From contig JAJZXY010000003.1 of NCBI GenBank assembly GCA_021806165.1, forward strand, positions 62,001 through 126,000: a stretch of 64,000 nucleotides of DNA. Reading direction: 5' to 3'. Each line of letters begins with the position of its first letter. Position 1 is the stretch's first letter. This DNA comes from Thermoplasmata archaeon (GTDB lineage Archaea; Thermoplasmatota; Thermoplasmata; Sysuiplasmatales; Sysuiplasmataceae). Of this stretch, positions 1 to 64,000 are shown piece after piece. Under the pieces are notes generated by a model. It saw only the letters and a program-made list of their open reading frames with translations, made no database searches and had not been told where the DNA came from. A program made the translations under genes and the position numbers.

Positions 1-28
1 GAAAATGCTGCCTGCCCTGACAGGCGAG

Positions 29-286
29 TCAGTGCTTTGCGCCTTTAGGCACCGCACCGGCCACTGACTTGTCCTTCTTGCGGGGCCTGCTGCATATTGC
101 ATATTCATCCCCGTCAAAGAAAACATCAAGGTCAGGATGGGAGGACTGTATCTCCTTTATCTTCTTCAGGACATCCTTCAACGTGAGCCTGCTGTTCTTG
201 TCAATCTTGATGTGGACCTGTTTTTCACCTTTTGGCACGGATGCATCAACACTCGCAGTCGGTTTGCTGTCTAATCGCTGTGTCAA
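29..286 (-). CDS. small conserved-looking hypothetical protein
   Basis: I do not recognise a family. The frame is open much further upstream, but only the last ~90 residues look like a real protein: a charged segment with alternating hydrophobics (VHIKIDKNSRLTLKDVLKKI) followed by DLDVFFDGDEYAICSR and a basic tail. The rest of the open frame overlaps the isomerase gene antisense-free on the same strand and is Arg/His/Cys-rich noise. No ATG exists in the plausible part; TTG at 286 gives 85 residues and CTG at 307 is an alternative. It follows the isomerase stop (334) by under 50 bases, so it is probably co-transcribed with it. Soluble, no membrane segment. Function unknown. Confidence 0.45.
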   Translation of the reverse strand: MTQRLDSKPTASVDASVPKGEKQVHIKIDKNSRLTLKDVLKKIKEIQSSHPDLDVFFDGDEYAICSRPRKKDKSVAGAVPKGAKH

Positions 287-333
287 GATATTATTCTTTT
301 GTTTCAGGGAACTGCCCCCAGTCCAAGTGCTGA

Positions 334-909
334 TCAGGAGAAGAGACCTGACTCGACAATGCCAGACAGTATGTGCCCAACGAGTATGTGGCATTCCTGG
401 ATTCTCTGCGTGCTTCCTGACGGCACCCTTATCTGCACATCTGCCAGCCCTCCGGGAAAACCGTTCTGGCCTGTGAGCCCTATAGTGCACATTCCCATCT
501 GCCTTGCCCTTTCTAGCGCCCTTATGACATTGACAGACTTTCCACTTGTGGAAATGCCCACCGCCACATCCCCAGCGGTGCACTGCGCTTCGAGCTGCCT
601 GGCAAAGACGTCGTCGTACGAGTAGTCGTTGGCAACTGCCGTCAGAATCGATGTGTTTACGGTAAGTGCAAGTGCCGGCAACGCCTTCCGCTGGAGCTGA
701 AACCTGCCTACAAGCTCCGCTGCAATGTGCTGCGCATCGGCCGCGCTGCCCCCATTGCCGAAAATCACCATCTTGTGACCATTCCTGTAGGCGTCGAGCA
801 GCAGCTTCCCTGACGCCTCGATTGCTGGGACAAGACCGCTGAGGTTGCCATGAACAGTCGCCGCCTCCGCTATTTCCGAAACGATATAATCAGACGTTCC
901 GCCGCCCAT
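334..909 (-). CDS. gmhA: phosphoheptose isomerase-like SIS-domain protein
   Basis: 191 residues, one SIS domain, the usual length for sedoheptulose-7-phosphate isomerase. Family signature is clear: a phosphate-binding loop IFGNGGSAADAQHIAAELVGRF, then GISTSGKSVNVIRAL and a C-terminal EHILVGHI-like stretch (here QECHILVGHIL). The enzyme converts sedoheptulose 7-phosphate to a heptose 7-phosphate used for nucleotide-activated heptoses. Start at ATG 909 is preferred over an upstream start at 963, because a TATA box (around 949-955) lies inside the longer frame and would place transcription about 16 bases before 909. It is divergent from the sulfoquinovose synthase gene, suggesting a shared surface-sugar role; that link is inferred. 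Confidence 0.85.
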   Translation of the reverse strand: MGGGTSDYIVSEIAEAATVHGNLSGLVPAIEASGKLLLDAYRNGHKMVIFGNGGSAADAQHIAAELVGRFQLQRKALPALALTVNTSILTAVANDYSYDDVFARQLEAQCTAGDVAVGISTSGKSVNVIRALERARQMGMCTIGLTGQNGFPGGLADVQIRVPSGSTQRIQECHILVGHILSGIVESGLFS

Positions 910-948
910 CTCTGCACATCCAGTATGGGAGGGGGTAGGACATTGGAA

Positions 949-955
949 ATATAAA
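949..955 (-). promoter_or_regulatory. TATA box of the SIS-domain gene
   Basis: On the minus strand the bases read TTTATAT, about 40 bases before ATG 909. This predicts a short leader and excludes the longer start at 963. Confidence 0.5.
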
Positions 956-1077
956 TCCAGCATGCCGGAGGGGGGCCTGCGAGGCCTGCGGAAGCGGAGA
1001 ACTTAGATATTATAATTCATAGAAAATATAACGAAAAATTTATTAGGTCAACACATTTCTCCACTCAGTTCAAGCAG

Positions 1078-2322
1078 GTGCTCAACACGTCAACAACAAT
1101 TATCTTCGGGGCGGACGGGTACATAGGATGGCCGCTGGCACTCCACCTTGGGTCACGGGACAACGACAAGATCGTCCTTGTGGACAACCTGTCCACGCGA
1201 AAACTTGTCAAATCGGTGAAGTCCGATACACTCATACCGATTAAGTCCATGAAGGAGAGGCTGAGCGAATACTCACGCCAGACAGGCAAGAAGAATCTCA
1301 CCTATGTTGAAGCCGACGCCCAGGATCCCAAGACAGTCGACAGGATCATAGCCAAATACAAGCCGGATGACATTGTGCATCTGGCCCAGCAGAGATCTGC
1401 CCCCTTCAGCATGGTAGACCAGGAGCACATACTCTACACCGAGCTCAACAATGTTGCAACGAACCTGAACATACTTTTCTCCATGATAAGGCACGTCCCA
1501 AAAGCCCACCTCCTGAAGATGGGCAGCATGGGGGAATACGGAACACCGGGTGTTGAGATAACCGAGGGGGACCTGGAGATAACCAGGAAGGGTAAAAAGG
1601 CGAAGGTCATGTTCCCCAGGATGGGTGGCAGCTGGTACCACCTGAGCAAGATTTTCGATACATATAACGTCGCCGTGGCCAACAGGTTCTACAACATATC
1701 GGCAACAGACATCATGCAGGGCGTTGTCTACGGCAACAGGGTAGATGAAATCACCAACGATGCACTTGCAACCAGGTTCGACTTTGACTCTATCTGGGGC
1801 ACGGTAATCAACAAGTATGTTGTCCAGGCAGTCCTGCTCAACAAGCTGCTGATTTACGGCAAGGGAAAACAGACCAGGGGTTTCCTCTCCCTCTATGACA
1901 GCATAAACTGCCTTACACTTCTGCGCGACAACCCGGCCGATGCTGGTCAGTACAGGGTTGTCAACCAGATAGACGAGATATACGACACGCTGCAGCTCGC
2001 GGAGAAGGTCAGGAAGATAGCCGTAGAGTACGGCATAGAGGCAGACATGGAGAATGTTGAAAATCCCAGGGTAGAGAGCGAGCAGCACGACTACCAGGTC
2101 GAGCACAAGATACTGCCTTCGCTGGGATTCAGGAAGGAGAAGTCTATGGAGACGGTGCTCAGGGAGATATTCGAGGACGTCCTCAAGAACAAGAAGAGGG
2201 CGGTAGCCATGAAGAAGCTGATTTACCCTACCGTCTACTGGAGAACCGCGACATCCATGCAGGTCAAGGACTTCGCGATGCCCAGAGATCTTATGAACAC
2301 CGTCAAGGAGAGGAAGAAATAG
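1078..2322 (+). CDS. UDP-sulfoquinovose synthase (SQD1/Agl3-like)
   Basis: 414 residues, extended short-chain dehydrogenase fold. It converts UDP-glucose plus sulfite to UDP-sulfoquinovose in the cytoplasm, precursor of sulfolipids in plants and of sulfated N-glycans on S-layer proteins in Sulfolobus (Agl3). Visible motifs: NAD-binding GADGYIGWPLA near residue 11, VDNLSTR, QQRSAPFSM, GEYGTPG, catalytic YHLSK and GVVYGNR, all characteristic of SQD1 rather than generic epimerases. Start is GTG 1078; an AT-rich TATA-like stretch around 1034-1045 puts transcription just upstream, so translation is nearly leaderless. The window holds several surface proteins dense in N-x-S/T sequons, which would fit a glycan role; that role is an inference. 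Confidence 0.88.
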   Translation: MLNTSTTIIFGADGYIGWPLALHLGSRDNDKIVLVDNLSTRKLVKSVKSDTLIPIKSMKERLSEYSRQTGKKNLTYVEADAQDPKTVDRIIAKYKPDDIVHLAQQRSAPFSMVDQEHILYTELNNVATNLNILFSMIRHVPKAHLLKMGSMGEYGTPGVEITEGDLEITRKGKKAKVMFPRMGGSWYHLSKIFDTYNVAVANRFYNISATDIMQGVVYGNRVDEITNDALATRFDFDSIWGTVINKYVVQAVLLNKLLIYGKGKQTRGFLSLYDSINCLTLLRDNPADAGQYRVVNQIDEIYDTLQLAEKVRKIAVEYGIEADMENVENPRVESEQHDYQVEHKILPSLGFRKEKSMETVLREIFEDVLKNKKRAVAMKKLIYPTVYWRTATSMQVKDFAMPRDLMNTVKERKK

Positions 2323-2388
2323 GCGCCCCTTTATCCCTTTACGGCGCTTGAAATTCTTTCAGCAACGGTTAAATACACTCTTCCGCGG

Positions 2389-4035
2389 TTGAATCAGAGT
2401 GGTTGTCAGTTGACGGAAGAACGACAGGATCTGCAGGAGGGAGTATGCTCCATATGCAATGGAGCGCTAGATGCCCAGGGCGTCTGCCTGCTTTGCGGCC
2501 ACGACAATGGCATTCGGTTAAACTCAAACGGGGTCATTCCAGACAGCGGGGACGGCTTTGACGCCGATTCGCCCGAGGAGAAGGACATACAGTCGATAGT
2601 GGAATGGCTTTCAGGAAGCGGTGACAATGATCTTATGTTCCTCGGGGAGGAGGAGGGGCAGAGCCTGCATGAAGAGGAGCCGAAACATGCTGAAGCAGAT
2701 GGCGCAGAAGTCAGCAAGACAGTGGTGATGGACGGCGGCGGAAGGATGGCGTCGGAGGTGGCTGACCTGAAGATCAGGCTGATGGAAGCCAACAGCACAA
2801 TCGAGAAGATGAAGGTCGAGCTGAAGGCAATGGAAACTGTGGCCGCAGTAACTGCGCCCTCTGATATTGCGGAGAAGCTCTCTGCGGCGGTCAAGTCGAA
2901 GCTCGAGCTGGAAACGCTGCTGAAGAACAGGGAGGCGCAGCTCGAGGAGATAAGGAGCGAGCTGAGGGTGAGGGATGACAATTTCAAGGAAGTCATGGAG
3001 AAGATGAAGTTCAAGGATGATGAGTTCAACAAGCGCGAAATCGACCTGCAGCACAGGGAGGAGCTGATGAAGGAGGAGCTCAGGAAGCTGGAGATGGACA
3101 AGGCACAGATGGAGTCGATGAAAGAGGTTGAGCTCAAGAAGTCGCTGGAAGACCTCCGTGAACAGATCAAGGTGAAGGAGGAGAAGGTGAAATCACTGGA
3201 GAAGTACCTGTCCCAGAAAGAGGAAGAGCTGGAAAGGAGGGAAAAGGCACTTATCGGAAAGGAAGTCGAGGCGATGGAGGAGCTCACAATTGCAGAACTG
3301 AAGCAGGAGAAGGTGAAATCCGGGACGCCAAGGCTGGACGACCTTCTCTTCGGCGGAATACCCGCCGGAGCACAGGTAGCGATTTACGGTCCGCCGTTCA
3401 TCGGTAAGGAGGTCGCCCTGAACGCCTTCGCGGCGGAGGGGCTGAGGAAGGGTATACCGGTTATCTGGGTAACCACCGACCACACCATCCGCGAAATCAG
3501 GGATGAAATGTCGTATGTGCTCAACAGCTTCGAGGAATACGAGAAGCTGGGTCTCATCTACTACATAGACGCCTACTCCAGGAGCATAGGGGACAATTCC
3601 ACGGTTGACAATGCTGCCTACATAGAGGATTTCACCGACATAGAGCAAATCGATTCACTGGTGGAGCAGAGGCTGAACAGCATAAGGGACATAGTGGAGA
3701 AGAAGAGCTACAGGGTCATTTTCAAATCAATTTCAAGCCTTACGGCAGTATACGAGTCGAAGAGCATATTCAGGCTGCTCAGGCCATTCGTCGCGCGCAG
3801 AAAAAGGGACAAGTGCACCGCCATGTACTGCGTGGAAAAGGGGATAGTCAGCGAGCAGGATGTTCAGATCATAGGGTCGATAATGGACGGCATTGTGGAA
3901 TTCGAAACCGACGGGCAGAGCAACTTCCTGGTCATCAGGGGCATCTGCGAAACCCAGACCAGGGACAGGGTGAAATACACGGCAAGCAAGAGCGCCCTGT
4001 CAATCGGCTCCTTCAGCCTTGGGCACATAAAGTAG
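2389..4035 (+). CDS. zinc-ribbon, coiled-coil, KaiC-like ATPase-domain protein
   Basis: 548 residues in three parts. An N-terminal zinc ribbon has Cys20, Cys23, Cys33 and Cys36. After an acidic linker, residues ~120-305 form a long, highly charged coiled coil rich in E/K/R heptads. The C-terminal ~235 residues are a RecA/KaiC-like domain starting SGTPRLDDLLFGGIPAG. Its P-loop at ~334-341 reads GPPFIGKE, with Glu where Ser/Thr normally contacts magnesium, so ATP hydrolysis may be weak or absent. Start could be TTG 2389 or TTG 2410; a TATA-like TTAAATAC at ~2368-2375 fits the second better. No signal peptide. Probably a scaffold or regulatory ATPase; function unknown. Related layouts recur elsewhere in this window. 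Confidence 0.75.
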   Translation: MNQSGCQLTEERQDLQEGVCSICNGALDAQGVCLLCGHDNGIRLNSNGVIPDSGDGFDADSPEEKDIQSIVEWLSGSGDNDLMFLGEEEGQSLHEEEPKHAEADGAEVSKTVVMDGGGRMASEVADLKIRLMEANSTIEKMKVELKAMETVAAVTAPSDIAEKLSAAVKSKLELETLLKNREAQLEEIRSELRVRDDNFKEVMEKMKFKDDEFNKREIDLQHREELMKEELRKLEMDKAQMESMKEVELKKSLEDLREQIKVKEEKVKSLEKYLSQKEEELERREKALIGKEVEAMEELTIAELKQEKVKSGTPRLDDLLFGGIPAGAQVAIYGPPFIGKEVALNAFAAEGLRKGIPVIWVTTDHTIREIRDEMSYVLNSFEEYEKLGLIYYIDAYSRSIGDNSTVDNAAYIEDFTDIEQIDSLVEQRLNSIRDIVEKKSYRVIFKSISSLTAVYESKSIFRLLRPFVARRKRDKCTAMYCVEKGIVSEQDVQIIGSIMDGIVEFETDGQSNFLVIRGICETQTRDRVKYTASKSALSIGSFSLGHIK

Positions 4036-4479
4036 TCAGGCCACTTCCATTCCCTTCGGGGACAGGTTCTTGCCAGGCTGCTGCTGGGAGGCATCAACCT
4101 GGGGAAGCGGAACAGGTGGGGGCAGCTGTATGTCCCGTGTGAGTATTGTGGCCGTGATTATGCAGTTTGAAATGACTGCGTTGTGGACAAGGTTCGCGAA
4201 GTCTGGCGGCATATTGTTCGTGCTGCTCCACTCCTTTGCCAGCGAGTCGGGATTCCTTGTGTCATCAGACACCACGATCCTGCCATCCATCCTGACAAAA
4301 CCAATGCCCGAATAGTTCGCAGTGAACCTGAACTCTATGGCAAGGTCGGTCTGGTTGAGAGGTGTCACGCCGGTGACCGTGTTGTTGTGGTCGATTCTGA
4401 CGTTCATCAGCTTCTCCCCCACTTTGGAGAATCTCTTGGCCTCGATTGAGTTCAGTTCCCATCCTTTGATAGCCATCAT
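4036..4479 (-). CDS. conserved hypothetical beta-rich protein
   Basis: 147 residues, convergent with the KaiC-like gene, the two stop codons abutting. Alternating polar/hydrophobic strands (LAIEFRFTANYSGIGFVRMDGRIVV), a segment DSLAKEW and a closing proline motif LPPPVPLP suggest a compact beta-rich fold, loosely reminiscent of SecB-like small archaeal proteins; this is only a resemblance. Start ATG 4479 (or 4476) is chosen because a TATA-like CTTAATAG lies ~35 bases upstream inside the longer open frame. Soluble. Function unknown. Confidence 0.6.
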   Translation of the reverse strand: MMAIKGWELNSIEAKRFSKVGEKLMNVRIDHNNTVTGVTPLNQTDLAIEFRFTANYSGIGFVRMDGRIVVSDDTRNPDSLAKEWSSTNNMPPDFANLVHNAVISNCIITATILTRDIQLPPPVPLPQVDASQQQPGKNLSPKGMEVA

Positions 4480-4623
4480 TGGAACAAACCGGGAAGGATC
4501 AGAGAGGACACCTATTAAGACATTAGCTGTCCTTTTGCCGTAGAATTGTGGCTGGCCGCATACCATAATAAAAAATGGCACGTCAGATTACCGGCCGGAT
4601 CCGCAAGCGATGTTTTAAATACA

Positions 4624-4647
4624 GACTTGAATAGTCGGAGTCAAGTC
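4624..4647. promoter_or_regulatory. dyad at the ssb transcription start
   Basis: Perfect 7-bp arms GACTTGA (4624-4630) and TCAAGTC (4641-4647) separated by 10 bases. A TATA box TTTTAAATAC lies just upstream (~4611-4620), so the dyad covers the expected start of the ssb transcript. Either an operator or a 5' leader hairpin. Confidence 0.35.
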
Positions 4648-4705
4648 CGAATGCCGCTGGAAGTCAGTGGCGTAAGGGCTTACAGACAAACAAGGAAGAA
4701 TAGAG

Positions 4706-5164
4706 ATGGAATCGTCGAACAAGGAACTGACAAAAATAGCGGATCTGACGCCCGAATCCAAGAGCGTCAACGTGATAGCAAAAGTCTTATCGGTGGGAGA
4801 GGCAAAGGAAATCCCATCAAGGTTCGGGCCTTCAAGGAAGGTTGCGGAAGTGCCTATAGCGGATGACTCCGGGACCGTTGTCCTCAGTCTCTGGCAGGAC
4901 CAGATTGGTACAGTCGGAGAGGGAGAGACGATACAGATAGAGAATGGATACGTTTCACTTGTGAAGGGTCACATCAGGGTGAACGTCGGGAAGTACGGTA
5001 AGATAGCAAAGAGCGAAGTGGACGTCAGCGACACCAACACAGGCGTCAACGTCAGCGACAAGGAGTATGAGATGCCCGAGAGGCGCCCATACCGTGGCGG
5101 TGGCGGAGGCGGCGGCGACAGGAGAAGGTCGTTTGGCGGTCGGGGCGGCGACAGGCGTTTCTAG
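4706..5164 (+). CDS. ssb: single-stranded DNA-binding protein, single OB fold with Gly/Arg tail
   Basis: 152 residues. Residues ~5-105 are one OB fold of the archaeal SSB/RPA type (KSVNVIAKVLSVGEAKEI, a central DDSGTVVLSLWQDQ, then EGETIQIENGYVSLVKG). The C-terminal ~30 residues are a flexible Gly/Arg tail (RPYRGGGGGGGDRRR), typical of crenarchaeal and Thermoplasma SSBs that bind ssDNA in replication and repair. ATG 4706 is preceded by a purine-rich GGAAG. The ~65-base leader carries a dyad, and a terminator-like hairpin follows the gene. Confidence 0.88.
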   Translation: MESSNKELTKIADLTPESKSVNVIAKVLSVGEAKEIPSRFGPSRKVAEVPIADDSGTVVLSLWQDQIGTVGEGETIQIENGYVSLVKGHIRVNVGKYGKIAKSEVDVSDTNTGVNVSDKEYEMPERRPYRGGGGGGGDRRRSFGGRGGDRRF

Positions 5165-5214
5165 ACAGGCCGCAGGCAGTTGAGTTTTTGCCTCACCGTC
5201 AAACCGTTTAACTT

Positions 5215-5249
5215 CGCAGGCCGTGCTGCCTGCGATGCCTTTATTTTTT
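5215..5249 (+). terminator. hairpin plus T-run after ssb
   Basis: Arms CGCAGG (5215-5220) and CCTGCG (5229-5234) pair perfectly around an 8-base loop, followed within a few bases by TTATTTTTTG. It separates ssb from the downstream tRNA promoter. Confidence 0.45.
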
Positions 5250-5309
5250 GCAGGCCCCTTTTCAGGCTAAGTTCATGTTAAATATCTGGAAAGTTTACAG
5301 GAAAATTGC

Positions 5310-5399
5310 GCCGCAGTAACTCAGACTGGGAGAGTGTGAGACTGAAGTGAATTACTCACAGAAATCTCAAAGTCGCCGGTTCAAATCCGGTCTGCGGCA
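5310..5399 (+). tRNA. tRNA-Phe(GAA) with a 16-nt intron
   Basis: Acceptor GCCGCAG pairs with CTGCGGC; D stem ACTC/GAGT; anticodon stem TGAGA/TCTCA; T arm GCCGG-TTCAAAT-CCGGT; discriminator A. The anticodon loop CTGAAG (anticodon GAA, G37) is followed by a 16-base insertion at 5348-5363 before A38, the standard archaeal position 37/38. CTG of the loop can pair with CAG in the intron, leaving 3-base bulges (AAG and AAA) like a bulge-helix-bulge splice site, though the central helix shows only 3 clear pairs. TATA-like GTTAAATAT at 5277-5285 is ~27 bases upstream. CCA is not encoded. Confidence 0.9.
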
Positions 5400-5432
5400 T
5401 CCCTGCTTCCGCGGCTCTGGCCGCCATCTGTT

Positions 5433-5918
5433 CTATTCGTCTCCCAGATGCCTTCCGTAAACGCTCACTATGTCCCTGTAGCCCATGCCTTTGTAGAAGC
5501 CCAAGGCTATGAGGTTCAGCGAGGGAAACTCCGCTGAAACCATGGTTATGCCCCGCCTCCCCAGTTCACTGTACAGCTGGGATATCAGCTTCTTGCCCAG
5601 CATCTTTCTCCTGAATTCAGGCATCACGTAGAATTCGGTGATCCTCGCCTCCTGCCTCGGGAGGTAGTATATCCTGTTGTGTATGTCCGCCTTTACAACG
5701 CCAACCGCCTTCCCTTCCGCCTCGACAACGAGCATTATGTACTGCTTCTCCTGCCTAATCGCCTCGCGCAGGGACTCCTTCACTTCGTCCGCCGGCGGCT
5801 CTGCGACCTGAAACGTAGGATCAAACTCCTGGTTGAGAAGTTTCAGCCTGTGTATCATGTCCATCACTGCCCCAACATCACTCTCTTTCATCTTCCTTAT
5901 CTCTGGTTCATCACTCAT
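5433..5918 (-). CDS. GNAT family N-acetyltransferase
   Basis: 161 residues, a single GNAT domain. The acetyl-CoA binding region is visible as ITEFYVMPEFRRKMLGKKLISQL (R/Q-x-x-G-like loop), followed by LNLIALGFYKGMGYRDI near the C-terminus. Such enzymes acetylate amines on small molecules or protein N-termini; the substrate cannot be told. ATG 5918 overlaps the malic enzyme stop by 8 bases (ATGAGTGA), which implies translational coupling and decides the start over the longer open frame to 5993. Confidence 0.8.
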   Translation of the reverse strand: MSDEPEIRKMKESDVGAVMDMIHRLKLLNQEFDPTFQVAEPPADEVKESLREAIRQEKQYIMLVVEAEGKAVGVVKADIHNRIYYLPRQEARITEFYVMPEFRRKMLGKKLISQLYSELGRRGITMVSAEFPSLNLIALGFYKGMGYRDIVSVYGRHLGDE

Positions 5919-7278
5919 CTTCACCGCCTCCTGGCAGGTTCCTGATATATTTCTCCTCGAGCATCCTTCTGTACATGTTCCTGTTGCTCTCAATCAGCTC
6001 ATGAGCAGTCTTGAAAAAGAATTCCCTCGACCCGGATTTTCTCGCAAGCCCCATCTCGGAAGCTTTCGCAGCGACGGCTGAGGCAACACGGGGATACAGT
6101 TCCCACTCCTCCATGGTGGGCACTATCCTCTCGGGCCCGGGGTCCGAGACAAAATCCGCTATCTCCCTGGAAGCAGACAGCATTATCTCTATGTTCACAC
6201 CAGTTGCCCGCGCATCAAGTGCACCCCGGAAGACGCCCGGGAAGACAAGGCTGTTGTTGATCTGGTTGGGGAAGTCGCTTCTGCCTGTGGAGACAACTGC
6301 GGCACCGGATTCGAGGGCGAGTCTCGGCCATATCTCAGGCACAGGGTTTGCCAGCGCGAAGACTATGCCTTTGCCGTTCATGCTCCTTATCCACTCGGGC
6401 CTTATCGTCCCGGGTCCCTGCCTGGAGGCTGACAGGACGACGTCGGCGCCTTCAAAGGCCTTCGAAGCCTCCCCCTTTATCCTGTCTGAATTTGTGGAGA
6501 GTGCAAGTTCGTATTTCCACGGGTTGTTGATCATCATGCTGTCAAGATCCTTCCTTTCGCTGTCTATGACTCCCCCGGAATCCACCATCCTTATGTTGCC
6601 CGCCCTGACCCCTGCGGCTATGATCAGCTTTGCGGTCGCTATATTGGCTGCACCGGAACCCATAAGGACCACCTTCACATCCTTCAGTTTCTTGTCAACT
6701 ACCCTCAGTGCATTGATCAGGCCTGCAAGTGTTATGCAGGCTGTCCCCAGCTGATCGTCGTGCCAGACAGGTATGTTGAGTTCCTGCTGCAGCTTCTCCT
6801 GTATGTAGAAGCACTTTGGAGACTCTATATCCTCGAGGTTGTATCCTCCAAAGGAGGGTTCAAGCGCCTTTGCCACACCAATGAACTGCTCCCTGTCTGC
6901 CGCCCTTACTGGTATCGGGATTGCATTCACCGCCCCAAGGTAGTTGAAAATCAGAGCCTTTCCCTCCATGACAGCCATGGCAGCCTCCGGGCCGACGTTG
7001 CCAAGGCCCAGCACCCTGGTGCCGTCTGTCAGTATTGCGGTGCTGTTCCACCGGCCTGTAAGCTCGAACGACTGATCCCTGTCCCTGGCTATTTCGAGAG
7101 AAACTGCCGCCACGCCTGGTGTGTACCATATGGAGAAATCATTCAGGCTCCTGACGGGCACCTTGGGAAAGGTGTTGACCTTGCCCTTGTAAAAGCGCGA
7201 GTATTTTAGAGCCAGCTCCTTGAATCTGTCGGTCCTCTCTGATTCGCCGCCATTTTCACTGTTTTCATGTTCAAGCAT
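5911..7278 (-). CDS. malic enzyme (decarboxylating malate dehydrogenase)
   Basis: 455 residues. Catalyses oxidative decarboxylation of malate to pyruvate, CO2 and NAD(P)H in the cytosol. Family motifs are clear: IWYTPGVAAVSLEIA, DGTRVLGLGNVGPEAAMAVMEGKA, HDDQLGTA (metal-binding acid pair), a Rossmann loop VVLMGSGAANIATAKLI, and FALANPVPEI. This is the short bacterial/archaeal form without a phosphotransacetylase fusion. It is the third gene of a leftward group behind the ATPase subunit E-like pair (81-base gap) and overlaps the following GNAT gene. NAD versus NADP use cannot be decided by eye. Confidence 0.9.
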   Translation of the reverse strand: MLEHENSENGGESERTDRFKELALKYSRFYKGKVNTFPKVPVRSLNDFSIWYTPGVAAVSLEIARDRDQSFELTGRWNSTAILTDGTRVLGLGNVGPEAAMAVMEGKALIFNYLGAVNAIPIPVRAADREQFIGVAKALEPSFGGYNLEDIESPKCFYIQEKLQQELNIPVWHDDQLGTACITLAGLINALRVVDKKLKDVKVVLMGSGAANIATAKLIIAAGVRAGNIRMVDSGGVIDSERKDLDSMMINNPWKYELALSTNSDRIKGEASKAFEGADVVLSASRQGPGTIRPEWIRSMNGKGIVFALANPVPEIWPRLALESGAAVVSTGRSDFPNQINNSLVFPGVFRGALDARATGVNIEIMLSASREIADFVSDPGPERIVPTMEEWELYPRVASAVAAKASEMGLARKSGSREFFFKTAHELIESNRNMYRRMLEEKYIRNLPGGGEDE

Positions 7279-7359
7279 TTCAAATCACCATGATTTCAAA
7301 GCGCCGGGTACTGCGAGATGACCTGCAGCCAGAAACTAACTCTCTATTGAACATTGCGA

Positions 7360-7932
7360 TCACCCGAATAGCAGTTCCAGTATCTCCCTGATGCTTGATT
7401 CCCAGTAACTTTCAGCAAGCGATTCAAGCGTATAGTCCAGGAGCGCAGTGCCATCGGAGGCCTCGGCCACAACTCCACCGGATGCAGACAGATCCGGCAC
7501 AATCTCAAATCCGCTGTAACCGGCCGCCTCCGCCGCATCCTCCTTCCTGACATGAAGCACATCCGCGCCAAGCTCAGTTGCGGCTCCGGCGATCAGGGCG
7601 GATGTCCACTTCGACCTTGTCCCGCTGTCAAGATTCCTTACCATTGAAATGAACTTCTCCTTGACACCAATGAGACTATCCCTATGAACCTTTTCGAATT
7701 CGGCTGCAAGTTCTGCATCCGTGCTTCCCGAAGATGCCATGCGCATCCTTTCAATCTCCTCGTACAGTTTGCGGCCGTACTCGGCCTTGATTGCCTCCAG
7801 TTTGAAGCCGGCAGCCGTCTTCTGCTTCTCACCCTCGGCAACGGCCTCGGCAATCAGGCCCGCCGCAATCCTGCTTGCCTCTACTGCTATTTCGTCTGAC
7901 CTCGTTCGGCGCGTCCTCCTCTGTCTTGTCAT
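7360..7932 (-). CDS. A-type ATP synthase subunit E-like protein
   Basis: 190 residues. The N-terminal half is a charged helix rich in Ala/Glu/Arg, as in the peripheral stalk coiled coil; the C-terminal half closes with GGVVAEASDGTALLDYTLESLAESYWESSIREILELLFG-type sequence, the classic subunit E ending in which a strand GGV is followed by a long helix and LLFG. Subunit E links A1 to A0. No other ATPase core subunit is nearby, which is odd because archaeal atp genes normally sit in one operon. The start overlaps the upstream gene's stop by 4 bases (ATGA), so the two are coupled. It may be a paralogue recruited elsewhere. Confidence 0.7.
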   Translation of the reverse strand: MTRQRRTRRTRSDEIAVEASRIAAGLIAEAVAEGEKQKTAAGFKLEAIKAEYGRKLYEEIERMRMASSGSTDAELAAEFEKVHRDSLIGVKEKFISMVRNLDSGTRSKWTSALIAGAATELGADVLHVRKEDAAEAAGYSGFEIVPDLSASGGVVAEASDGTALLDYTLESLAESYWESSIREILELLFG

Positions 7933-8297
7933 GAACCTCCCCCTGCGTGCCTTGGCCGGGAGACAGAACCAATCCTTCCCACGTACAGTTCAAATCCAGC
8001 CATCAGACTTGTTACCGCTGCGGATGCCCTGGAGCGGGCCCTCTCTGCGAGAAGGTGTGCCCTCACCCTTCCCTCTGAGAGTCTGGACACTGAGAGGCGC
8101 TCCGCATCCAGCCTCATTACATCCAGCAGCCGTTCGCTGCATGACCCGATATCATCCATGCACTCAAGGATGGCGGCCTCGGCATCTCTGCTCGCCCTGC
8201 GGCAAATCACCATTGCCTCAATCTCTGCAATCCCTGTGAGAAGTGCAGCCCTCGCCCTTGCGTCCTTTACCGAGTCAACGGGTATTTCTCTCAGCAT
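7929..8297 (-). CDS. small helical protein coupled to the subunit E-like gene
   Basis: 122 residues, almost entirely Ala/Arg/Glu/Leu with heptad-like spacing, no membrane segment or cofactor motif. Position and composition recall the small coiled-coil partner (subunit H/G) that pairs with subunit E in the peripheral stalk, but I see no diagnostic motif. Promoter candidate GTTTAAAAGG lies at ~8362-8371. It is first of the leftward set with the E-like protein, malic enzyme and GNAT. Confidence 0.55.
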   Translation of the reverse strand: MLREIPVDSVKDARARAALLTGIAEIEAMVICRRASRDAEAAILECMDDIGSCSERLLDVMRLDAERLSVSRLSEGRVRAHLLAERARSRASAAVTSLMAGFELYVGRIGSVSRPRHAGGGS

Positions 8298-8423
8298 CGG
8301 CTCTGAAGGAAATATCGGCGGAAATCTACAATAATGAAAAGCTTGACATGTGAAGTGCCCGCCTTTTAAACCTGGGGCCTGAGGGCGGTGACCTGAAGCA
8401 TCGGCACTCTTTGCTGAGCTGCT

Positions 8424-9179
8424 TCACTTCGCGAGTTTCATCACGAAATGCTTTGCCTGCTCGAACTCAGGCATCTTCATTACCTCTGCCTTGTCGTAGT
8501 CTACAATCCTGCCATTGTACAGAAGGTCGATGGAGTCTGAAACCCTGTTTGCCTGACCCATGTCATGCGTTACAAGCACGACGGTGTACTGGTTGCGGAG
8601 CTCCATCATCAGGTCCTCTATCTTGCCCTTTGCGATAGGGTCGAGCGAGGAAGTGGGTTCGTCCATCATCAGCACTTCAGGCTGCACAGCAAGCGCCCTG
8701 GCGATGCAGAGTCTCTGCTGCTGGCCACCTGACAGCTCCAGCGCACTCTTGTCAAGCAGGTGCTTGACCTCATCGTAGAGACCGGCACTTACAAGGCTGT
8801 CGTGGACGATTTCGTCGAGCTTGGTCCTTGTAAGCTTCATATGCAGCTTCGGACCAAAGGCAACATTATCGTAAATCGACGCAGGGAATGGATTGGGCTT
8901 CTGGAAAACCAGGCCTATCCTGCGCCTGAGCGAAATCACCCTGTAGTCCCTGACATCCTTTCCGTGGAACAGCACCTGCCCGTTCTGCCTGAGCTTGGGA
9001 TACAGCTCGGTGAGTCTGTTGAATGTCCTGATAAGCGTGCTCTTTCCGCTTCCGGAGGGCCCGACGATTGTATTTACAGCATTTTCCTTGATGGTGAGGT
9101 GGACATTGCTCAATATCTGCTGCCTGTCTGTGGCGACATTGAGGTCCCTGACTTCTATGATTCCTGGCATTCTGATCAT
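8424..9179 (-). CDS. pstB: phosphate ABC transporter ATP-binding protein
   Basis: 251 residues, full-length. Walker A GPSGSGKST, Q-loop LVFQKPNPFPASIYDNVAFG (the KPNPFP segment is a PstB hallmark), signature LSGGQQQRLCIARAL, Walker B VLMMDEPTSSLDP and switch His in VTHDM. Powers phosphate import through PstC/PstA at the inner face of the membrane. ATG 9179 overlaps the pstA stop by 4 bases (ATGA). Last gene of pstSCAB; no phoU follows, but a PhoU-like gene lies near 17.4 kb. Confidence 0.95.
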   Translation of the reverse strand: MIRMPGIIEVRDLNVATDRQQILSNVHLTIKENAVNTIVGPSGSGKSTLIRTFNRLTELYPKLRQNGQVLFHGKDVRDYRVISLRRRIGLVFQKPNPFPASIYDNVAFGPKLHMKLTRTKLDEIVHDSLVSAGLYDEVKHLLDKSALELSGGQQQRLCIARALAVQPEVLMMDEPTSSLDPIAKGKIEDLMMELRNQYTVVLVTHDMGQANRVSDSIDLLYNGRIVDYDKAEVMKMPEFEQAKHFVMKLAK

Positions 9180-10048
9180 CTGATCCTGCTTATGTATTTT
9201 GAAACCAGCAATATAGAAAATATAGATGTAACTAGAACAAGTGCCGCACTATATGCCATCGAACGGGCATAGACGGTGTTCTGCTGAAGGCTGTAATAGA
9301 CGACATATGTCAGGTATGCGACAGGTTGACCCAGGAAGCTGGTTGTGTAGCCGTTGTTGAAAAGTGCTGTGTAGAGAAGCTGCGCTGTCTCCCCTGCGGC
9401 GATGCTGACAGCCAGCAGCACGCCGGTGAGTATTCCGGCCCGGGCCTGCGGAATCAGCAGCCTGAACGATATCTGGAAGTTGTCTGCGCCAAGCGCGTAA
9501 GCTGCCTCCCTCGTCTGCCTGGGGATGTTGGAGTATGAAATTTCGGAAATCCTGAGCACGTACGGGATCATCATCACTCCGAGCGTCACACCGCCGGCTA
9601 TGAGGGAATATCCGAGGCCGAGCTGTATCACAAGGACGAGATATCCGAAGAGGCCCAGAACGATGGACGGGATGCTCGTCAGCACGTCTACGAAGAGGCG
9701 CAGGACCCCTCCTGAAACGCGGCTGCTGTATTCGGAAAGGTAGAGAGCTCCGAACATGCCGACAGGCACAGCGAGCAGCAGTCCGGTCAGAACAAGCTCC
9801 CAGGTGCCTGCAATTGCATTCGCAAGCCCGCCGGTCTGTGTATTTCCAACGGTTGTCAGCATCTTGACGGTCATGACCCCCAGACCCTTCAATGCGACAA
9901 AACCCACAATGGCAAGGAGGAGGCCAGACATGAATGCCAGTATGACATATCCAATGATGCGGACAATCATGTCGGAAATGACTCTCCTGTCATACTTCGA
10001 CTCATATCCAGCCAGGTCTCTTCCGGCCGGAAAATCGGCTTCAGTCAT
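9176..10048 (-). CDS. pstA: phosphate ABC transporter permease PstA
   Basis: 290 residues, six predicted membrane helices, with the EAA loop visible as REAAYALGADNFQISFRLLIPQARAGILTG. Pairs with PstC to form the phosphate channel. ATG 10048 overlaps the pstC stop by 8 bases (ATGACTGA); the longer frame to 10096 is rejected on that ground. Confidence 0.93.
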   Translation of the reverse strand: MTEADFPAGRDLAGYESKYDRRVISDMIVRIIGYVILAFMSGLLLAIVGFVALKGLGVMTVKMLTTVGNTQTGGLANAIAGTWELVLTGLLLAVPVGMFGALYLSEYSSRVSGGVLRLFVDVLTSIPSIVLGLFGYLVLVIQLGLGYSLIAGGVTLGVMMIPYVLRISEISYSNIPRQTREAAYALGADNFQISFRLLIPQARAGILTGVLLAVSIAAGETAQLLYTALFNNGYTTSFLGQPVAYLTYVVYYSLQQNTVYARSMAYSAALVLVTSIFSILLVSKYISRIR

Positions 10049-11018
10049 TCTCGAACCCCCTGAGCGCTCCTCTTCCGACAATCGCCCTGCCTGCAAGGTT
10101 CACTATCAGCGATATCAGGACAAGCACCAGGCCAAGCTCAACCAGTGCGGACAGGTTCATTCCGGTGCCGTCTATGAACGCACTGTCAAGGGCTGCCGCA
10201 ATCTGGGCGGACATGGTGTTTGTCAGGGAGAATATGCTAGTTGGAAGAACATTGACTATGCTGCCGCTCACCATAAGGACAGCCATGGTTTCCCCCAGGG
10301 CCCTCCCTGTCCCAAGGAGAGTCCCGCCGACAATCTGCTTCCTGGTATTACCAAGCAGGACATGCTTGCCAACTTCCCACTTAGTTCCTCCGAGCGCATA
10401 GACGCCTTCCTTCAGTTCGCGAGGCTGGGAGTGCATAGATTCGGAAATTACAGCTGTGACTATCGGAATGATCATAATGCTCAGGATGAGGCCTGCGGCC
10501 ATAATTCCGGCTCCCGATATTATCTGCCCCTGGAACCCGACGTATTTCATCCATGGCATGATGTTGTGGAGCAGCACCGGCTCCAGAACTATCACTCCCC
10601 AGAGACCGTAGACAACGCTTGGTATGCCGGCAAACAGCTCTACAAGGACCGAAAAGGGGCGCTTGAGCCTGTCAGGCGTATAGAGGTTGATTGTCAGCGA
10701 GAGGAATATGCTGACTGGAAAGGCAATGAGTATCGCAAAGCCTGTTGTGATAAGTGTCCCGACAAAGAAGCTCAGGAGTCCAAAGGAGGACCTGTAGGGC
10801 GCCATGACCCCGTGGAAAGAGATCGGGTTGGCGTAGACATTGCCTGGATACCACAGGTATGACGTGAAGAAACTGAATCCCGTATACCGCATGGAGGGGA
10901 TTGCCTTGTATATCAGGAAGGAGAAGAGTATAAGCATGATGGCCATGGGCACCAGCGCCATGGCTAAAGTGAAAATGAAAAAGAGGTTTTCAGAAGGTTT
11001 TCTTTCTTTCCAGTTCAA
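10041..11018 (-). CDS. pstC: phosphate ABC transporter permease PstC
   Basis: 325 residues from TTG 11018, which begins only five bases after the pstS stop; the open frame to 11150 lies inside pstS and carries no membrane character. First helix ENLFFIFTLAMALVPMAIMLILFSFLIY, later IPSVVYGLWGVIVLEP, and the EAA loop REGVYALGGTKWEVGKHVLL with the conserved LGRALGETMAV-like GTGRALGETMAVLMV typical of PstC. Integral membrane protein of the high-affinity phosphate importer. Confidence 0.92.
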   Translation of the reverse strand: MNWKERKPSENLFFIFTLAMALVPMAIMLILFSFLIYKAIPSMRYTGFSFFTSYLWYPGNVYANPISFHGVMAPYRSSFGLLSFFVGTLITTGFAILIAFPVSIFLSLTINLYTPDRLKRPFSVLVELFAGIPSVVYGLWGVIVLEPVLLHNIMPWMKYVGFQGQIISGAGIMAAGLILSIMIIPIVTAVISESMHSQPRELKEGVYALGGTKWEVGKHVLLGNTRKQIVGGTLLGTGRALGETMAVLMVSGSIVNVLPTSIFSLTNTMSAQIAAALDSAFIDGTGMNLSALVELGLVLVLISLIVNLAGRAIVGRGALRGFEND

Positions 11019-11023
11019 TACAA

Positions 11024-12112
11024 TCAGCCCGATATCTTGTTTATCAGGGGTGTCACTATCTGGCTCACAACTGCCTGCGGCAGTGGTGCCAGGTTGAGTG
11101 GCGATATGAACTTGCTCTGGCTTCCGCCGGATGTCGAGTTGACTGCCCACTCCAGGAATGCAACCAGTGCAGCTGCGGTGTTAGCATTAGGCTGTACCTG
11201 CTTGACAATGAGGTACTCGAGGTCAACGATGGGGTAGGAGTTGTTCCCTGGAGCGAACTGTATTGCGAGCCTGCCGTCTGCCGGTATCTGGCTGAGATAG
11301 TGGTTTGCTGCCGCCATCACAGTGGACTGGCTCATTGTGACGAACTGCCCTGCCTGGTTCTGGAGAGCGGCTATTCCAAAGCCTGCGCTGTGTACCTGTG
11401 CCTCGTATGTTGTTGCAATGTATCCAATGCTGTAGGGTGTGGAAGTCATCTGGCTGATTATGCCCGAGTTGCCCTGGCCTGTAACTGCGGCCGGGACGCT
11501 CGGCCAGTTGACATTTGTGCCGAAGCCGACATTGTTGTTCCACCAGCTGTCAGACTTGCTCAGGAATTCGGTGAACATGTTAGTGTCACCGCTTCCGTCC
11601 GACCTGTGGACCGGGACAATGACATGGCTGGGGAATGTCACACCTGGATTGAGTGCGGCAATCTGCGCATTGTTCCAGTTGTTGATTGATCCGTTGTATA
11701 TGCCTGCAAGGACCGTCCCGTTGAAATGAAGTGTATTTGAATTCAGGCCAGGTATGTTGTATGCCACATACTGGGAAGAAATCAGTATCGGTATGTTCAG
11801 CATTCCCGGGTTCTGCTGTACCTGCGTGTTTGTCATGAATGCATCTGAGGCACCAATGACAACAGTTCCTGCAATCGCGCCGGATATACCTGCTCCACTG
11901 CCTGTTCCGGCAGTTGTGATCTTGTTTGCCGAATAGTTTCCGGCCCAGATGTTGAATACGGGATAGAGCAGAGTAGACCCGGTTTCAGTCAGGGTCACCT
12001 TTGACGATGGAGACTGGTTTGAGCTTCCGTGCCCGTAAACCACGTACGCACCAACGCCTGCGATGACCAGGACCACCACCAAGCCAATTACTATACTTGC
12101 GGTCTTGTTCAT
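11024..12112 (-). CDS. pstS: phosphate-binding protein PstS
   Basis: 362 residues. N-terminal membrane anchor or signal (TASIVIGLVVVLVIAGVGAYVVYG) without a lipobox Cys, so probably anchored by an uncleaved helix. The phosphate site is visible: LTETGSTLLYPVFN, TAGTGSGAGISG, IGASDAFM, and VHRSDGSGDTNMFTEFLS. Captures phosphate at the cell surface for PstCA. First gene of the operon; a TATA box and a perfect dyad over the predicted transcription start lie just upstream, so it is likely regulated. Confidence 0.93.
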   Translation of the reverse strand: MNKTASIVIGLVVVLVIAGVGAYVVYGHGSSNQSPSSKVTLTETGSTLLYPVFNIWAGNYSANKITTAGTGSGAGISGAIAGTVVIGASDAFMTNTQVQQNPGMLNIPILISSQYVAYNIPGLNSNTLHFNGTVLAGIYNGSINNWNNAQIAALNPGVTFPSHVIVPVHRSDGSGDTNMFTEFLSKSDSWWNNNVGFGTNVNWPSVPAAVTGQGNSGIISQMTSTPYSIGYIATTYEAQVHSAGFGIAALQNQAGQFVTMSQSTVMAAANHYLSQIPADGRLAIQFAPGNNSYPIVDLEYLIVKQVQPNANTAAALVAFLEWAVNSTSGGSQSKFISPLNLAPLPQAVVSQIVTPLINKISG

Positions 12113-12131
12113 GTTTTACCAGACGTGCCAG

Positions 12132-12147
12132 AAGTCAAGGATGACTT
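12132..12147. promoter_or_regulatory. dyad at the pstS transcription start (candidate operator)
   Basis: AAGTCA-AGGA-TGACTT is a perfect inverted repeat with 6-bp arms. The TATA element (AATAAAAAA on plus, 12160-12168) predicts transcription near 12139, inside the dyad, so a bound repressor would block initiation of pstSCAB. Confidence 0.45.
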
Positions 12148-12250
12148 GAACGCATCCGCAATAAAAAACAGAGTGCTATATTGACTATATTCTCAAATTA
12201 GCCCGTCGCAGAATTGGCCTGACCCGTCACGGGAACCACACGGATTGAGC

Positions 12251-13075
12251 TCATATTCTGAATGGGCTGTCGTGGGGTATGGCCGGGTCATCAAGTCTCC
12301 TCGACAGCAGATAGTATGTCCTTCCACCTGATGACTTGGAGGACACGGCAGTGTATCCGTTCCTGAAGAGTTCGCTGAAGATGCGCCTGGTGCCTGAACG
12401 CCATTCAGATGCCTCTCCCGGAAAGCGTGACTTCAGGGACACATAGTCATATGGAATCTCGACCACGACCTCATCCCCGGTTGCATCATATATGGCAGAA
12501 ATCTTCCGAAAATCGCCTTCTATAATCCCGGTGGCATTGAGCGTGTTGAACCGACCGGGATCGAATTCGACAGGTCTCCTGTCAGATTCCACCCACCACT
12601 CCGCGACAAACCTGTCTGTCTGCGATCCTGCATTGAGCCTGTCCACCATCGCACCGTAGAAATTCGGGAGGTAGGTTCTCGCGATTGCACCCAGCTTCCT
12701 GATGTTGAAGACTGCATTCATGCTCATCAGCGGATCATAAGTCCAGGCTATCAGCCTGAAGCCGTTCTTCCTGGCCCACTCCCGCTGTGCCTGCTTGAGA
12801 CGCAGGCCCACTCCACCGTATTTCCTCTCCTCCAGAATACCCGTCATGTGGGAATAGAGGTAGAAAAGGTCGCCCTTCCTGCCTATGAAGGAATACTGGA
12901 ATCCGATCATCCTGCCTTCATCGTATGCGCCCAGGACCAGACCGCCGTGGTACTCAAGCGCATTCAGCATGTCTGTAATGAACGACTCAGGCCTCTCCAT
13001 CCCCCAGGCGCTCATCGCCACAGGGAATATCTCCTTCATCCCTTCCGGCGACTGCACCTCCCTTATGTCCACCAT
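12251..13075 (-). CDS. COG3375-like GNAT superfamily protein
   Basis: 274 residues. N-terminal GNAT fold with GAYDEGRMIGFQYSFIGRKGDLFYLYSHMTGILEERKYGGVGLRLKQAQREWA, then a conserved WTYDPLMSMNAVFNIRKLGAIARTYLPNFYG block that is characteristic of a widespread, biochemically undefined GNAT group (COG3375). The typical acetyl-CoA loop is replaced by KYGGVG. Its start is 33 bases after the stop of the M20 amidohydrolase gene, so both form one leftward operon; a joint role in acyl-amino-acid turnover is plausible but inferred. Confidence 0.8.
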   Translation of the reverse strand: MVDIREVQSPEGMKEIFPVAMSAWGMERPESFITDMLNALEYHGGLVLGAYDEGRMIGFQYSFIGRKGDLFYLYSHMTGILEERKYGGVGLRLKQAQREWARKNGFRLIAWTYDPLMSMNAVFNIRKLGAIARTYLPNFYGAMVDRLNAGSQTDRFVAEWWVESDRRPVEFDPGRFNTLNATGIIEGDFRKISAIYDATGDEVVVEIPYDYVSLKSRFPGEASEWRSGTRRIFSELFRNGYTAVSSKSSGGRTYYLLSRRLDDPAIPHDSPFRI

Positions 13076-13108
13076 TGCAACTTCCCCCTGATGTGCCCTC
13101 TCTGCAAG

Positions 13109-14263
13109 TTACAGGGTGCCACCCGCGACCACCTCTGACAGTATGCCGTAATACAGAGAATCTTCGTCGAGCCTGAACCGTGAGCTGTGCTTTGACCTTC
13201 TGGTTGATTCGCCGCTTCCTGTCCCCAGGAAGGCAAACGCACCCTTTCTCTCATGAAGGTAGTAGGCAAAATCCTCGCTCCCCATGGTTGGATTGCATGC
13301 CACCATCTTCACCCATGGCGAAATGGCACCGGAAAGGGAGGCTGCGCACCCTGAATCATTGATGACAGCAGGTCCCTCCGAAAACCATGAAATCGCGTGT
13401 TTGAGCCCGAAGGAGGAGGATGCATCTGCAAGCAGCCGTTCCAGCCTGCCCTTCAGTACCCCTTTTGTTTCAGCGGAGAAGTACCTTATTGTTCCCTTGA
13501 TACCAACCTCCGACGGAATCACATTGGGGGCCCTTCCTGCCTCCAGCTGTCCAAATGAGATAACTGCCCTGTCCAGCGGATCTATGTTGCGGGAAACGAT
13601 GCTGTTGGCATTCATTATGAAAGATGAGGCTGCGGTTATTGTGTCGGCTGCAAGGTGAGGATAGGCGCCATGGCCGCCCCCGCCGTAGAGCCTGGCCGAA
13701 AAGAGGGAGTTACCGGCCATTGCAGGTCCGTCCAGCACCGCCATGGTGCCTGTGTCGAGGGAGGGCCATACATGCAGTCCGAAAATGCGGTCTACGCCGT
13801 CAAGCACCCCTTCTGATATCATCATCCTTGCCCCCTGTCCCGTTTCTTCAGCAGGCTGGAAAATGAGCCTGACAGGGATGCCTGCCCGGGAGAGGATGAC
13901 ACCAGCGCAGGCAAGGATGGCCGAGTGTGCATCATGGCCACAGGCATGCATAGCGCCCTGGTTCATGCTGGAAAATTCCTCCCCTGACTCCTCCACTATG
14001 GGCAGAGCGTCCATGTCCGCCCGGATGGCAACCCTGGGACTTGGTCCCGTGTCACAGACAACTGAAGGGAAGCCATAACCAGTGGGTTTGAGCCCGTGAG
14101 CGGCAAGGAATGCGGACAGATGCTTTGCAGTTCCGTGTTCACCCATGGAGAGTTCTGGATTGGAGTGTATCTCCCTTCTCAGGCGGATGCACTCCGGCAT
14201 GATTGACCGTACCTGGTCCACAAGACCAGAGAATGGCATTCCGGGGGCGCCTTCATCAGCCAT
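13109..14263 (-). CDS. M20 family metallo-amidohydrolase
   Basis: 384 residues. Resembles N-acyl-amino-acid / hippurate / IAA-conjugate hydrolases (M20D), which remove acyl groups from amino acids using two divalent metals. Seen: RREIHSNPELSMGEHGTAKHL, RADMDALPI, HACGHDAHSAILA (metal-binding Cys/His cluster), QPAEETGQGARMMISEG (catalytic Glu pair), and MGSEDFAYYLHERKGAFAFLGTG near the C-terminus. No signal peptide, so cytosolic. Operon with the downstream GNAT gene. Confidence 0.9.
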   Translation of the reverse strand: MADEGAPGMPFSGLVDQVRSIMPECIRLRREIHSNPELSMGEHGTAKHLSAFLAAHGLKPTGYGFPSVVCDTGPSPRVAIRADMDALPIVEESGEEFSSMNQGAMHACGHDAHSAILACAGVILSRAGIPVRLIFQPAEETGQGARMMISEGVLDGVDRIFGLHVWPSLDTGTMAVLDGPAMAGNSLFSARLYGGGGHGAYPHLAADTITAASSFIMNANSIVSRNIDPLDRAVISFGQLEAGRAPNVIPSEVGIKGTIRYFSAETKGVLKGRLERLLADASSSFGLKHAISWFSEGPAVINDSGCAASLSGAISPWVKMVACNPTMGSEDFAYYLHERKGAFAFLGTGSGESTRRSKHSSRFRLDEDSLYYGILSEVVAGGTL

Positions 14264-14305
14264 GGAATCCAGATTGCCACGTCGGATATCAAGATAGCTG
14301 ATGGA

Positions 14306-15007
14306 CTAAGGCTGACTGTTGGCCTGAGGCTCGGTGCCCTTCCATATTATGTAACGGCAGACGTGCTCTCCGTTGACCATCCAGTGTGTCCTTTCAACCC
14401 CCTCACCAAGCAGCTGCTTGAACAGGCTGAGCTCTGCCGTGCAGGCCAGGCCGTACTTGCTGGCAACAGTCATAAGCGGGCAGTTGTGCTCTATCAGTAC
14501 CATTGTCCCGTCCTGCAGCCTGTTTGTCTCGGCAAGGAAGCCTTCCTCCTCCCTCACCCTTGCCAGCTCCTTTATCCTTTCCTCATATGGCAGGTCCCTC
14601 ATGCGCTTTGAATAGCGGTCGACAAGCTCCCTGCGCCTCCTGTCAAAGAATTCGTGAACGGCCTCGTTCCCCATCTCATCCTCTATGAATGAGAGGGCTG
14701 ACAGTGCGATATAGGGGTAGGAGGTCGGGAAGAGATAGTGGGCATTTGGCGTGAGGGAGTACCTGTATTCGGGCCTGCCGACACCAGCCCGTATAACCCT
14801 CTTCTGGACAAGCTGGTCCCTCTCCAGATTTGACAGGTGCTTGCTGACAGCCATCTTGCTGATGCCCATGGAGGTGGAAATCTCCTTCATTCCCGCTTCC
14901 CCCCTGTGCTTTATCAGCGCTACGATGGCATTCCTAGTGGAATGGTTTGCCTTGTCAAGTAGATCGGTACGAACCAGTTCACCGTCAACCCTGCTTGCAT
15001 GTTTCAT
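14306..15007 (-). CDS. SufR-like (COG2345) winged-helix transcription regulator
   Basis: 233 residues. N-terminal winged helix (STRNAIVALIKHRGEAGMKEISTSMGISKMAVSKHLSNLERDQLV). The C-terminal domain has the SufR-type sensor pattern EHNCPLM...CTAELSLFKQLLG...GEHVCRYII, three cysteines that in SufR bind an Fe-S cluster and control iron-sulfur assembly genes. ATG 15007 is preferred to GTG 15016 because a TATA-like TTATTAAT at ~15050-15057 puts the leader about 18 bases long. No suf genes are in view, so the target is unknown. Confidence 0.75.
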   Translation of the reverse strand: MKHASRVDGELVRTDLLDKANHSTRNAIVALIKHRGEAGMKEISTSMGISKMAVSKHLSNLERDQLVQKRVIRAGVGRPEYRYSLTPNAHYLFPTSYPYIALSALSFIEDEMGNEAVHEFFDRRRRELVDRYSKRMRDLPYEERIKELARVREEEGFLAETNRLQDGTMVLIEHNCPLMTVASKYGLACTAELSLFKQLLGEGVERTHWMVNGEHVCRYIIWKGTEPQANSQP

Positions 15008-15298
15008 CAGTAACACCCGAATCGCGAGCTTCCATCAATTGGGACCTGGGAATTAATAAGTTTTGTAATCTTTATTTTTTATTTACCTTTTTCCCCTGAA
15101 ATCAGCCCGAAATCACATCAGAAGCCCGAAACCAAAGCTGATCAGAGGAGCTGCGACCCAGCCCGCGGCTATCACCATGAAGGGCTTCGCGGATAAAAAC
15201 CTCTCCCTGTGGGTAAGGCCCGCACCGAAGAGGGTCGACGGGGCAGTTTGCGTGTTGCTCAGCGGCAGTCCAAGGAGGGTAGCGGATTCGACAAGTTT

Positions 15299-16626
15299 CA
15301 GTACTTGGCCGTTAGCGTTCATCTGACCACCTCCAACAATCTCAGTGCTTCAGCCGGCGGAGGTCCCCTGTTCTCTACTATGTGACTCTCCCCGTAGATC
15401 TTGTTTATGGAGCACACAATCATGAGCAGCAGCTGCCTGAAACGTATGAGCTCGTCGAACACAACAGGACTGCCTCTATGCCTATCGGAGGCATAGAGCA
15501 TCTTCGCAATGACCCACTCATTCTCGATGAGCACCGCAACAAACATGTTCAGCAGCCTGACTGCAGTCTCCCTGCTCGATGTCCTCGCCCTTGCCATTTC
15601 GGCGATCATGTAGCTTGACTCGATGCCAAACCTATGGCGGTAGAGCTGCATTGTCTGCCTTGGCGATGTGCATACACGGTAGACTGTGAAGTAGCAGCTC
15701 CTGATCCTCCTGTGCTCCCTCCTCTTTGCCACCTGCACCATCAGGTCAATGCTCTCCACACCCGATTTCAGTGTGTGGATTGTCGTGAATGAGTGCCTGC
15801 CCCTGTTCCAGCATGCGGCCATCTTCCTGCCTGTCCGCACCGGCATGATGAAAGGTATCCTCCTGCTCCTCAGGAAGGTGATGACATCCATGGAGTAGAA
15901 TTCCCTGTCGAGCAGCAATGTGCCTATGCGCACATTGCATGCCCTGGCATCGTCCAGATGCTTCCTGAGCAGTGGAAGCATCCTCTTCCCCCTGACGGCC
16001 CTCATGCCGAAGGTGATGCGGCGGTTCCTCACCGCCGCGTATATGGTGGAATAGCCATGGAAGCGGTCTGTACCCTGTCTCCCCTTTGATGTTATCAGCT
16101 GACCGGTGCATTCCCTCCTGCCGTAGTACGGCACAAGATGAATATCGACTGCAACTGTGCATCTGCCCTCCGGTATGAAGGGCGAAGCCTGCTTCCTGAG
16201 CGAATGAGTGATCAGCCGCTGGAGCCTTCCCTGCTCCAGCGCCTCCACGACTCTTGCCATCTGCCTGCGTGAATGGCCGTTCCTGGCATGTCTCCTGGCA
16301 GATGTCAGGCTTCCGCCCGTCGCCGAAGCCTTCATCACGAACCTTGCAGTGTCCCTGACTGTGCTGTCCGGAAATGCCAGCAGCAGCGCCCCTGCCAGGA
16401 CGTGCATGAGCACATCCTCGACACGCCTCCTTATGTCCGAGGGCTTGAGAACCCTCGGAACAGAGTTTTTATTACTCCCGCACACGATTGCTGTATCGCG
16501 ACTCTTGCGAGTCGCCCCATCCCATCCTTTCATGTCTATCAAACAGGAGATGTGGGATGGGTCTCACATAATTGTCCGGAAATTAAATTCCGACAATGCC
16601 AGCGTACCGATAGTGGTCAAGTACTG
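15299..16626 (-). mobile_element. ISH3/IS4-like insertion sequence, 1328 bp
   Basis: Terminal inverted repeats: the left end reads CAGTACTTGGCCGTTAGCG and the complement of the right end CAGTACTTGACCACTATCG (15 of 19 match). It is flanked by the 5-bp direct repeat AGTTT (15294-15298 and 16627-16631), a real target duplication because deleting the element rejoins the permease frame exactly. One transposase gene fills the element. Single copy in this window. Size, 5-bp duplication and transposase type fit the archaeal ISH3 group. Confidence 0.92.
15319..16542 (-). CDS. ISH3/IS4-type DDE transposase
   Basis: 407 residues (403 if the ATG at 16533 is used). The DDE catalytic core is visible: first Asp in VAVDIHLVPYYG, second Asp in TLLLDREFYSMDVITFL, and a late Glu in YRHRFGIESSYMIAEMARARTSS, the Y-x2-R-x2-IE-like signature of IS4-related transposases. 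N-terminal basic region probably binds the inverted repeats. It appears intact, so the element may still be mobile. Confidence 0.9.
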   Translation of the reverse strand: MIDMKGWDGATRKSRDTAIVCGSNKNSVPRVLKPSDIRRRVEDVLMHVLAGALLLAFPDSTVRDTARFVMKASATGGSLTSARRHARNGHSRRQMARVVEALEQGRLQRLITHSLRKQASPFIPEGRCTVAVDIHLVPYYGRRECTGQLITSKGRQGTDRFHGYSTIYAAVRNRRITFGMRAVRGKRMLPLLRKHLDDARACNVRIGTLLLDREFYSMDVITFLRSRRIPFIMPVRTGRKMAACWNRGRHSFTTIHTLKSGVESIDLMVQVAKRREHRRIRSCYFTVYRVCTSPRQTMQLYRHRFGIESSYMIAEMARARTSSRETAVRLLNMFVAVLIENEWVIAKMLYASDRHRGSPVVFDELIRFRQLLLMIVCSINKIYGESHIVENRGPPPAEALRLLEVVR

Positions 16627-17350
16627 AGTTTGATTGAATCCAGGAGTGAGGCGGATGCGTTGGAGTAACGCAGCAGGAATATGTCCCGGCCTATCCTCCT
16701 CAGCGTCCTCCTGCTCAGCAGTATGGAACCTGCAGCAACTGCAGCGCCTGCGATCAGAAGGTTGGTTGTGGTGAAACCGGAAATTGCCAGTATGACACCT
16801 ATTGTGTTTGCCCCCAGCACGTAGGAGGCGGCAAATGAGGAGGCCGGGAGCAGAACCTTGTAACCCGCCGCCCTCTTCCAGACATCACGCGGTCACGATG
16901 CAGCTATAGCCCTTGTGGAGAGTGTGCCGGCAAGAATTGAAAGCAGAGGAGCGGCAATCCAGAGCGCCATGACGCGGTCGAGGTAGCCGACCGCGGGAGT
17001 GCCGTGCGCGACCGAGATGCCAGCCATGACTCCAACCGGCGACATGCTCAGGGATTTCGGAATCCTAAACAGCATCCCTATAACGGAAATCATTATGGTG
17101 ACAGAAAATGCGGCAGCAGCCGTGTCGGCTGCGGGTGAGGCCATGAGCAGGTGCGGGACACTTGCCATGTTGCTCGCCTGCGGGAGCAGCCCGGCAGTGT
17201 AGCCCACAACACCAATCATTATTCCGGTGAGCGTCCTGATAGTGCCCGAACCCACACGCGTCCAAACGCAGGCAGAGAGATTGTTGCCGTAGACAAGTAC
17301 AACTGCAATGAAGAGAAGGGATGCGGCGAGTATTGATTCGGTCGTGATGA

Positions 17351-18070
17351 TCATCTTGACACTGATATGGCGACAGCGAGCACGGTGTCGGCGATGTCTT
17401 CGGATGCGTCAAGTATGTCGTCAAGCTTGTGGACAAGCTCCGTAATATGGGTAAACTGAAGATAGTGCATCGTCGGTGCCATGAAGTAGAGCTTGTCAAA
17501 GGAGGCATCCTTGATGTTGTCGCCCTTCTCCTCAATCCCCTCTATTTCCATCCTTATGGTGCGCATCTCATCCAAATCCTTGGAGTACAGCAGGTTGACC
17601 AGCGCATTCATCGCGGATTCGGAAAGATCGAGAAGGTCGTTGAGCTGTGACTGGAATGCCAGCAGGTTGCCCAGCTCCTTTGCATCTATGCGCAGTTTAC
17701 CTGTCCGCTTTATCTCCCTGCTTATGTAATGGAAATTGTCCAGTATGTTGTCTGCCATGTCCACGCACTCAAGCAGGTTGTCCAGGACATTGGAGCTTAT
17801 GGCCCCGTTTGTTATCTCCCCGGATATCCTGAAAGCGATGATATCCGACTCCTTTTCGATGGCTATTACCTGCTCGTTAAGCTGGTTTATTGAAGCCATG
17901 CTCTCTGCATTCAGCATTTCCTTTACAATGCGCCTGGCATCCAGACCAAGCTGTATGATGCCGGCCACGTTCTGGAATACCTTCTTCTCACCAATAACAA
18001 ACAGTCCGCCGAAACGCCTTCTTGCCAGTTGAACCACTCCGAGTCTGGTGTATTCAAATAGGCGATCCAT
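17351..18070 (-). CDS. PhoU-like (DUF47) Pit accessory protein
   Basis: 239 residues, all-helical, DUF47/PhoU-like. Two helical-bundle repeats contain the acidic metal-binding patterns typical of the family (VIAIEKESDIIAFRIS and GIEEKGDNIKDASFDKL; also HKLDDILDASEDIADT). These proteins regulate or stabilise PiT transporters. ATG 18070 is chosen over 18103 because homologous sequence begins at MDRLFEYTR. Coupled to the broken permease by ATGA. A 19-bp palindrome sits in the divergent promoter region. With the permease dead, it may now serve the Pst system or have no partner. Confidence 0.85.
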   Translation of the reverse strand: MDRLFEYTRLGVVQLARRRFGGLFVIGEKKVFQNVAGIIQLGLDARRIVKEMLNAESMASINQLNEQVIAIEKESDIIAFRISGEITNGAISSNVLDNLLECVDMADNILDNFHYISREIKRTGKLRIDAKELGNLLAFQSQLNDLLDLSESAMNALVNLLYSKDLDEMRTIRMEIEGIEEKGDNIKDASFDKLYFMAPTMHYLQFTHITELVHKLDDILDASEDIADTVLAVAISVSR

Positions 18071-18151
18071 GCTATTAATGGTGCTGGAAGCACAGCCCAC
18101 CACAATGCACGGGCAGATTGACCGTGGAAGGGACGGCAGCCTGCTGGCAAC

Positions 18152-18170
18152 ATTATCAAGACTTGATAAT
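18152..18170. promoter_or_regulatory. perfect 19-bp palindrome between PhoU-like and pilin-like genes
   Basis: ATTATCAAGACTTGATAAT has 9-bp perfect arms around one base. A TATA-like TTTTAGTA at ~18183-18190 serves the rightward surface-protein gene, so the palindrome sits just upstream of that box; for the leftward operon it lies about where transcription should begin. It is a strong operator candidate for a dimeric repressor. Confidence 0.55.
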
Positions 18171-18236
18171 CTGGTGGTGACCTTTTAGTATTATCTGGGC
18201 CGACTTAGACAATGGACCCAGGCACAAGGCGTAATC

Positions 18237-20171
18237 ATGATTAATGGCAAGAGAGGAAGGAGCGGCAGGATTCACGGCAGGAAGGATTCTGGAGTTTCCG
18301 AGATAATCGGTGACATACTCATACTTGGAATAACCGTGGTTCTCTTCACCAGCATTTTCTTCTACGTAAGTGCAATCCCGACGCCGAACTCACAGACTTA
18401 TGCAGATTTCCACGCCACGGTCTCAGGCGATGTTCCCTACGGGGCAACCACTGTCGCGTACCTGAACATCACACACTTAGGGGGCCAGTCGCTTAATGCG
18501 GCAACAACTTCCATCGTTGTCCAGGTGAACCAGACAGCCACCGTCTATCTCATGGTCCAGGGTAATGCGGTGAATTCTGCGGGGAGGCTGATTCCGTGGA
18601 CCAGTTCCAGGTGGGGAGCAAACCAGGTCTGGAGTGTGAACTCCACAGGTGTGAACAGCGGCTCAGTTGTGAGCGTCACTATAATCAACAAGGCGTCCAA
18701 CTCGGTGGTATGGAGCACCGTTCTCAGCGGAGTGTCCACAATATCCGTTCCTGTGATACAGGACGCGTATGCATCTCCAAACCCCGTCATGCCGGGCAGG
18801 AATGTGACAGTTATCGCCAGCGTGCTTGGCAATGTCAAGTATGTGAATGCGTCCGTCTACTATCTGAACAATGCCGTGGGTACGCTAAGACTGACGGGTG
18901 CCAACGGCATATATTCCGGCGTCTTTGAGTCATCTTCAGGGCTGGCTGTCGGCCAGACTTATCCAGTCCAGATAAATGCAACGTCTGCAAACGGCGCAAA
19001 GGCAAATTACACCTTCTCGGTTTCAGTTGAAAGGGGCGGACCGAACATTGTAACAGCAAGCATCAACCCCAATCCGGCGACACCTGGAATCAACATCAGT
19101 GTGACCGCATATGTAATTGATAATAATACAACCTCATTCAACCCGCCATTGACCGGCAAGGTTACGATTCAACCTTTTAGCAATACGTCTCTCACGAATA
19201 TTACTGGGACCTCAAATATGAGCATGGGGTCGTATCCCGGCATCATGACATTCGAAGCACATGTATTGTCAAACGCAACTGGATTTGAAACATTCAAGCT
19301 GAAAGCAACAGACGTTTTCGGAAACACGGGCGTCTATTACGTTGTCCTTGTTGTGGTCAGCACGTTGAATTCAGGCTCATCCAACACTAGTTATCCTACC
19401 CCATACTTAGGCCCGACCAGTATGAGCTTTTCCGGTTTCACCTGGAACCAACCGGAACAGGAAGGACAGAACTCAAGCCAGATTAAATATAACAACGCAT
19501 ATAGTATAAATGCACAATACGTCAGTGGGAATTCTCCAAGTGGGTTGTATTTCAACTTGATATTACAAAACCACAATACAACAAATGATCTTTACCTAGA
19601 CGATCTAAGCAACATGTATATGTTTATGCTGTTACGGGTAAAACCAGGAGAGAGCATAGCTTCTCCTCAAATGGCTTTCATAGTCATGAATACCACACAG
19701 AATTCTCGCATATGGACCGTGGCCCCATCGAGCTCAACTGGCTCGCCAAGTTACAAATCTATCACACCACCTAGCGGTCAGAGTTACCAAAAATTCAACG
19801 GCATGAAAGAGCTTTGGTATCCGAGCCTTCGCTGGCCTTTAGATAATAGTCAACCATGGTACGGCCAGTTCATGTTACTTCCAGCAGCTGTTGGTGGCGT
19901 AGTTGTCAGCACAAAAGTTTCATTCGGTGCCTCATACGGCGGTGCAGGAGGAGGGGCCAAGAGTATACCGCTCTCCTCGGGCGGCCCATTTGTTCTGACA
20001 ACTGACAACTTTCAAACTCCATCCCTTTCGATAAACTTCCTACTTCTCTTTGGTTACCAGATACCTGCGGGAGAACAACCTACCACCGGCATTATCCAAA
20101 GTGGTATACCTTACGGTCAAACTCTGCCATTCACCGCCATTTACTGGTACAATTATCAGGGCGGCGGTTGA
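18237..20171 (+). CDS. type IV pilin-like surface protein with Ig-like repeats
   Basis: 644 residues. N-terminus is a short basic stretch, then GVSEIIGDILILGITVVLFTSIFFYVSAIP, the archaeal pilin/archaellin-type hydrophobic helix (DUF1628-like, class III signal-like context). Residues ~175-380 are Ig-like beta repeats (IQDAYASPNPVMPGRNVTVIA; SINPNPATPGINISVTAYV). The C-terminal ~260 residues are unrecognised, aromatic- and Ser/Asn-rich. Many N-x-S/T sequons suggest N-glycosylation. ATG 18237 follows a TATA box at ~18183-18190. By eye, bases after ~19,100 are clearly more AT-rich than the first half, so the distal part may have a different origin. Probably a filament subunit or adhesin. Confidence 0.7.
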   Translation: MINGKRGRSGRIHGRKDSGVSEIIGDILILGITVVLFTSIFFYVSAIPTPNSQTYADFHATVSGDVPYGATTVAYLNITHLGGQSLNAATTSIVVQVNQTATVYLMVQGNAVNSAGRLIPWTSSRWGANQVWSVNSTGVNSGSVVSVTIINKASNSVVWSTVLSGVSTISVPVIQDAYASPNPVMPGRNVTVIASVLGNVKYVNASVYYLNNAVGTLRLTGANGIYSGVFESSSGLAVGQTYPVQINATSANGAKANYTFSVSVERGGPNIVTASINPNPATPGINISVTAYVIDNNTTSFNPPLTGKVTIQPFSNTSLTNITGTSNMSMGSYPGIMTFEAHVLSNATGFETFKLKATDVFGNTGVYYVVLVVVSTLNSGSSNTSYPTPYLGPTSMSFSGFTWNQPEQEGQNSSQIKYNNAYSINAQYVSGNSPSGLYFNLILQNHNTTNDLYLDDLSNMYMFMLLRVKPGESIASPQMAFIVMNTTQNSRIWTVAPSSSTGSPSYKSITPPSGQSYQKFNGMKELWYPSLRWPLDNSQPWYGQFMLLPAAVGGVVVSTKVSFGASYGGAGGGAKSIPLSSGGPFVLTTDNFQTPSLSINFLLLFGYQIPAGEQPTTGIIQSGIPYGQTLPFTAIYWYNYQGGG

Positions 20172-20431
20172 GCTATATGTACTAATTTTGGGGCCTTGCA
20201 CAAAAAGTGTAATTCAAAGTTACTGGTCAGCCTGTTACGACAAAAGGGGACAAATGCAAAAATATGAAAGTATGACATGTCCTATGGTATAGTACCATGG
20301 ATTTGTGCAACCCCTGGAATGGGGTGGTTCATATTGTTCCTGTACATGATAAAAGCATCACGCCTGAGGGGAGCTTTGTCGGAAACAACCTCCATGGACC
20401 TGTCCTGATACCAGCTGGAACACGAATCTGC
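20172..20431. other. intergenic region with small hairpins, no convincing gene
   Basis: AT-rich between the surface protein and the small peptide gene. Two hairpins are visible: ATGGTA-TAG-TACCAT (20284-20298) and ACCCC-TGGAAT-GGGGT (about 20310-20325). Either could terminate the converging transcripts. Short open frames here are under 30 codons and lack a supporting start. Confidence 0.4.
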
Positions 20432-20683
20432 TCAGACGCCGCCGGCAATCTTGCCTATGCCCTTTGCGACCGCAGCCACGGCAGCGCCTATGCCACCACC
20501 GGCTGCACCACCCTCCAGCGAGCTCTGAACTGTCGAAACCACAGAATGACCGGGAGCAATCGCTGGTATGTGTTGTAATGCTATTGCGAGGCCTCCCGGA
20601 TGCCCGGCCGCCACGGAAGCTGCTCCCAGCCCTACTGCCCCTATTGCGGCGCCAATTGCACTTACTGCTGCAATTCCTATCAT
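20432..20683 (-). CDS. Gly/Ala-rich small peptide, candidate secreted or modified peptide
   Basis: 83 residues from ATG 20683, extraordinarily rich in Gly, Ala, Ile and Val. N-terminal ~27 residues are a hydrophobic helix with repeated small-residue spacing (GIAAVSAIGAAIGAVGLG). The middle holds HPGGLAIALQHIPAIAPGHSV. After a double glycine (SSLEGG) comes a cationic amphipathic tail AAGGGIGAAVAAVAKGIGK ending IAGGV, reminiscent of glycine-zipper bacteriocins. Start 20683 rather than 20707: a TTTATA box at ~20707-20713 sits exactly 25-27 bases upstream, implying a leaderless mRNA. It is divergent from a radical SAM/SPASM gene 130 bases away. I do not recognise a family; a bacteriocin or RiPP precursor is an inference. 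Confidence 0.5.
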   Translation of the reverse strand: MIGIAAVSAIGAAIGAVGLGAASVAAGHPGGLAIALQHIPAIAPGHSVVSTVQSSLEGGAAGGGIGAAVAAVAKGIGKIAGGV

Positions 20684-20705
20684 ACACCACAACTGGAAGT
20701 GCTGC

Positions 20706-20713
20706 ATATAAAA
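20706..20713 (-). promoter_or_regulatory. TATA box of the small peptide gene
   Basis: Minus strand reads CTTTTATATG; its centre is ~27 bases before ATG 20683, the spacing expected for a leaderless archaeal transcript. Confidence 0.45.
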
Positions 20714-20815
20714 GGCCTATTTGATGTACTTCGAACAGAGATGCCAATGAAGCGAGAGGAAGGCGGAAAGAAGTGTATCAAAGAATAGATGAATGAGTAC
20801 CTGCAATGATGTAGT

Positions 20816-21946
20816 ATGATCGGCGGAAGGCTGGATTTCTCGCGTAACCCGCTTCTCGTGTTCTGGGAGACGACAAAAGCATGCCCCCTGTCATGCAGGC
20901 ACTGCAGGGCGTCTGCAATAACCAGTCCCCTCCCTGATGAACTCACGTATGAAGAAGGTGTGAGACTGATGGACGACATTTCGTCCTTCGGGCAACCCAG
21001 GCCGGTTGTCATAATGACCGGAGGGGATTGTATGATGCGAAGCGACCTTGTGGAGCTTGTGAGGGAAGGGAAGGAGAGTCAGTTGAGCATTGCGCTCTCT
21101 CCTGCAGTCAGCAGCCTTCTTGATTCCGGGAAGCTAATTGAACTCAGGAACCTTGGAATACGATCTATTTCACTGAGCCTTGACGGTTCCAGAGCAGAGA
21201 TACATGACAGTATCAGGGGAATACCGGGCCACTTTGGGGAGACGATAAATGCGGCATCAAGACTTGTTGCCATGGGGTTCTCTGTCCAGATAAACACCAC
21301 TGTCATGCCGGATAATGTGGAAGAGCTTGCAGATATCGCCCTGATACTGAGGCAGCTGGGCATCAGAGTGTGGGAGGTCTTTTTCCTGGTTTCGGTGGGA
21401 CGAGGCGAACATCTGAAAGAGCTGACGGCGGCGCAGAATGAGGATGTCTGCAATTTCCTTGCTGAAATGACACGGCACGGTTTTACGGTCAGGACCGTGG
21501 AGGCCCCCTTTTACAGGCGTATTCTTGCAGAACGGACCAGGAGGGTTCCTGCTGCACATGGGACCAATGGCGAAGTGCATGGCGGATTGTACAGCAGGCT
21601 AATGGAAAGGGCGTCAGTCCTTCTGGGGCCGCCTCAGAGGGAAGTGGTAGCATCTAATGTGCCGACAAGGGACGGCAAGGGTATAATATTCATCTCACAG
21701 AATGGGGAAGTCTACCCTTCAGGCTTCCTTCCCTATTCGGTAGGTAACGTGAGGTCAGGGAGCATTACGGATATTTACAGGAACAACCGCACTTTGATAT
21801 CCATAAGGAATGGCGAGTTCGGAGGCAAGTGCGGCGTGTGTGAATACAGGGATGTGTGCGGCGGTTCCCGCTCCCGTGCATTCTCACATTCAGGCGATGT
21901 TCTTGCGGAGGATCCTGGTTGCGCATATTTACCTGGCGGTTTCTGA
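20816..21946 (+). CDS. radical SAM/SPASM protein (TIGR04053-like)
   Basis: 376 residues. N-terminal radical SAM motif C-x3-C-x2-C in NPLLVFWETTKACPLSCRHCRA; the FWETTKAC and MTGGDCMMRSDL context is that of the sporadic TIGR04053 group. C-terminal SPASM cysteines appear in KCGVCEYRDVCGGSRSRAF and DPGCAYL, so auxiliary Fe-S clusters are expected. Relatives include peptide-modifying enzymes (PqqE, sactionine synthases) and heme-pathway enzymes (AhbC/AhbD); the substrate of this subgroup is not known to me. It stands alone apart from the divergent Gly/Ala-rich peptide gene, hence the suggestion that it modifies that peptide. The GGD-C-MMR variant replaces the more usual Pro after Asp. Confidence 0.8.
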   Translation: MIGGRLDFSRNPLLVFWETTKACPLSCRHCRASAITSPLPDELTYEEGVRLMDDISSFGQPRPVVIMTGGDCMMRSDLVELVREGKESQLSIALSPAVSSLLDSGKLIELRNLGIRSISLSLDGSRAEIHDSIRGIPGHFGETINAASRLVAMGFSVQINTTVMPDNVEELADIALILRQLGIRVWEVFFLVSVGRGEHLKELTAAQNEDVCNFLAEMTRHGFTVRTVEAPFYRRILAERTRRVPAAHGTNGEVHGGLYSRLMERASVLLGPPQREVVASNVPTRDGKGIIFISQNGEVYPSGFLPYSVGNVRSGSITDIYRNNRTLISIRNGEFGGKCGVCEYRDVCGGSRSRAFSHSGDVLAEDPGCAYLPGGF

Positions 21947-22065
21947 AACTTGAATTCCGGTGGCGAAGAAAAGGTTCGAATCCTGCCTGGTGCGCAAGTC
22001 GGCCGAATGCGTTCCAATCCGCACAGACACCGCAGGATTCTGCAGTTTGGTAAAGAGTGGTGCTT

Positions 22066-24276
22066 TCAGTTTCCCGGCTTGTCATTCTTCTGCGGCTCAT
22101 CCTTTGCAGCCGACTTTCTGGATCGCCTGAGCAGCAGTATGACTGAGGCCGCAGCGATTGCTATGACGAGCACAATGACAACTATGACATAGAACAGGTT
22201 GGTGGACGTGACAGGAGGATAGACCGAGGTGAATTTGAGTATCATCGTTGATGCGGATGTAACACCAACACTCCGGGTAATCTGCTGTGAGACGGGTGTC
22301 AGGTCGTAAGTGGTGGAAAAGGAGGCGGTGACAACATAGTTTCCGCCTGCAAGTTCGAATGCTGCATGGCCATTGATGCCGGTGACGGCAGAAAGGAATG
22401 TGCCTGTAGAATTGCTGAATACGTTGATAATCACGTTGCTGAGCGGAGAACCGGATGATGAGAGCGCATCAATGGTGATGGTGTATATGCTGCTGTTGAG
22501 CACCAGTGCGGGCGCTGTGGGGTTGTCCAAGACCATGTTGTTGTTCAGGTAAACCTGTATTCCCTTCCAGTATACCGTCACAGCATATGTGCCGTAAGGG
22601 AGGACAGCTGAAGCCATGCCTGAGGCATTCGTTGTGTTGAAGCCAAGCTGAGTGCCTGATGTTGAATTGACAATGAGAACGTTGGCTGTGGGCACAGGGC
22701 TGCCCGAGGAGCTGACGACTTTGAAGGATTGGCTGTATGCTCCCACATTCACCGGCTCATTACCGTTGCTATTGACATAAATGCTTCCGTTGAAAACCAT
22801 GCTGCTGTGCCAGAAGACCACTGTGGAGTAGTTTCCCCTGGCCATTTCAGAAAGTGTGAAAGCACCGCTGGCTCCTGTGACGACAAGCGGCAATGATGTT
22901 CCGTTCGGGGATCGCATGTAGACGAACGCATCCAGAAGAGGAGCTCCTGACTGGTCCTCGAATGTGTACTCTGGTGAGTAAATTTTCGACTTGAGCGAGA
23001 ATGCATTGCTTGTATTGTTTACAGTGACGGCGAATGTTCCAACCTCAATAGACTGCCAGGACACGCGAACCGTGTAGTTTCCGCCCGCCAGATAAATTCC
23101 CGCAACTCCTGTGCTGTTTGTGATGTTCGAGGCGATGAATGAAGAGGAGTAGTACACGCTGACATGTGCTCCCCTTACCGAATGGCTGAGCGAATCCTGG
23201 ACTGTGAACAAGGCATGCACCGGAGGCAGCCCCACGTAAAGTTGCATGCTGCCAAATGCATTCCTGCCGAACAGAACGCCGGAAGATGACGGATAATTGT
23301 GCATCGTGTTATCAGTCCCGTTCACTGTGATTTTGTATTCACCTGGAGAGAACGCGCTGTAGTTGAATGTGAAATTGTAGAGTACGTAGTTGATACCAAT
23401 CGAGAATGCGCTAACAGGAGACATTACTCCGCTGTCCACAACAGCATTTGCCGAATTGGTTATAATCCAGTCAACAGGCCATGAAAAGAAGTCATAGGCA
23501 CCGAGAGGATCGGTCAGGTTTGAATAGACAGTCACATTCTTATCTGCTGCATAGGATGGCAATGAGTACAGTGCTGCGCCTGTGCTGCTGACCGCATAAA
23601 TGTTGCTGACCTCCAGATATGAAGAAGCAGGGATTATGCCCTCGGAGTAATATACAGTGCTGTTGACTTTTCCCCAGAGAGCGCTGTACGTCTCGGCTGA
23701 GTTTCCGCTGACCACTATGTTAAAGGAAAGGCTGTAGTTAGTATTGACCGTCATGTCCAGCTTGGGACCGGTAAGGCGGATGAGAGTGGGAATTGCCCCG
23801 GGATAATTGACATTCATTGTGGTGGAAGGTCCGGTTCCGATAAGCTTAGATGTGCCACTTGGACTGTCCTCAAAGACGGAAAGGGATATCGAGCCTCAGT
23901 TCGGCGAGGATCCCTTTTGCGTCATATAGATGTAGGAGTAAACAGTGCCGTTGAGACCCAGCGGGCCCGACAGCTGGGGATAAACGGTAAAATTAAGCGA
24001 CAGATAATGAAGCGAGGAGACGTTGTACCCAGTGCTTGCATATTGCGGTACCGTATCGTTCCAGGTATCGGCTATATGCAGGTGAGGTGCGCCGCCAACT
24101 GTCACAGGCGACGAGATATTATGGAAGTACATGGTGAGATTTGTGGGCGCCGGAGGCGATCCCGTGTACGGGGAAGCGAGCGCGACGGAAGCAGCGCTCT
24201 GGATCATGAAGGCGCCGGAGAATATCAAAAACAGTGCCAATGCCCCTGTCTTGAGGCGGATGCCGAATCTACTCAT
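22066..24276 (-). pseudogene. membrane-anchored surface protein with an in-frame TGA
   Basis: One continuous frame of 737 codons. N-terminal signal peptide (GALALFLIFSGAFMIQSAASVALA), beta-rich ectodomain with several carboxypeptidase-regulatory-like repeats (for example NSTGVAGIYLAGGNYTVRVSW, TNASGMASAVLPYGTYAVTVYW), and a C-terminal anchor FYVIVVIVLVIAIAAASVILLLRRSRKS. Codon 127 (23896-23898) is TGA in the context KGSSPN-stop-GSISLSV, with the same frame continuing on both sides and no good restart (the next ATG, 23817, is inside the domain). A TGG-to-TGA change is the simplest reading. TATA at ~24300-24312 precedes ATG 24276. Broken gene, sequencing error or readthrough cannot be separated here. 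Confidence 0.7.
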
Positions 24277-24510
24277 GGGATTCGGGTTTCAACCGAGTGG
24301 CATAATATATAATGACTTAGACATAAATTGTAACATTCGATACTCGTCAAAGCCAGCTCGGTCAAATAACATCACTCCAGAGACTGGATGAACAGGCAAA
24401 GTGGGCGAAGCCCTGCAACAGGGGATGGTCACCCTGGCCTCTTCTCAGTGCGGGTATTTGGCCCGAAAGCGTTCGGAAATCGGATGATTGAAATGGCCTG
24501 GAAACTGGAC

Positions 24511-26286
24511 TCAGCGACTGCCAGCGTCTGTTTGTGCAGCGGGGGCAGGTTGAGAGCCGGATACTGGCATTGCCTGTGGATGCTCCTTCTGCTGACCCAA
24601 AGCGCCAAGTTCGCGCATTTCCCTCTCCACCTTCGCCACCGTCTTCTCGGCATCCCTGTAGTAGGCCGAGATGAGAGCGGCCACTGACAAGTAGTTGTTT
24701 ACGTTCTTCCTGCGCATGTATTCGAGGAGGAGGACCCTTCTCCTCATTTCATTCTCCATCTCCCTCGGGGACCACCCCTTGCTAAGCCTTATCTTTTCGA
24801 ATATGTAGCTGTGGCCGGAGTAGTGGAAACGGTCATCGGCCGGGTTCCATGTAAACACCGAATTGTATATGATTTCGTTTGTCTCAGGGTCGAGACCAAC
24901 TATCTCGGTTAGAGACTTTACACGCCTCGTCATCTTTGTTCCGACCTTAACCTGCCCCTGCAGGAGCATTATGTTCAATGCGGTCATCAGTGAACGGGGC
25001 AGCTTGATCGGTTCGCTTTCCATCCTGTGTATCATTGCGCCAAGATCGTCTGCATGGAATGTGGAATATGCTATTGTTCCGGTGGCCATCGCCTGGAAGA
25101 CGACATAAGCCTCCTTTCCCCTGACCTCTCCGACCATCAGGTACTGCGGTCTCTGCCTCATCGCAGCTGTCAGCAGGTCAAACATGTCCACCGCACCTGC
25201 CATGTTGTTGTTCCTGCCCCCGAAACCCTCGCGTGTTACTGAAGCTATCCAGTTCTCATGGGGAAGGTTCAGCTCCCTTGTGTCCTCGATGCTGATGACC
25301 TTCATCTGAGGCGGTATGAACAGGAGGACTGCGTTGAGCGTCGTGGTCTTCCCGCTCGCGGTGCCGCCGCACACCATCATGGAGCTGCCATACTCAATGC
25401 AGAGCCACAGGTATGCCATCATGTCAACGCTCATTGTCTTGAATCTCACCAGGTCGATGGGTGTGAATGGATCGTCCTTGAACCGCCTTATTGTAAATGA
25501 TGAACCCTTCTTTGTAACATGCTTGCCAAGCGTTGCGTTAAGCCTTGAACCGCCAGGGAGGGTGGCATCAAGCATGGGACTGGCAACAGATATCTGTTTC
25601 CCCGAGCGCTGTGCAAGCCATACAACAAAGGCATCGAGCTCTTCCTCCCTTTCGAACTTGAGGTTGGAGCGAATAGAACCGTACTTTCTGTGGAAAATAA
25701 ATATCGGTATGTTGACACCGTCACATGATATATCCTCAACATTGCTGTCCAGCATTATGCCCTCTATGATGCCGAGGCCAACAAGGTCCCTCTTGAGGTA
25801 ATAGAAGACGCGCTCCGTGGAAATTGGGTTCAGTGAGATGTCCAGGGAGCGCAGGACCTCCATTGTTGCCTTCTTCAGGTTCTTCTCCTTGGCCTCCTTC
25901 TCCTCACCTTCAGACATGTTCAGAGAAGAAATCAGTGCTTCCTTCAGAGTCCTCAGAACATTCCTCTCGTCCGTTGAAAGTGGCGGCTCTATGAGCTCAT
26001 AGAGATATTCATTGAGGATTGTATCATATCTTATCCTTGAATACGAGTATGGCTCATTGAGCGCCTCGATCTCCACCTCCTCCTGCCCCTTCTCGCCTAT
26101 GAGCGGAATGGGTGTGACCTTGAGGCTCGATCCCAGCCTGTATTCTTCTTCTGGAATCATGATGCGCAGCGGCTTGCTGCCGAGCGTATTCATGAATCTG
26201 AGATAGCGCGTTTTGAGGCTTACATGCTTCCCTTCCCCTTCTTCACCCTTCTCCCTTCCGGAGCCGTTCTGTACTTCAGTTGCCAT
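24511..26286 (-). CDS. type II/IV secretion (pilus assembly) ATPase, second copy
   Basis: 591 residues, GspE/PilB/ArlI superfamily. Walker A GGTASGKTTTLN (~304-315), Asp box IEDTRELNLPHENWI, Walker B RPQYLMVGEVRGKEAYVVFQAMATG and His box YSTFHADD. Drives pilin insertion or extraction at the cytoplasmic face. ATG 26286 is two bases after the preceding stop. The C-terminus has an added helix and a Pro/Ala/Gln tail. It is the last gene of the pilus operon, which already has another ATPase at its head. Confidence 0.9.
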   Translation of the reverse strand: MATEVQNGSGREKGEEGEGKHVSLKTRYLRFMNTLGSKPLRIMIPEEEYRLGSSLKVTPIPLIGEKGQEEVEIEALNEPYSYSRIRYDTILNEYLYELIEPPLSTDERNVLRTLKEALISSLNMSEGEEKEAKEKNLKKATMEVLRSLDISLNPISTERVFYYLKRDLVGLGIIEGIMLDSNVEDISCDGVNIPIFIFHRKYGSIRSNLKFEREEELDAFVVWLAQRSGKQISVASPMLDATLPGGSRLNATLGKHVTKKGSSFTIRRFKDDPFTPIDLVRFKTMSVDMMAYLWLCIEYGSSMMVCGGTASGKTTTLNAVLLFIPPQMKVISIEDTRELNLPHENWIASVTREGFGGRNNNMAGAVDMFDLLTAAMRQRPQYLMVGEVRGKEAYVVFQAMATGTIAYSTFHADDLGAMIHRMESEPIKLPRSLMTALNIMLLQGQVKVGTKMTRRVKSLTEIVGLDPETNEIIYNSVFTWNPADDRFHYSGHSYIFEKIRLSKGWSPREMENEMRRRVLLLEYMRRKNVNNYLSVAALISAYYRDAEKTVAKVEREMRELGALGQQKEHPQAMPVSGSQPAPAAQTDAGSR

Positions 26287-26288
26287 TC

Positions 26289-27209
26289 TCAAACACCAAG
26301 GAGTATGCGCATGAACACGAAACCGATGATCAGCATGAGGGCGCTATGCCTCATTCCGTTTGCAATTCTGCCATCCTGTATGACCCCGGCCATTATCCCA
26401 TCCCCGGCGGCATGGACAATTACCGCAATGTAGAATGCTGTGACAACCGGCCCGATGGCAAGAACGTTGATTGTTGTTACAGACCCTGAACCTGCAAGTA
26501 TGCCGGAGGAACCCTGCAGCTGGTTTCCTGCCTTCTCAATCTGCGGGATGAAGGTCGCCTCGAGGACGAATATCGTGGCGAGGAAGACGGCGAATGCAAT
26601 GTAGATGACAACCATGTATGTGCTCATTGCGATCGCCCTTTCCTTCCTGTTGAGTATGCGTTCCCTGGCATCATGGGCAACCATGTTAAGCACGTCGGAG
26701 ACAGCGCCGCCTGCATCACTCGCCTTAATGATTATGGTTGATATCCTTGTTACAAGCTGGGAATTCATCCTTTCAGCAAAGAGCCTGAATGCCTCCGTGG
26801 CAGGGACACCCCAGTCGATCTGGGATGCCATGCGTTTTATCTCGGGGGTCAGTCTTCCGTACTTTCCGGCAGAGGCTACGACGACCGATTCAGCAAGCGT
26901 CATACCGAACCTTCCGGCCTCCGCGACATCACGAAGGAAGTCAGGCACCCGCTCCTCTATCTGCCTGAGACGTCTTACCTGCATGCTTGAGTATATGCCA
27001 TACGGACCCATGGAAGCTGCCATTGCCAGGACTATCCAGTCAAGCATGGACATTGAGAAGTAGCTGACTCCATTCAGCACCCCCACTATGCCCACCAGCA
27101 GCAGGACCACCATGGCGCCGGCTGACACTATCTTGATTTGCCTGTCCAGATTCTTCGTGTCTGTCGTCAGCCTCTTCAGGTCAACCAGCTGTGATGAGTT
27201 CACATTCAT
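26289..27209 (-). CDS. type II secretion F-domain platform protein (TadC/ArlJ-like half)
   Basis: 306 residues, membrane protein with two N-terminal helices, a T2SSF cytosolic domain (ERVPDFLRDVAEAGRFGMTLAESVVVASAG...NSQLVTRISTIIIKASDAGGAVSDVLNMVAHD) and three more C-terminal helices. Forms the membrane platform on which the ATPase acts. ATG 27209 overlaps the preceding stop by 4 bases. Confidence 0.85.
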   Translation of the reverse strand: MNVNSSQLVDLKRLTTDTKNLDRQIKIVSAGAMVVLLLVGIVGVLNGVSYFSMSMLDWIVLAMAASMGPYGIYSSMQVRRLRQIEERVPDFLRDVAEAGRFGMTLAESVVVASAGKYGRLTPEIKRMASQIDWGVPATEAFRLFAERMNSQLVTRISTIIIKASDAGGAVSDVLNMVAHDARERILNRKERAIAMSTYMVVIYIAFAVFLATIFVLEATFIPQIEKAGNQLQGSSGILAGSGSVTTINVLAIGPVVTAFYIAVIVHAAGDGIMAGVIQDGRIANGMRHSALMLIIGFVFMRILLGV

Positions 27210-28276
27210 TGTGCCGCCTCCTTGCTCATGTTCCAGACAAAGAAGATGAAACCTCCCTGGGAGGCTGGTATCATCAGCAATACAACAATGTACAGCAGCA
27301 GCACGTTGAACGGCAGAGGGGTGCCGAACACCACCACTGCCGCCTGTCCGCCTCCTCCACCGCTCACTATGGACATTATAGCCATTATGACAACAAGGAA
27401 CAGAGGGAAAGCAACAACGACGGTGACAAATGTCTCAGCAAAAAGGCCAAGCGTTTCCATATTCTGCTTAGTGTTGAGTTTTTCCTCCTTCTCGAACTGC
27501 TCGGCCTTGAGCAGGAAGTATGGCTTGAGGTGGCCTCCGGAGGTTGCCGTTGTAACCACTCCCTGCAGGAAATCCTGAAACTTCGGGGAGGGGGTCCTGG
27601 AAGCCGCATTCTTTATCGCAGTCAGGATGTCGACACCCAGCAGAGTGGTGTCCCTGGTGATCCATTCGGCCTCCTTCTGTACTTCGCCGTAGATGGGCTG
27701 CTTTGCAAGCTCCTCGAAGATGACATCAACATTGACATCTGCCGAAGCGAGTGCGGATATGAAGCTCATGGCGCTCCCTATATGCTTGTTGATATCCCTG
27801 GCCCTGGAGGACGCCTTCGAAGATGGGACCGCTTTCAGGACCATGTACACGGCAACAGGAGGAACCAGAGTGGTGAGAAGTATCACAACAATCCTCAGTG
27901 CTATTATTGAGTGGAGGAGGGTGAGGATGACTCCGCCGAATATTATGCCTACCATGAAGCCGGCTATACCTGTGATTATGCTGGTCATCCACGTGACTGC
28001 AGTGTACTCCTCAGGCCTGATCTTCATGTGAGCCTTTATGAGATTGTCTTCCAGTTCCTGGTTTGGCCTGAACCTTGCCTCTACGAATCTGCGCATTATG
28101 CGCCAGCAGAACTGCTGATATGGTGATAGTTTGACGTAATCAGGGACCGTGCCGGCCGGCAGTTTCACAGGATGGGGACCCTCCACAACCCTCTTGGACT
28201 TGACAGTCTTGGTGCCGAGGAAGGACCTGTCCATATTCTCGAACTTCGAGAACAGGTTGGATTCGCCATCAGACAA
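27206..28276 (-). CDS. type II secretion F-domain platform protein (TadB-like half)
   Basis: 356 residues. Cytosolic N-terminus, two helices around residues 90-150, a T2SSF domain (HIGSAMSFISALASADVNVDVIFEELAKQ...VLGVDILTAIKNAASRTPSPKFQDFLQGVVTTATSGGHLKPYFLLKAEQF; here LLGVDIL) and C-terminal helices with a Gly-rich loop. Starts inside the end of the first ATPase gene (8-base overlap), so translation is coupled. With the next gene it makes a two-protein platform as in Tad-type systems. Confidence 0.85.
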   Translation of the reverse strand: MSDGESNLFSKFENMDRSFLGTKTVKSKRVVEGPHPVKLPAGTVPDYVKLSPYQQFCWRIMRRFVEARFRPNQELEDNLIKAHMKIRPEEYTAVTWMTSIITGIAGFMVGIIFGGVILTLLHSIIALRIVVILLTTLVPPVAVYMVLKAVPSSKASSRARDINKHIGSAMSFISALASADVNVDVIFEELAKQPIYGEVQKEAEWITRDTTLLGVDILTAIKNAASRTPSPKFQDFLQGVVTTATSGGHLKPYFLLKAEQFEKEEKLNTKQNMETLGLFAETFVTVVVAFPLFLVVIMAIMSIVSGGGGGQAAVVVFGTPLPFNVLLLYIVVLLMIPASQGGFIFFVWNMSKEAAQ

Positions 28277-29993
28277 CTACAACATCCCCCAGATCCTCTG
28301 TGTTAAGGTAGGAGCGGACTGCCTTCATAGTCTCCTCCTGTTCCCTGTAATACCTGTTGATAAGTGACCAAATGTCCATGTGGTCAGTCATATTTTTCTT
28401 CACCATGTACTTGACAACATCGATTCTCCTGTTGAACTCCTCATTGAACTCCTCATAGGTCCAGTTCTTGAGGTCGCGCAGCTTGTCGAACAGGGCGCTG
28501 TGCCCCTTGAATATGAACAGGTCCTTGACCTGGTCCCATTCGAACACAACGTTCGTAATTATCTCGTTAGTGCCTGGTTCGAAACCGATAAGCTCCACCA
28601 CATTCCTGATGCGCCTGGCATGCTCCTTGCCCACCCTGACCTGCTGCTGTACGACTACGGTCCGGAGAGCTGTCAGCAGTATCCTTGGAATGTTGATGGG
28701 AGGGTTCTCCAGCCTGTTGATCATGAGTTTAACGCTGTCGGCATGCATGGTGGAATAGGTTGTATGGCCGGTGGCCATCGCCTGGAACATGGTGTACGCC
28801 TCCTTTCCCCTGACCTCTCCTACTATGATGTAATTCGGCCTCTGACGAAGTGCTGCCCTAACGAGATCGAACATGTCAATCTCGCCCGCGGTCTTGCCGT
28901 CGCTCAATTTTTCTCCGACACCTGACCTAGTGGTGCCCGGAATCCAGTTTTCATGGGGGAGGTTTATTTCACGCGTATCCTCCATGGTGACTATTTTCGC
29001 GCTTGGTGGTATGAAGAGGGATATGGCGTTGAGAGTGGATGTCTTCCCATTCCCTGTTCCGCCTATGACCATCGCTGATTCGCCATGCTCCACGCTCAGC
29101 CAGAAGTATGCAATCATCTCCTCCGAGGCCGTTCCGTATTTCACCATATCCACTGGAGTGAATGGGCGTTCCTTGAACAGCCTGACTGTGAAAGAAGAGC
29201 CCCTGCTTGTGACTTCCCTTGCATAAGTCGCCTGAAGCCTGTGCCCCTCAGGTGTCGTTCCGTCAAGAATAGGCGATGAAACACTGATCTGCTTTCCGCA
29301 TTTCTGCCCCAGATAAACGACAAAAGAGTTCAGCTGATCCTCGTCATTGAAGGAGATGTTCGTCCTGACGCTCTCGTATTTTCTGTGGAAAATAAATATA
29401 GGGACGCCGACGCCGTCGCAGGACACATCCTCGCTGTTGGGATCACGGATGAATATATCAACAGGGCCGTACCCGATGAAATCCCTGATTATGTAATAAG
29501 CAAGCTTGTCCTTGGTAATTGGCGACGCTGAAAGGCCGCGAGTGCTCAGGAAGCTTGCGATGCTCCGCTTCAGGTATTCCCTCCTGTCCATCTTGCTCAG
29601 ATGCTTGTACTCGTAATCGAGGGTCCTCTGAAGAGTGTCTTTCAGAAGATGAAGCAGTTTTGTCTCGGCCTCAGTGAGCTGAGGTTCAATTGCCTCCAGC
29701 ATGTACTCGCTTGTCTCGCTGTTTAAAGTCGCCCGGATATAGGAGTAGGGCTCAACGATGGGGTATATTTCGATTACTTCCAGATTTGGAGAGGAGAGAG
29801 GAGGGATTACTGTGTACGCCGAGCCTTTTCCTTCTGCCCAGTCTATCTTGCGTTCCACCTCATCCCTCGGCATCATAATCTTGACTCTCTTGTTGCCCCT
29901 CTTTGAAAGAAAACGCTTGTACCCCTCCGAAATCAGCTTGGGTATCCCCTTTCTGTTGCTGTCCTGCTGTTCCTTTACGGCACTGCTGGCCAT
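28269..29993 (-). CDS. type II/IV secretion (pilus assembly) ATPase, first copy
   Basis: 574 residues. Walker A GGTGNGKTSTLN (~310-321), MEDTREINLPHENWIPG, Walker B RPNYIIVGEVRGKEAYTMFQAMATG, His box YSTMHADS. Close paralogue of the last gene of the operon, about the same length and layout, so the pair arose by an old duplication. ATG 29993 follows the pilin-like gene's TAG by two bases. Confidence 0.9.
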   Translation of the reverse strand: MASSAVKEQQDSNRKGIPKLISEGYKRFLSKRGNKRVKIMMPRDEVERKIDWAEGKGSAYTVIPPLSSPNLEVIEIYPIVEPYSYIRATLNSETSEYMLEAIEPQLTEAETKLLHLLKDTLQRTLDYEYKHLSKMDRREYLKRSIASFLSTRGLSASPITKDKLAYYIIRDFIGYGPVDIFIRDPNSEDVSCDGVGVPIFIFHRKYESVRTNISFNDEDQLNSFVVYLGQKCGKQISVSSPILDGTTPEGHRLQATYAREVTSRGSSFTVRLFKERPFTPVDMVKYGTASEEMIAYFWLSVEHGESAMVIGGTGNGKTSTLNAISLFIPPSAKIVTMEDTREINLPHENWIPGTTRSGVGEKLSDGKTAGEIDMFDLVRAALRQRPNYIIVGEVRGKEAYTMFQAMATGHTTYSTMHADSVKLMINRLENPPINIPRILLTALRTVVVQQQVRVGKEHARRIRNVVELIGFEPGTNEIITNVVFEWDQVKDLFIFKGHSALFDKLRDLKNWTYEEFNEEFNRRIDVVKYMVKKNMTDHMDIWSLINRYYREQEETMKAVRSYLNTEDLGDVVVV

Positions 29994-29995
29994 GC

Positions 29996-30952
29996 CTACT
30001 CCTCCGGTGAAACGGATACTATCGTGTTTGTAAGGATGAGTGAACTGACGCCCTTCAGGCTGAGATTAACGGTATACAGCTGCGATGACGACCCGCTGAC
30101 AGTCAGGGTGTAATTCAGGCCGCTGCTGAGACCGGCAAGTGCAAAAGTACTGTTGAAGAAGCTGGTCCAGGCGTAGGGGAATGGGGTACCTATCGTTAAG
30201 TTCACGTTTGTAGAGGCAGCCCCGGGGAGAGGATAAGGGGTGTAACTGTTCCTTGTGAAACTGAGAAGCGAGGAACTCATGGCGACGGTGTTGGTGCCCG
30301 AATAGGTCATGTTTGCCGTTGTAGGTGTTGCGATTGAGACCTGCAGTATATTTACATGAAGTCCGCCCTGCGTGGTGATGGAGAAGCCTGGATCGGCAAT
30401 CATGAGTTCTCCATTGCTCTGTCCTAGTATCACTGCATCGTTCTCATAGAGGACGGACTGCTGGACGTAGTACCTGTTGGGCATGTTGACAACTATCCCT
30501 CCCCCGGAGGCAGAAGAGAGATGGTAGATGCTGTTACCGTTTATGCCTGAAATACGGTAGTTCAGTGTGACAGTGAAATAGGGTATTGTGCTACCCGACT
30601 GCGGTATTACGTTCATCTGTCCCTGGGTTCCCACGGCGAACATCGGGACGCCCGAAGAGCCGAGTGTGACAGGTGTGTAGGAGGAGAGGGTGCTGGAATG
30701 GGAGCTTGTGGAATACATCATCATGTTGTCCACGCTCTGCTTGAACTCCGACAACTGTGATATCACGGTATTGTCATGCTGGTGCTCGTTTGAAGCCATC
30801 ATCGACGGAACATAGTGGTTCGTGAAAATGCCGAGAATCGAAAGAAAAACAATCAGAGCCAGTATGGTGCCTACGACTGAGGCAACTCCCTCCCTGTCCT
30901 GCTTCCATTTCGACGGTTTGACTGATGATTGCTTCCCCTGGTAAAACCGCAT
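29996..30952 (-). CDS. pilin-like protein (DUF7289-like) heading the pilus operon
   Basis: 318 residues. A basic N-terminus (WKQDREGVASVVGTILALIVFLSILGIFTNHYVP) is a typical archaeal pilin helix in which the hydrophobic core follows a charged cleavage region. The remainder is a secreted Ser/Thr/Asn-rich beta domain with many sequons. TATA-like AATTAAATAAG at ~30985-30997 supports ATG 30952. First gene of the operon, so it is probably a structural or minor pilin for the adjacent ATPases and platform proteins. Confidence 0.75.
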   Translation of the reverse strand: MRFYQGKQSSVKPSKWKQDREGVASVVGTILALIVFLSILGIFTNHYVPSMMASNEHQHDNTVISQLSEFKQSVDNMMMYSTSSHSSTLSSYTPVTLGSSGVPMFAVGTQGQMNVIPQSGSTIPYFTVTLNYRISGINGNSIYHLSSASGGGIVVNMPNRYYVQQSVLYENDAVILGQSNGELMIADPGFSITTQGGLHVNILQVSIATPTTANMTYSGTNTVAMSSSLLSFTRNSYTPYPLPGAASTNVNLTIGTPFPYAWTSFFNSTFALAGLSSGLNYTLTVSGSSSQLYTVNLSLKGVSSLILTNTIVSVSPEE

Positions 30953-31088
30953 CCGGAGCTCACGTCCATTCAGATTGAGCTTGCTCTTGCTTATTTAATT
31001 CTGATGCTCTGGTTATCAGCACAACTGATGTATGCTCCACTGCCCTTTTCCAGCAACCTATTTTAGTCAGATAGACCTACACCAGATT

Positions 31089-31856
31089 ATGCCCACCAGC
31101 AGTGAGTTCAGGGGGAGATCAGTCGTGGTAACCGGCGGCACATCCGGCATAGGACTCGCGACCGCCCATATATTCTCATCTCGCGGAGCCAATGTGATTA
31201 TCACAGGAAAGAACAGGGACAAGGGGAAGAAGGCGCTCTCCCAGATGAAAGGCAAGGGGGACGTGGAATTCTTCAAAGGCAACGTTGCCAGCATCCAGGA
31301 TACTGATAGGCTCATGGACCTCGCAAGGAGGAAGCACGGCGGCCTGGACATACTTGTAAACAACGCAGGAGTCTACCTCACCAAGAAGATAGATCAGACC
31401 AGCGAGGAGGAATGGGACTGGGTCATGAACACGAACCTCAAGGGAGTTTACGTCATGAGCAGGTCTTCCATACCCCTTCTCAGGGAGAGCAGGGGCTGCA
31501 TCATTAACGTCGCTTCCGTCAGTGGTCTTGTAGGGGTCAGGAACGAGGCTGCCTACTGTGCCTCCAAGGGAGGTGTGATACAGCTGACAAAGGCCATGGC
31601 ACTCGACTACGCTCCCGATGGCATTCGGGTCAATGCAGTCTGTCCAGGCGATGTTGAAACACCCATGATGTGGGAGGCACTGAACAGGGTGGAGGACAGG
31701 AGCCTTGCAGTCGAGGCGGACAAGGCGCTGCACCCCCTGGGAAGGTTTGGAAGGGCGGATGAGGTTGCGAAGCTGATAGTCTATCTTGCTTCAGAGGATG
31801 CCTCTTTTATCACCGGTTCCGCAGTCAGCATCGATGGAGGATGGAGCGCCTACTGA
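31089..31856 (+). CDS. short-chain dehydrogenase/reductase
   Basis: 255 residues. Classical SDR: TGGTSGIGLATAHIF nucleotide loop, LVNNAGV, catalytic Ser in INVASVSG, and Y-x3-K in AAYCASKGG, with a PG-D-VETPM substrate loop and the FITGSAVSIDGGW ending of FabG/glucose dehydrogenase relatives. Start ATG 31089 lies 26 bases after a TATA box CTATTTTAGT (31058-31067), so the mRNA should be leaderless; the longer frame from 31032 is rejected. Substrate not determinable. Its 3' end overlaps the giant surface-protein gene by 7 bases, convergently. Confidence 0.9.
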   Translation: MPTSSEFRGRSVVVTGGTSGIGLATAHIFSSRGANVIITGKNRDKGKKALSQMKGKGDVEFFKGNVASIQDTDRLMDLARRKHGGLDILVNNAGVYLTKKIDQTSEEEWDWVMNTNLKGVYVMSRSSIPLLRESRGCIINVASVSGLVGVRNEAAYCASKGGVIQLTKAMALDYAPDGIRVNAVCPGDVETPMMWEALNRVEDRSLAVEADKALHPLGRFGRADEVAKLIVYLASEDASFITGSAVSIDGGWSAY

Positions 31857-34800
31857 GAGGCGCTATCGTCTCCCTTTTCCTCCTGAGACGCTGCCGCATC
31901 GGCCTGAGGCTGCGATTCCTGCTGCCTGGGCTTCTCCTCGACCTTTCGGACTATCCTTCTGGGAACCACTATCCTTCTGGGCTCCTGCGGGGCAGGTTTG
32001 CCTTCAGGAGCTGGAGGAGGCGCAGCTGGTGGTCGCGGGGGCTGGTCCTTGTCGCCCGATTCGCCCTGGGACAGCTGTGAGCCGCATTTGACACACTCCT
32101 TTGCAGACTGCGGGTTTGGTTCGCCGCAGACAGGACAGGTGATGATCTTCGCCTTCTTCACATCCTGCTGCTTGGAGAGCCAGTCCTCAAATGTGATGTA
32201 TGTCGACTGCTTCTTCCACCATGTGAGGAATGCCTTCTCGGAGTATTTGTTCCCAAGGTCTATCTTTGCCTGTGCCTTGAACTTGTCAGCATATTCCACA
32301 TACTGCTTCCTGAGCTGGGCTGTGGCATCATCCTCCTGGTCAGATTCACCCTCATCTGCGAACTTGACACCACAAATCGGGCATTCCTTGGAGGATGCGG
32401 GTATCCATGAACTGCAGTTGCTGCATTTTGCAGTGCCGGGTTCGAATTCAACGCTGCAGTACGGGCACTTCCTGGATGTCTCCGGTATGAATGCGCCACA
32501 GTTGCCGCACTCGACCACTCTCGCCAGGCCGTACCTGTATAGGTAGACCGAGAAGCCTACGAATGCACCTATGGCAACTATGATTATCAGCAGCCAGTAT
32601 GTCAGCGGAAGGCCGGTGGATATGCCGCTTGAGACCACATTGAATGACTGCGACGAGCTTACGAACTGTCCGTTGTTGAAGACCTCGAAGTGGTATGAAC
32701 CCTGGGACTCTCCCTGCGGTATCGATATGCGCGCTGTGGCTACGCCGTTCTGGCCGGTAGTGGTCTGCACGTATACACTGCCCTGAGGCACGTTCCTCAG
32801 GTCATAGAGTGTAACAGTCAGCGGGTAATCGGGCATCGGCTTTCCTGTGGATTTCAGGGTGACGCTGATTGTCACACTGACATACGAGCCCGCTTTCACC
32901 GATGAAGAGGACAGGACCACATTGGCGTTCACCTGCGCCCTGGTTATGTTTATGGATATTGCCTGTGCAGCTGCACTCTGCGAGTAGTTGGACTCGAGTA
33001 TTGTCCCATTTGGATTGACAACTGCCCCGAAGAAGAGCTGTTCACGGTTGTATCCGCTCGGCAGCTGTGGAACAGTCCAGACAATGCTTATCAGCTGTAT
33101 CGATCCTGGTCCGATGCTGGGGATTGTGCCGTTTGCTACAGGCTTGGTCAGATTCTGGGAGGAGTTGCCTTCCATTATCACCACAGGGACATTGAGAGCG
33201 CCTGTCTGCCCTGAGTTATCAACCTGAACGTTGAAGGTGACGTTGCTGAACTCCTGGAAGCTGCCCGTGGCATTCATCATCGCAATAGACAGATCCGGCA
33301 GGCTGTAGACATCGACGACAGTCTGGGCAAAGTTGTTGCCATAGCTGATTTCAGTTACGTTCCTGTTAAGGTTGACAGCAGCGCCGACAGTCATGTTGCC
33401 GTAGGACATCGGCACCGACCAGACAGCGCTTACCGGAATTGTGCCGTTGATGGCCAGCGGCCCGACCAGTGAGGTCGTGACATTGACCGGATTGGACCCT
33501 GGGAAGTAGAATGTGACTGTGAAGTTGCTGGTGACAGCGCCGTAACCAAGGTTTGAGACGAGCACATCAACTGTCACGTGTGACGCTTCAACCACCGGGT
33601 TGGACTGGAAGACGATGTCTGTAGGCGTCAGCACAAGGTCGGAGAGCTTTATGTCCAGGCTGGCTGTTGCATAACTGTTCACCTGTATGAGGGGTGAGGT
33701 GTAATGCGCAAGCGATACTGTAACCGGGGTCGAGTACCAGGTGCCGGCATCATTGTATGATGTGTTGACGACGTAATTGCCAGTGTATATGTCATTTCCT
33801 GACCGCAGCAGATCGGACAGCGCAGGGAACAGAGCCACACCGGTTGAATTGGTGGGTCTCTTTGCGTAGATGCTGCCGTTGGGCTGGGTCAGGTTGGAGA
33901 ATGTATAGAGGGTGACATTCGCATCTGATATAGTCGTGCCTGATGGGCCGAATACGGTGATGTAGAGCCATCTGTAGATGTGGACCACGGCATTTGACTG
34001 CTGCGATACATAAGGAGCAGATATGTTGTAGAGGCTCGCAACCTCGTCATACCCGACAGTCAGTGGCTCCGAGTATGTGGTGTTGAATGAGTTGAATATG
34101 GACTTGGAGAACGCGGCAGAGGAGACATTCCCTGAAACAGTGCTGAGGTTGACCCACGCTGCCGAACTACCACCCAGGATGATGTTGACATTGGAGCCTA
34201 TGACTGAGTTCTCAATTACAAGCCTGGAGTTGCCGTACACATAAAGGTTGAGTATCTGGTTAGAGGTAATTACCGAGTTCTTGATGAGAAGTTCTCCGCT
34301 CTGGTTGACAAGGAACGAGTATTCGCTGCCATATGACTCTATGAAGTTCAGGCCGCCGTTGATTATCTCAAGGGATCCGCTCTGCGTCACTACGACATTT
34401 GAGGATATGTTGAGGTTCGACGGTATCATGAAGGGTGAGCTGTGGTTGGAGTTGGAATCGTTCACAACCAGATCCTGCGCTCCAGCCGACAGCTGAACAA
34501 TGAGCACGCTTGAATTCAGGTTACCGGCTGTGCTGTACTGCTGTATCAGCTGCAGCGGGTCGATATAGACGTAAATGGGGACCTGGCCTATGGTGTTAGG
34601 GGTCCAGGCAATCGTGGTTGTGTTTGAACCACCGGCAGAGATGTTCATTACACTCTGCCCTATGAGCGTGCCGCCGACCTGCGGGTTGCCGTAATAGAAT
34701 GCAACTGTGGTGTTGAAGGCTCCTGCCCTTCCAAGGAAGTTCTGGACCGCGGCTGTTATGTCAACGGTCTTGCCGCTGTATGCAGGAGACGGGTTGAATG

Positions 34801-37438
34801 TAATCCCTGAGGAGGGAATCACCAGCTCAGGAAGGTTTGGGTGCACATATACAACCGTCGAGTTTGAGTCCCCTGCGTAACTGGACTCTGGAATTACCCT
34901 CTTCTGGTTCGCAAAGACTGAAATTGTATTGTTACCGGAGGCGTTGAAAAGCCAGGCGAGTGAAACATGTATCGTGGACTGCGGTCCGACTGAAACATTC
35001 ATTGCATATGCGGAAACAAAGTTCCCGTTTGCCCCATCGGTTATGTTAAGCGGGAGTGAACTGACGCCTGTGAGACCGACATCGGAGACATTGAATGAAA
35101 GCGTACCTGTCTGGTTCACGTAAATGAATGACGGTGCGACGTATGGCTGACCGACTACTATCTCGGGGAGCGGCAGGTCCACGCCTATGGTGATGTTGTC
35201 ATCAAGGACCTGGGATGATGCGGTAACTGTGGGATAGGGTGAGAATGACAGAGAGTTGCCATAAGTGGTACCGTTGAAGTGGACGCCCGCCGTGTAGTTA
35301 CCAACAAACGCTGAGTCGGGGAAGGTGGCCGCGTTGATCACATCAGTCATCAGTGGGATAAGCGCCTGGCCAAGGGGGCTTGTTACATTATAATTGGCAG
35401 CACTCTTGCCCATAAACGACAGAACAGCTGCAGGCGGGGTTGTCTGATATGCGTTACCCGGACCGACAAAATATCCTGCCGGCGAGCCTGCAGAGGTGTT
35501 GTCCGGGGTAGAACCCGTGTAGGACATTGATATTGAACTTCCGTTTACCGGCAGACCCTGTTTGCTGTATATTGTGACGTTTGCAAACCTGTAAAGATCA
35601 ATCTGCGGCAGAAGCTGTATCTGGACATTTACATTGTTGAGATAGGTAACAGTGGCTCCGTTGTGAATGTAAATTACCAAGTTCCCTATGCTTGAAAGTG
35701 TCTTGAACCCCAGCGAATAAAGATTTACAGTGTAATGCCCACCAATTCCATTGGATATGTGGATGCCAGTGTTTATTGTGCCAGTTTGACCAATTTCCCC
35801 AACTAGTACAGTTGCTCCGGTTGAAGAATTGCTCGAAATTGATAGAACTGCTGAAGAAACATCTGTGTTAAGAGTCGAATCAGCTGTAACGTTGGTGCCA
35901 TAAGTTTGGAAAACGGCATTTGCAGGTATTGCATAAGAAACTGCGCCATTGGAATCAACGAGTGACAGGCTGTTGCCTCCGGGACCCGTGTTGAGCGGTC
36001 CGAATGTGAGAGGTTTGGCGACCATTGAGGAGGATAGGCCGTACAACGCGGAGGAGTACATTGTGCTTGTGTTGTTGCTCATATCAATGTGCACGTTGTA
36101 GAAGTATGCGTGGGCCGTGTCGGCAATGACAACAGAAGTGTGGTGTTCAGGAGAGGGGCTGTAGTTGGCACCAATGAAGCTGTCAATGGCTGTGAAGCTT
36201 GAGGAGCCGCCTACGGTCACGTTCTTGTATGCATTGCTTTCAAATGTAAATGCAATCCAGAGCTTATTGACCGAGACCACACCGGTTGATGCAGTCGCGT
36301 TGACCCAGGCAATCATCCTGCTCAGATCATTTACGGTCATTGATGTTGGGAGAGCGATTGAAACATTGGAATAGGATGCTGTCGATGGGAGTGCAACTGT
36401 CCCTGCCGGCCTGGATGTGTTTCCATATGCCCAGTTCAGGGAGGTCGCGCCGGCTGACTGCGTCCTGTAGGCTATGTTGAGAGTGGCTGAAGCAATCGGT
36501 TCGCTGACACCCTGAGTGCTGAAATCTGTGACGGACATGGACTGAGCTGCCTGGATTGAGTAGACGCTGGCGTCAAATGCATCCAGGCTCGCCACGGTCT
36601 GGCCGGATGTGGAGTCTGCCAGAGGGGCCGCTGTGTTCCTGGCTGTTGGAACTCCTTCGATGGTGTACTGGACCGTGTTCTTGAAACCGCTGTCAGACGC
36701 GAACGGGTAGCTCTCGGTAAAGATGGCTGAAGCGTTGTAGTCCCCGGTTGTATTGTTCTGGAATACGGAGATCTGGGAGTTTTCCATCAGTATGCTTGCG
36801 CCAAAGAAGGAAGTGACAGGCGGGTTTGCAAAGACGCCGGCCGGGAAGACAGTGCTGTTGATGTAGTTGGAACTGAAGGAAGATGGTGAAAAGCCGCTGA
36901 TGGAGGAGTTCTCCATCGTCAGGCTGCCGCCCGACACCACGAACTGGCCAGGAAAGACAAGCGAGGAGTGCTCAAGCATGGATAGTGAGCCGCCGTCCTG
37001 GACAATCATGCCCAGCACAGGTATGTCATTTATGAGCTGGAGATTGGTGGTAATCGTTGAGTTGTGCATTATGAGCTGGCCGCCGTCCTGGACATTGATG
37101 TGGTATATTGTGGCCGACTCATACCCCGGGAGCGTGTTGGACGAGGCAAACTGGTCAAAGACCATCTTCTCATTGGTGAGCGTTACCACGCCGCCGGATG
37201 CAACCGTAAGATTGCCCTGCATGTACTGTGTGCCTCCGCTCAGGCTCCATGAAGTCATGTTGTAGCCTGTGCCAACGTAGACATCATTGCTGATCGTCTG
37301 TGCGGCGCGCTCCGCAACAGGCGGGCTGCCTGTCGGCGCTGCGCCTGGGTTGAGGGCGCCAGAAAAAACTGTGACAACGAACAGAACCGCTATGAGCAGT
37401 CCGGCAAACCGACCCCGATTTCCATAGAATTTCTTCAT
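31850..37438 (-). CDS. giant surface protein with single membrane anchor and cytosolic zinc ribbons
   Basis: 1862 residues. Signal peptide FAGLLIAVLFVVTVFSGAL, then beta-helix-like segments where 'GG-x-L-x-hydrophobic-x-NS' rungs repeat (GGQLIMHNSTI, GGSLTMENSSI, SGSLEIINGGL, SGELLIKNSVI). Residues ~850-1500 hold several CARDB-type Ig domains. One membrane helix (TYWLLIIIVAIGAFVGFSVYLY) lies near residue 1620. The ~225-residue tail has three zinc ribbons (CGNCGAFIPETSRKCPYC, CSNCSSWIPASSKECPIC, CPVCGEPNPQSAKECVKC) around a small helical domain (SEKAFLTWWKKQ) and a Pro/Arg-rich end. Cytosolic zinc ribbons behind such an ectodomain suggest contact with intracellular partners. TATA at ~37490-37502. 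Confidence 0.8.
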   Translation of the reverse strand: MKKFYGNRGRFAGLLIAVLFVVTVFSGALNPGAAPTGSPPVAERAAQTISNDVYVGTGYNMTSWSLSGGTQYMQGNLTVASGGVVTLTNEKMVFDQFASSNTLPGYESATIYHINVQDGGQLIMHNSTITTNLQLINDIPVLGMIVQDGGSLSMLEHSSLVFPGQFVVSGGSLTMENSSISGFSPSSFSSNYINSTVFPAGVFANPPVTSFFGASILMENSQISVFQNNTTGDYNASAIFTESYPFASDSGFKNTVQYTIEGVPTARNTAAPLADSTSGQTVASLDAFDASVYSIQAAQSMSVTDFSTQGVSEPIASATLNIAYRTQSAGATSLNWAYGNTSRPAGTVALPSTASYSNVSIALPTSMTVNDLSRMIAWVNATASTGVVSVNKLWIAFTFESNAYKNVTVGGSSSFTAIDSFIGANYSPSPEHHTSVVIADTAHAYFYNVHIDMSNNTSTMYSSALYGLSSSMVAKPLTFGPLNTGPGGNSLSLVDSNGAVSYAIPANAVFQTYGTNVTADSTLNTDVSSAVLSISSNSSTGATVLVGEIGQTGTINTGIHISNGIGGHYTVNLYSLGFKTLSSIGNLVIYIHNGATVTYLNNVNVQIQLLPQIDLYRFANVTIYSKQGLPVNGSSISMSYTGSTPDNTSAGSPAGYFVGPGNAYQTTPPAAVLSFMGKSAANYNVTSPLGQALIPLMTDVINAATFPDSAFVGNYTAGVHFNGTTYGNSLSFSPYPTVTASSQVLDDNITIGVDLPLPEIVVGQPYVAPSFIYVNQTGTLSFNVSDVGLTGVSSLPLNITDGANGNFVSAYAMNVSVGPQSTIHVSLAWLFNASGNNTISVFANQKRVIPESSYAGDSNSTVVYVHPNLPELVIPSSGITFNPSPAYSGKTVDITAAVQNFLGRAGAFNTTVAFYYGNPQVGGTLIGQSVMNISAGGSNTTTIAWTPNTIGQVPIYVYIDPLQLIQQYSTAGNLNSSVLIVQLSAGAQDLVVNDSNSNHSSPFMIPSNLNISSNVVVTQSGSLEIINGGLNFIESYGSEYSFLVNQSGELLIKNSVITSNQILNLYVYGNSRLVIENSVIGSNVNIILGGSSAAWVNLSTVSGNVSSAAFSKSIFNSFNTTYSEPLTVGYDEVASLYNISAPYVSQQSNAVVHIYRWLYITVFGPSGTTISDANVTLYTFSNLTQPNGSIYAKRPTNSTGVALFPALSDLLRSGNDIYTGNYVVNTSYNDAGTWYSTPVTVSLAHYTSPLIQVNSYATASLDIKLSDLVLTPTDIVFQSNPVVEASHVTVDVLVSNLGYGAVTSNFTVTFYFPGSNPVNVTTSLVGPLAINGTIPVSAVWSVPMSYGNMTVGAAVNLNRNVTEISYGNNFAQTVVDVYSLPDLSIAMMNATGSFQEFSNVTFNVQVDNSGQTGALNVPVVIMEGNSSQNLTKPVANGTIPSIGPGSIQLISIVWTVPQLPSGYNREQLFFGAVVNPNGTILESNYSQSAAAQAISINITRAQVNANVVLSSSSVKAGSYVSVTISVTLKSTGKPMPDYPLTVTLYDLRNVPQGSVYVQTTTGQNGVATARISIPQGESQGSYHFEVFNNGQFVSSSQSFNVVSSGISTGLPLTYWLLIIIVAIGAFVGFSVYLYRYGLARVVECGNCGAFIPETSRKCPYCSVEFEPGTAKCSNCSSWIPASSKECPICGVKFADEGESDQEDDATAQLRKQYVEYADKFKAQAKIDLGNKYSEKAFLTWWKKQSTYITFEDWLSKQQDVKKAKIITCPVCGEPNPQSAKECVKCGSQLSQGESGDKDQPPRPPAAPPPAPEGKPAPQEPRRIVVPRRIVRKVEEKPRQQESQPQADAAASQEEKGDDSASQ

Positions 37439-37620
37439 AATCCTACCTTTCTCAAGCTCTGTGGATAAGCGAAAATTTTGAGTTATCCTACGATATAAAA
37501 AAGCTTTTCCCTGATTATCAGAGTAGTTTGCGATGGCAAAATTCAGGGTTTCTGATGGTCGAAAAATGGCAATGGAAAAGGGGTTGAATGAAGTGGTTTG
37601 GAATGCATCCGGCTGCCGGT

Positions 37621-38529
37621 TCAGGCGATCTTCTTCTTGACTACCTTCCTCATCATGTCCTGGCTGCCATTGCTGCCGCCTTCGGCTTCATGTGTTACCT
37701 TCTGGCCGCAGGAATAGCATATCACCGCATCCTTGCTTATTATGGCGTTGCAGTTGTTGCAGAACATCTCGTCGTCCGCGAGCTCACCCTGCTGTGGAAT
37801 GTCGCCGACCTTGGCGCCGCAGGAATAGCATATCACCGCATCCTTGCTTATTATGGCGTTGCAGTTGTTGCAGAACATCTCGTCGTCAGCAGGCTGCCTC
37901 TGCACCTGCTCCGCAGGCTCAGGATGATTCTGCTCCACGCGGTTCTGGACCGGCTGCGGAGGTTCGCCCTGTATGCTCGCATCTGCGACCTTCATCAAGT
38001 TCAGCTGCTTCCTGAGCGTCTCCTCGAGTGAAACAACAGCCTGCCGCCTGGAAACAACCTGGTCTATTACCTGCCTCAGTTCCTCTTCCTGCCTGAGCAG
38101 TTCGCCCTCCTTGGATGACAGGTTCTGCTGCTGCTCCTTCAGTTCGCCCTCAAGCTTGTTCAGCTCCTCTGCCTTGGCTTCGAGGTTCTGCTCCCTGAAA
38201 TTGAGCAGTTTGTCCTTGTTGTTAAGCTCTATCTCCTTAGCCTGGGACTGGGCAATCTTGTTGTTCAGCGCTGTCTCGGCAGCATGGATATCGGACTCCT
38301 TGTCGCCTATCTTCCTCTCGCGATCGTTGAGGACGGACTGCAGCTCGTTGAGACTGGTCTCCTTGGTATTGAGACCCCTCTCCTTTTCATCGAGCATTGC
38401 CTGCCTGGAAGCGAGCTCGCGCTCCTTCTTGTCCAGGTCTGCGTTCCGCGCATCCATCTCCTCATGTTTCTGCTTGAGTTTCGAAGCGGTCTCCTCAATA
38501 ACCTGCCAAATAGGCGTGTCAGAAGTCAT
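37621..38529 (-). CDS. coiled-coil protein with two tandem zinc ribbons
   Basis: 302 residues. Residues ~10-185 are one uninterrupted, strongly charged coiled coil (E/K/Q/L heptads with repeated LN-x-K/R-E units). A linker then leads to two almost identical zinc ribbons, each with FCNNCNAIISKDAVICYSCG. No signal or membrane segment. The ribbons resemble those in the tail of the neighbouring giant surface protein, and the following gene is a KaiC-like ATPase, so the three may work together. TATA-like AATATAGTC precedes ATG 38529. Confidence 0.75.
   Translation of the reverse strand: MTSDTPIWQVIEETASKLKQKHEEMDARNADLDKKERELASRQAMLDEKERGLNTKETSLNELQSVLNDRERKIGDKESDIHAAETALNNKIAQSQAKEIELNNKDKLLNFREQNLEAKAEELNKLEGELKEQQQNLSSKEGELLRQEEELRQVIDQVVSRRQAVVSLEETLRKQLNLMKVADASIQGEPPQPVQNRVEQNHPEPAEQVQRQPADDEMFCNNCNAIISKDAVICYSCGAKVGDIPQQGELADDEMFCNNCNAIISKDAVICYSCGQKVTHEAEGGSNGSQDMMRKVVKKKIA
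37705..37887. repeat. two identical 72-bp copies, period 111 bp
   Basis: 37705-37776 and 37816-37887 are identical base for base and encode the two zinc ribbons of the coiled-coil protein; the period is exactly 37 codons. Identity at silent positions indicates recent duplication or gene conversion. Confidence 0.85.
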
Positions 38530-38753
38530 TCAATCTCCTCCAAGAAACGCCTTGCAGCATGCGGCTTGCATGACAGCTGCATCCCTCTGCACACCGTTTC
38601 TTTCATTTCCTGTGAATAGTTGATATGACTATATTAAGCATTTTTGCTCTGCTTATCGTTTACTAAACAATCGTTAGGGAGAGCAATAATGCAGCTGGAT
38701 TTAATATTATAAGAAGAATAATAAAAAATTGGATAAAAATGCTGAAGGAGGGC

Positions 38754-39455
38754 TCAGTTGGAAAGGAGGGGGCCGAGCACCTGAATTCCGCTCTTGCTTA
38801 CCTCGACCGCATGGCGCTCCATGCTGTGCTCGCATGCCCTCATCTTCTCGACCTGGACAAATCTTGTGATCTTCCCCTTCGTGCTGTCCATTCCAAGGTA
38901 GACCACCCCGTCGCTGAGGAATGCCTCTGAACCTGAATAGAAGCGCCCGTCCGAGACGCTGCCTTCCATTATCAGCATGGTGAACAGTCCCAGATCTCTC
39001 ATGTTCTTGAAGAAGTGGTACATGCTCTTCCTGACAGATGCATCGTCGTCCATCAGTGAATAGAGTGCTCCCAGCGAGTCTATGGCGAGCATCGTGAAGG
39101 CCTTTCCGTGCTTCTGCTTGAAGCCGCGGACCATCTTCTCAATGAGAGCTATGTAGTCCGGGAAATCGTCATCCCCGATGTCCTCCAGCTCCCTGATGTC
39201 CGTAAAGTCCGAGACTACAACATTTTCAGTTGCAGGAATGCCGATGCTCTTCATGTTCCTGGAATGGCTTTCGGATGTCTCCTCCAGCGTCAGGTACATA
39301 CCAACCTGGTCCGAGTTGGCAAGATGCCTGGACATGACCGAAAAGCAGAAGGATGTCTTCATTGAACCAGGCGGGCCGATGACAAGCACAATCTTTGGAA
39401 TGTCAATGTCTGTTCTTAGAACTCTGTCAAGCCCCGATACGGTGTCTCTGAGCAA
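38754..39455 (-). CDS. KaiC-like (RecA superfamily) ATPase
   Basis: 233 residues from TTG 39455; no ATG is in frame. Single KaiC-like domain: TVSGLDRVL (the TG-x-x-GLD region), P-loop GPPGSMKTSF (27-36, Met in place of the usual second Gly), and Walker B TMLAIDSLGALYSL. Relatives include archaeal KaiC homologues, GvpD and ArlH, mostly regulators of motility or surface structures. A TATA box CTTTATATTG at ~39492-39500 gives a ~15-25-base leader. Tail-to-head with the coiled-coil zinc-ribbon gene. Confidence 0.75.
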   Translation of the reverse strand: MLRDTVSGLDRVLRTDIDIPKIVLVIGPPGSMKTSFCFSVMSRHLANSDQVGMYLTLEETSESHSRNMKSIGIPATENVVVSDFTDIRELEDIGDDDFPDYIALIEKMVRGFKQKHGKAFTMLAIDSLGALYSLMDDDASVRKSMYHFFKNMRDLGLFTMLIMEGSVSDGRFYSGSEAFLSDGVVYLGMDSTKGKITRFVQVEKMRACEHSMERHAVEVSKSGIQVLGPLLSN

Positions 39456-39574
39456 AACGCATACACCTGACTTAACGATTTAACCCTTTTCAATATAAAG
39501 ATTCCCTGATGATTTGCATTACCACTAACTAACGGACTTCGCAATGCAGCACCTGCACTGCAGCAGCTGGATGC

Positions 39575-42214
39575 CTATTCCTCGTCTTCAGGCTCCTCTC
39601 TCGGAAATATCATCTTGTCATCCCTCGGTTCTGGAGAGTTCTCCTCCCTGGGTCTGGCTGCTGTCTGGGAACGGACCTGTTCCTCCCTTTCTCCCTCCCT
39701 GATTATGCTCTCCTCCAGCTCCGAGCCGACAAGCCTTGCAGTAGCCGTCACCTTGTCACCCTCGGCCAGGCGCATTATTGCCACGCCCTGGGTGTTCCTG
39801 CCCATGACCCTTATGTCCTCAATGGGTATCCTGATCATCATGCCGCCCTGCGAGGTGACAAGGACCTCGTCCCCGGGCAGGAATTCCCTGACGGAGACCA
39901 CCTTGCCGTTCCTTTCGGTGGTTTTGATGGTTATGACACCCTTGCCCCCCCTGCGTGTCTTGCGGTACTCGCCAACCCAGGAGGGTTTTCCGAACCCGTT
40001 TTCGGTTATTGTAAGCAGCACATTGCCCTCGGAGGAAGATGCTTCCATGCTCACAACCTCATCGCCCCTCCTGAGGCTGATGCCACGGACGCCCGTGGCC
40101 TGCCTTCCCATTGGCCTCACGTTGGACTCGTCAAACCTTATGACAAATCCATCCCTTGTTGCGAGCATCATGTCAGCACTCCCGTCTGTAACCACCGTGC
40201 CTATAACCTCATCACCCGGTTCAAGGCCTATGGCTATGATCCCGTTGGTCCTTACATGCGAGTAGGCGATGAGGGATGTCTTCTTCACCTTCCCGTTCTT
40301 GGTTGCAAAGAAGAGGTACTTCTCCAGCTGGAACTCCTTCAGGGGTATGTTGTCTATGATCCTCTCCCCTTCATCCAGCCTTGGCAGTAGGTTGACAATC
40401 GGGCGACCGGCACTGTGCCTCGAGCCGGCGGGAATCTGGTAGGCCTTCAGCCAGTACACCCTGCCCCGGTTGGTGAAGAACAGTATGTAGCTGTGGGTCG
40501 AGGTGACGAACATGTCGACAAGGTAGTCCTCCTCATGAGTGTCGACGCCTGTCAGTCCCCTGCCTCCCCTGTGCTGCTTCTCATATGTGACAAGGGGAAC
40601 GCGCTTGACATATCCCCTGTTTGTCACTGTGACTATGACCTCCTCCTCGGGTATAAGGTCCTCTATGGACATCTCGAGGCCTTCGGAGTTTATCTCGGTA
40701 AGCCGTGCATCCCCATACTTGCCCCTGATTTCACCAAGCTCCCTCTTTATGATGTCGAGAATCCTGCCTTCATCCGCCAGTGTCTTCTCCAGCTCCCCTA
40801 TGGTTGAGAGCAGCTCCCTGTACTCGGCATGGATGGCATCCATTTCAAGTCCGGTCAGTTTCTGGAGGCGCATATCGAGTATTGCCTTTGCCTGCTCCTC
40901 GGTAAGTGTAAACGGGGCACCGGCAGATGCCTCGCCAAGGACAGCGGGTACCCTGGACCAGTCGCTGACGGAGGTCAGCTTTTCCCTTGCCTCCTCCGGG
41001 GATGATGAGGAGCGGATGAGTTCAATCATCCTGTCAATGTTGTCGACCGCGACCATCAGTCCGGCGACGATATGCATGCGCTTCCTTGCCTGCCGGAGGT
41101 CAAATTCTGCCCTCTTCCTCACAATCTGCCTCCTGAAGTCTATGAAGCTGCGCATCAGCTCCTTCAGTGACAGAACCTTTGGCTGGTTGTCAACGAGGGC
41201 TATGTTGATTATCCCGAATGTTACCTCCATCTGCGAATGCGAGTACAGCTGGTTGAGGACGACATCATCCATTGCATCGCGCTTCAGTTCGATCACGATG
41301 CGCATCCCGTCGCGGTCTGACTCATCCCTCAGGTCAGATATGCCCTCCACCTTCTTCTCCTTGACAAGCCTGGCAATGTCCTCGAGCAGCGAAGACTTGT
41401 TCACCTGGTAGGGGATTTCGCTGACAATTATGCGCCTCCGGTTTCCCTCCTCTTCAGTCTGGGCCCTGGCTCGGACCGTGATCTTGCCCCGCCCTGTCGT
41501 GTATGCATCCACCAGTCCGCGAAGGCCGTACACGATGCCGCCGGTGGGGAAATCCGGGCCCTTGATCCGCTCCATGAGCTGGGCAAGGTCTGCATCCGGA
41601 TTGTCGATGAGGTGAATCAGCCCGTCCACCACCTCATTGAGGTTGTGCGGCGGCATGTTGGTAGCCATTCCGACCGCAATTCCGTTTGAACCGTTGACAA
41701 GGAGATTCGGGAATTTGGACGGCAGGACCTCAGGCTCCTTGAGGGTCGCATCGAAATTGTCATTCATCATGACGGTTTCCCTGTCGAGGTCCTGCAGCAT
41801 CTCCTCCGCTATCCTGGATAGCCTGCACTCGGTGTACCTCATGGCTGCAGCCGCATCACCGTCAATGCTGCCGAAATTGCCCTGGCCGTCTATCAGGGGG
41901 TAGCGCATGGAGAATGGCTGCGCCATCCTGACGAGTGTGTCGTAGACAGCCTGGTCCCCGTGCGGATGATACTTTCCCAGGACGTCGCCGACAATCCTGG
42001 CACACTTCTTGTACGCCCTGTTGGAGTTGGCCCCCAGCTCATTCATGCCGAAGAGAATTCGCCTGTGGGCAGGCTTGAGGCCGTCGCGCACATCAGGCAG
42101 CGCCCTGCCGACAATGACGCTCATGGCGTAGTCGATGTACGACTTGCGCATCTCAATCTCGATCGGCCTGTTGACAATCTTCTGTCCCGGTTCAGGAGTA
42201 TCATCTGCCGCCAT
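39575..42214 (-). CDS. gyrA: DNA gyrase subunit A
   Basis: 879 residues. Breakage-reunion domain with catalytic Tyr127 in [24 protein letters not shown]-terminal beta-pinwheel with a GyrA-box-like QHRGGRG, which marks gyrase rather than topoisomerase IV. With GyrB it introduces negative supercoils; euryarchaea obtained it from bacteria. At the position equivalent to E. coli Ser83 (quinolone target) this protein has Gln88. Acidic C-terminal tail. Start ATG 42214 is ten bases after gyrB's stop. Confidence 0.96.
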
Positions 42215-42224
42215 TTACAAGCAC

Positions 42225-44219
<1,995 letters not shown>

Positions 44220-44289
44220 TTAGACAGAATATTCGAGGATATAAATAATCTTGTAGAGGCGGCCAAAAACAGGGGGTCCTGAGGTCCTC

Positions 44290-44376
44290 ATGGAGGCTCA
44301 ATATGCTGCGAAGACGAAGCACTCCAGCCTACAGGCTGTAAGATTTATCCCGGGGGGTGCAATTGAAGTGGAGTAA
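44290..44376 (+). CDS. possible 28-residue small protein
   Basis: ATG 44290 opens a short frame (MEAQYAAKTKHSS then LQAVRFIPGGAIEVE) in the ~290-base gap between gyrB and a GNAT gene. A rightward reading of the bidirectional TATA near 44237-44247 would place transcription ~20-25 bases upstream. Composition looks protein-like but there is no homology evidence. The rest of the gap holds a second AT-rich TATA-like stretch (44391-44405) and nothing else I can name. Confidence 0.25.
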   Translation: MEAQYAAKTKHSSLQAVRFIPGGAIEVE

Positions 44377-44446
44377 GAAGTTGAATTCGTTAGTATTTAT
44401 ATTAAAGAATGTTTCACACGTCACACCGTGCTGCATGGTTCGCCCG

Positions 44447-45364
44447 TCACTCGCTCTTTAGATAGAAGACACCTGTCCTCGATACTGAGAAACCCATGGA
44501 CCTGTAGAGCGAGAGAGCGCCCATGTTCCCCTCGGAGACCCAGAGGACCATCTTCTCCTTTTTCATCCTTCTTGACATTTTCATGGCGTTTGTGAGAAGG
44601 TACTTCCCTATCCCCCTCCTCCTCAGGTCCGAGGCGACTGCAATATCGGCAAGAAAGGACGAATCGCCCATGTCTGTCACGGCTATCATTCCTCCGGGCC
44701 TGCCTTCCCTCAGGATGCAGAGGGATGCATCGGCCAGGATCGGGCCATAGTCACCGGACAGCAGGGATTTCATGAGCTTCCTGTTGTCCTCCTCGGAATC
44801 GAACAGGAGAGACGAGTCCTCTGTTCCCTGGTAGGCCTCCCAGTCAAGGCGTGACAGAGTGAGGTCGTCGAAGCGTGTTATGGGAGCGGTTGGATACTGT
44901 GTCGACGCTTCCAGCTGGTCGACGGAGGCGTCCAGAGGAACGACCATCTCGAATCTCCGTCTGGTCCTGAAACCCAGTCCCTCGGAAACGGAGGACATGA
45001 GCTCCTGGCTGACGTTTGGGTGGAAGCCGCTGATCCTCAGCTTCGTACCCTGCGGGGATCGGTTGGCGTACTCCCTGATCAGGAGGAGAAGCCCCTCCCT
45101 GTCGACTTCGTCCGAACGCCAGCAGATGAAAGAATAGCCGCGCCTGTCCCTGAAGCTGTAGCTGAGAATTCCTTCCAGCTCCTCCCCATGGGCTATTCCC
45201 AGGCAGAATTCCTTGCCTTCCGATATGCCCCTGATCCTTTCCTCAACCCATGCGGGAGGCACTTCCTCCCCAAACGACCTGACAGCCGAGCTGTATGCTT
45301 CCAGGAATATCCTGAGGTCGAACCTGTCGGGAGTCGCATCGACAATCTGCATCATTCTGCGCAT
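44447..45364 (-). CDS. two-domain GNAT family acetyltransferase
   Basis: 305 residues. The C-terminal domain is an active-looking GNAT: DIAVASDLRRRGIGKYLLTNAMKMSRRMKKEKMVLWVSEGNMGALSLYRSMGFSVSRTG, with the R-R-G-I-G-K acetyl-CoA loop. The N-terminal half appears to be a degenerate GNAT repeat, as in mycothiol synthase-like proteins. Substrate unknown. ATG 45364; the nearby downstream Met codons are alternatives. Confidence 0.8.
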   Translation of the reverse strand: MRRMMQIVDATPDRFDLRIFLEAYSSAVRSFGEEVPPAWVEERIRGISEGKEFCLGIAHGEELEGILSYSFRDRRGYSFICWRSDEVDREGLLLLIREYANRSPQGTKLRISGFHPNVSQELMSSVSEGLGFRTRRRFEMVVPLDASVDQLEASTQYPTAPITRFDDLTLSRLDWEAYQGTEDSSLLFDSEEDNRKLMKSLLSGDYGPILADASLCILREGRPGGMIAVTDMGDSSFLADIAVASDLRRRGIGKYLLTNAMKMSRRMKKEKMVLWVSEGNMGALSLYRSMGFSVSRTGVFYLKSE

Positions 45365-45419
45365 AATAATCCATTAACATAGAAAACCATTGGGGTACGC
45401 ACAAGAGGTTGAGGAGAGA

Positions 45420-46427
45420 ATGAAAGTAATGGCCCACAGAAGGCGGACGGAGGGTGACTGGCTTGTCGAGGAGGAGAGGGATATTCCGGGGCCGGGTCGG
45501 GGAGAGGTTCTGGTGAGGATTGAGGCATGCGGTGTTTGCAGGACAGACCTGCACATAGTTGAAGGCGATCTGCCGGATATGGTCCCAGGCATAGTCCCGG
45601 GGCATGAAGTTGTCGGTGCAGTGGAGCAGGTGGGAAAGGGTGTTTCGCATTTCGCCAGAGGGGACAGGGCGGGAATAATGTGGCTTCACGGCACCTGTGG
45701 AAGATGCCAGTACTGCCTGAGCGGACGGGAAAACCTTTGCAGGAGCAAGGAGTTCACAGGATACACGGTTGATGGAGGTTATGCACAATTCGCACTTGCC
45801 AGGGAGGGATTCCTGCTGCCCATTTCACACAGCATGGGCGCCGTGGAAGCTGCCCCGCTTCTGTGTTCGGGCATAATCGGCTACAGGGCTCTGAAAATGG
45901 CCATGCCTCCGCCGGGAGGCAGGCTTGGCATATTCGGATTCGGAGGCTCGGCCCATCTCACCCTGCAGGCTGCATCTGGCATAGGCCTTGACGTCGGTGT
46001 GGTCTCAAGGGGGGATGCGCATCTGGATCTTGCGAAAAGGCTGGGGGCTTCAGAGGTGTGGAAATCGGGCCCAAAAGCCTGGAAGGAACTGGCCGGGAGG
46101 TTTGATACGGCCATTGTTTTCGCGCCTGCCGGGGAGGTGGTAAGCCTTGCGCTTGAATCTGTCAAACCGGGCGGCAGGGTGGCTGTTCCTGCTGTCCACC
46201 TTGACAGGGTGCCGGAGATGAGCTACAGGGAGCACCTGTTCAGGGAGAAAAGCCTCTTCAGCGTGGAGGCTAACACCCGAGCCGATGCCCATGAGTTCCT
46301 TGCCCTGGCATCAAGGCTTGGCATCAGGAGCGAGACTGAAAGCATACCGCTGGCCCAAGCTAATGAGGGACTGAGAAGGCTCAAGCACGGGAAGGTCAAC
46401 GGCGCAGAGGTGCTCACAGTCACTTGA
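45420..46427 (+). CDS. zinc-dependent alcohol dehydrogenase
   Basis: 335 residues, medium-chain dehydrogenase family (COG1064-like). Catalytic zinc ligand in EACGVCRTDLHIVEG, then PGHEVVGAVEQVG, structural zinc cysteines CGRCQYCLSGRENLC (C-x2-C-x2-C-x7-C), and a Rossmann loop GIFGFGGSAHL. Oxidises alcohols or reduces aldehydes with NAD(P). ATG 45420 is chosen because GAGGAGAG lies immediately upstream; the frame from TTG 45390 is longer by ten residues. Overlaps uspA convergently by 8 bases. Confidence 0.9.
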   Translation: MKVMAHRRRTEGDWLVEEERDIPGPGRGEVLVRIEACGVCRTDLHIVEGDLPDMVPGIVPGHEVVGAVEQVGKGVSHFARGDRAGIMWLHGTCGRCQYCLSGRENLCRSKEFTGYTVDGGYAQFALAREGFLLPISHSMGAVEAAPLLCSGIIGYRALKMAMPPPGGRLGIFGFGGSAHLTLQAASGIGLDVGVVSRGDAHLDLAKRLGASEVWKSGPKAWKELAGRFDTAIVFAPAGEVVSLALESVKPGGRVAVPAVHLDRVPEMSYREHLFREKSLFSVEANTRADAHEFLALASRLGIRSETESIPLAQANEGLRRLKHGKVNGAEVLTVT

Positions 46428-46884
46428 CGATCAGGACGGAAACGGGAGAATCGGCGGCCACGCGCTGGGAGATGGAACCGAAGAAGATGCCCCTCCTGTA
46501 GGACCTTCCCCTGTTGCCCAGTACGATGAGGTCGGGCTTGAACTTGTCAGCCGCCTGGACAATCGCCTTTACCGGGTCCTGCTCCCTGACTATACCCTCC
46601 ACGTTCAGTATTCCGTTCGCCTTTGCATGAGCAACTGCCTTCTTGACAAGCTTTGTCGCCTCCTCAAGCTCCTCCTCCTGCTTCTCCACGACCATTATCC
46701 CCGCCTGGGGTGCGTCCCCGCTGACACGGAGAAGAATTGGATTTACAGCATTCAGAATATACAGGTGGGCGCCCTTGTTGCCCTGGAGCAGTTTGAAAGA
46801 GAATTCGAGCGCTTTTACAGAGCGTTTCGAAGAATCCATGGCGACCAGTATCGAGTTTATACCCGCAGGGTGCTGCACCGGCAT
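46420..46884 (-). CDS. universal stress protein UspA family
   Basis: 154 residues, one Usp domain. ATP-binding type: ILVAMDSSKRSVKALEFSFKLL at the start, and the GNRGRSYRRGIFFGSISQRVAADSPVSVLIVK ending, which matches the G-x2-G-x9-G(S/T) nucleotide motif in slightly altered form. ATG 46884 lies ~8 bases after the transcription start predicted from GTTTAAGTG (~46918). Stress-related, exact role unknown. Confidence 0.85.
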   Translation of the reverse strand: MPVQHPAGINSILVAMDSSKRSVKALEFSFKLLQGNKGAHLYILNAVNPILLRVSGDAPQAGIMVVEKQEEELEEATKLVKKAVAHAKANGILNVEGIVREQDPVKAIVQAADKFKPDLIVLGNRGRSYRRGIFFGSISQRVAADSPVSVLIVK

Positions 46885-46957
46885 TGTTATCCCCGGGGGT
46901 AATCGACCTGAATGCACTTAAACACAGCGCAGGCGCCCATCCCGCACCAGCCTGGAT

Positions 46958-48631
46958 TCAGGAGGATTCGCTGCGGGCAGCCGATGGCTGCCCCGCGCTC
47001 TTGAGGAGGGCGTTAACACCCATCGGATTGGGGAAGAGGCATGAAGCGCCGACCCTGTCAAGCATCTCGCTGTTTGCCTCGGTGTAATAGCTCGACCTTC
47101 CACCGAATCTCATAATCACCAGGGGAGCGAGAACCATAGGCACAAGCCACGTCATGTTGAACACAGCTGCCAGCGGGTTGAACACGGTTATGCCGGAGAC
47201 CAGGACAGCCTCAAGTATGAGGGAGTATGTGGAAAGGCCGAGCACCTCTGCCATTGAGAGAGGTTTCTCGTTCTTGGGAGTGACAGGAATGGTCTTCAGA
47301 CCTGTGAAGAAGTAGGAAAGCATGCTCTTGAACTCATACGGGAGGGAGAGGGTGCTGATGGCCGAGCTGAGCCACCTGTGCTTAAGTACTGTGGCCCATC
47401 GTATGCGGCATACATATCTGACGGCAAGTGTGGGAATGGAGGCCAGCACGCCAAAGAGAATCATGAACCTCAGGACTGGTACGGACCATATCACCTGGGG
47501 TGGGTTTGCAAGGAGCGAGCCAAGAAAGGATGCTGCCCCGGAAGGAGTTGAGGTAAAACCGTAGACGGTCAGCAGCATCCCTGCGGGAAGGAGAAGGTTT
47601 GTCATGTGACCGAGGGGAATCTGCAGGAGATGGAATTTCCGCTCCCTGCTTACCCTGGAGCGCCTTATGAAGCCGAAGAATTCCATGGAACCGCGCGTCC
47701 ATTTGTTCTGTCTCCTGATAAAACCCCTCACGTTTTCAGGTATCGCCTCATATGTGTGCAGTGGAACGAATTTGCACTGCCAGCCATGGTCTGCCAGTGC
47801 CACGGCGGTGGCAAAATCCTCGGAAACATACCCTTCAACAAATCCTCCCGTGTCGCTCAGTGAAGAGACACGGACCATCACGTTGTGACCGTAACAGAAC
47901 ACTGCGTCAAGGGCATTTGCGAGCTGCTGCTCCCAGACAAACTGCCCAATCCTTGTCATAGGGGCAAGCGTGTGAACAAACCGAGTATCGAGGTTCCAGA
48001 TGTTTATCAGGCCCTGGAAGACAGCTACTCTGCTGTTGGAGGGGTGTTCGCTGAACTTGAGAGCCTCTCCTACCCAGTCGGATGGCAGATACGAGTCCGA
48101 GTCCAGAAGGACGATGTAGTCGTAGCCCTTCCCGAATGACACAAGCCAGTCGTTTATAGCGCCTGCCTTGAATCCCCTCCTCTTCTCACGCCTGACCACC
48201 CTGAACCCGCGGGTGGAGGAGATGGCATCGACTGTTGACCTTGCCTCGGCAGAAGTGGAATCATCCAGTACGTAGACGTCGCAGGGGTAATCCTGCCTGA
48301 TCGACGTCAGACATTCGGGGACGACGTCATTCATCGTGGCGTATAGGATGGCGACCTTCCTGCCCTCGACCGTGCGGTCAAGCGAGGGGAGAGGCCTGTA
48401 GCGTACCAGAAGGGCAACGATCTGTCTTGCAAGGCCGTAAGAGGCACCCAGGAACAGTATTGCGAGGACTCCGAACAGCATTACGGACGGCAGATGGTTC
48501 CACCGGATGACAAAGTATCCGAGGGTCGACACGGAAAGGAGGTATATGGATGCGAATGTGGAATAGAACATCAGCCTCACCCTGCCCACTCCTGCTGTCC
48601 GGGGCCTGCTGATGCCTGTTTCTGTGTTCAA
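46958..48631 (-). CDS. membrane-bound processive glycosyltransferase, GT2 family
   Basis: 557 residues. Two N-terminal helices, a cytosolic GT2 domain, then four or more C-terminal helices, the layout of cellulose/hyaluronan synthase-like enzymes. Catalytic motifs: VLDDST, LLDSDSYLPSDW (DxD), SEDFATAVALADHGW, and RRQNKWTRGSMEF (Q/R-x-x-R-W-like). It would polymerise a sugar from a nucleotide donor and move it across the membrane. TTG 48631 is preferred because GGTGAGGAG precedes it by a few bases and a TATA box CTTATATGC lies at ~48700; the frame is open to 48775 without support. Confidence 0.85.
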   Translation of the reverse strand: MNTETGISRPRTAGVGRVRLMFYSTFASIYLLSVSTLGYFVIRWNHLPSVMLFGVLAILFLGASYGLARQIVALLVRYRPLPSLDRTVEGRKVAILYATMNDVVPECLTSIRQDYPCDVYVLDDSTSAEARSTVDAISSTRGFRVVRREKRRGFKAGAINDWLVSFGKGYDYIVLLDSDSYLPSDWVGEALKFSEHPSNSRVAVFQGLINIWNLDTRFVHTLAPMTRIGQFVWEQQLANALDAVFCYGHNVMVRVSSLSDTGGFVEGYVSEDFATAVALADHGWQCKFVPLHTYEAIPENVRGFIRRQNKWTRGSMEFFGFIRRSRVSRERKFHLLQIPLGHMTNLLLPAGMLLTVYGFTSTPSGAASFLGSLLANPPQVIWSVPVLRFMILFGVLASIPTLAVRYVCRIRWATVLKHRWLSSAISTLSLPYEFKSMLSYFFTGLKTIPVTPKNEKPLSMAEVLGLSTYSLILEAVLVSGITVFNPLAAVFNMTWLVPMVLAPLVIMRFGGRSSYYTEANSEMLDRVGASCLFPNPMGVNALLKSAGQPSAARSESS

Positions 48632-48705
48632 TGGACTCCTCACCTGTCGCACACCCGTTTCTCTGGTGTGAATGCTGTGGCTGTGGCCGACTGCATATAA
48701 GAGTG

Positions 48706-48873
48706 TTATTTTACAACGTTCGAATAGACCCGCCTGTATTCCGACGGAGGGACTGCGCCGGTGTTCAGGAGACAATTGGCTGCATACGCGGCAGGCATCC
48801 GGACTTCAGTGGGCAGATATAGCTTCCAGTAGCCTTCGGTGACCTGATCTGTTCTGCTTCCTTCGACCCTCAC
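48706..48873 (-). CDS. possible 55-residue protein downstream of pyrE
   Basis: From GTG 48873 to TAA at 48706 the frame reads VRVEGSRTDQVTEGYWKLYL, then PTEVRMPAAYAANCLLNTGA, ending SEYRRVYSNVVK. Composition and codon choice are protein-like, and the frame is open further upstream into pyrE, but no ATG or clear ribosome site is present. If real, it would be the last gene of the pyrE transcript. Unrecognised. Confidence 0.3.
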   Translation of the reverse strand: MRVEGSRTDQVTEGYWKLYLPTEVRMPAAYAANCLLNTGAVPPSEYRRVYSNVVK

Positions 48874-48926
48874 GGCGCCCTGATACTGAAGAGAATCGAT
48901 AATATCATGTCTGACTGTGCTCCCTG

Positions 48927-49472
48927 TTACTGTCCGGAATTTGCCTCGCCTGACTGGCCAGGCAAATCTGCTGACCTGTAAAGGCTCCCGAGTGCAATCC
49001 CCTCTTCATGGAGAGAAGCAGACGCGCTTTCATTCCGTACTACCACACAGATGGCGTCTCCCACCAGGGCGCCGATGGCTCTCAGCTCCCTCGCACTTTT
49101 CAATATCTGACCGCCGGTGGTTGTAACATCCTCCACCAGGCAGAGCCTTCTTCCATTGACATCAGGGCACTCGGCGAATTTCATAGTGCCGTAATCCTTC
49201 GCCTTCTTCCTCACAAATACGGATGGGAGACCAGACTTCAGGGACAGGGCCGCTGCGATCGGGATGCCTCCAAGTTCGAGTCCTGCAAGCATCTCTGTAC
49301 CATCGGGAATCAATGTCGACAGGTGATCTGCAATCTCGGAGAGCAGCTGGGGGCTGGACTCAAAAAGATACTTGTCGAAATACTCGCCGGACTCAATCCC
49401 TGACCTCAGCCTGAAACTTCCTGTTATATGGGAGGTGCGGTAAATCGCCTCTGCAAGTTCTGCCCTGTTCAT
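48927..49472 (-). CDS. pyrE: orotate phosphoribosyltransferase
   Basis: 181 residues. Makes OMP from orotate and PRPP in pyrimidine synthesis. PRPP motif RLCLVEDVTTTGGQILKSA is perfect for PyrE, with FDKYLFES, LAGLELGGIPIAAALS and FVRKKAKDYGT upstream. No other pyr gene nearby. It lies 60 bases after the tRNA-Thr gene on the same strand. Confidence 0.93.
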   Translation of the reverse strand: MNRAELAEAIYRTSHITGSFRLRSGIESGEYFDKYLFESSPQLLSEIADHLSTLIPDGTEMLAGLELGGIPIAAALSLKSGLPSVFVRKKAKDYGTMKFAECPDVNGRRLCLVEDVTTTGGQILKSARELRAIGALVGDAICVVVRNESASASLHEEGIALGSLYRSADLPGQSGEANSGQ

Positions 49473-49531
49473 GGATGCTTGGAACGCCGGCAGGTAGAAA
49501 AATACAGCTGCTCCCGGGGAGGCCCGAGGGA

Positions 49532-49605
49532 AGCCACTGGAGGGATTCGGACCCCCGACCTACGGTTTACGAAACCGTCGCTCTTGCCAGCTGAGCTACA
49601 GTGGC
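49532..49605 (-). tRNA. tRNA-Thr(CGT)
   Basis: Acceptor GCCACTG/CAGTGGC, D stem GCTC/GAGC, anticodon stem ACGGT/ACCGT with loop TTCGTAA (anticodon CGT), T arm GGGGG-TCCGAAT-CCCTC, discriminator T as expected for archaeal tRNA-Thr. No intron, CCA not encoded. An AT-rich TATA-like stretch lies ~25-30 bases upstream. Confidence 0.92.
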
Positions 49606-49664
49606 ATCTTGGCTGTGGAAAATGCTTCTGTATTTTATTATGTTCCCCATGAACGGCGCGTTCC

Positions 49665-50489
49665 CTATGGAACTATGCCGGTTCCAAAATCGAACATTGT
49701 CCAGTCCTCTTCGGTCACATATCCCAGCTTCCTGTAGATATGCACGGCCGGCAAATTCCCTGTTCTCACATAGAGCAGACAGCGCTCGGCTTCTAGGAGA
49801 ACGCGCCCGGTGGCCGCCGAGGTGACAGATGTGGCATACCCCCGTCCCCTGTGATCCCTGTCGGTGATGACGCTGCCCACCATGCCGAATGAACTGTTTA
49901 GCAGGAAGGCGACTGCAACAGCAACAAGTTTATTCCCCGATCGCAATCCGAATACACTTTCCTCCGCCAGCATCTGACTGTACGAAGCAACGCTCTTCTG
50001 CGCGGCCCGGGAAGCAAATTCCGATGACAGGAACAGCTGAAGAAGCTCCGCCGCATCTTCCGGGACGAGCCTAGTAACCCCAGTGGACCGGCCGAGAGTC
50101 GCATCAGACCGTGTGACAGACATCAGGTGTTCCCTGTAGGATGGTGCGGACGGGAAAGCACTCTCCACAACACCCTGGAGATGGGACTGGACCATCAGCA
50201 GCTTCTTCCCGGAAGGTATGAAATCAAGCAGCATTGAGGCGCAGCCCTCCTCTCCAGCGAGACGCAGGACAGGCAGCCTGTCATCCATGTACTGGTGCAG
50301 GTAAGCTCTGACAATCCCTCCGTCCCTGACCACGTGGAGGCTGCACCTGTCCGGGAATCTGACGAGGTCGGCTGAAGCGATATGATCGGCAGATCCGACC
50401 GCCGGCAGCTGTGGTGCGACTGCGACAAAATTCTCCCTGCCCACATGCTCCACCGTTGCCGTCATCGGCGTGGAATAGTCATGCCTCAT
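49665..50489 (-). CDS. GNAT family acetyltransferase (FR47-like)
   Basis: 274 residues. C-terminal GNAT core: GMVGSVITDRDHRGRGYATSVTSAATGRVLLEAERCLLYVRTGNLPAVHIYRKLGYVTEEDWTMFDF, with the H-R-G-R-G-Y-A acetyl-CoA loop and the late N-x-P-A-x-x-I-Y-x-x-x-G-Y motif of the FR47/COG3393 type. The N-terminal half is a divergent repeat. Fourth acetyltransferase of the window. Substrate unknown. Confidence 0.82.
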   Translation of the reverse strand: MRHDYSTPMTATVEHVGRENFVAVAPQLPAVGSADHIASADLVRFPDRCSLHVVRDGGIVRAYLHQYMDDRLPVLRLAGEEGCASMLLDFIPSGKKLLMVQSHLQGVVESAFPSAPSYREHLMSVTRSDATLGRSTGVTRLVPEDAAELLQLFLSSEFASRAAQKSVASYSQMLAEESVFGLRSGNKLVAVAVAFLLNSSFGMVGSVITDRDHRGRGYATSVTSAATGRVLLEAERCLLYVRTGNLPAVHIYRKLGYVTEEDWTMFDFGTGIVP

Positions 50490-50753
50490 TTAAACAGCTG
50501 CTGTACTGTCACGGCACAGCGCCAAGAGCGCCCCGGATGAGAACTCCGGAAGCCGTAATGGCCGAACAGGCAAACCATGCCGACTGCTGCCACAAATATG
50601 AGGCGCCGGCCGTTCCGCCATGCCTGCACCCGGGGGATGCCACATAGTGCTGGCACCAGCCGCACTGTGCGCAGCAGTATGCCGCTAAATTATCAACTGT
50701 CAAAATCAAAGAGGTGTGATTTTTAATATCGCTTTCGTTGAACTCTCGATTCA

Positions 50754-52850
50754 ATGATATCCGAAGGGGAGCCTCCCAGGAACAGACAAATCAGACTTCT
50801 CACTGGCGGATCCAAGGTCATGAAGGAGCTCTCCAGGGAGATGAAGGAGGCAGGCGGCTCCGCAATAATCGTCCTGGAGCATGAGTCGAAGGGGAGGGCA
50901 TTCCGTGGTTACATATCATTCAAGAACGGCATGATTGTAGAGGCACTCTACAAGGAGAGTGCCAGAAATGGAGCCTCCAGTTCCAAGAGCGGGAAGGAGG
51001 CCCTGATGAGGGTATGGAAGGAGGCGCTTGACCCGGAAGTAAAGGTCAAGGTCTACGACGTTGCCCCCGCGGATGGCCGTGAATCGGTTTCAAAGAGCAG
51101 GGATGTAATGGCTGCAGGCGCATCGGTAAGGAAGGTCAAGAAGATCAGGAGCAAGCCACAGGAGGACACAACCCTGGTACAGGTCAGGAGCTGGAAGGAG
51201 GAGGGTTACAACACAGGGGATCTTGAGCAGAAGATCGAGGCGGGGGATGCCCAGAGCTTCAGGCTCTATATGGAATATGACGCAAAAATCAAGAGACTCA
51301 AGAATCTGGAAAGCGCGCTTGAGGGGTTGAAAGGCGCAGGCTATGACGCGGACTACAGCAGGCTTGCGAAGATAGTCAGGGAGCCGCAGCGCGTGTCTGA
51401 GCTGGAACTTGGCATAGCTCTTCTCAGGAAGAAGACCGAAAGCAGGAAGGAGCGTGGTGGAAGGCGCCGTGAGGAACTGCAGGAACTTCCAAGCGACTAC
51501 GATGAGGTTTACAGCGTGGTCTTCGGGGCTGAGAAGACAAGGCCGGCCGACGGCAGATGCCCGAACTGCGGAGCAAAGGTCAATTCGGCATTCTGCGACA
51601 TATGCGGCCATTCTGTCCTCCATGACACCTCTGCAGGCTCCGGCCTGAGTCCGGGCCTGAGCTTCAACAATTTCATTGTGGGTCCGAGCAACAAGTTTGC
51701 ATATGCAGCGTGTGTGTCGATAGCCAACGCCAGTCCGGACCAGTACAACCCGCTGTTCCTGTATTCCCAGACAGGGCTGGGCAAGACTCACCTCCTGAAT
51801 GCAATAGGAAACCATGTCAGGATGGAAAGAAAGGACGCCTCCGTTCTGTTTCTCGGCGCCGACAGGTTTGTGGACGAGCTCTACTCAAAGAGGGAGAACA
51901 TTGAAAGTTATCTCTCCTCCCTCAGGAAGCTCGACATGCTGCTGCTGGACGACATACAGTTCATGGCAGGGAAGGAAGAGGCGCAGGGTCACCTGCTGGG
52001 GCTGATAGTATCAATGCTTCGAAATGGGAAGAATATAATCATCGCGGGTGACAGGCAGCCGAAGGACATCCAGGGGCTTGAAAGCCAGCTCGCTTCAAGG
52101 CTTGAGTCGGGACTGCTGGTTGATATGCGCCAGCCTGACCTTGAGATGAGGACAAAGATCCTCGAGATGAAGATCAGGGAGGAGGGATACCAGATGCCTC
52201 AGGCGGTCATAAAGTACATAGCTGAAACCGTCGAGGACAACATAAGGGAGCTTACAGGTTCACTCAACAGGGTCGTGGCCTACAGTACCCTTATGAAGAT
52301 TGCACCCACGGTCGAGACTGCAAAGAGGATACTGAGGTCAAGCCCGCAGGAGCAGAGGAAGGATAAGAGTGGAAGGATAGAGCTCAGGCCGGGGCACGGG
52401 TACATCATAGAGGAGGACAGGGCCAGCCTCTGCCACATGCTTGTACAGGAGAAGCTCCAGGAGAACTGGACTGCGCTTGACATCTCGAGGGTCAACCCCA
52501 CGAGACTTCGGACAAAGTTCCCGGGGCTGGACAGGGCGAGGGTAGTGTGGCTGACAGACAGGGAGAGCGACAAGGAAATCACACTCCAGCCTTCCCTCGA
52601 GAAGATTGAATATGAGATAAAGGGGTTCATGGAATCAGCTTCCAGGGGGAACGGCAGCGCGATCGTGAACATAGACGATCTGCAGTATGTCATCAGCAAC
52701 ACCAACTTCGAGGGGACGGTAAGGCTGCTCCGCAGAATGGCGGATGAGATGTCGGAGCGCAATTCTGTCCTGATAATCTCGGTGGGCAAGGAGACGCTGG
52801 CCAAGCAGGAGATTGCAATACTCGAGAGGGAGCTTGAACTGATTCAGTGA
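50754..52850 (+). CDS. DnaA-like AAA+ ATPase fused to zinc ribbon and DUF835-like domain
   Basis: 698 residues. N-terminal ~105 residues resemble DUF4388-type domains (GYISFKNGMIVEALY). A charged helical linker follows, then a zinc ribbon CPNCGAKVNSAFCDIC (~269-284). Residues ~301-530 match the AAA+ domain of bacterial DnaA: LSFNNFIVGPSNKFAYAA, Walker A QTGLGKTHLLNAIG (~339-352), Walker B LLLDDIQFMAGKEEAQ (~396-411), AGDRQPKDI, ASRLESGLLVDMRQPDLEMRTKIL and sensor 2 NIRELTGSLNRV. No DnaA domain IV (DnaA-box helix-turn-helix) is present; residues ~541-698 look like DUF835 (GYIIEEDRASLC...LDISRVNPTRLRTKFP...VVWLT...DDLQYVISNTNFEGTVRLLR). TATA TTTTTAATATC at ~50718-50728. Role unknown; probably regulatory rather than replication initiation. 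Confidence 0.82.
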   Translation: MISEGEPPRNRQIRLLTGGSKVMKELSREMKEAGGSAIIVLEHESKGRAFRGYISFKNGMIVEALYKESARNGASSSKSGKEALMRVWKEALDPEVKVKVYDVAPADGRESVSKSRDVMAAGASVRKVKKIRSKPQEDTTLVQVRSWKEEGYNTGDLEQKIEAGDAQSFRLYMEYDAKIKRLKNLESALEGLKGAGYDADYSRLAKIVREPQRVSELELGIALLRKKTESRKERGGRRREELQELPSDYDEVYSVVFGAEKTRPADGRCPNCGAKVNSAFCDICGHSVLHDTSAGSGLSPGLSFNNFIVGPSNKFAYAACVSIANASPDQYNPLFLYSQTGLGKTHLLNAIGNHVRMERKDASVLFLGADRFVDELYSKRENIESYLSSLRKLDMLLLDDIQFMAGKEEAQGHLLGLIVSMLRNGKNIIIAGDRQPKDIQGLESQLASRLESGLLVDMRQPDLEMRTKILEMKIREEGYQMPQAVIKYIAETVEDNIRELTGSLNRVVAYSTLMKIAPTVETAKRILRSSPQEQRKDKSGRIELRPGHGYIIEEDRASLCHMLVQEKLQENWTALDISRVNPTRLRTKFPGLDRARVVWLTDRESDKEITLQPSLEKIEYEIKGFMESASRGNGSAIVNIDDLQYVISNTNFEGTVRLLRRMADEMSERNSVLIISVGKETLAKQEIAILERELELIQ

Positions 52851-52855
52851 AATGG

Positions 52856-52941
52856 CGCCGTTGGACGGATTTGAACCGTCGACCTTATGGTAACTGCGCA
52901 TGGTTAACAGCCACACGCTCTACCTGCTGAGCTACAACGGC
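52856..52941 (-). tRNA. tRNA-Asn(GTT) with a 13-nt intron
   Basis: Acceptor GCCGTTG/CAACGGC, D stem GCTC/GAGC, anticodon stem TGTGG/CCATA, loop CTGTTAA with anticodon GTT, T arm GACGG-TTCAAAT-CCGTC, discriminator G. A 13-base intron (52892-52904) sits between positions 37 and 38. As in the tRNA-Phe gene, loop CTG can pair with CAG in the intron, leaving 3-base bulges. TATA-like GTTTTAATAAC on the minus strand at ~52967-52977. Confidence 0.88.
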
Positions 52942-53007
52942 ACGGATTTTTTTATCAATGGCTTGAGGTTATTAAAACTTTGTAAACTCACTGCTAAGAA
53001 GCGCCGT

Positions 53008-53325
53008 TCATTCACCTATGGCTGTCTTGAGTTCGTTCACCGTGTTGCTCATCTCCATAAGCACACCCTTGAGGTGCTCCAGGAACGGTTTGATTTCCTC
53101 GGTGGTGACAGCTCCGTTGGGTGAAGGGACTATGAGACCCTCCTGTTCGAGTATCCTCAGCGAGTATCGCACCTTATGCTGCGGATAACTGAGCAATTCA
53201 GACAGTTTCAGGATGCCAATAGGCTGGCTCCCGATAATCGCCTTGAGGACAGCCACATGCCTCTTCAACAGGTCGATCTCAACTTCCATCTTGCTGGTGA
53301 GAGAATTCTTCTCAGGATTCATCAA
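53008..53325 (-). CDS. small winged-helix transcription regulator
   Basis: 105 residues. A helix-turn-helix is visible in LKAIIGSQPIGILKLSELLSYPQHKVRYSLRILEQEGLIVPS, followed by a wing and a C-terminal helix that may dimerise. ATG 53325 or 53322. A TATA box TTTAAAAAG (~53379-53388, minus) and an inverted repeat between it and the gene suggest self-regulation. Target unknown. Confidence 0.7.
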   Translation of the reverse strand: MMNPEKNSLTSKMEVEIDLLKRHVAVLKAIIGSQPIGILKLSELLSYPQHKVRYSLRILEQEGLIVPSPNGAVTTEEIKPFLEHLKGVLMEMSNTVNELKTAIGE

Positions 53326-53362
53326 ATATCAAATCCCCGCCACACTATGTGACGTGTAAATT

Positions 53363-53378
53363 AGTATCTTGTGATACT
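53363..53378. promoter_or_regulatory. inverted repeat in the winged-helix gene promoter
   Basis: AGTATC-TTGT-GATACT, perfect 6-bp arms, lies directly downstream of the TATA box for the leftward regulator, where a bound dimer would block initiation. Confidence 0.4.
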
Positions 53379-53474
53379 TTTTAAAGCTAGCCACCAGCGA
53401 TCTGACAGGTGCGCCCGGCTCCCTGGCAGGGCCGCGGACAGGCTGCGCAATTATTAAATAATGCCTCTAACTCT

Positions 53475-53491
53475 ATTAGGTATTACCTAAT
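53475..53491. promoter_or_regulatory. DtxR-type operator over the regulator's start codon
   Basis: ATTAGGTA-T-TACCTAAT is a perfect 17-bp palindrome with the TTAGG/CCTAA half-sites known for DtxR/IdeR-type metalloregulators. It ends on the ATG at 53490, and a TATA-like ATTATTAAATAA lies ~20-25 bases upstream, so the operator covers the transcription start. Confidence 0.7.
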
Positions 53492-53930
53492 GAAACAAGT
53501 CAGAGCCAAAAAAGCAAAAATGCGTGTTACGAAGAAGGAAAGGGACTGCCTGATTAAGGTGAAAGAGAATGGCGACGGATCCTTCCCCGTCAGGCTTTGT
53601 GAGGTTGCGAAACTCATGGGCGTGCGCCCGCCGTCGGTGCTGGAGCTTGTGGAGAGGCTGCAGGGAAAGGGGCTTCTGAAGTCTAGGAGCGGCATGATCA
53701 GGCTTACCGCCCAGGGACAGCGGGAATATGAAAGGATAATGCTCAACCACAGGGTTTTTGAAAGCCTGTACGTCCAGAGCGGAATCTCCGCCGACGACGC
53801 GTGCAGGGAGATCGAGGCATTCGATTACTTCCTTGACAACAGCAATGCCGAGGCTATCCTGAAGAAGATTGGCAACCCGTCGGTATGCCCGCACGGCAAA
53901 CCGATCAGGTCCAGAGCCGGGGGCGGCTGA
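53490..53930 (+). CDS. DtxR/MntR-family metal-dependent repressor
   Basis: 146 residues. N-terminal winged helix (LCEVAKLMGVRPPSVLELVERLQGKGLLKSRSGMIRLTAQGQREYERIMLNHRVFESLYV) followed by the metal-binding dimerisation region with DDACREIEAFDY and the family's C-P-H-G-K-P motif (CPHGKPI). Binds DNA when loaded with Fe or Mn. ATG 53490 fits the palindrome and TATA; the frame open from 53409 is rejected. No SH3-like third domain. Likely self-regulated through the operator over its start and likely controls the adjoining transporter. Confidence 0.88.
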   Translation: MKQVRAKKAKMRVTKKERDCLIKVKENGDGSFPVRLCEVAKLMGVRPPSVLELVERLQGKGLLKSRSGMIRLTAQGQREYERIMLNHRVFESLYVQSGISADDACREIEAFDYFLDNSNAEAILKKIGNPSVCPHGKPIRSRAGGG

Positions 53931-54915
53931 GCTGGCAGGCATAAATCTCTGGGCGCCGGTGGATCTGGGACTGGCGTATATACTGCTGGTGTCATTCCTG
54001 CTCGGAGTGGTCCACGGCATTACGCCTGATGAGCACACCTGGCCGATCACCTTTGCATATTCCGTGGGTTCATACAGCTCAAAGGGAGGTGCGAAAGCGG
54101 GCCTCCTCTTCTCACTTGGCTTCACGCTGCAGCGCTCTGCGCTTGCTGAGCTCGCCTACTTCGCCCTTGTGGGCATATTCACAACTACGTTCGCGTTTGG
54201 CGTCTCATATCTGGTCGTCGGTATCGCGATGGCTGCTGCCGGCCTCTACTACCAGAGGAGAAACCATTACTTCCACTGGCATTACCTGGAGGAGAAACTC
54301 GGCACCCTTTTCCACGTACATCACCATGGGAGCGAGCAGCAGAAGGAGGAGTTTGAGCACAGGGCAAATCCTTCAGAAAGCATGGACGGCCTTGCTGAAA
54401 TGGGACCTGTTCCCGGAAGGCTGGCGCTTATTCATGGAATCATTGCCGGATTCGGCTTCGGTGCATTTGCACTCATAATGTATACTGTCCTGGTCCCGTC
54501 CATGCCAAGCCCATGGATCGCCTTCCTGCCCGGACTGCTGTTTGGCCTGGGGACGATGGTAATGCAGATAATCTTCGGGGCGTTCTTCGGCAAAGCAGTC
54601 GGGGGAAGGGGAAGGTTAAGCAAGGAGGGGGTGGCTTACGTGTCCAGGAGAATATCAACCTCCGTCCTCTCCTACGGCGGGCTTGCGTTCGTAATTGGGG
54701 GGGCGGCGGTGCTGGCCTTCCCTTCACTGATGGATGTGGGAATAGCTACAGGCCTGAAGGTGCACAATCTCAGCACCCTGGACATAGGCTTCTTCATGGT
54801 GGTCATAAGTGTGGGCGTCATTGGCATACTTGCATACCTGTTTTCAGTCAGGAAGGCAAGGGAGCTCGGCTACGTTGAGAGGGATGCTTCACCGGAAGCG
54901 GCGAAGCAGGGCTGA
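53869..54915 (+). CDS. membrane protein resembling Ni/Co or other metal transporters
   Basis: 348 residues as drawn (TTG 53869; start uncertain, GTG 53959 possible). About six or seven helices. Helix 1 contains GVVHGITPDEHTWPIT, similar to the H-x-x-x-x-D-H-type metal motif of NiCoT/RcnA-like permeases. A His-rich loop follows (YFHWHYLEEKLG, FHVHHHG), a common metal-binding feature. A second His-Gly pair (LIHGIIAGFGFGAF) begins the second half, so it is an internal repeat. It overlaps the DtxR-type regulator gene by 62 bases if the TTG is used. Metal identity (Ni, Co, Fe or Mn) cannot be told. Confidence 0.65.
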   Translation: MATRRYARTANRSGPEPGAAELAGINLWAPVDLGLAYILLVSFLLGVVHGITPDEHTWPITFAYSVGSYSSKGGAKAGLLFSLGFTLQRSALAELAYFALVGIFTTTFAFGVSYLVVGIAMAAAGLYYQRRNHYFHWHYLEEKLGTLFHVHHHGSEQQKEEFEHRANPSESMDGLAEMGPVPGRLALIHGIIAGFGFGAFALIMYTVLVPSMPSPWIAFLPGLLFGLGTMVMQIIFGAFFGKAVGGRGRLSKEGVAYVSRRISTSVLSYGGLAFVIGGAAVLAFPSLMDVGIATGLKVHNLSTLDIGFFMVVISVGVIGILAYLFSVRKARELGYVERDASPEAAKQG

Positions 54916-54927
54916 GAGACTGTTTGC

Positions 54928-55929
54928 TCATACAGCTCCATGGCTTTCTCTTTCGGAGGCAGCGTCAAAGGCGAGTTCGATTGCACCTATGTCAACGACC
55001 CTCTCAGGCATTCTGGATACAAGTATCCGGACCTTCTCATTTGGGCCCCGCGCGAGTTCCTTCCTTGTGTAGAATTCCACACGCTTTCTGAGATACTCCC
55101 CCTCCCGTGCCATTCCACCTCCAAGGACAATGGTTGAGAAGCTCATGAGCATGGTGGCACCGGCCAGTGCAAAGCCGAGGTACCGGCAGGCGCTCTCGAC
55201 TATCTCTGATGACAGCATGTCTCCCTTCCGGGCCTCTTCAAAGACCATCGCACTGTTTACCGTCTCCCCATTCGCCCCTGCGCGGTCAATGAGTGAGCTT
55301 GTCTCCCTCCTCATCCTCTCGCTTGCGATCCTGGCTATGGACAGGCCCGAGGATAATGTTTCGAGGCAGCCTCTCTTACCGCAGCCGCATGATGGCCCGT
55401 TTTCCGCAACGGTCGTATGCCCGATCTCGCCTGCAACCTTGCTGCTTCCCTCGTAGACACGTCCACCTATCACGAGCCCTGCGCCTATCCCTGTGCTTAT
55501 CGTCACGTAGAGCAGGTCGCCCTGACCATGCCCTCCGTGCCTGTATTCACCCAGGGCCCCCACGTTGGCATCATTCATGATGCTTGCAGGAATTGACAGC
55601 GCGTCAGAGAGCATCCCAGCCAGAGGGATGTCGTCCCAGCCTGGTATGTTAGTCCCGTAGATCACCTTCCCTTCTGTAAAGCTTACAGGACCCGCGAAGG
55701 CCACACCGATTCCAACGCAGTCGCTTCTGCTGAGACCCTTCCTCCCAAGCATGGAGGAAATCATGGCGCTCACTTCCGAAACCAGACTCTCCGGCTTCCT
55801 CATCCTGCGGGTAGAGTCCACAACCCTTTCTTCGATTACACCGCGGCTGAAAGCGAGAGCGAGAGAGACTTTCGTCGCGCCGATATCACAGCCCAGAGCG
55901 AATTTCCTGCCTGACGCCGTCTGCAACAC
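54928..55929 (-). CDS. ROK-family sugar kinase (glucokinase-like)
   Basis: 333 residues. ATP-binding GCDIGATKVSLALA, catalytic Asp in IMNDANVGALGEYRHG, ISTGIGAGLVIGG, and the ROK zinc site GHTTV followed by CGCGKRGCLE. Phosphorylates glucose or another hexose. GTG 55929 or TTG 55926 start. Convergent with the metal-transporter gene (12-base gap). Confidence 0.88.
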   Translation of the reverse strand: MLQTASGRKFALGCDIGATKVSLALAFSRGVIEERVVDSTRRMRKPESLVSEVSAMISSMLGRKGLSRSDCVGIGVAFAGPVSFTEGKVIYGTNIPGWDDIPLAGMLSDALSIPASIMNDANVGALGEYRHGGHGQGDLLYVTISTGIGAGLVIGGRVYEGSSKVAGEIGHTTVAENGPSCGCGKRGCLETLSSGLSIARIASERMRRETSSLIDRAGANGETVNSAMVFEEARKGDMLSSEIVESACRYLGFALAGATMLMSFSTIVLGGGMAREGEYLRKRVEFYTRKELARGPNEKVRILVSRMPERVVDIGAIELAFDAASERESHGAV

Positions 55930-56056
55930 CCTGGAGAGTGAAGGTGATGCAGGTCTCTTCTACTTTTTCAGGATACTGGCGCATCTGGGAGCAGGATAGA
56001 GAAGTTATTTTAGTTGAGTCGCAATTGTTTCCTTTCCCGTAAACAGGGGAGTAAGG

Positions 56057-56299
56057 ATGAAACTCTCGGCACTTGACATTGATCTGCTGACCGTGATCTC
56101 AAAACGTGGCATTGCAGGCATCACCAAGGAGGAACTGATCGCAGAAGTCGGCAAGACCGTCAAGGGAATTGCCTACGCTGATCTCTGGAGACATGTCACT
56201 GCACTGGCCAATGGTGGCATGGTAGATGTGGAAATGAGCGGCCCTGATGATTTTACAGTCTACATAACCGATTTGGGAAAAGAGAAGTTCGGTAAGTGA
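56057..56299 (+). CDS. small winged-helix protein
   Basis: 80 residues. One winged helix: ALDIDLLTVISKRGIAGITKEELIAEVGKTVKGIAYADLWRHVTALANGGMVDVEM, then a two-strand wing (DFTVYITDLGKEKF). ATG 56057 with a TATA-like GTTATTTTAG near 56003. No partner domain; could be DNA-binding or a small partner protein. Confidence 0.65.
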   Translation: MKLSALDIDLLTVISKRGIAGITKEELIAEVGKTVKGIAYADLWRHVTALANGGMVDVEMSGPDDFTVYITDLGKEKFGK

Positions 56300-56346
56300 A
56301 GCTGGCTGAAGCTGAAACAACGTTCTTCATGTTAAAAAAACAGTTT

Positions 56347-56361
56347 GTCACATGCATTCTG
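56347..56361 (-). ncRNA. 3' half of the 23S processing stem
   Basis: In RNA sense this reads CAGAATGCATGTGAC and pairs over 15 positions with GTCATATGCATTCTG at 59339-59353 (one G-U). This encloses the 23S gene, as expected for the archaeal bulge-helix-bulge excision of pre-23S rRNA. Confidence 0.7.
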
Positions 56362-56399
56362 TGTAACGGCAAGCCGTTGCTGCAAAACTTCTAGCACTG

Positions 56400-59330
<2,931 letters not shown>

Positions 59331-59338
59331 CACACGTC

Positions 59339-59353
59339 CAGAATGCATATGAC
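59339..59353 (-). ncRNA. 5' half of the 23S processing stem
   Basis: GTCATATGCATTCTG in RNA sense, complementary to 56347-56361. Just inside the stem, TGTG/GTGT and ACAC/TACA segments can make a short central helix with bulges, consistent with a bulge-helix-bulge site of uncertain register. Confidence 0.7.
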
Positions 59354-59568
59354 TGGCATCACCGACCTCCCCCCTGCCTTCCACAGGGATGGGGGTCTCA
59401 CCACTTCCTCGGCGATATTGCTCGACGAGTGCACGTACCGCTTAATACGTCCATTCTAGTATTAAACTCTTCATCAGGGGGAGCAGCCAAGGGGGCAACC
59501 GGAGGGTTGCCGGACCTTGATTTTCTCACTTCCCTTTCTGAGGGCTTAAGGGCACAGCATCTGCCCTT

Positions 59569-59577
59569 TCTTATACC
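59569..59577 (-). promoter_or_regulatory. TATA box of the 23S rRNA gene
   Basis: Minus strand GGTATAAGAA, ~215 bases upstream of the processing stem. No 16S lies between, so this is a dedicated 23S promoter. Confidence 0.5.
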
Positions 59578-59638
59578 TTTCGGATGAACTGCAGCAGCAG
59601 TTTTGCGAAAGGCTGTGCGGAATTTCGTCCTGTGGGTG

Positions 59639-60628
59639 TCAGATGTGCTTCCTGTGGCCCACGATGATGACGTAGTCGTCCATGTCAAGGGGAGTGTTGC
59701 CGTCAAAGTCCACTATGAATTTTCCTTTTCTGCATACAGCGACTGCCCTCTCCTTCCTGGACCGCATCAAAACCCCCACTGTTGTGGCTTCCAACGCAGT
59801 TATCCCATCAAGCCTCAGGCCATCCGAGCCTCCCATCAGATGTATCAGGAAACCGAGACCTTTGGAGTCCACCACCGCATCCGCAAGCATATCTCCCTGC
59901 AGCTTTGAAACGGGAATAACATGGTCTATCCTGGCAGAGGACATTATTGGAAAGTCTTCAAATTTCTGGCACGCGGAAATGACAACGATCTCGGGGTTGA
60001 GTTCCTTGGCCTTAAGCGCGATCATGACTGAAAGCTCATCAGGCTGAGAGGAGACAACAAGAGAATCGGCACCGGTGATTCCAGCTTTCTTCAGTACTTC
60101 TGACTGGAGCGGATTACCCGCAACAAGGTTGATGCCACGAGTCTTCATAATCGCCGGGTCCACGCTTTCATCTACAAGGACTATCTCTATGTCATGCCTG
60201 GCCAGCCTGTCAATGAGTTCGTCGGTACTCTCGCCATATCCGGCTACTATGACATGTCTTTTCAACTTGTACCTGTGAAGCCCCCTTAGTTGTAAAAACC
60301 TTTTGTTGGTTATATACGAACCAAGCTCTGTCAGCACCGCCGCGAATATGCCGATACCGAATATCACCACGTAGAAGAAGACAAGACGCGACCAGAAATT
60401 CGTCGGGTAGATGTCGCCGTAGCCTACTGTGGTGAGAGTCACGACAACCCAGTAGAGAGATGAAAAGAGGCTGTTCTTCGCGCCGCTTGGAAGGATGGGT
60501 TCGGTAAAGTAGAAGAGAAATGTGCCTGACAAAACTACGGTCACGGCCAGCCCCGCAAGACCAAGTGCCTTCAGTGCCCCCACGAACCGTCTTATCCTCC
60601 TTTTGAATGCGAGGAAGAAATATATCAT
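59639..60628 (-). CDS. two-helix potassium channel with RCK (TrkA-N/C) domains
   Basis: 329 residues, MthK-like. Two membrane helices flank a pore with selectivity filter TVGYGD (after SSLYWVVVTLT). The cytosolic RCK domain begins RHVIVAGYGESTDELIDRLA (Rossmann-like) and ends in a TrkA-C domain (LEATTVGVLMRSRKERAVAV...MDDYVIIVG). Ligand-gated K+ flux across the membrane. ATG 60628 drawn; GTG 60679 gives 17 more residues and cannot be excluded, given a TATA-like TTTTATCG near 60745. Confidence 0.9.
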   Translation of the reverse strand: MIYFFLAFKRRIRRFVGALKALGLAGLAVTVVLSGTFLFYFTEPILPSGAKNSLFSSLYWVVVTLTTVGYGDIYPTNFWSRLVFFYVVIFGIGIFAAVLTELGSYITNKRFLQLRGLHRYKLKRHVIVAGYGESTDELIDRLARHDIEIVLVDESVDPAIMKTRGINLVAGNPLQSEVLKKAGITGADSLVVSSQPDELSVMIALKAKELNPEIVVISACQKFEDFPIMSSARIDHVIPVSKLQGDMLADAVVDSKGLGFLIHLMGGSDGLRLDGITALEATTVGVLMRSRKERAVAVCRKGKFIVDFDGNTPLDMDDYVIIVGHRKHI

Positions 60629-60830
60629 AAGGGAAGCACCGCCGCCGAAATGTTTTGTCCAGGCAAGCACCGGCTGCACTTCCAGGAGAGTGGGCCGCCT
60701 GAGGACGAGCGCTTCACCATACTGAACACTGAATGGTTTTCACGATAAAAATCTACCCGGAGGGCAATGATAGGAAATGCAGGGATGCGACGAAACATAT
60801 TATAAGAGTGAAAGCCATATCATGCCGACA

Positions 60831-60843
60831 GTTGTCTGACAAC
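60831..60843. promoter_or_regulatory. 13-bp palindrome before the TPR gene
   Basis: GTTGTC-T-GACAAC, located ~25-30 bases after a TATA-like ACATATTATAAG (~60796-60807), so it sits at the expected transcription start. Confidence 0.35.
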
Positions 60844-60868
60844 AGTCAATTCAAAGGGATGGGAAAAA

Positions 60869-63800
60869 ATGACGTCGGAGAGCGCCTTTCATTCAGTGGA
60901 ACCTGCTGGCACGGAACCGTCGGGTGACAGACGGCCAAAAACGGTTACGGACGACTGCCTGGATGATCAGACTGCACGCAGGATTCTCGACACAATAAGG
61001 GCAAGCAAGAAATTCATTGATGAGGCAGAGCTGGCCAAGCAGTGCAGGGCGGTGCTCGAATTCTACTTCTCGAGAGGGGAGCACAGCATGGTGGTGGAGG
61101 CCTGCTCACTTATTGACACCGGCTCAAGGACGGCGAGGGATGATTATCTGCTGTCATCCTCTTACATCTCCTCAGGAGATTTTGAAAAAGCGAGAGGCGT
61201 AATTTCCACCGCTGCCTGGAAAGGCGGGAGGGACTGGCAGCTGACAGCGCTCGGGAAGCTGCTGGCCGAACAGGGACGTAAGCAGGAGGCCAGGGCCCAT
61301 TTTGAGGAGGCGCTAAAGTCCAACATATTCAACGGGGAAGCGCTGAATGAACTGACAGCCGGCTGGCCGGATGATGAGTTCACTGTCAGGGCAAGGGGGG
61401 AGGTCCTCAGGCTGCAGGGAAACTCTGCCGAGGCTGCAAGCGCATTCATGCAACTTCTGGACAATGGCAATGAGGAACCCGAAGTATTGAAGTCCGCCGG
61501 TATAGCTCTTGCGGATTCAAGACAGTATGACAAAGCGGAGAATCTCCTTCAGAAGGCTGTAGTTACGGGTGGCGATGCTGGCGCAGACATCGCTCTGGGC
61601 ATAGTTCAGCTGGAGAGGAATGAAACGGAGGCAGGGATTGAGAGTATTGAAAGGGGAATCAGCAAAGGTGCAGAAAGAACACTGGAACTCCTCCGGAAGC
61701 TCATAGCCGCTTACATCAAAACGGGTCAGAACCAAAGAGGGGAAGAGGTGCTTGACTATCTTCTGAAGAACGAAGCTTCAGAAGGCCTTCCAAGAAAGGA
61801 ACTGATGCAGTCAATGCTTAAAGCATGCAGGGAATGCAAGAACCACGGGATGGTGCTCAGTATTTACGACAGGACCCAACCCAATGAAAGGGGGCAAGAG
61901 CTCAAGGTTCTGAGGCTTGAAGCTCTGACCGCACAGGGGAGGTACACTGATGCGCTTGAGGCACTCGAAGAGGCATCTGACCTGAGCAACAAGGAGGAGA
62001 GGAGGATGGTTCTCCTCCGAAAATCCGGAAGGCTCGATGAAGCTTCTGCCCTGGCAAACGAAGTGCTCAGGAAGGACAGGAAAAATCATGAAGCGGCATA
62101 TACGGCCATTTACACCGCATACAGGAGCGGTGCACCCAGGGAGCAGCTGAAGAGGTTCAGGTCGCTCGTCCTTGGGTCGGGGAACAGGGATTTGCTCCTA
62201 CTGTATCTGGAGTCGGCAAAAAGGTGCCGGGAAGACCTCCTTGTGGTGCAGGCAGCCCAGTCGCTGATTTCAACGGGCCATTCAACAGTGGAGATACTGG
62301 GAGATCGTGCGACAGCTGTGGAGCGGCTCGGCAGGGTGTCACAAAGCGCAAGGCTCCTCAAGAAGCTGCACGGCAGAGAAAGGGGCGTCGCGTCTTTGGA
62401 GCTTCTGACTGCTTTCTACGCGAGGCATGGAAGATTTGCGGAAGAAGAGGCGGCACTTGAAGAGGCGCAGTCAACGATGCACCTGCCTATAGCACTGCTT
62501 GAGCGCCTTGCCAAACTGAAGATGGACAGGGGTGAGGTTGAATCTGCAGTAGGCATCATTGCGTCGGCAATGGAGAACGGAGAGTCTGCCGACGGGAGAT
62601 ACCTCCAGGCTCAGGTGCTCCTGAAGGCGGGTAAATTCACGGATGCGGTGAATGCAGCAGGAAGGGCAATGAAGCTGGGTTACCCCGGCAAGTTTGGGGA
62701 ATACGCCGCCGGTCAGGCTGAGGAAGGGGCGGGAAACAACGAGGCAGCGCTTTCGTGCTACGACAGGGCAATAAACTTTGGATTGTCATCTCCGGAAGTG
62801 TTCCTGAGCAAGGCAAAGCTGCTGAAGAAGATGAACAGGGTGGACAGGGCCAGGGAGGAGGTGCAGTCCCTGGAGAGCATGTTCCTGGGCAATATGCACG
62901 TTGAGGACGAATGCCTTGAATTCTATTACGGTGAGAGCATGCACCAGCAGTGCATTGATGCGGCCGAAAGAGCAATCAGGAGCGACAGGACGAATGAGCA
63001 TGCATGGAGGAGGCGCGGACTTTCCCTCCTTGCACTGAAAAGATACGATGAATCCATAGTATCGCTGGAGGCTGCCCTGAAGTTGAAGAGGGACAGTGAG
63101 ACTATCAGCGGTTTGAAGGAGGCTTACAATGCGAAGGGTGACAAGAGGTCCATCATCAGGGCAATAGACATGCTTCTTGAATTCAGGGGCGGAGAAAAGG
63201 CACTGCTGCTGGAGAAGGGTGATGTTCTGGCGGAAAGCGGCAGGCACGAGGAAGCTCTGAACACGTATCAAAGTGCAATGGACAGGTTTGGTCTCGATGA
63301 GGATGCTGTTGTCAGGAAGGGCGGCATACTGCATGCTCAAGGGAGGTATCAGGATGAGCTCGAGATCCTGCTCGAATTCAGCAAGGGTGATGGAACCAGG
63401 CCCGCCATACAGGCAATGATTGCCAGGGCATACCTGTGCATGAAGAGGTATTCTGATGCACTGGACTACGCAGACAGGGCGATGACATCCGATCCGGGAA
63501 ACGTAAAGCATCTTGACCTCAGGGCCGGGATACTGCGCGCACTTGGAAGGGATGAAGAGGCGGAGCGCAGCGTGGATATAGCGCTGGGCATTGCCCCCAA
63601 GGATCCTGAAGCTCTTGAGATCAAGGCGGACCTTCTACTCGCGTGGAAAAAGCATTCCCAGGCACTTGAGCTGCTGAACGGTGCCCTTTCCGCCGGAATA
63701 TGCAACCCGTCGATTTACCGGAAGAGGGGCGATTCCCTGCTGAATCTTGAAAGGTATGCAGAAGCGCTTGATTCGTACACCAAGGCGCAGAAGGACGACC

Positions 63801-64000
63801 CTTCAGGCAGCGCCGCCCTTCTCGGGAAGGGTATTTGCGAGCTCCACCTGGGGAGATACTCCTCTGCAACACTTTCACTCAATGAATACACGAAGAAGGA
63901 GCCGGAGAGCGGAAAGGGATGGTATTACTTCGGACTGGCTCTGAAGAACCAGAAGATTTACTCGGAAGCGAGGAGAGCATTCTCGCATGCCGTAGAACTC
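60869..64000 (+). CDS. giant TPR-repeat protein, incomplete at the window end
   Basis: At least 1044 residues with no stop before base 64000. Soluble, no signal peptide. Most of the length is degenerate tetratricopeptide repeats, with clearer ones late: AWRRRGLSLLALKRYDESIVSLEAALKL, IRKRGDSLL-like YRKRGDSLLNLERYAEALDSYTKAQ, and GWYYFGLALKNQKIYSEARRAFSHAVEL. TPR arrays scaffold protein complexes. ATG 60869 follows GGGATGGG. Partner unknown; no operon partner in view. Confidence 0.85.
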   Translation, partial: MTSESAFHSVEPAGTEPSGDRRPKTVTDDCLDDQTARRILDTIRASKKFIDEAELAKQCRAVLEFYFSRGEHSMVVEACSLIDTGSRTARDDYLLSSSYISSGDFEKARGVISTAAWKGGRDWQLTALGKLLAEQGRKQEARAHFEEALKSNIFNGEALNELTAGWPDDEFTVRARGEVLRLQGNSAEAASAFMQLLDNGNEEPEVLKSAGIALADSRQYDKAENLLQKAVVTGGDAGADIALGIVQLERNETEAGIESIERGISKGAERTLELLRKLIAAYIKTGQNQRGEEVLDYLLKNEASEGLPRKELMQSMLKACRECKNHGMVLSIYDRTQPNERGQELKVLRLEALTAQGRYTDALEALEEASDLSNKEERRMVLLRKSGRLDEASALANEVLRKDRKNHEAAYTAIYTAYRSGAPREQLKRFRSLVLGSGNRDLLLLYLESAKRCREDLLVVQAAQSLISTGHSTVEILGDRATAVERLGRVSQSARLLKKLHGRERGVASLELLTAFYARHGRFAEEEAALEEAQSTMHLPIALLERLAKLKMDRGEVESAVGIIASAMENGESADGRYLQAQVLLKAGKFTDAVNAAGRAMKLGYPGKFGEYAAGQAEEGAGNNEAALSCYDRAINFGLSSPEVFLSKAKLLKKMNRVDRAREEVQSLESMFLGNMHVEDECLEFYYGESMHQQCIDAAERAIRSDRTNEHAWRRRGLSLLALKRYDESIVSLEAALKLKRDSETISGLKEAYNAKGDKRSIIRAIDMLLEFRGGEKALLLEKGDVLAESGRHEEALNTYQSAMDRFGLDEDAVVRKGGILHAQGRYQDELEILLEFSKGDGTRPAIQAMIARAYLCMKRYSDALDYADRAMTSDPGNVKHLDLRAGILRALGRDEEAERSVDIALGIAPKDPEALEIKADLLLAWKKHSQALELLNGALSAGICNPSIYRKRGDSLLNLERYAEALDSYTKAQKDDPSGSAALLGKGICELHLGRYSSATLSLNEYTKKEPESGKGWYYFGLALKNQKIYSEARRAFSHAVEL

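Follow-up and report, generated by a model that had tools for sequence, protein, structure and literature searches.

A DnaA-type AAA+ core joined to a KaiC-like DUF835 domain in Thermoplasmatota: a putative assembly switch for KaiC-type signaling

The window (the whole stretch of 64,000 nucleotides that was analyzed) encodes at positions 50754-52850 (+) an archaeal protein of 698 amino acids in which Pfam and NCBIfam profiles recognize the AAA+ core of DnaA, without domain IV, and a C-terminal DUF835 domain. In the usual view, DnaA initiates replication in bacteria and Orc1/Cdc6 does so in archaea; the source organism, a relative of Candidatus Sysuiplasma (Thermoplasmatota), carries two genes for Orc1/Cdc6 (profile scores of 420 and 269 bits), neither adjacent to the DnaA-DUF835 gene. 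We lean slightly toward the reading that it is a KaiC-type signaling protein whose DnaA-derived core, acquired horizontally early in Thermoplasmatota, serves as an ATP-dependent assembly switch.

The protein begins with a family-conserved alpha/beta domain (aa 1-108, 50754..51077, +; AlphaFold mean pLDDT 84), followed by a helical linker module containing WKEEGY and delimited by sequence inspection (about aa 147-249, 51192..51500, +), segments related to which recur in the 1407-aa relative L047. A zinc ribbon of the form CPNC...CDIC (aa 269-284, 51558..51605, +; CxxC at 269 and 281) lies ahead of the core, as had been claimed. The DnaA-type AAA+ core and its lid, placed by profile matches and residue mapping, occupy aa 301-530 (51654..52343, +), with Walker A K344, Walker B D399/D400, sensor 1 D433, arginine finger R449, and sensor 2 R498, and DUF835 closes the protein (aa 543-698, 52380..52847, +). 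The contig is not a bacterial contaminant, because an archaeal large-subunit rRNA gene lies within the window about 4 kb from the reading frame; the presence of the gene in dozens of relatives also rules this out. A tRNA gene on the opposite strand (52856-52941, -) ends 6 bp past the stop codon, and close homologs are also flanked by short ORFs resembling antisense tRNA.

The motifs on which the first-pass annotation based a DnaA-type core are all in the reading frame: Walker A (GLGKTH), Walker B (LLLDDIQ), box VII (SRLESGL), and sensor 2 (NIREL). The core itself is also borne out, since Bac_DnaA (PF00308) matches aa 302-457 with 162 bits (E 1.3e-47) and the NCBIfam DnaA model TIGR00362 matches with 269.8 bits over model positions 100-344 of 437, which corresponds to domain III without domain IV; the full-length equivalog cut-off of 343.9 is not reached by the 698-aa protein. 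The IstB, DnaC, and DnaI models score far lower against the same protein, at no more than 46 bits. The Hda model TIGR03420 gives 101.5 bits, under its cut-off of 194.8, and a profile of 25 archaeal cores gives 336 bits against Bacillus subtilis DnaA (8bv3/8btg) compared with about 60 bits against Hda structures. Membership of Hda or of IstB/DnaC is ruled out by these profile scores. Domain IV (Bac_DnaA_C, PF08299), also claimed to be absent, has no match in the protein or in the whole genome, while control bacteria did match; a hidden domain IV is ruled out by the same searches.

In the place of domain IV, where it had been expected, DUF835 (PF05763) matches aa 563-694 with 72 bits (cut-off 33.1, E 5.5e-20). 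A DUF835 model built from 79 sequences (mean pLDDT 94) matches RecA/KaiC proteins in Foldseek searches, the top matches including FlaH, the archaellum ATPase (E 3e-5, TMq 0.66), and the P-loop GxxxxGK[ST] is absent from the DUF835 alignment consensus. In the model, the DUF835 fold resembles that of a KaiC/FlaH ATPase that has been inactivated, with no Walker A motif; both the model fold and the missing P-loop agree with Galperin et al. 2018 (PMC5847659), where DUF835 is listed as an inactivated form of the KaiC domain that is found joined to archaeal response regulators. The genome encodes about nine more DUF835 domains, one of them in a GAF/PAS protein and another in a tRNA synthetase fusion. 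The synthetase (L180:4924-8613, G000 C20, outside the window) is a class I enzyme of 1230 aa with a C-terminal DUF835 and resembles isoleucyl-tRNA synthetase; Sysuiplasma relatives have DUF835 ORFs of similar length. For the N-terminal domain, described earlier as DUF4388-like, a weak similarity holds and the family assignment does not: PF14332 gives 15.1 bits against a cut-off of 25. With E up to 1, PF14332 matches 4 of 24 family members (best 5e-4), and sub-threshold similarity to DUF2226 is seen in more members than similarity to DUF4388. The AlphaFold model of the domain has no significant match among PDB folds, and a clear identity was set aside, as sequence and structure searches yielded weak leads only.

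Residues of 57 fusion-family cores and 13 bacterial rows were mapped on E. coli DnaA numbering, the E. coli residues concerned serving in nucleotide binding, hydrolysis, inter-subunit sensing, and ssDNA contact. The switch residues are kept nearly throughout: K178 and D235 in 56/57 cores each, D269 in 52/57, R334 in 54/57, and the arginine finger R285 in 50/57, with lysine in 4 more. The window protein keeps them all (Walker A and B, sensor 1, R285, and sensor 2 R334). The ssDNA-contact residue K243 is kept in 21 of the 57 cores vs 12 of the 13 bacteria, and V211 and R245 drift across the family, R245 varying in the bacterial rows as well. At V211, K243, and R245 the window protein has Y, K, and E, keeping one of the three (K243, here K407); its initiator-specific segment (ISM) is shortened, with R245 changed to Glu and R281 to Gln. 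The core of L010 carries the full GKERSQEE ssDNA patch. Judged from sequence, this pattern would fit an ATP switch or oligomer and would be less easily squared with origin melting. The Walker and arginine-finger residues would be required just as much for DNA remodeling, and this counts against the signaling reading.

The DnaA-DUF835 protein is not an isolated oddity but a family recurring over much of the phylum. A match to it was found in 45 of 60 related genomes, some in DUF835 only, with the nearest relatives in Candidatus Sysuiplasma and Thermoplasmata MAGs, and 30 homologs share the order N-domain, helical linker, usually a zinc ribbon, DnaA core, and DUF835. In a phylum-wide sample, PF00308 at E 1e-12 matches 37 of 293 genomes. 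More distant members arrange the parts differently: the core and DUF835 are separate genes, adjacent or near-adjacent, in L048 and L051, and a short 426-aa form of the core protein is found in L054, L055, and L058. The 1407-aa protein of L047 (6976-11199) consists of an N-domain, a long repetitive helical region, the DnaA core, and C-terminal zinc ribbons. The protein at L053:4995-6587 has a signal peptide, an fn3 domain, and a TM segment ahead of the core, the first and last of these recognized by reading the sequence, and a KaiC gene follows two ORFs further downstream. A different branch of the phylum encodes the domains of the fusion protein separately, with a diverged DnaA-like ORF (weak core) directly behind an ORF for the N-domain and DUF835 (L066:2867-7014).

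The phylogeny against bacterial DnaA that had been suggested places the archaeal cores among bacterial DnaA, both in a tree built from 82 cores and in one made with more care from 55, with moderate support for the main fusion clade (SH-aLRT 86 in one tree, 80/90 in the other). Identity reaches 65% between the L047 core and B. subtilis DnaA and 57% between the L010 core and Priestia DnaA. Because the trees place it there, at up to 65% identity, the core is most likely of bacterial origin, and transfer from bacteria to archaea early in the phylum, in one or more events, would be the simplest reading. That the core is instead an ancient, vertically inherited archaeal DnaA, a view compatible with any function, would be consistent with the poorly supported deep forks of the trees and with a single archaeal clade not being rejected (p-AU 0.30). 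We regard it as very improbable, as PF00308 at E 1e-12 has no match in the four archaea from other phyla that served as controls, and a divergence as old as the two domains themselves would hardly leave 57-65% identity to Firmicutes DnaA.

In the window, a KaiC-family ATPase (38754..39455, -) adjoins cc9, a coiled-coil protein with a double zinc ribbon (37621..38529, -), next to pep10 (31850..37438, -), a surface protein of 1862 aa that combines CARDB repeats with a C-terminal TM segment (recognized by reading the sequence) and, behind this segment, zinc ribbons; pep10 is conserved over much of Thermoplasmata. The genes for DNA gyrase subunits A (39575..42214, -) and B (42225..44153, -) follow. 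Homologous loci show two conserved arrangements. In one, pep10, cc9, KaiC, gyrA, and gyrB lie on one strand, followed on the other by thiC and the DnaA-DUF835 gene; it is found in Methanomassiliicoccales-type and other lineages and in Sysuiplasma relatives, where thiC and ZnR1 are missing. In the other, the order is PGK, DnaA-DUF835, ZnR1, KaiC, cc9, pep10, with no gyrase between KaiC and the DnaA-DUF835 gene. ZnR1, a zinc-ribbon/helical-repeat gene, stands tail to tail with the DnaA-DUF835 gene in most homologous loci, with a median gap of about 12 bp. The window has the first arrangement, with 6.6 kb of other genes between gyrB and the DnaA-DUF835 gene, and the nearest ZnR1 homolog of its genome is on another contig. 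The set of genes is therefore maintained despite rearrangement, with KaiC, cc9, and pep10 located past gyrAB in one case and immediately after the DnaA/ZnR1 pair in the other. In the gyrA of L060 and L151 (Methanomassiliicoccales-type), an apparent intein-like insertion follows GECFVAGT.

KaiC shares its phyletic pattern with the DnaA-DUF835 ortholog: the two agree in 59 of 60 genomes (37 with both, 22 with neither, 1 discordant), in a table for which orthologs were called by hand from match coordinates, kinship was ignored, and the call for G057 is uncertain. The single discordant genome is 57% complete. The link of pep10 is looser, because 11 genomes carry it without the ortholog. Kinship aside, the DnaA-DUF835 protein is linked to an active KaiC ATPase both genomically and phyletically; the neighborhood and co-occurrence are phylogenetically correlated, which weakens them as evidence for signaling.

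In a set of Methanomassiliicoccales-type genomes the core has been lost at the same locus. Orthologs of 334-370 aa made up of the N-domain and DUF835 occupy the position X in gyrB-thiC-X-ZnR1 (L127, L137, L138, L140, L141, L143, L144, L146, L147, L148, and L151), and the core-less protein of L135 has a different context and retains the zinc ribbon. Nine non-redundant core-less proteins form one clade in the DUF835 tree (SH-aLRT 99) nested within core-bearing relatives (99, 97), so absence of the core reflects loss. The constant part is the N-domain, DUF835, and ZnR1, and the DnaA engine is therefore dispensable. This loss in place makes an essential role in initiation less likely and speaks for an ATP switch that a KaiC-type signaling module can do without.

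In the signaling reading, the core would bind ATP, and its conserved arginine finger and sensor 2 would drive a head-to-tail, DnaA-like assembly, an ATP-controlled switch between monomer and oligomer. The oligomer would gather the C-terminal DUF835 domains, which as inactivated KaiC folds probably dock on the active KaiC ATPase of the same neighborhood; the N-terminal domain and zinc ribbon may be input or partner-binding parts, with a signal possibly coming from pep10. ATPase activity, oligomerization, docking, the direction of the signal, and the output are all predictions. The first-pass annotation had proposed that the oligomerization engine is reused for some regulatory or DNA-remodeling task. 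Reuse remains the likeliest reading, and oligomerization is suggested by conserved residues only; of the two tasks, regulation in the form of KaiC-type signaling is favored by the context, the DUF835 fold, the relaxed ssDNA contacts, the loss of the core, and the membrane-anchored relative. More broadly, we give even credence to the idea that the phylum made the DnaA assembly engine an exchangeable switch within a KaiC-type system, possibly linked to the membrane, that comprises DnaA-DUF835, KaiC, the zinc-ribbon partners, and the surface protein, and that some lineages later discarded the engine but kept the other parts.

Two DNA-centered functions compete with signaling. A replication regulator, Hda-like or DnaA-like, might modulate initiation by Orc1/Cdc6, with the core on origin ssDNA and the zinc ribbon on dsDNA. 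The DnaA-grade core with its intact ATP site, the zinc ribbon, K407 in the window protein, the complete patch of L010, and the DNA genes gyrBA, ogg, and lhr near it in one arrangement are all in keeping with this. Such a regulator is nevertheless unlikely, given that domain IV is absent, that two Orc1/Cdc6 genes are already there and lie elsewhere, that ssDNA and ISM positions are relaxed family-wide and the ISM shortened in the window protein, that Methanomassiliicoccales-type lineages have lost the core in place, and that L053 is membrane-anchored.

The gyrase genes could hint at a role in DNA topology, which counts against signaling, and a remodeler of chromosome topology or the nucleoid tied to gyrase might even have been co-acquired with gyrBA from a dnaA-dnaN-recF-gyrB-gyrA cluster. 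Divergent gyrB and gyrA lie upstream in many lineages and in the window, and archaeal gyrase is of bacterial origin through one transfer (PMC9348778). The proposal is nonetheless improbable, less credible than a replication regulator: in one large sub-clade the gene for this protein is accompanied by PGK and KaiC in place of gyrBA, no gyrase lies close to the DnaA core in its divergent lineages, thiC is conserved as a neighbor to the same degree, and many archaea outside Thermoplasmatota have gyrase (PMC9348778) with no known DnaA core. Co-acquisition is unsupported outside some sub-clades and is kept as a rival.

In the literature searched, which covers few subscription journals, no account turned up of an archaeal DnaA in connection with DUF835, Thermoplasmata, Methanomassiliicoccales, or KaiC, and the reuse of a bacterial replication core in an archaeal signaling-like protein is apparently large and undescribed. 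If true, phylum-wide non-initiator DnaA cores in archaea would reveal what the DnaA engine is capable of once DNA boxes are no longer recognized, would exemplify the passage of replication machinery from one domain of life to another with a change of job, and would give DUF835 and KaiC, abundant archaeal regulators little studied by experiment, a set of partners that can be tested.

Among known systems, domain III of bacterial DnaA shares the AAA+ core, the DnaA-specific motifs, the box VII arginine finger, sensor 2, and the lid; the archaeal protein differs in having no domain IV or recognizable domain I, in its flanking archaeal N-domain, zinc ribbon, and DUF835, in its relaxed ssDNA contacts, and in a host with Orc1/Cdc6. 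Hda, the regulatory inactivator of DnaA, is likewise a DnaA-like AAA+ core without domain IV, but the archaeal core is nearer to DnaA proper, the protein is multidomain, and its genome has no DnaA initiator to inactivate. The PATAN/DUF4388 regulators of type IV pili and polarity resemble the N-domain weakly in sequence, but the window protein falls under the Pfam cut-off and has no significant structural match to support the relation. With the archaeal DUF835/iKaiC proteins and KaiC-type signaling hubs (PMC5847659) the window protein shares the KaiC-fold C-terminal DUF835 and the conserved KaiC ATPase neighbor, and its genome likewise encodes several more DUF835 proteins, among them one with GAF and PAS domains; a fusion to a DnaA core has no description among these systems in the searchable literature.
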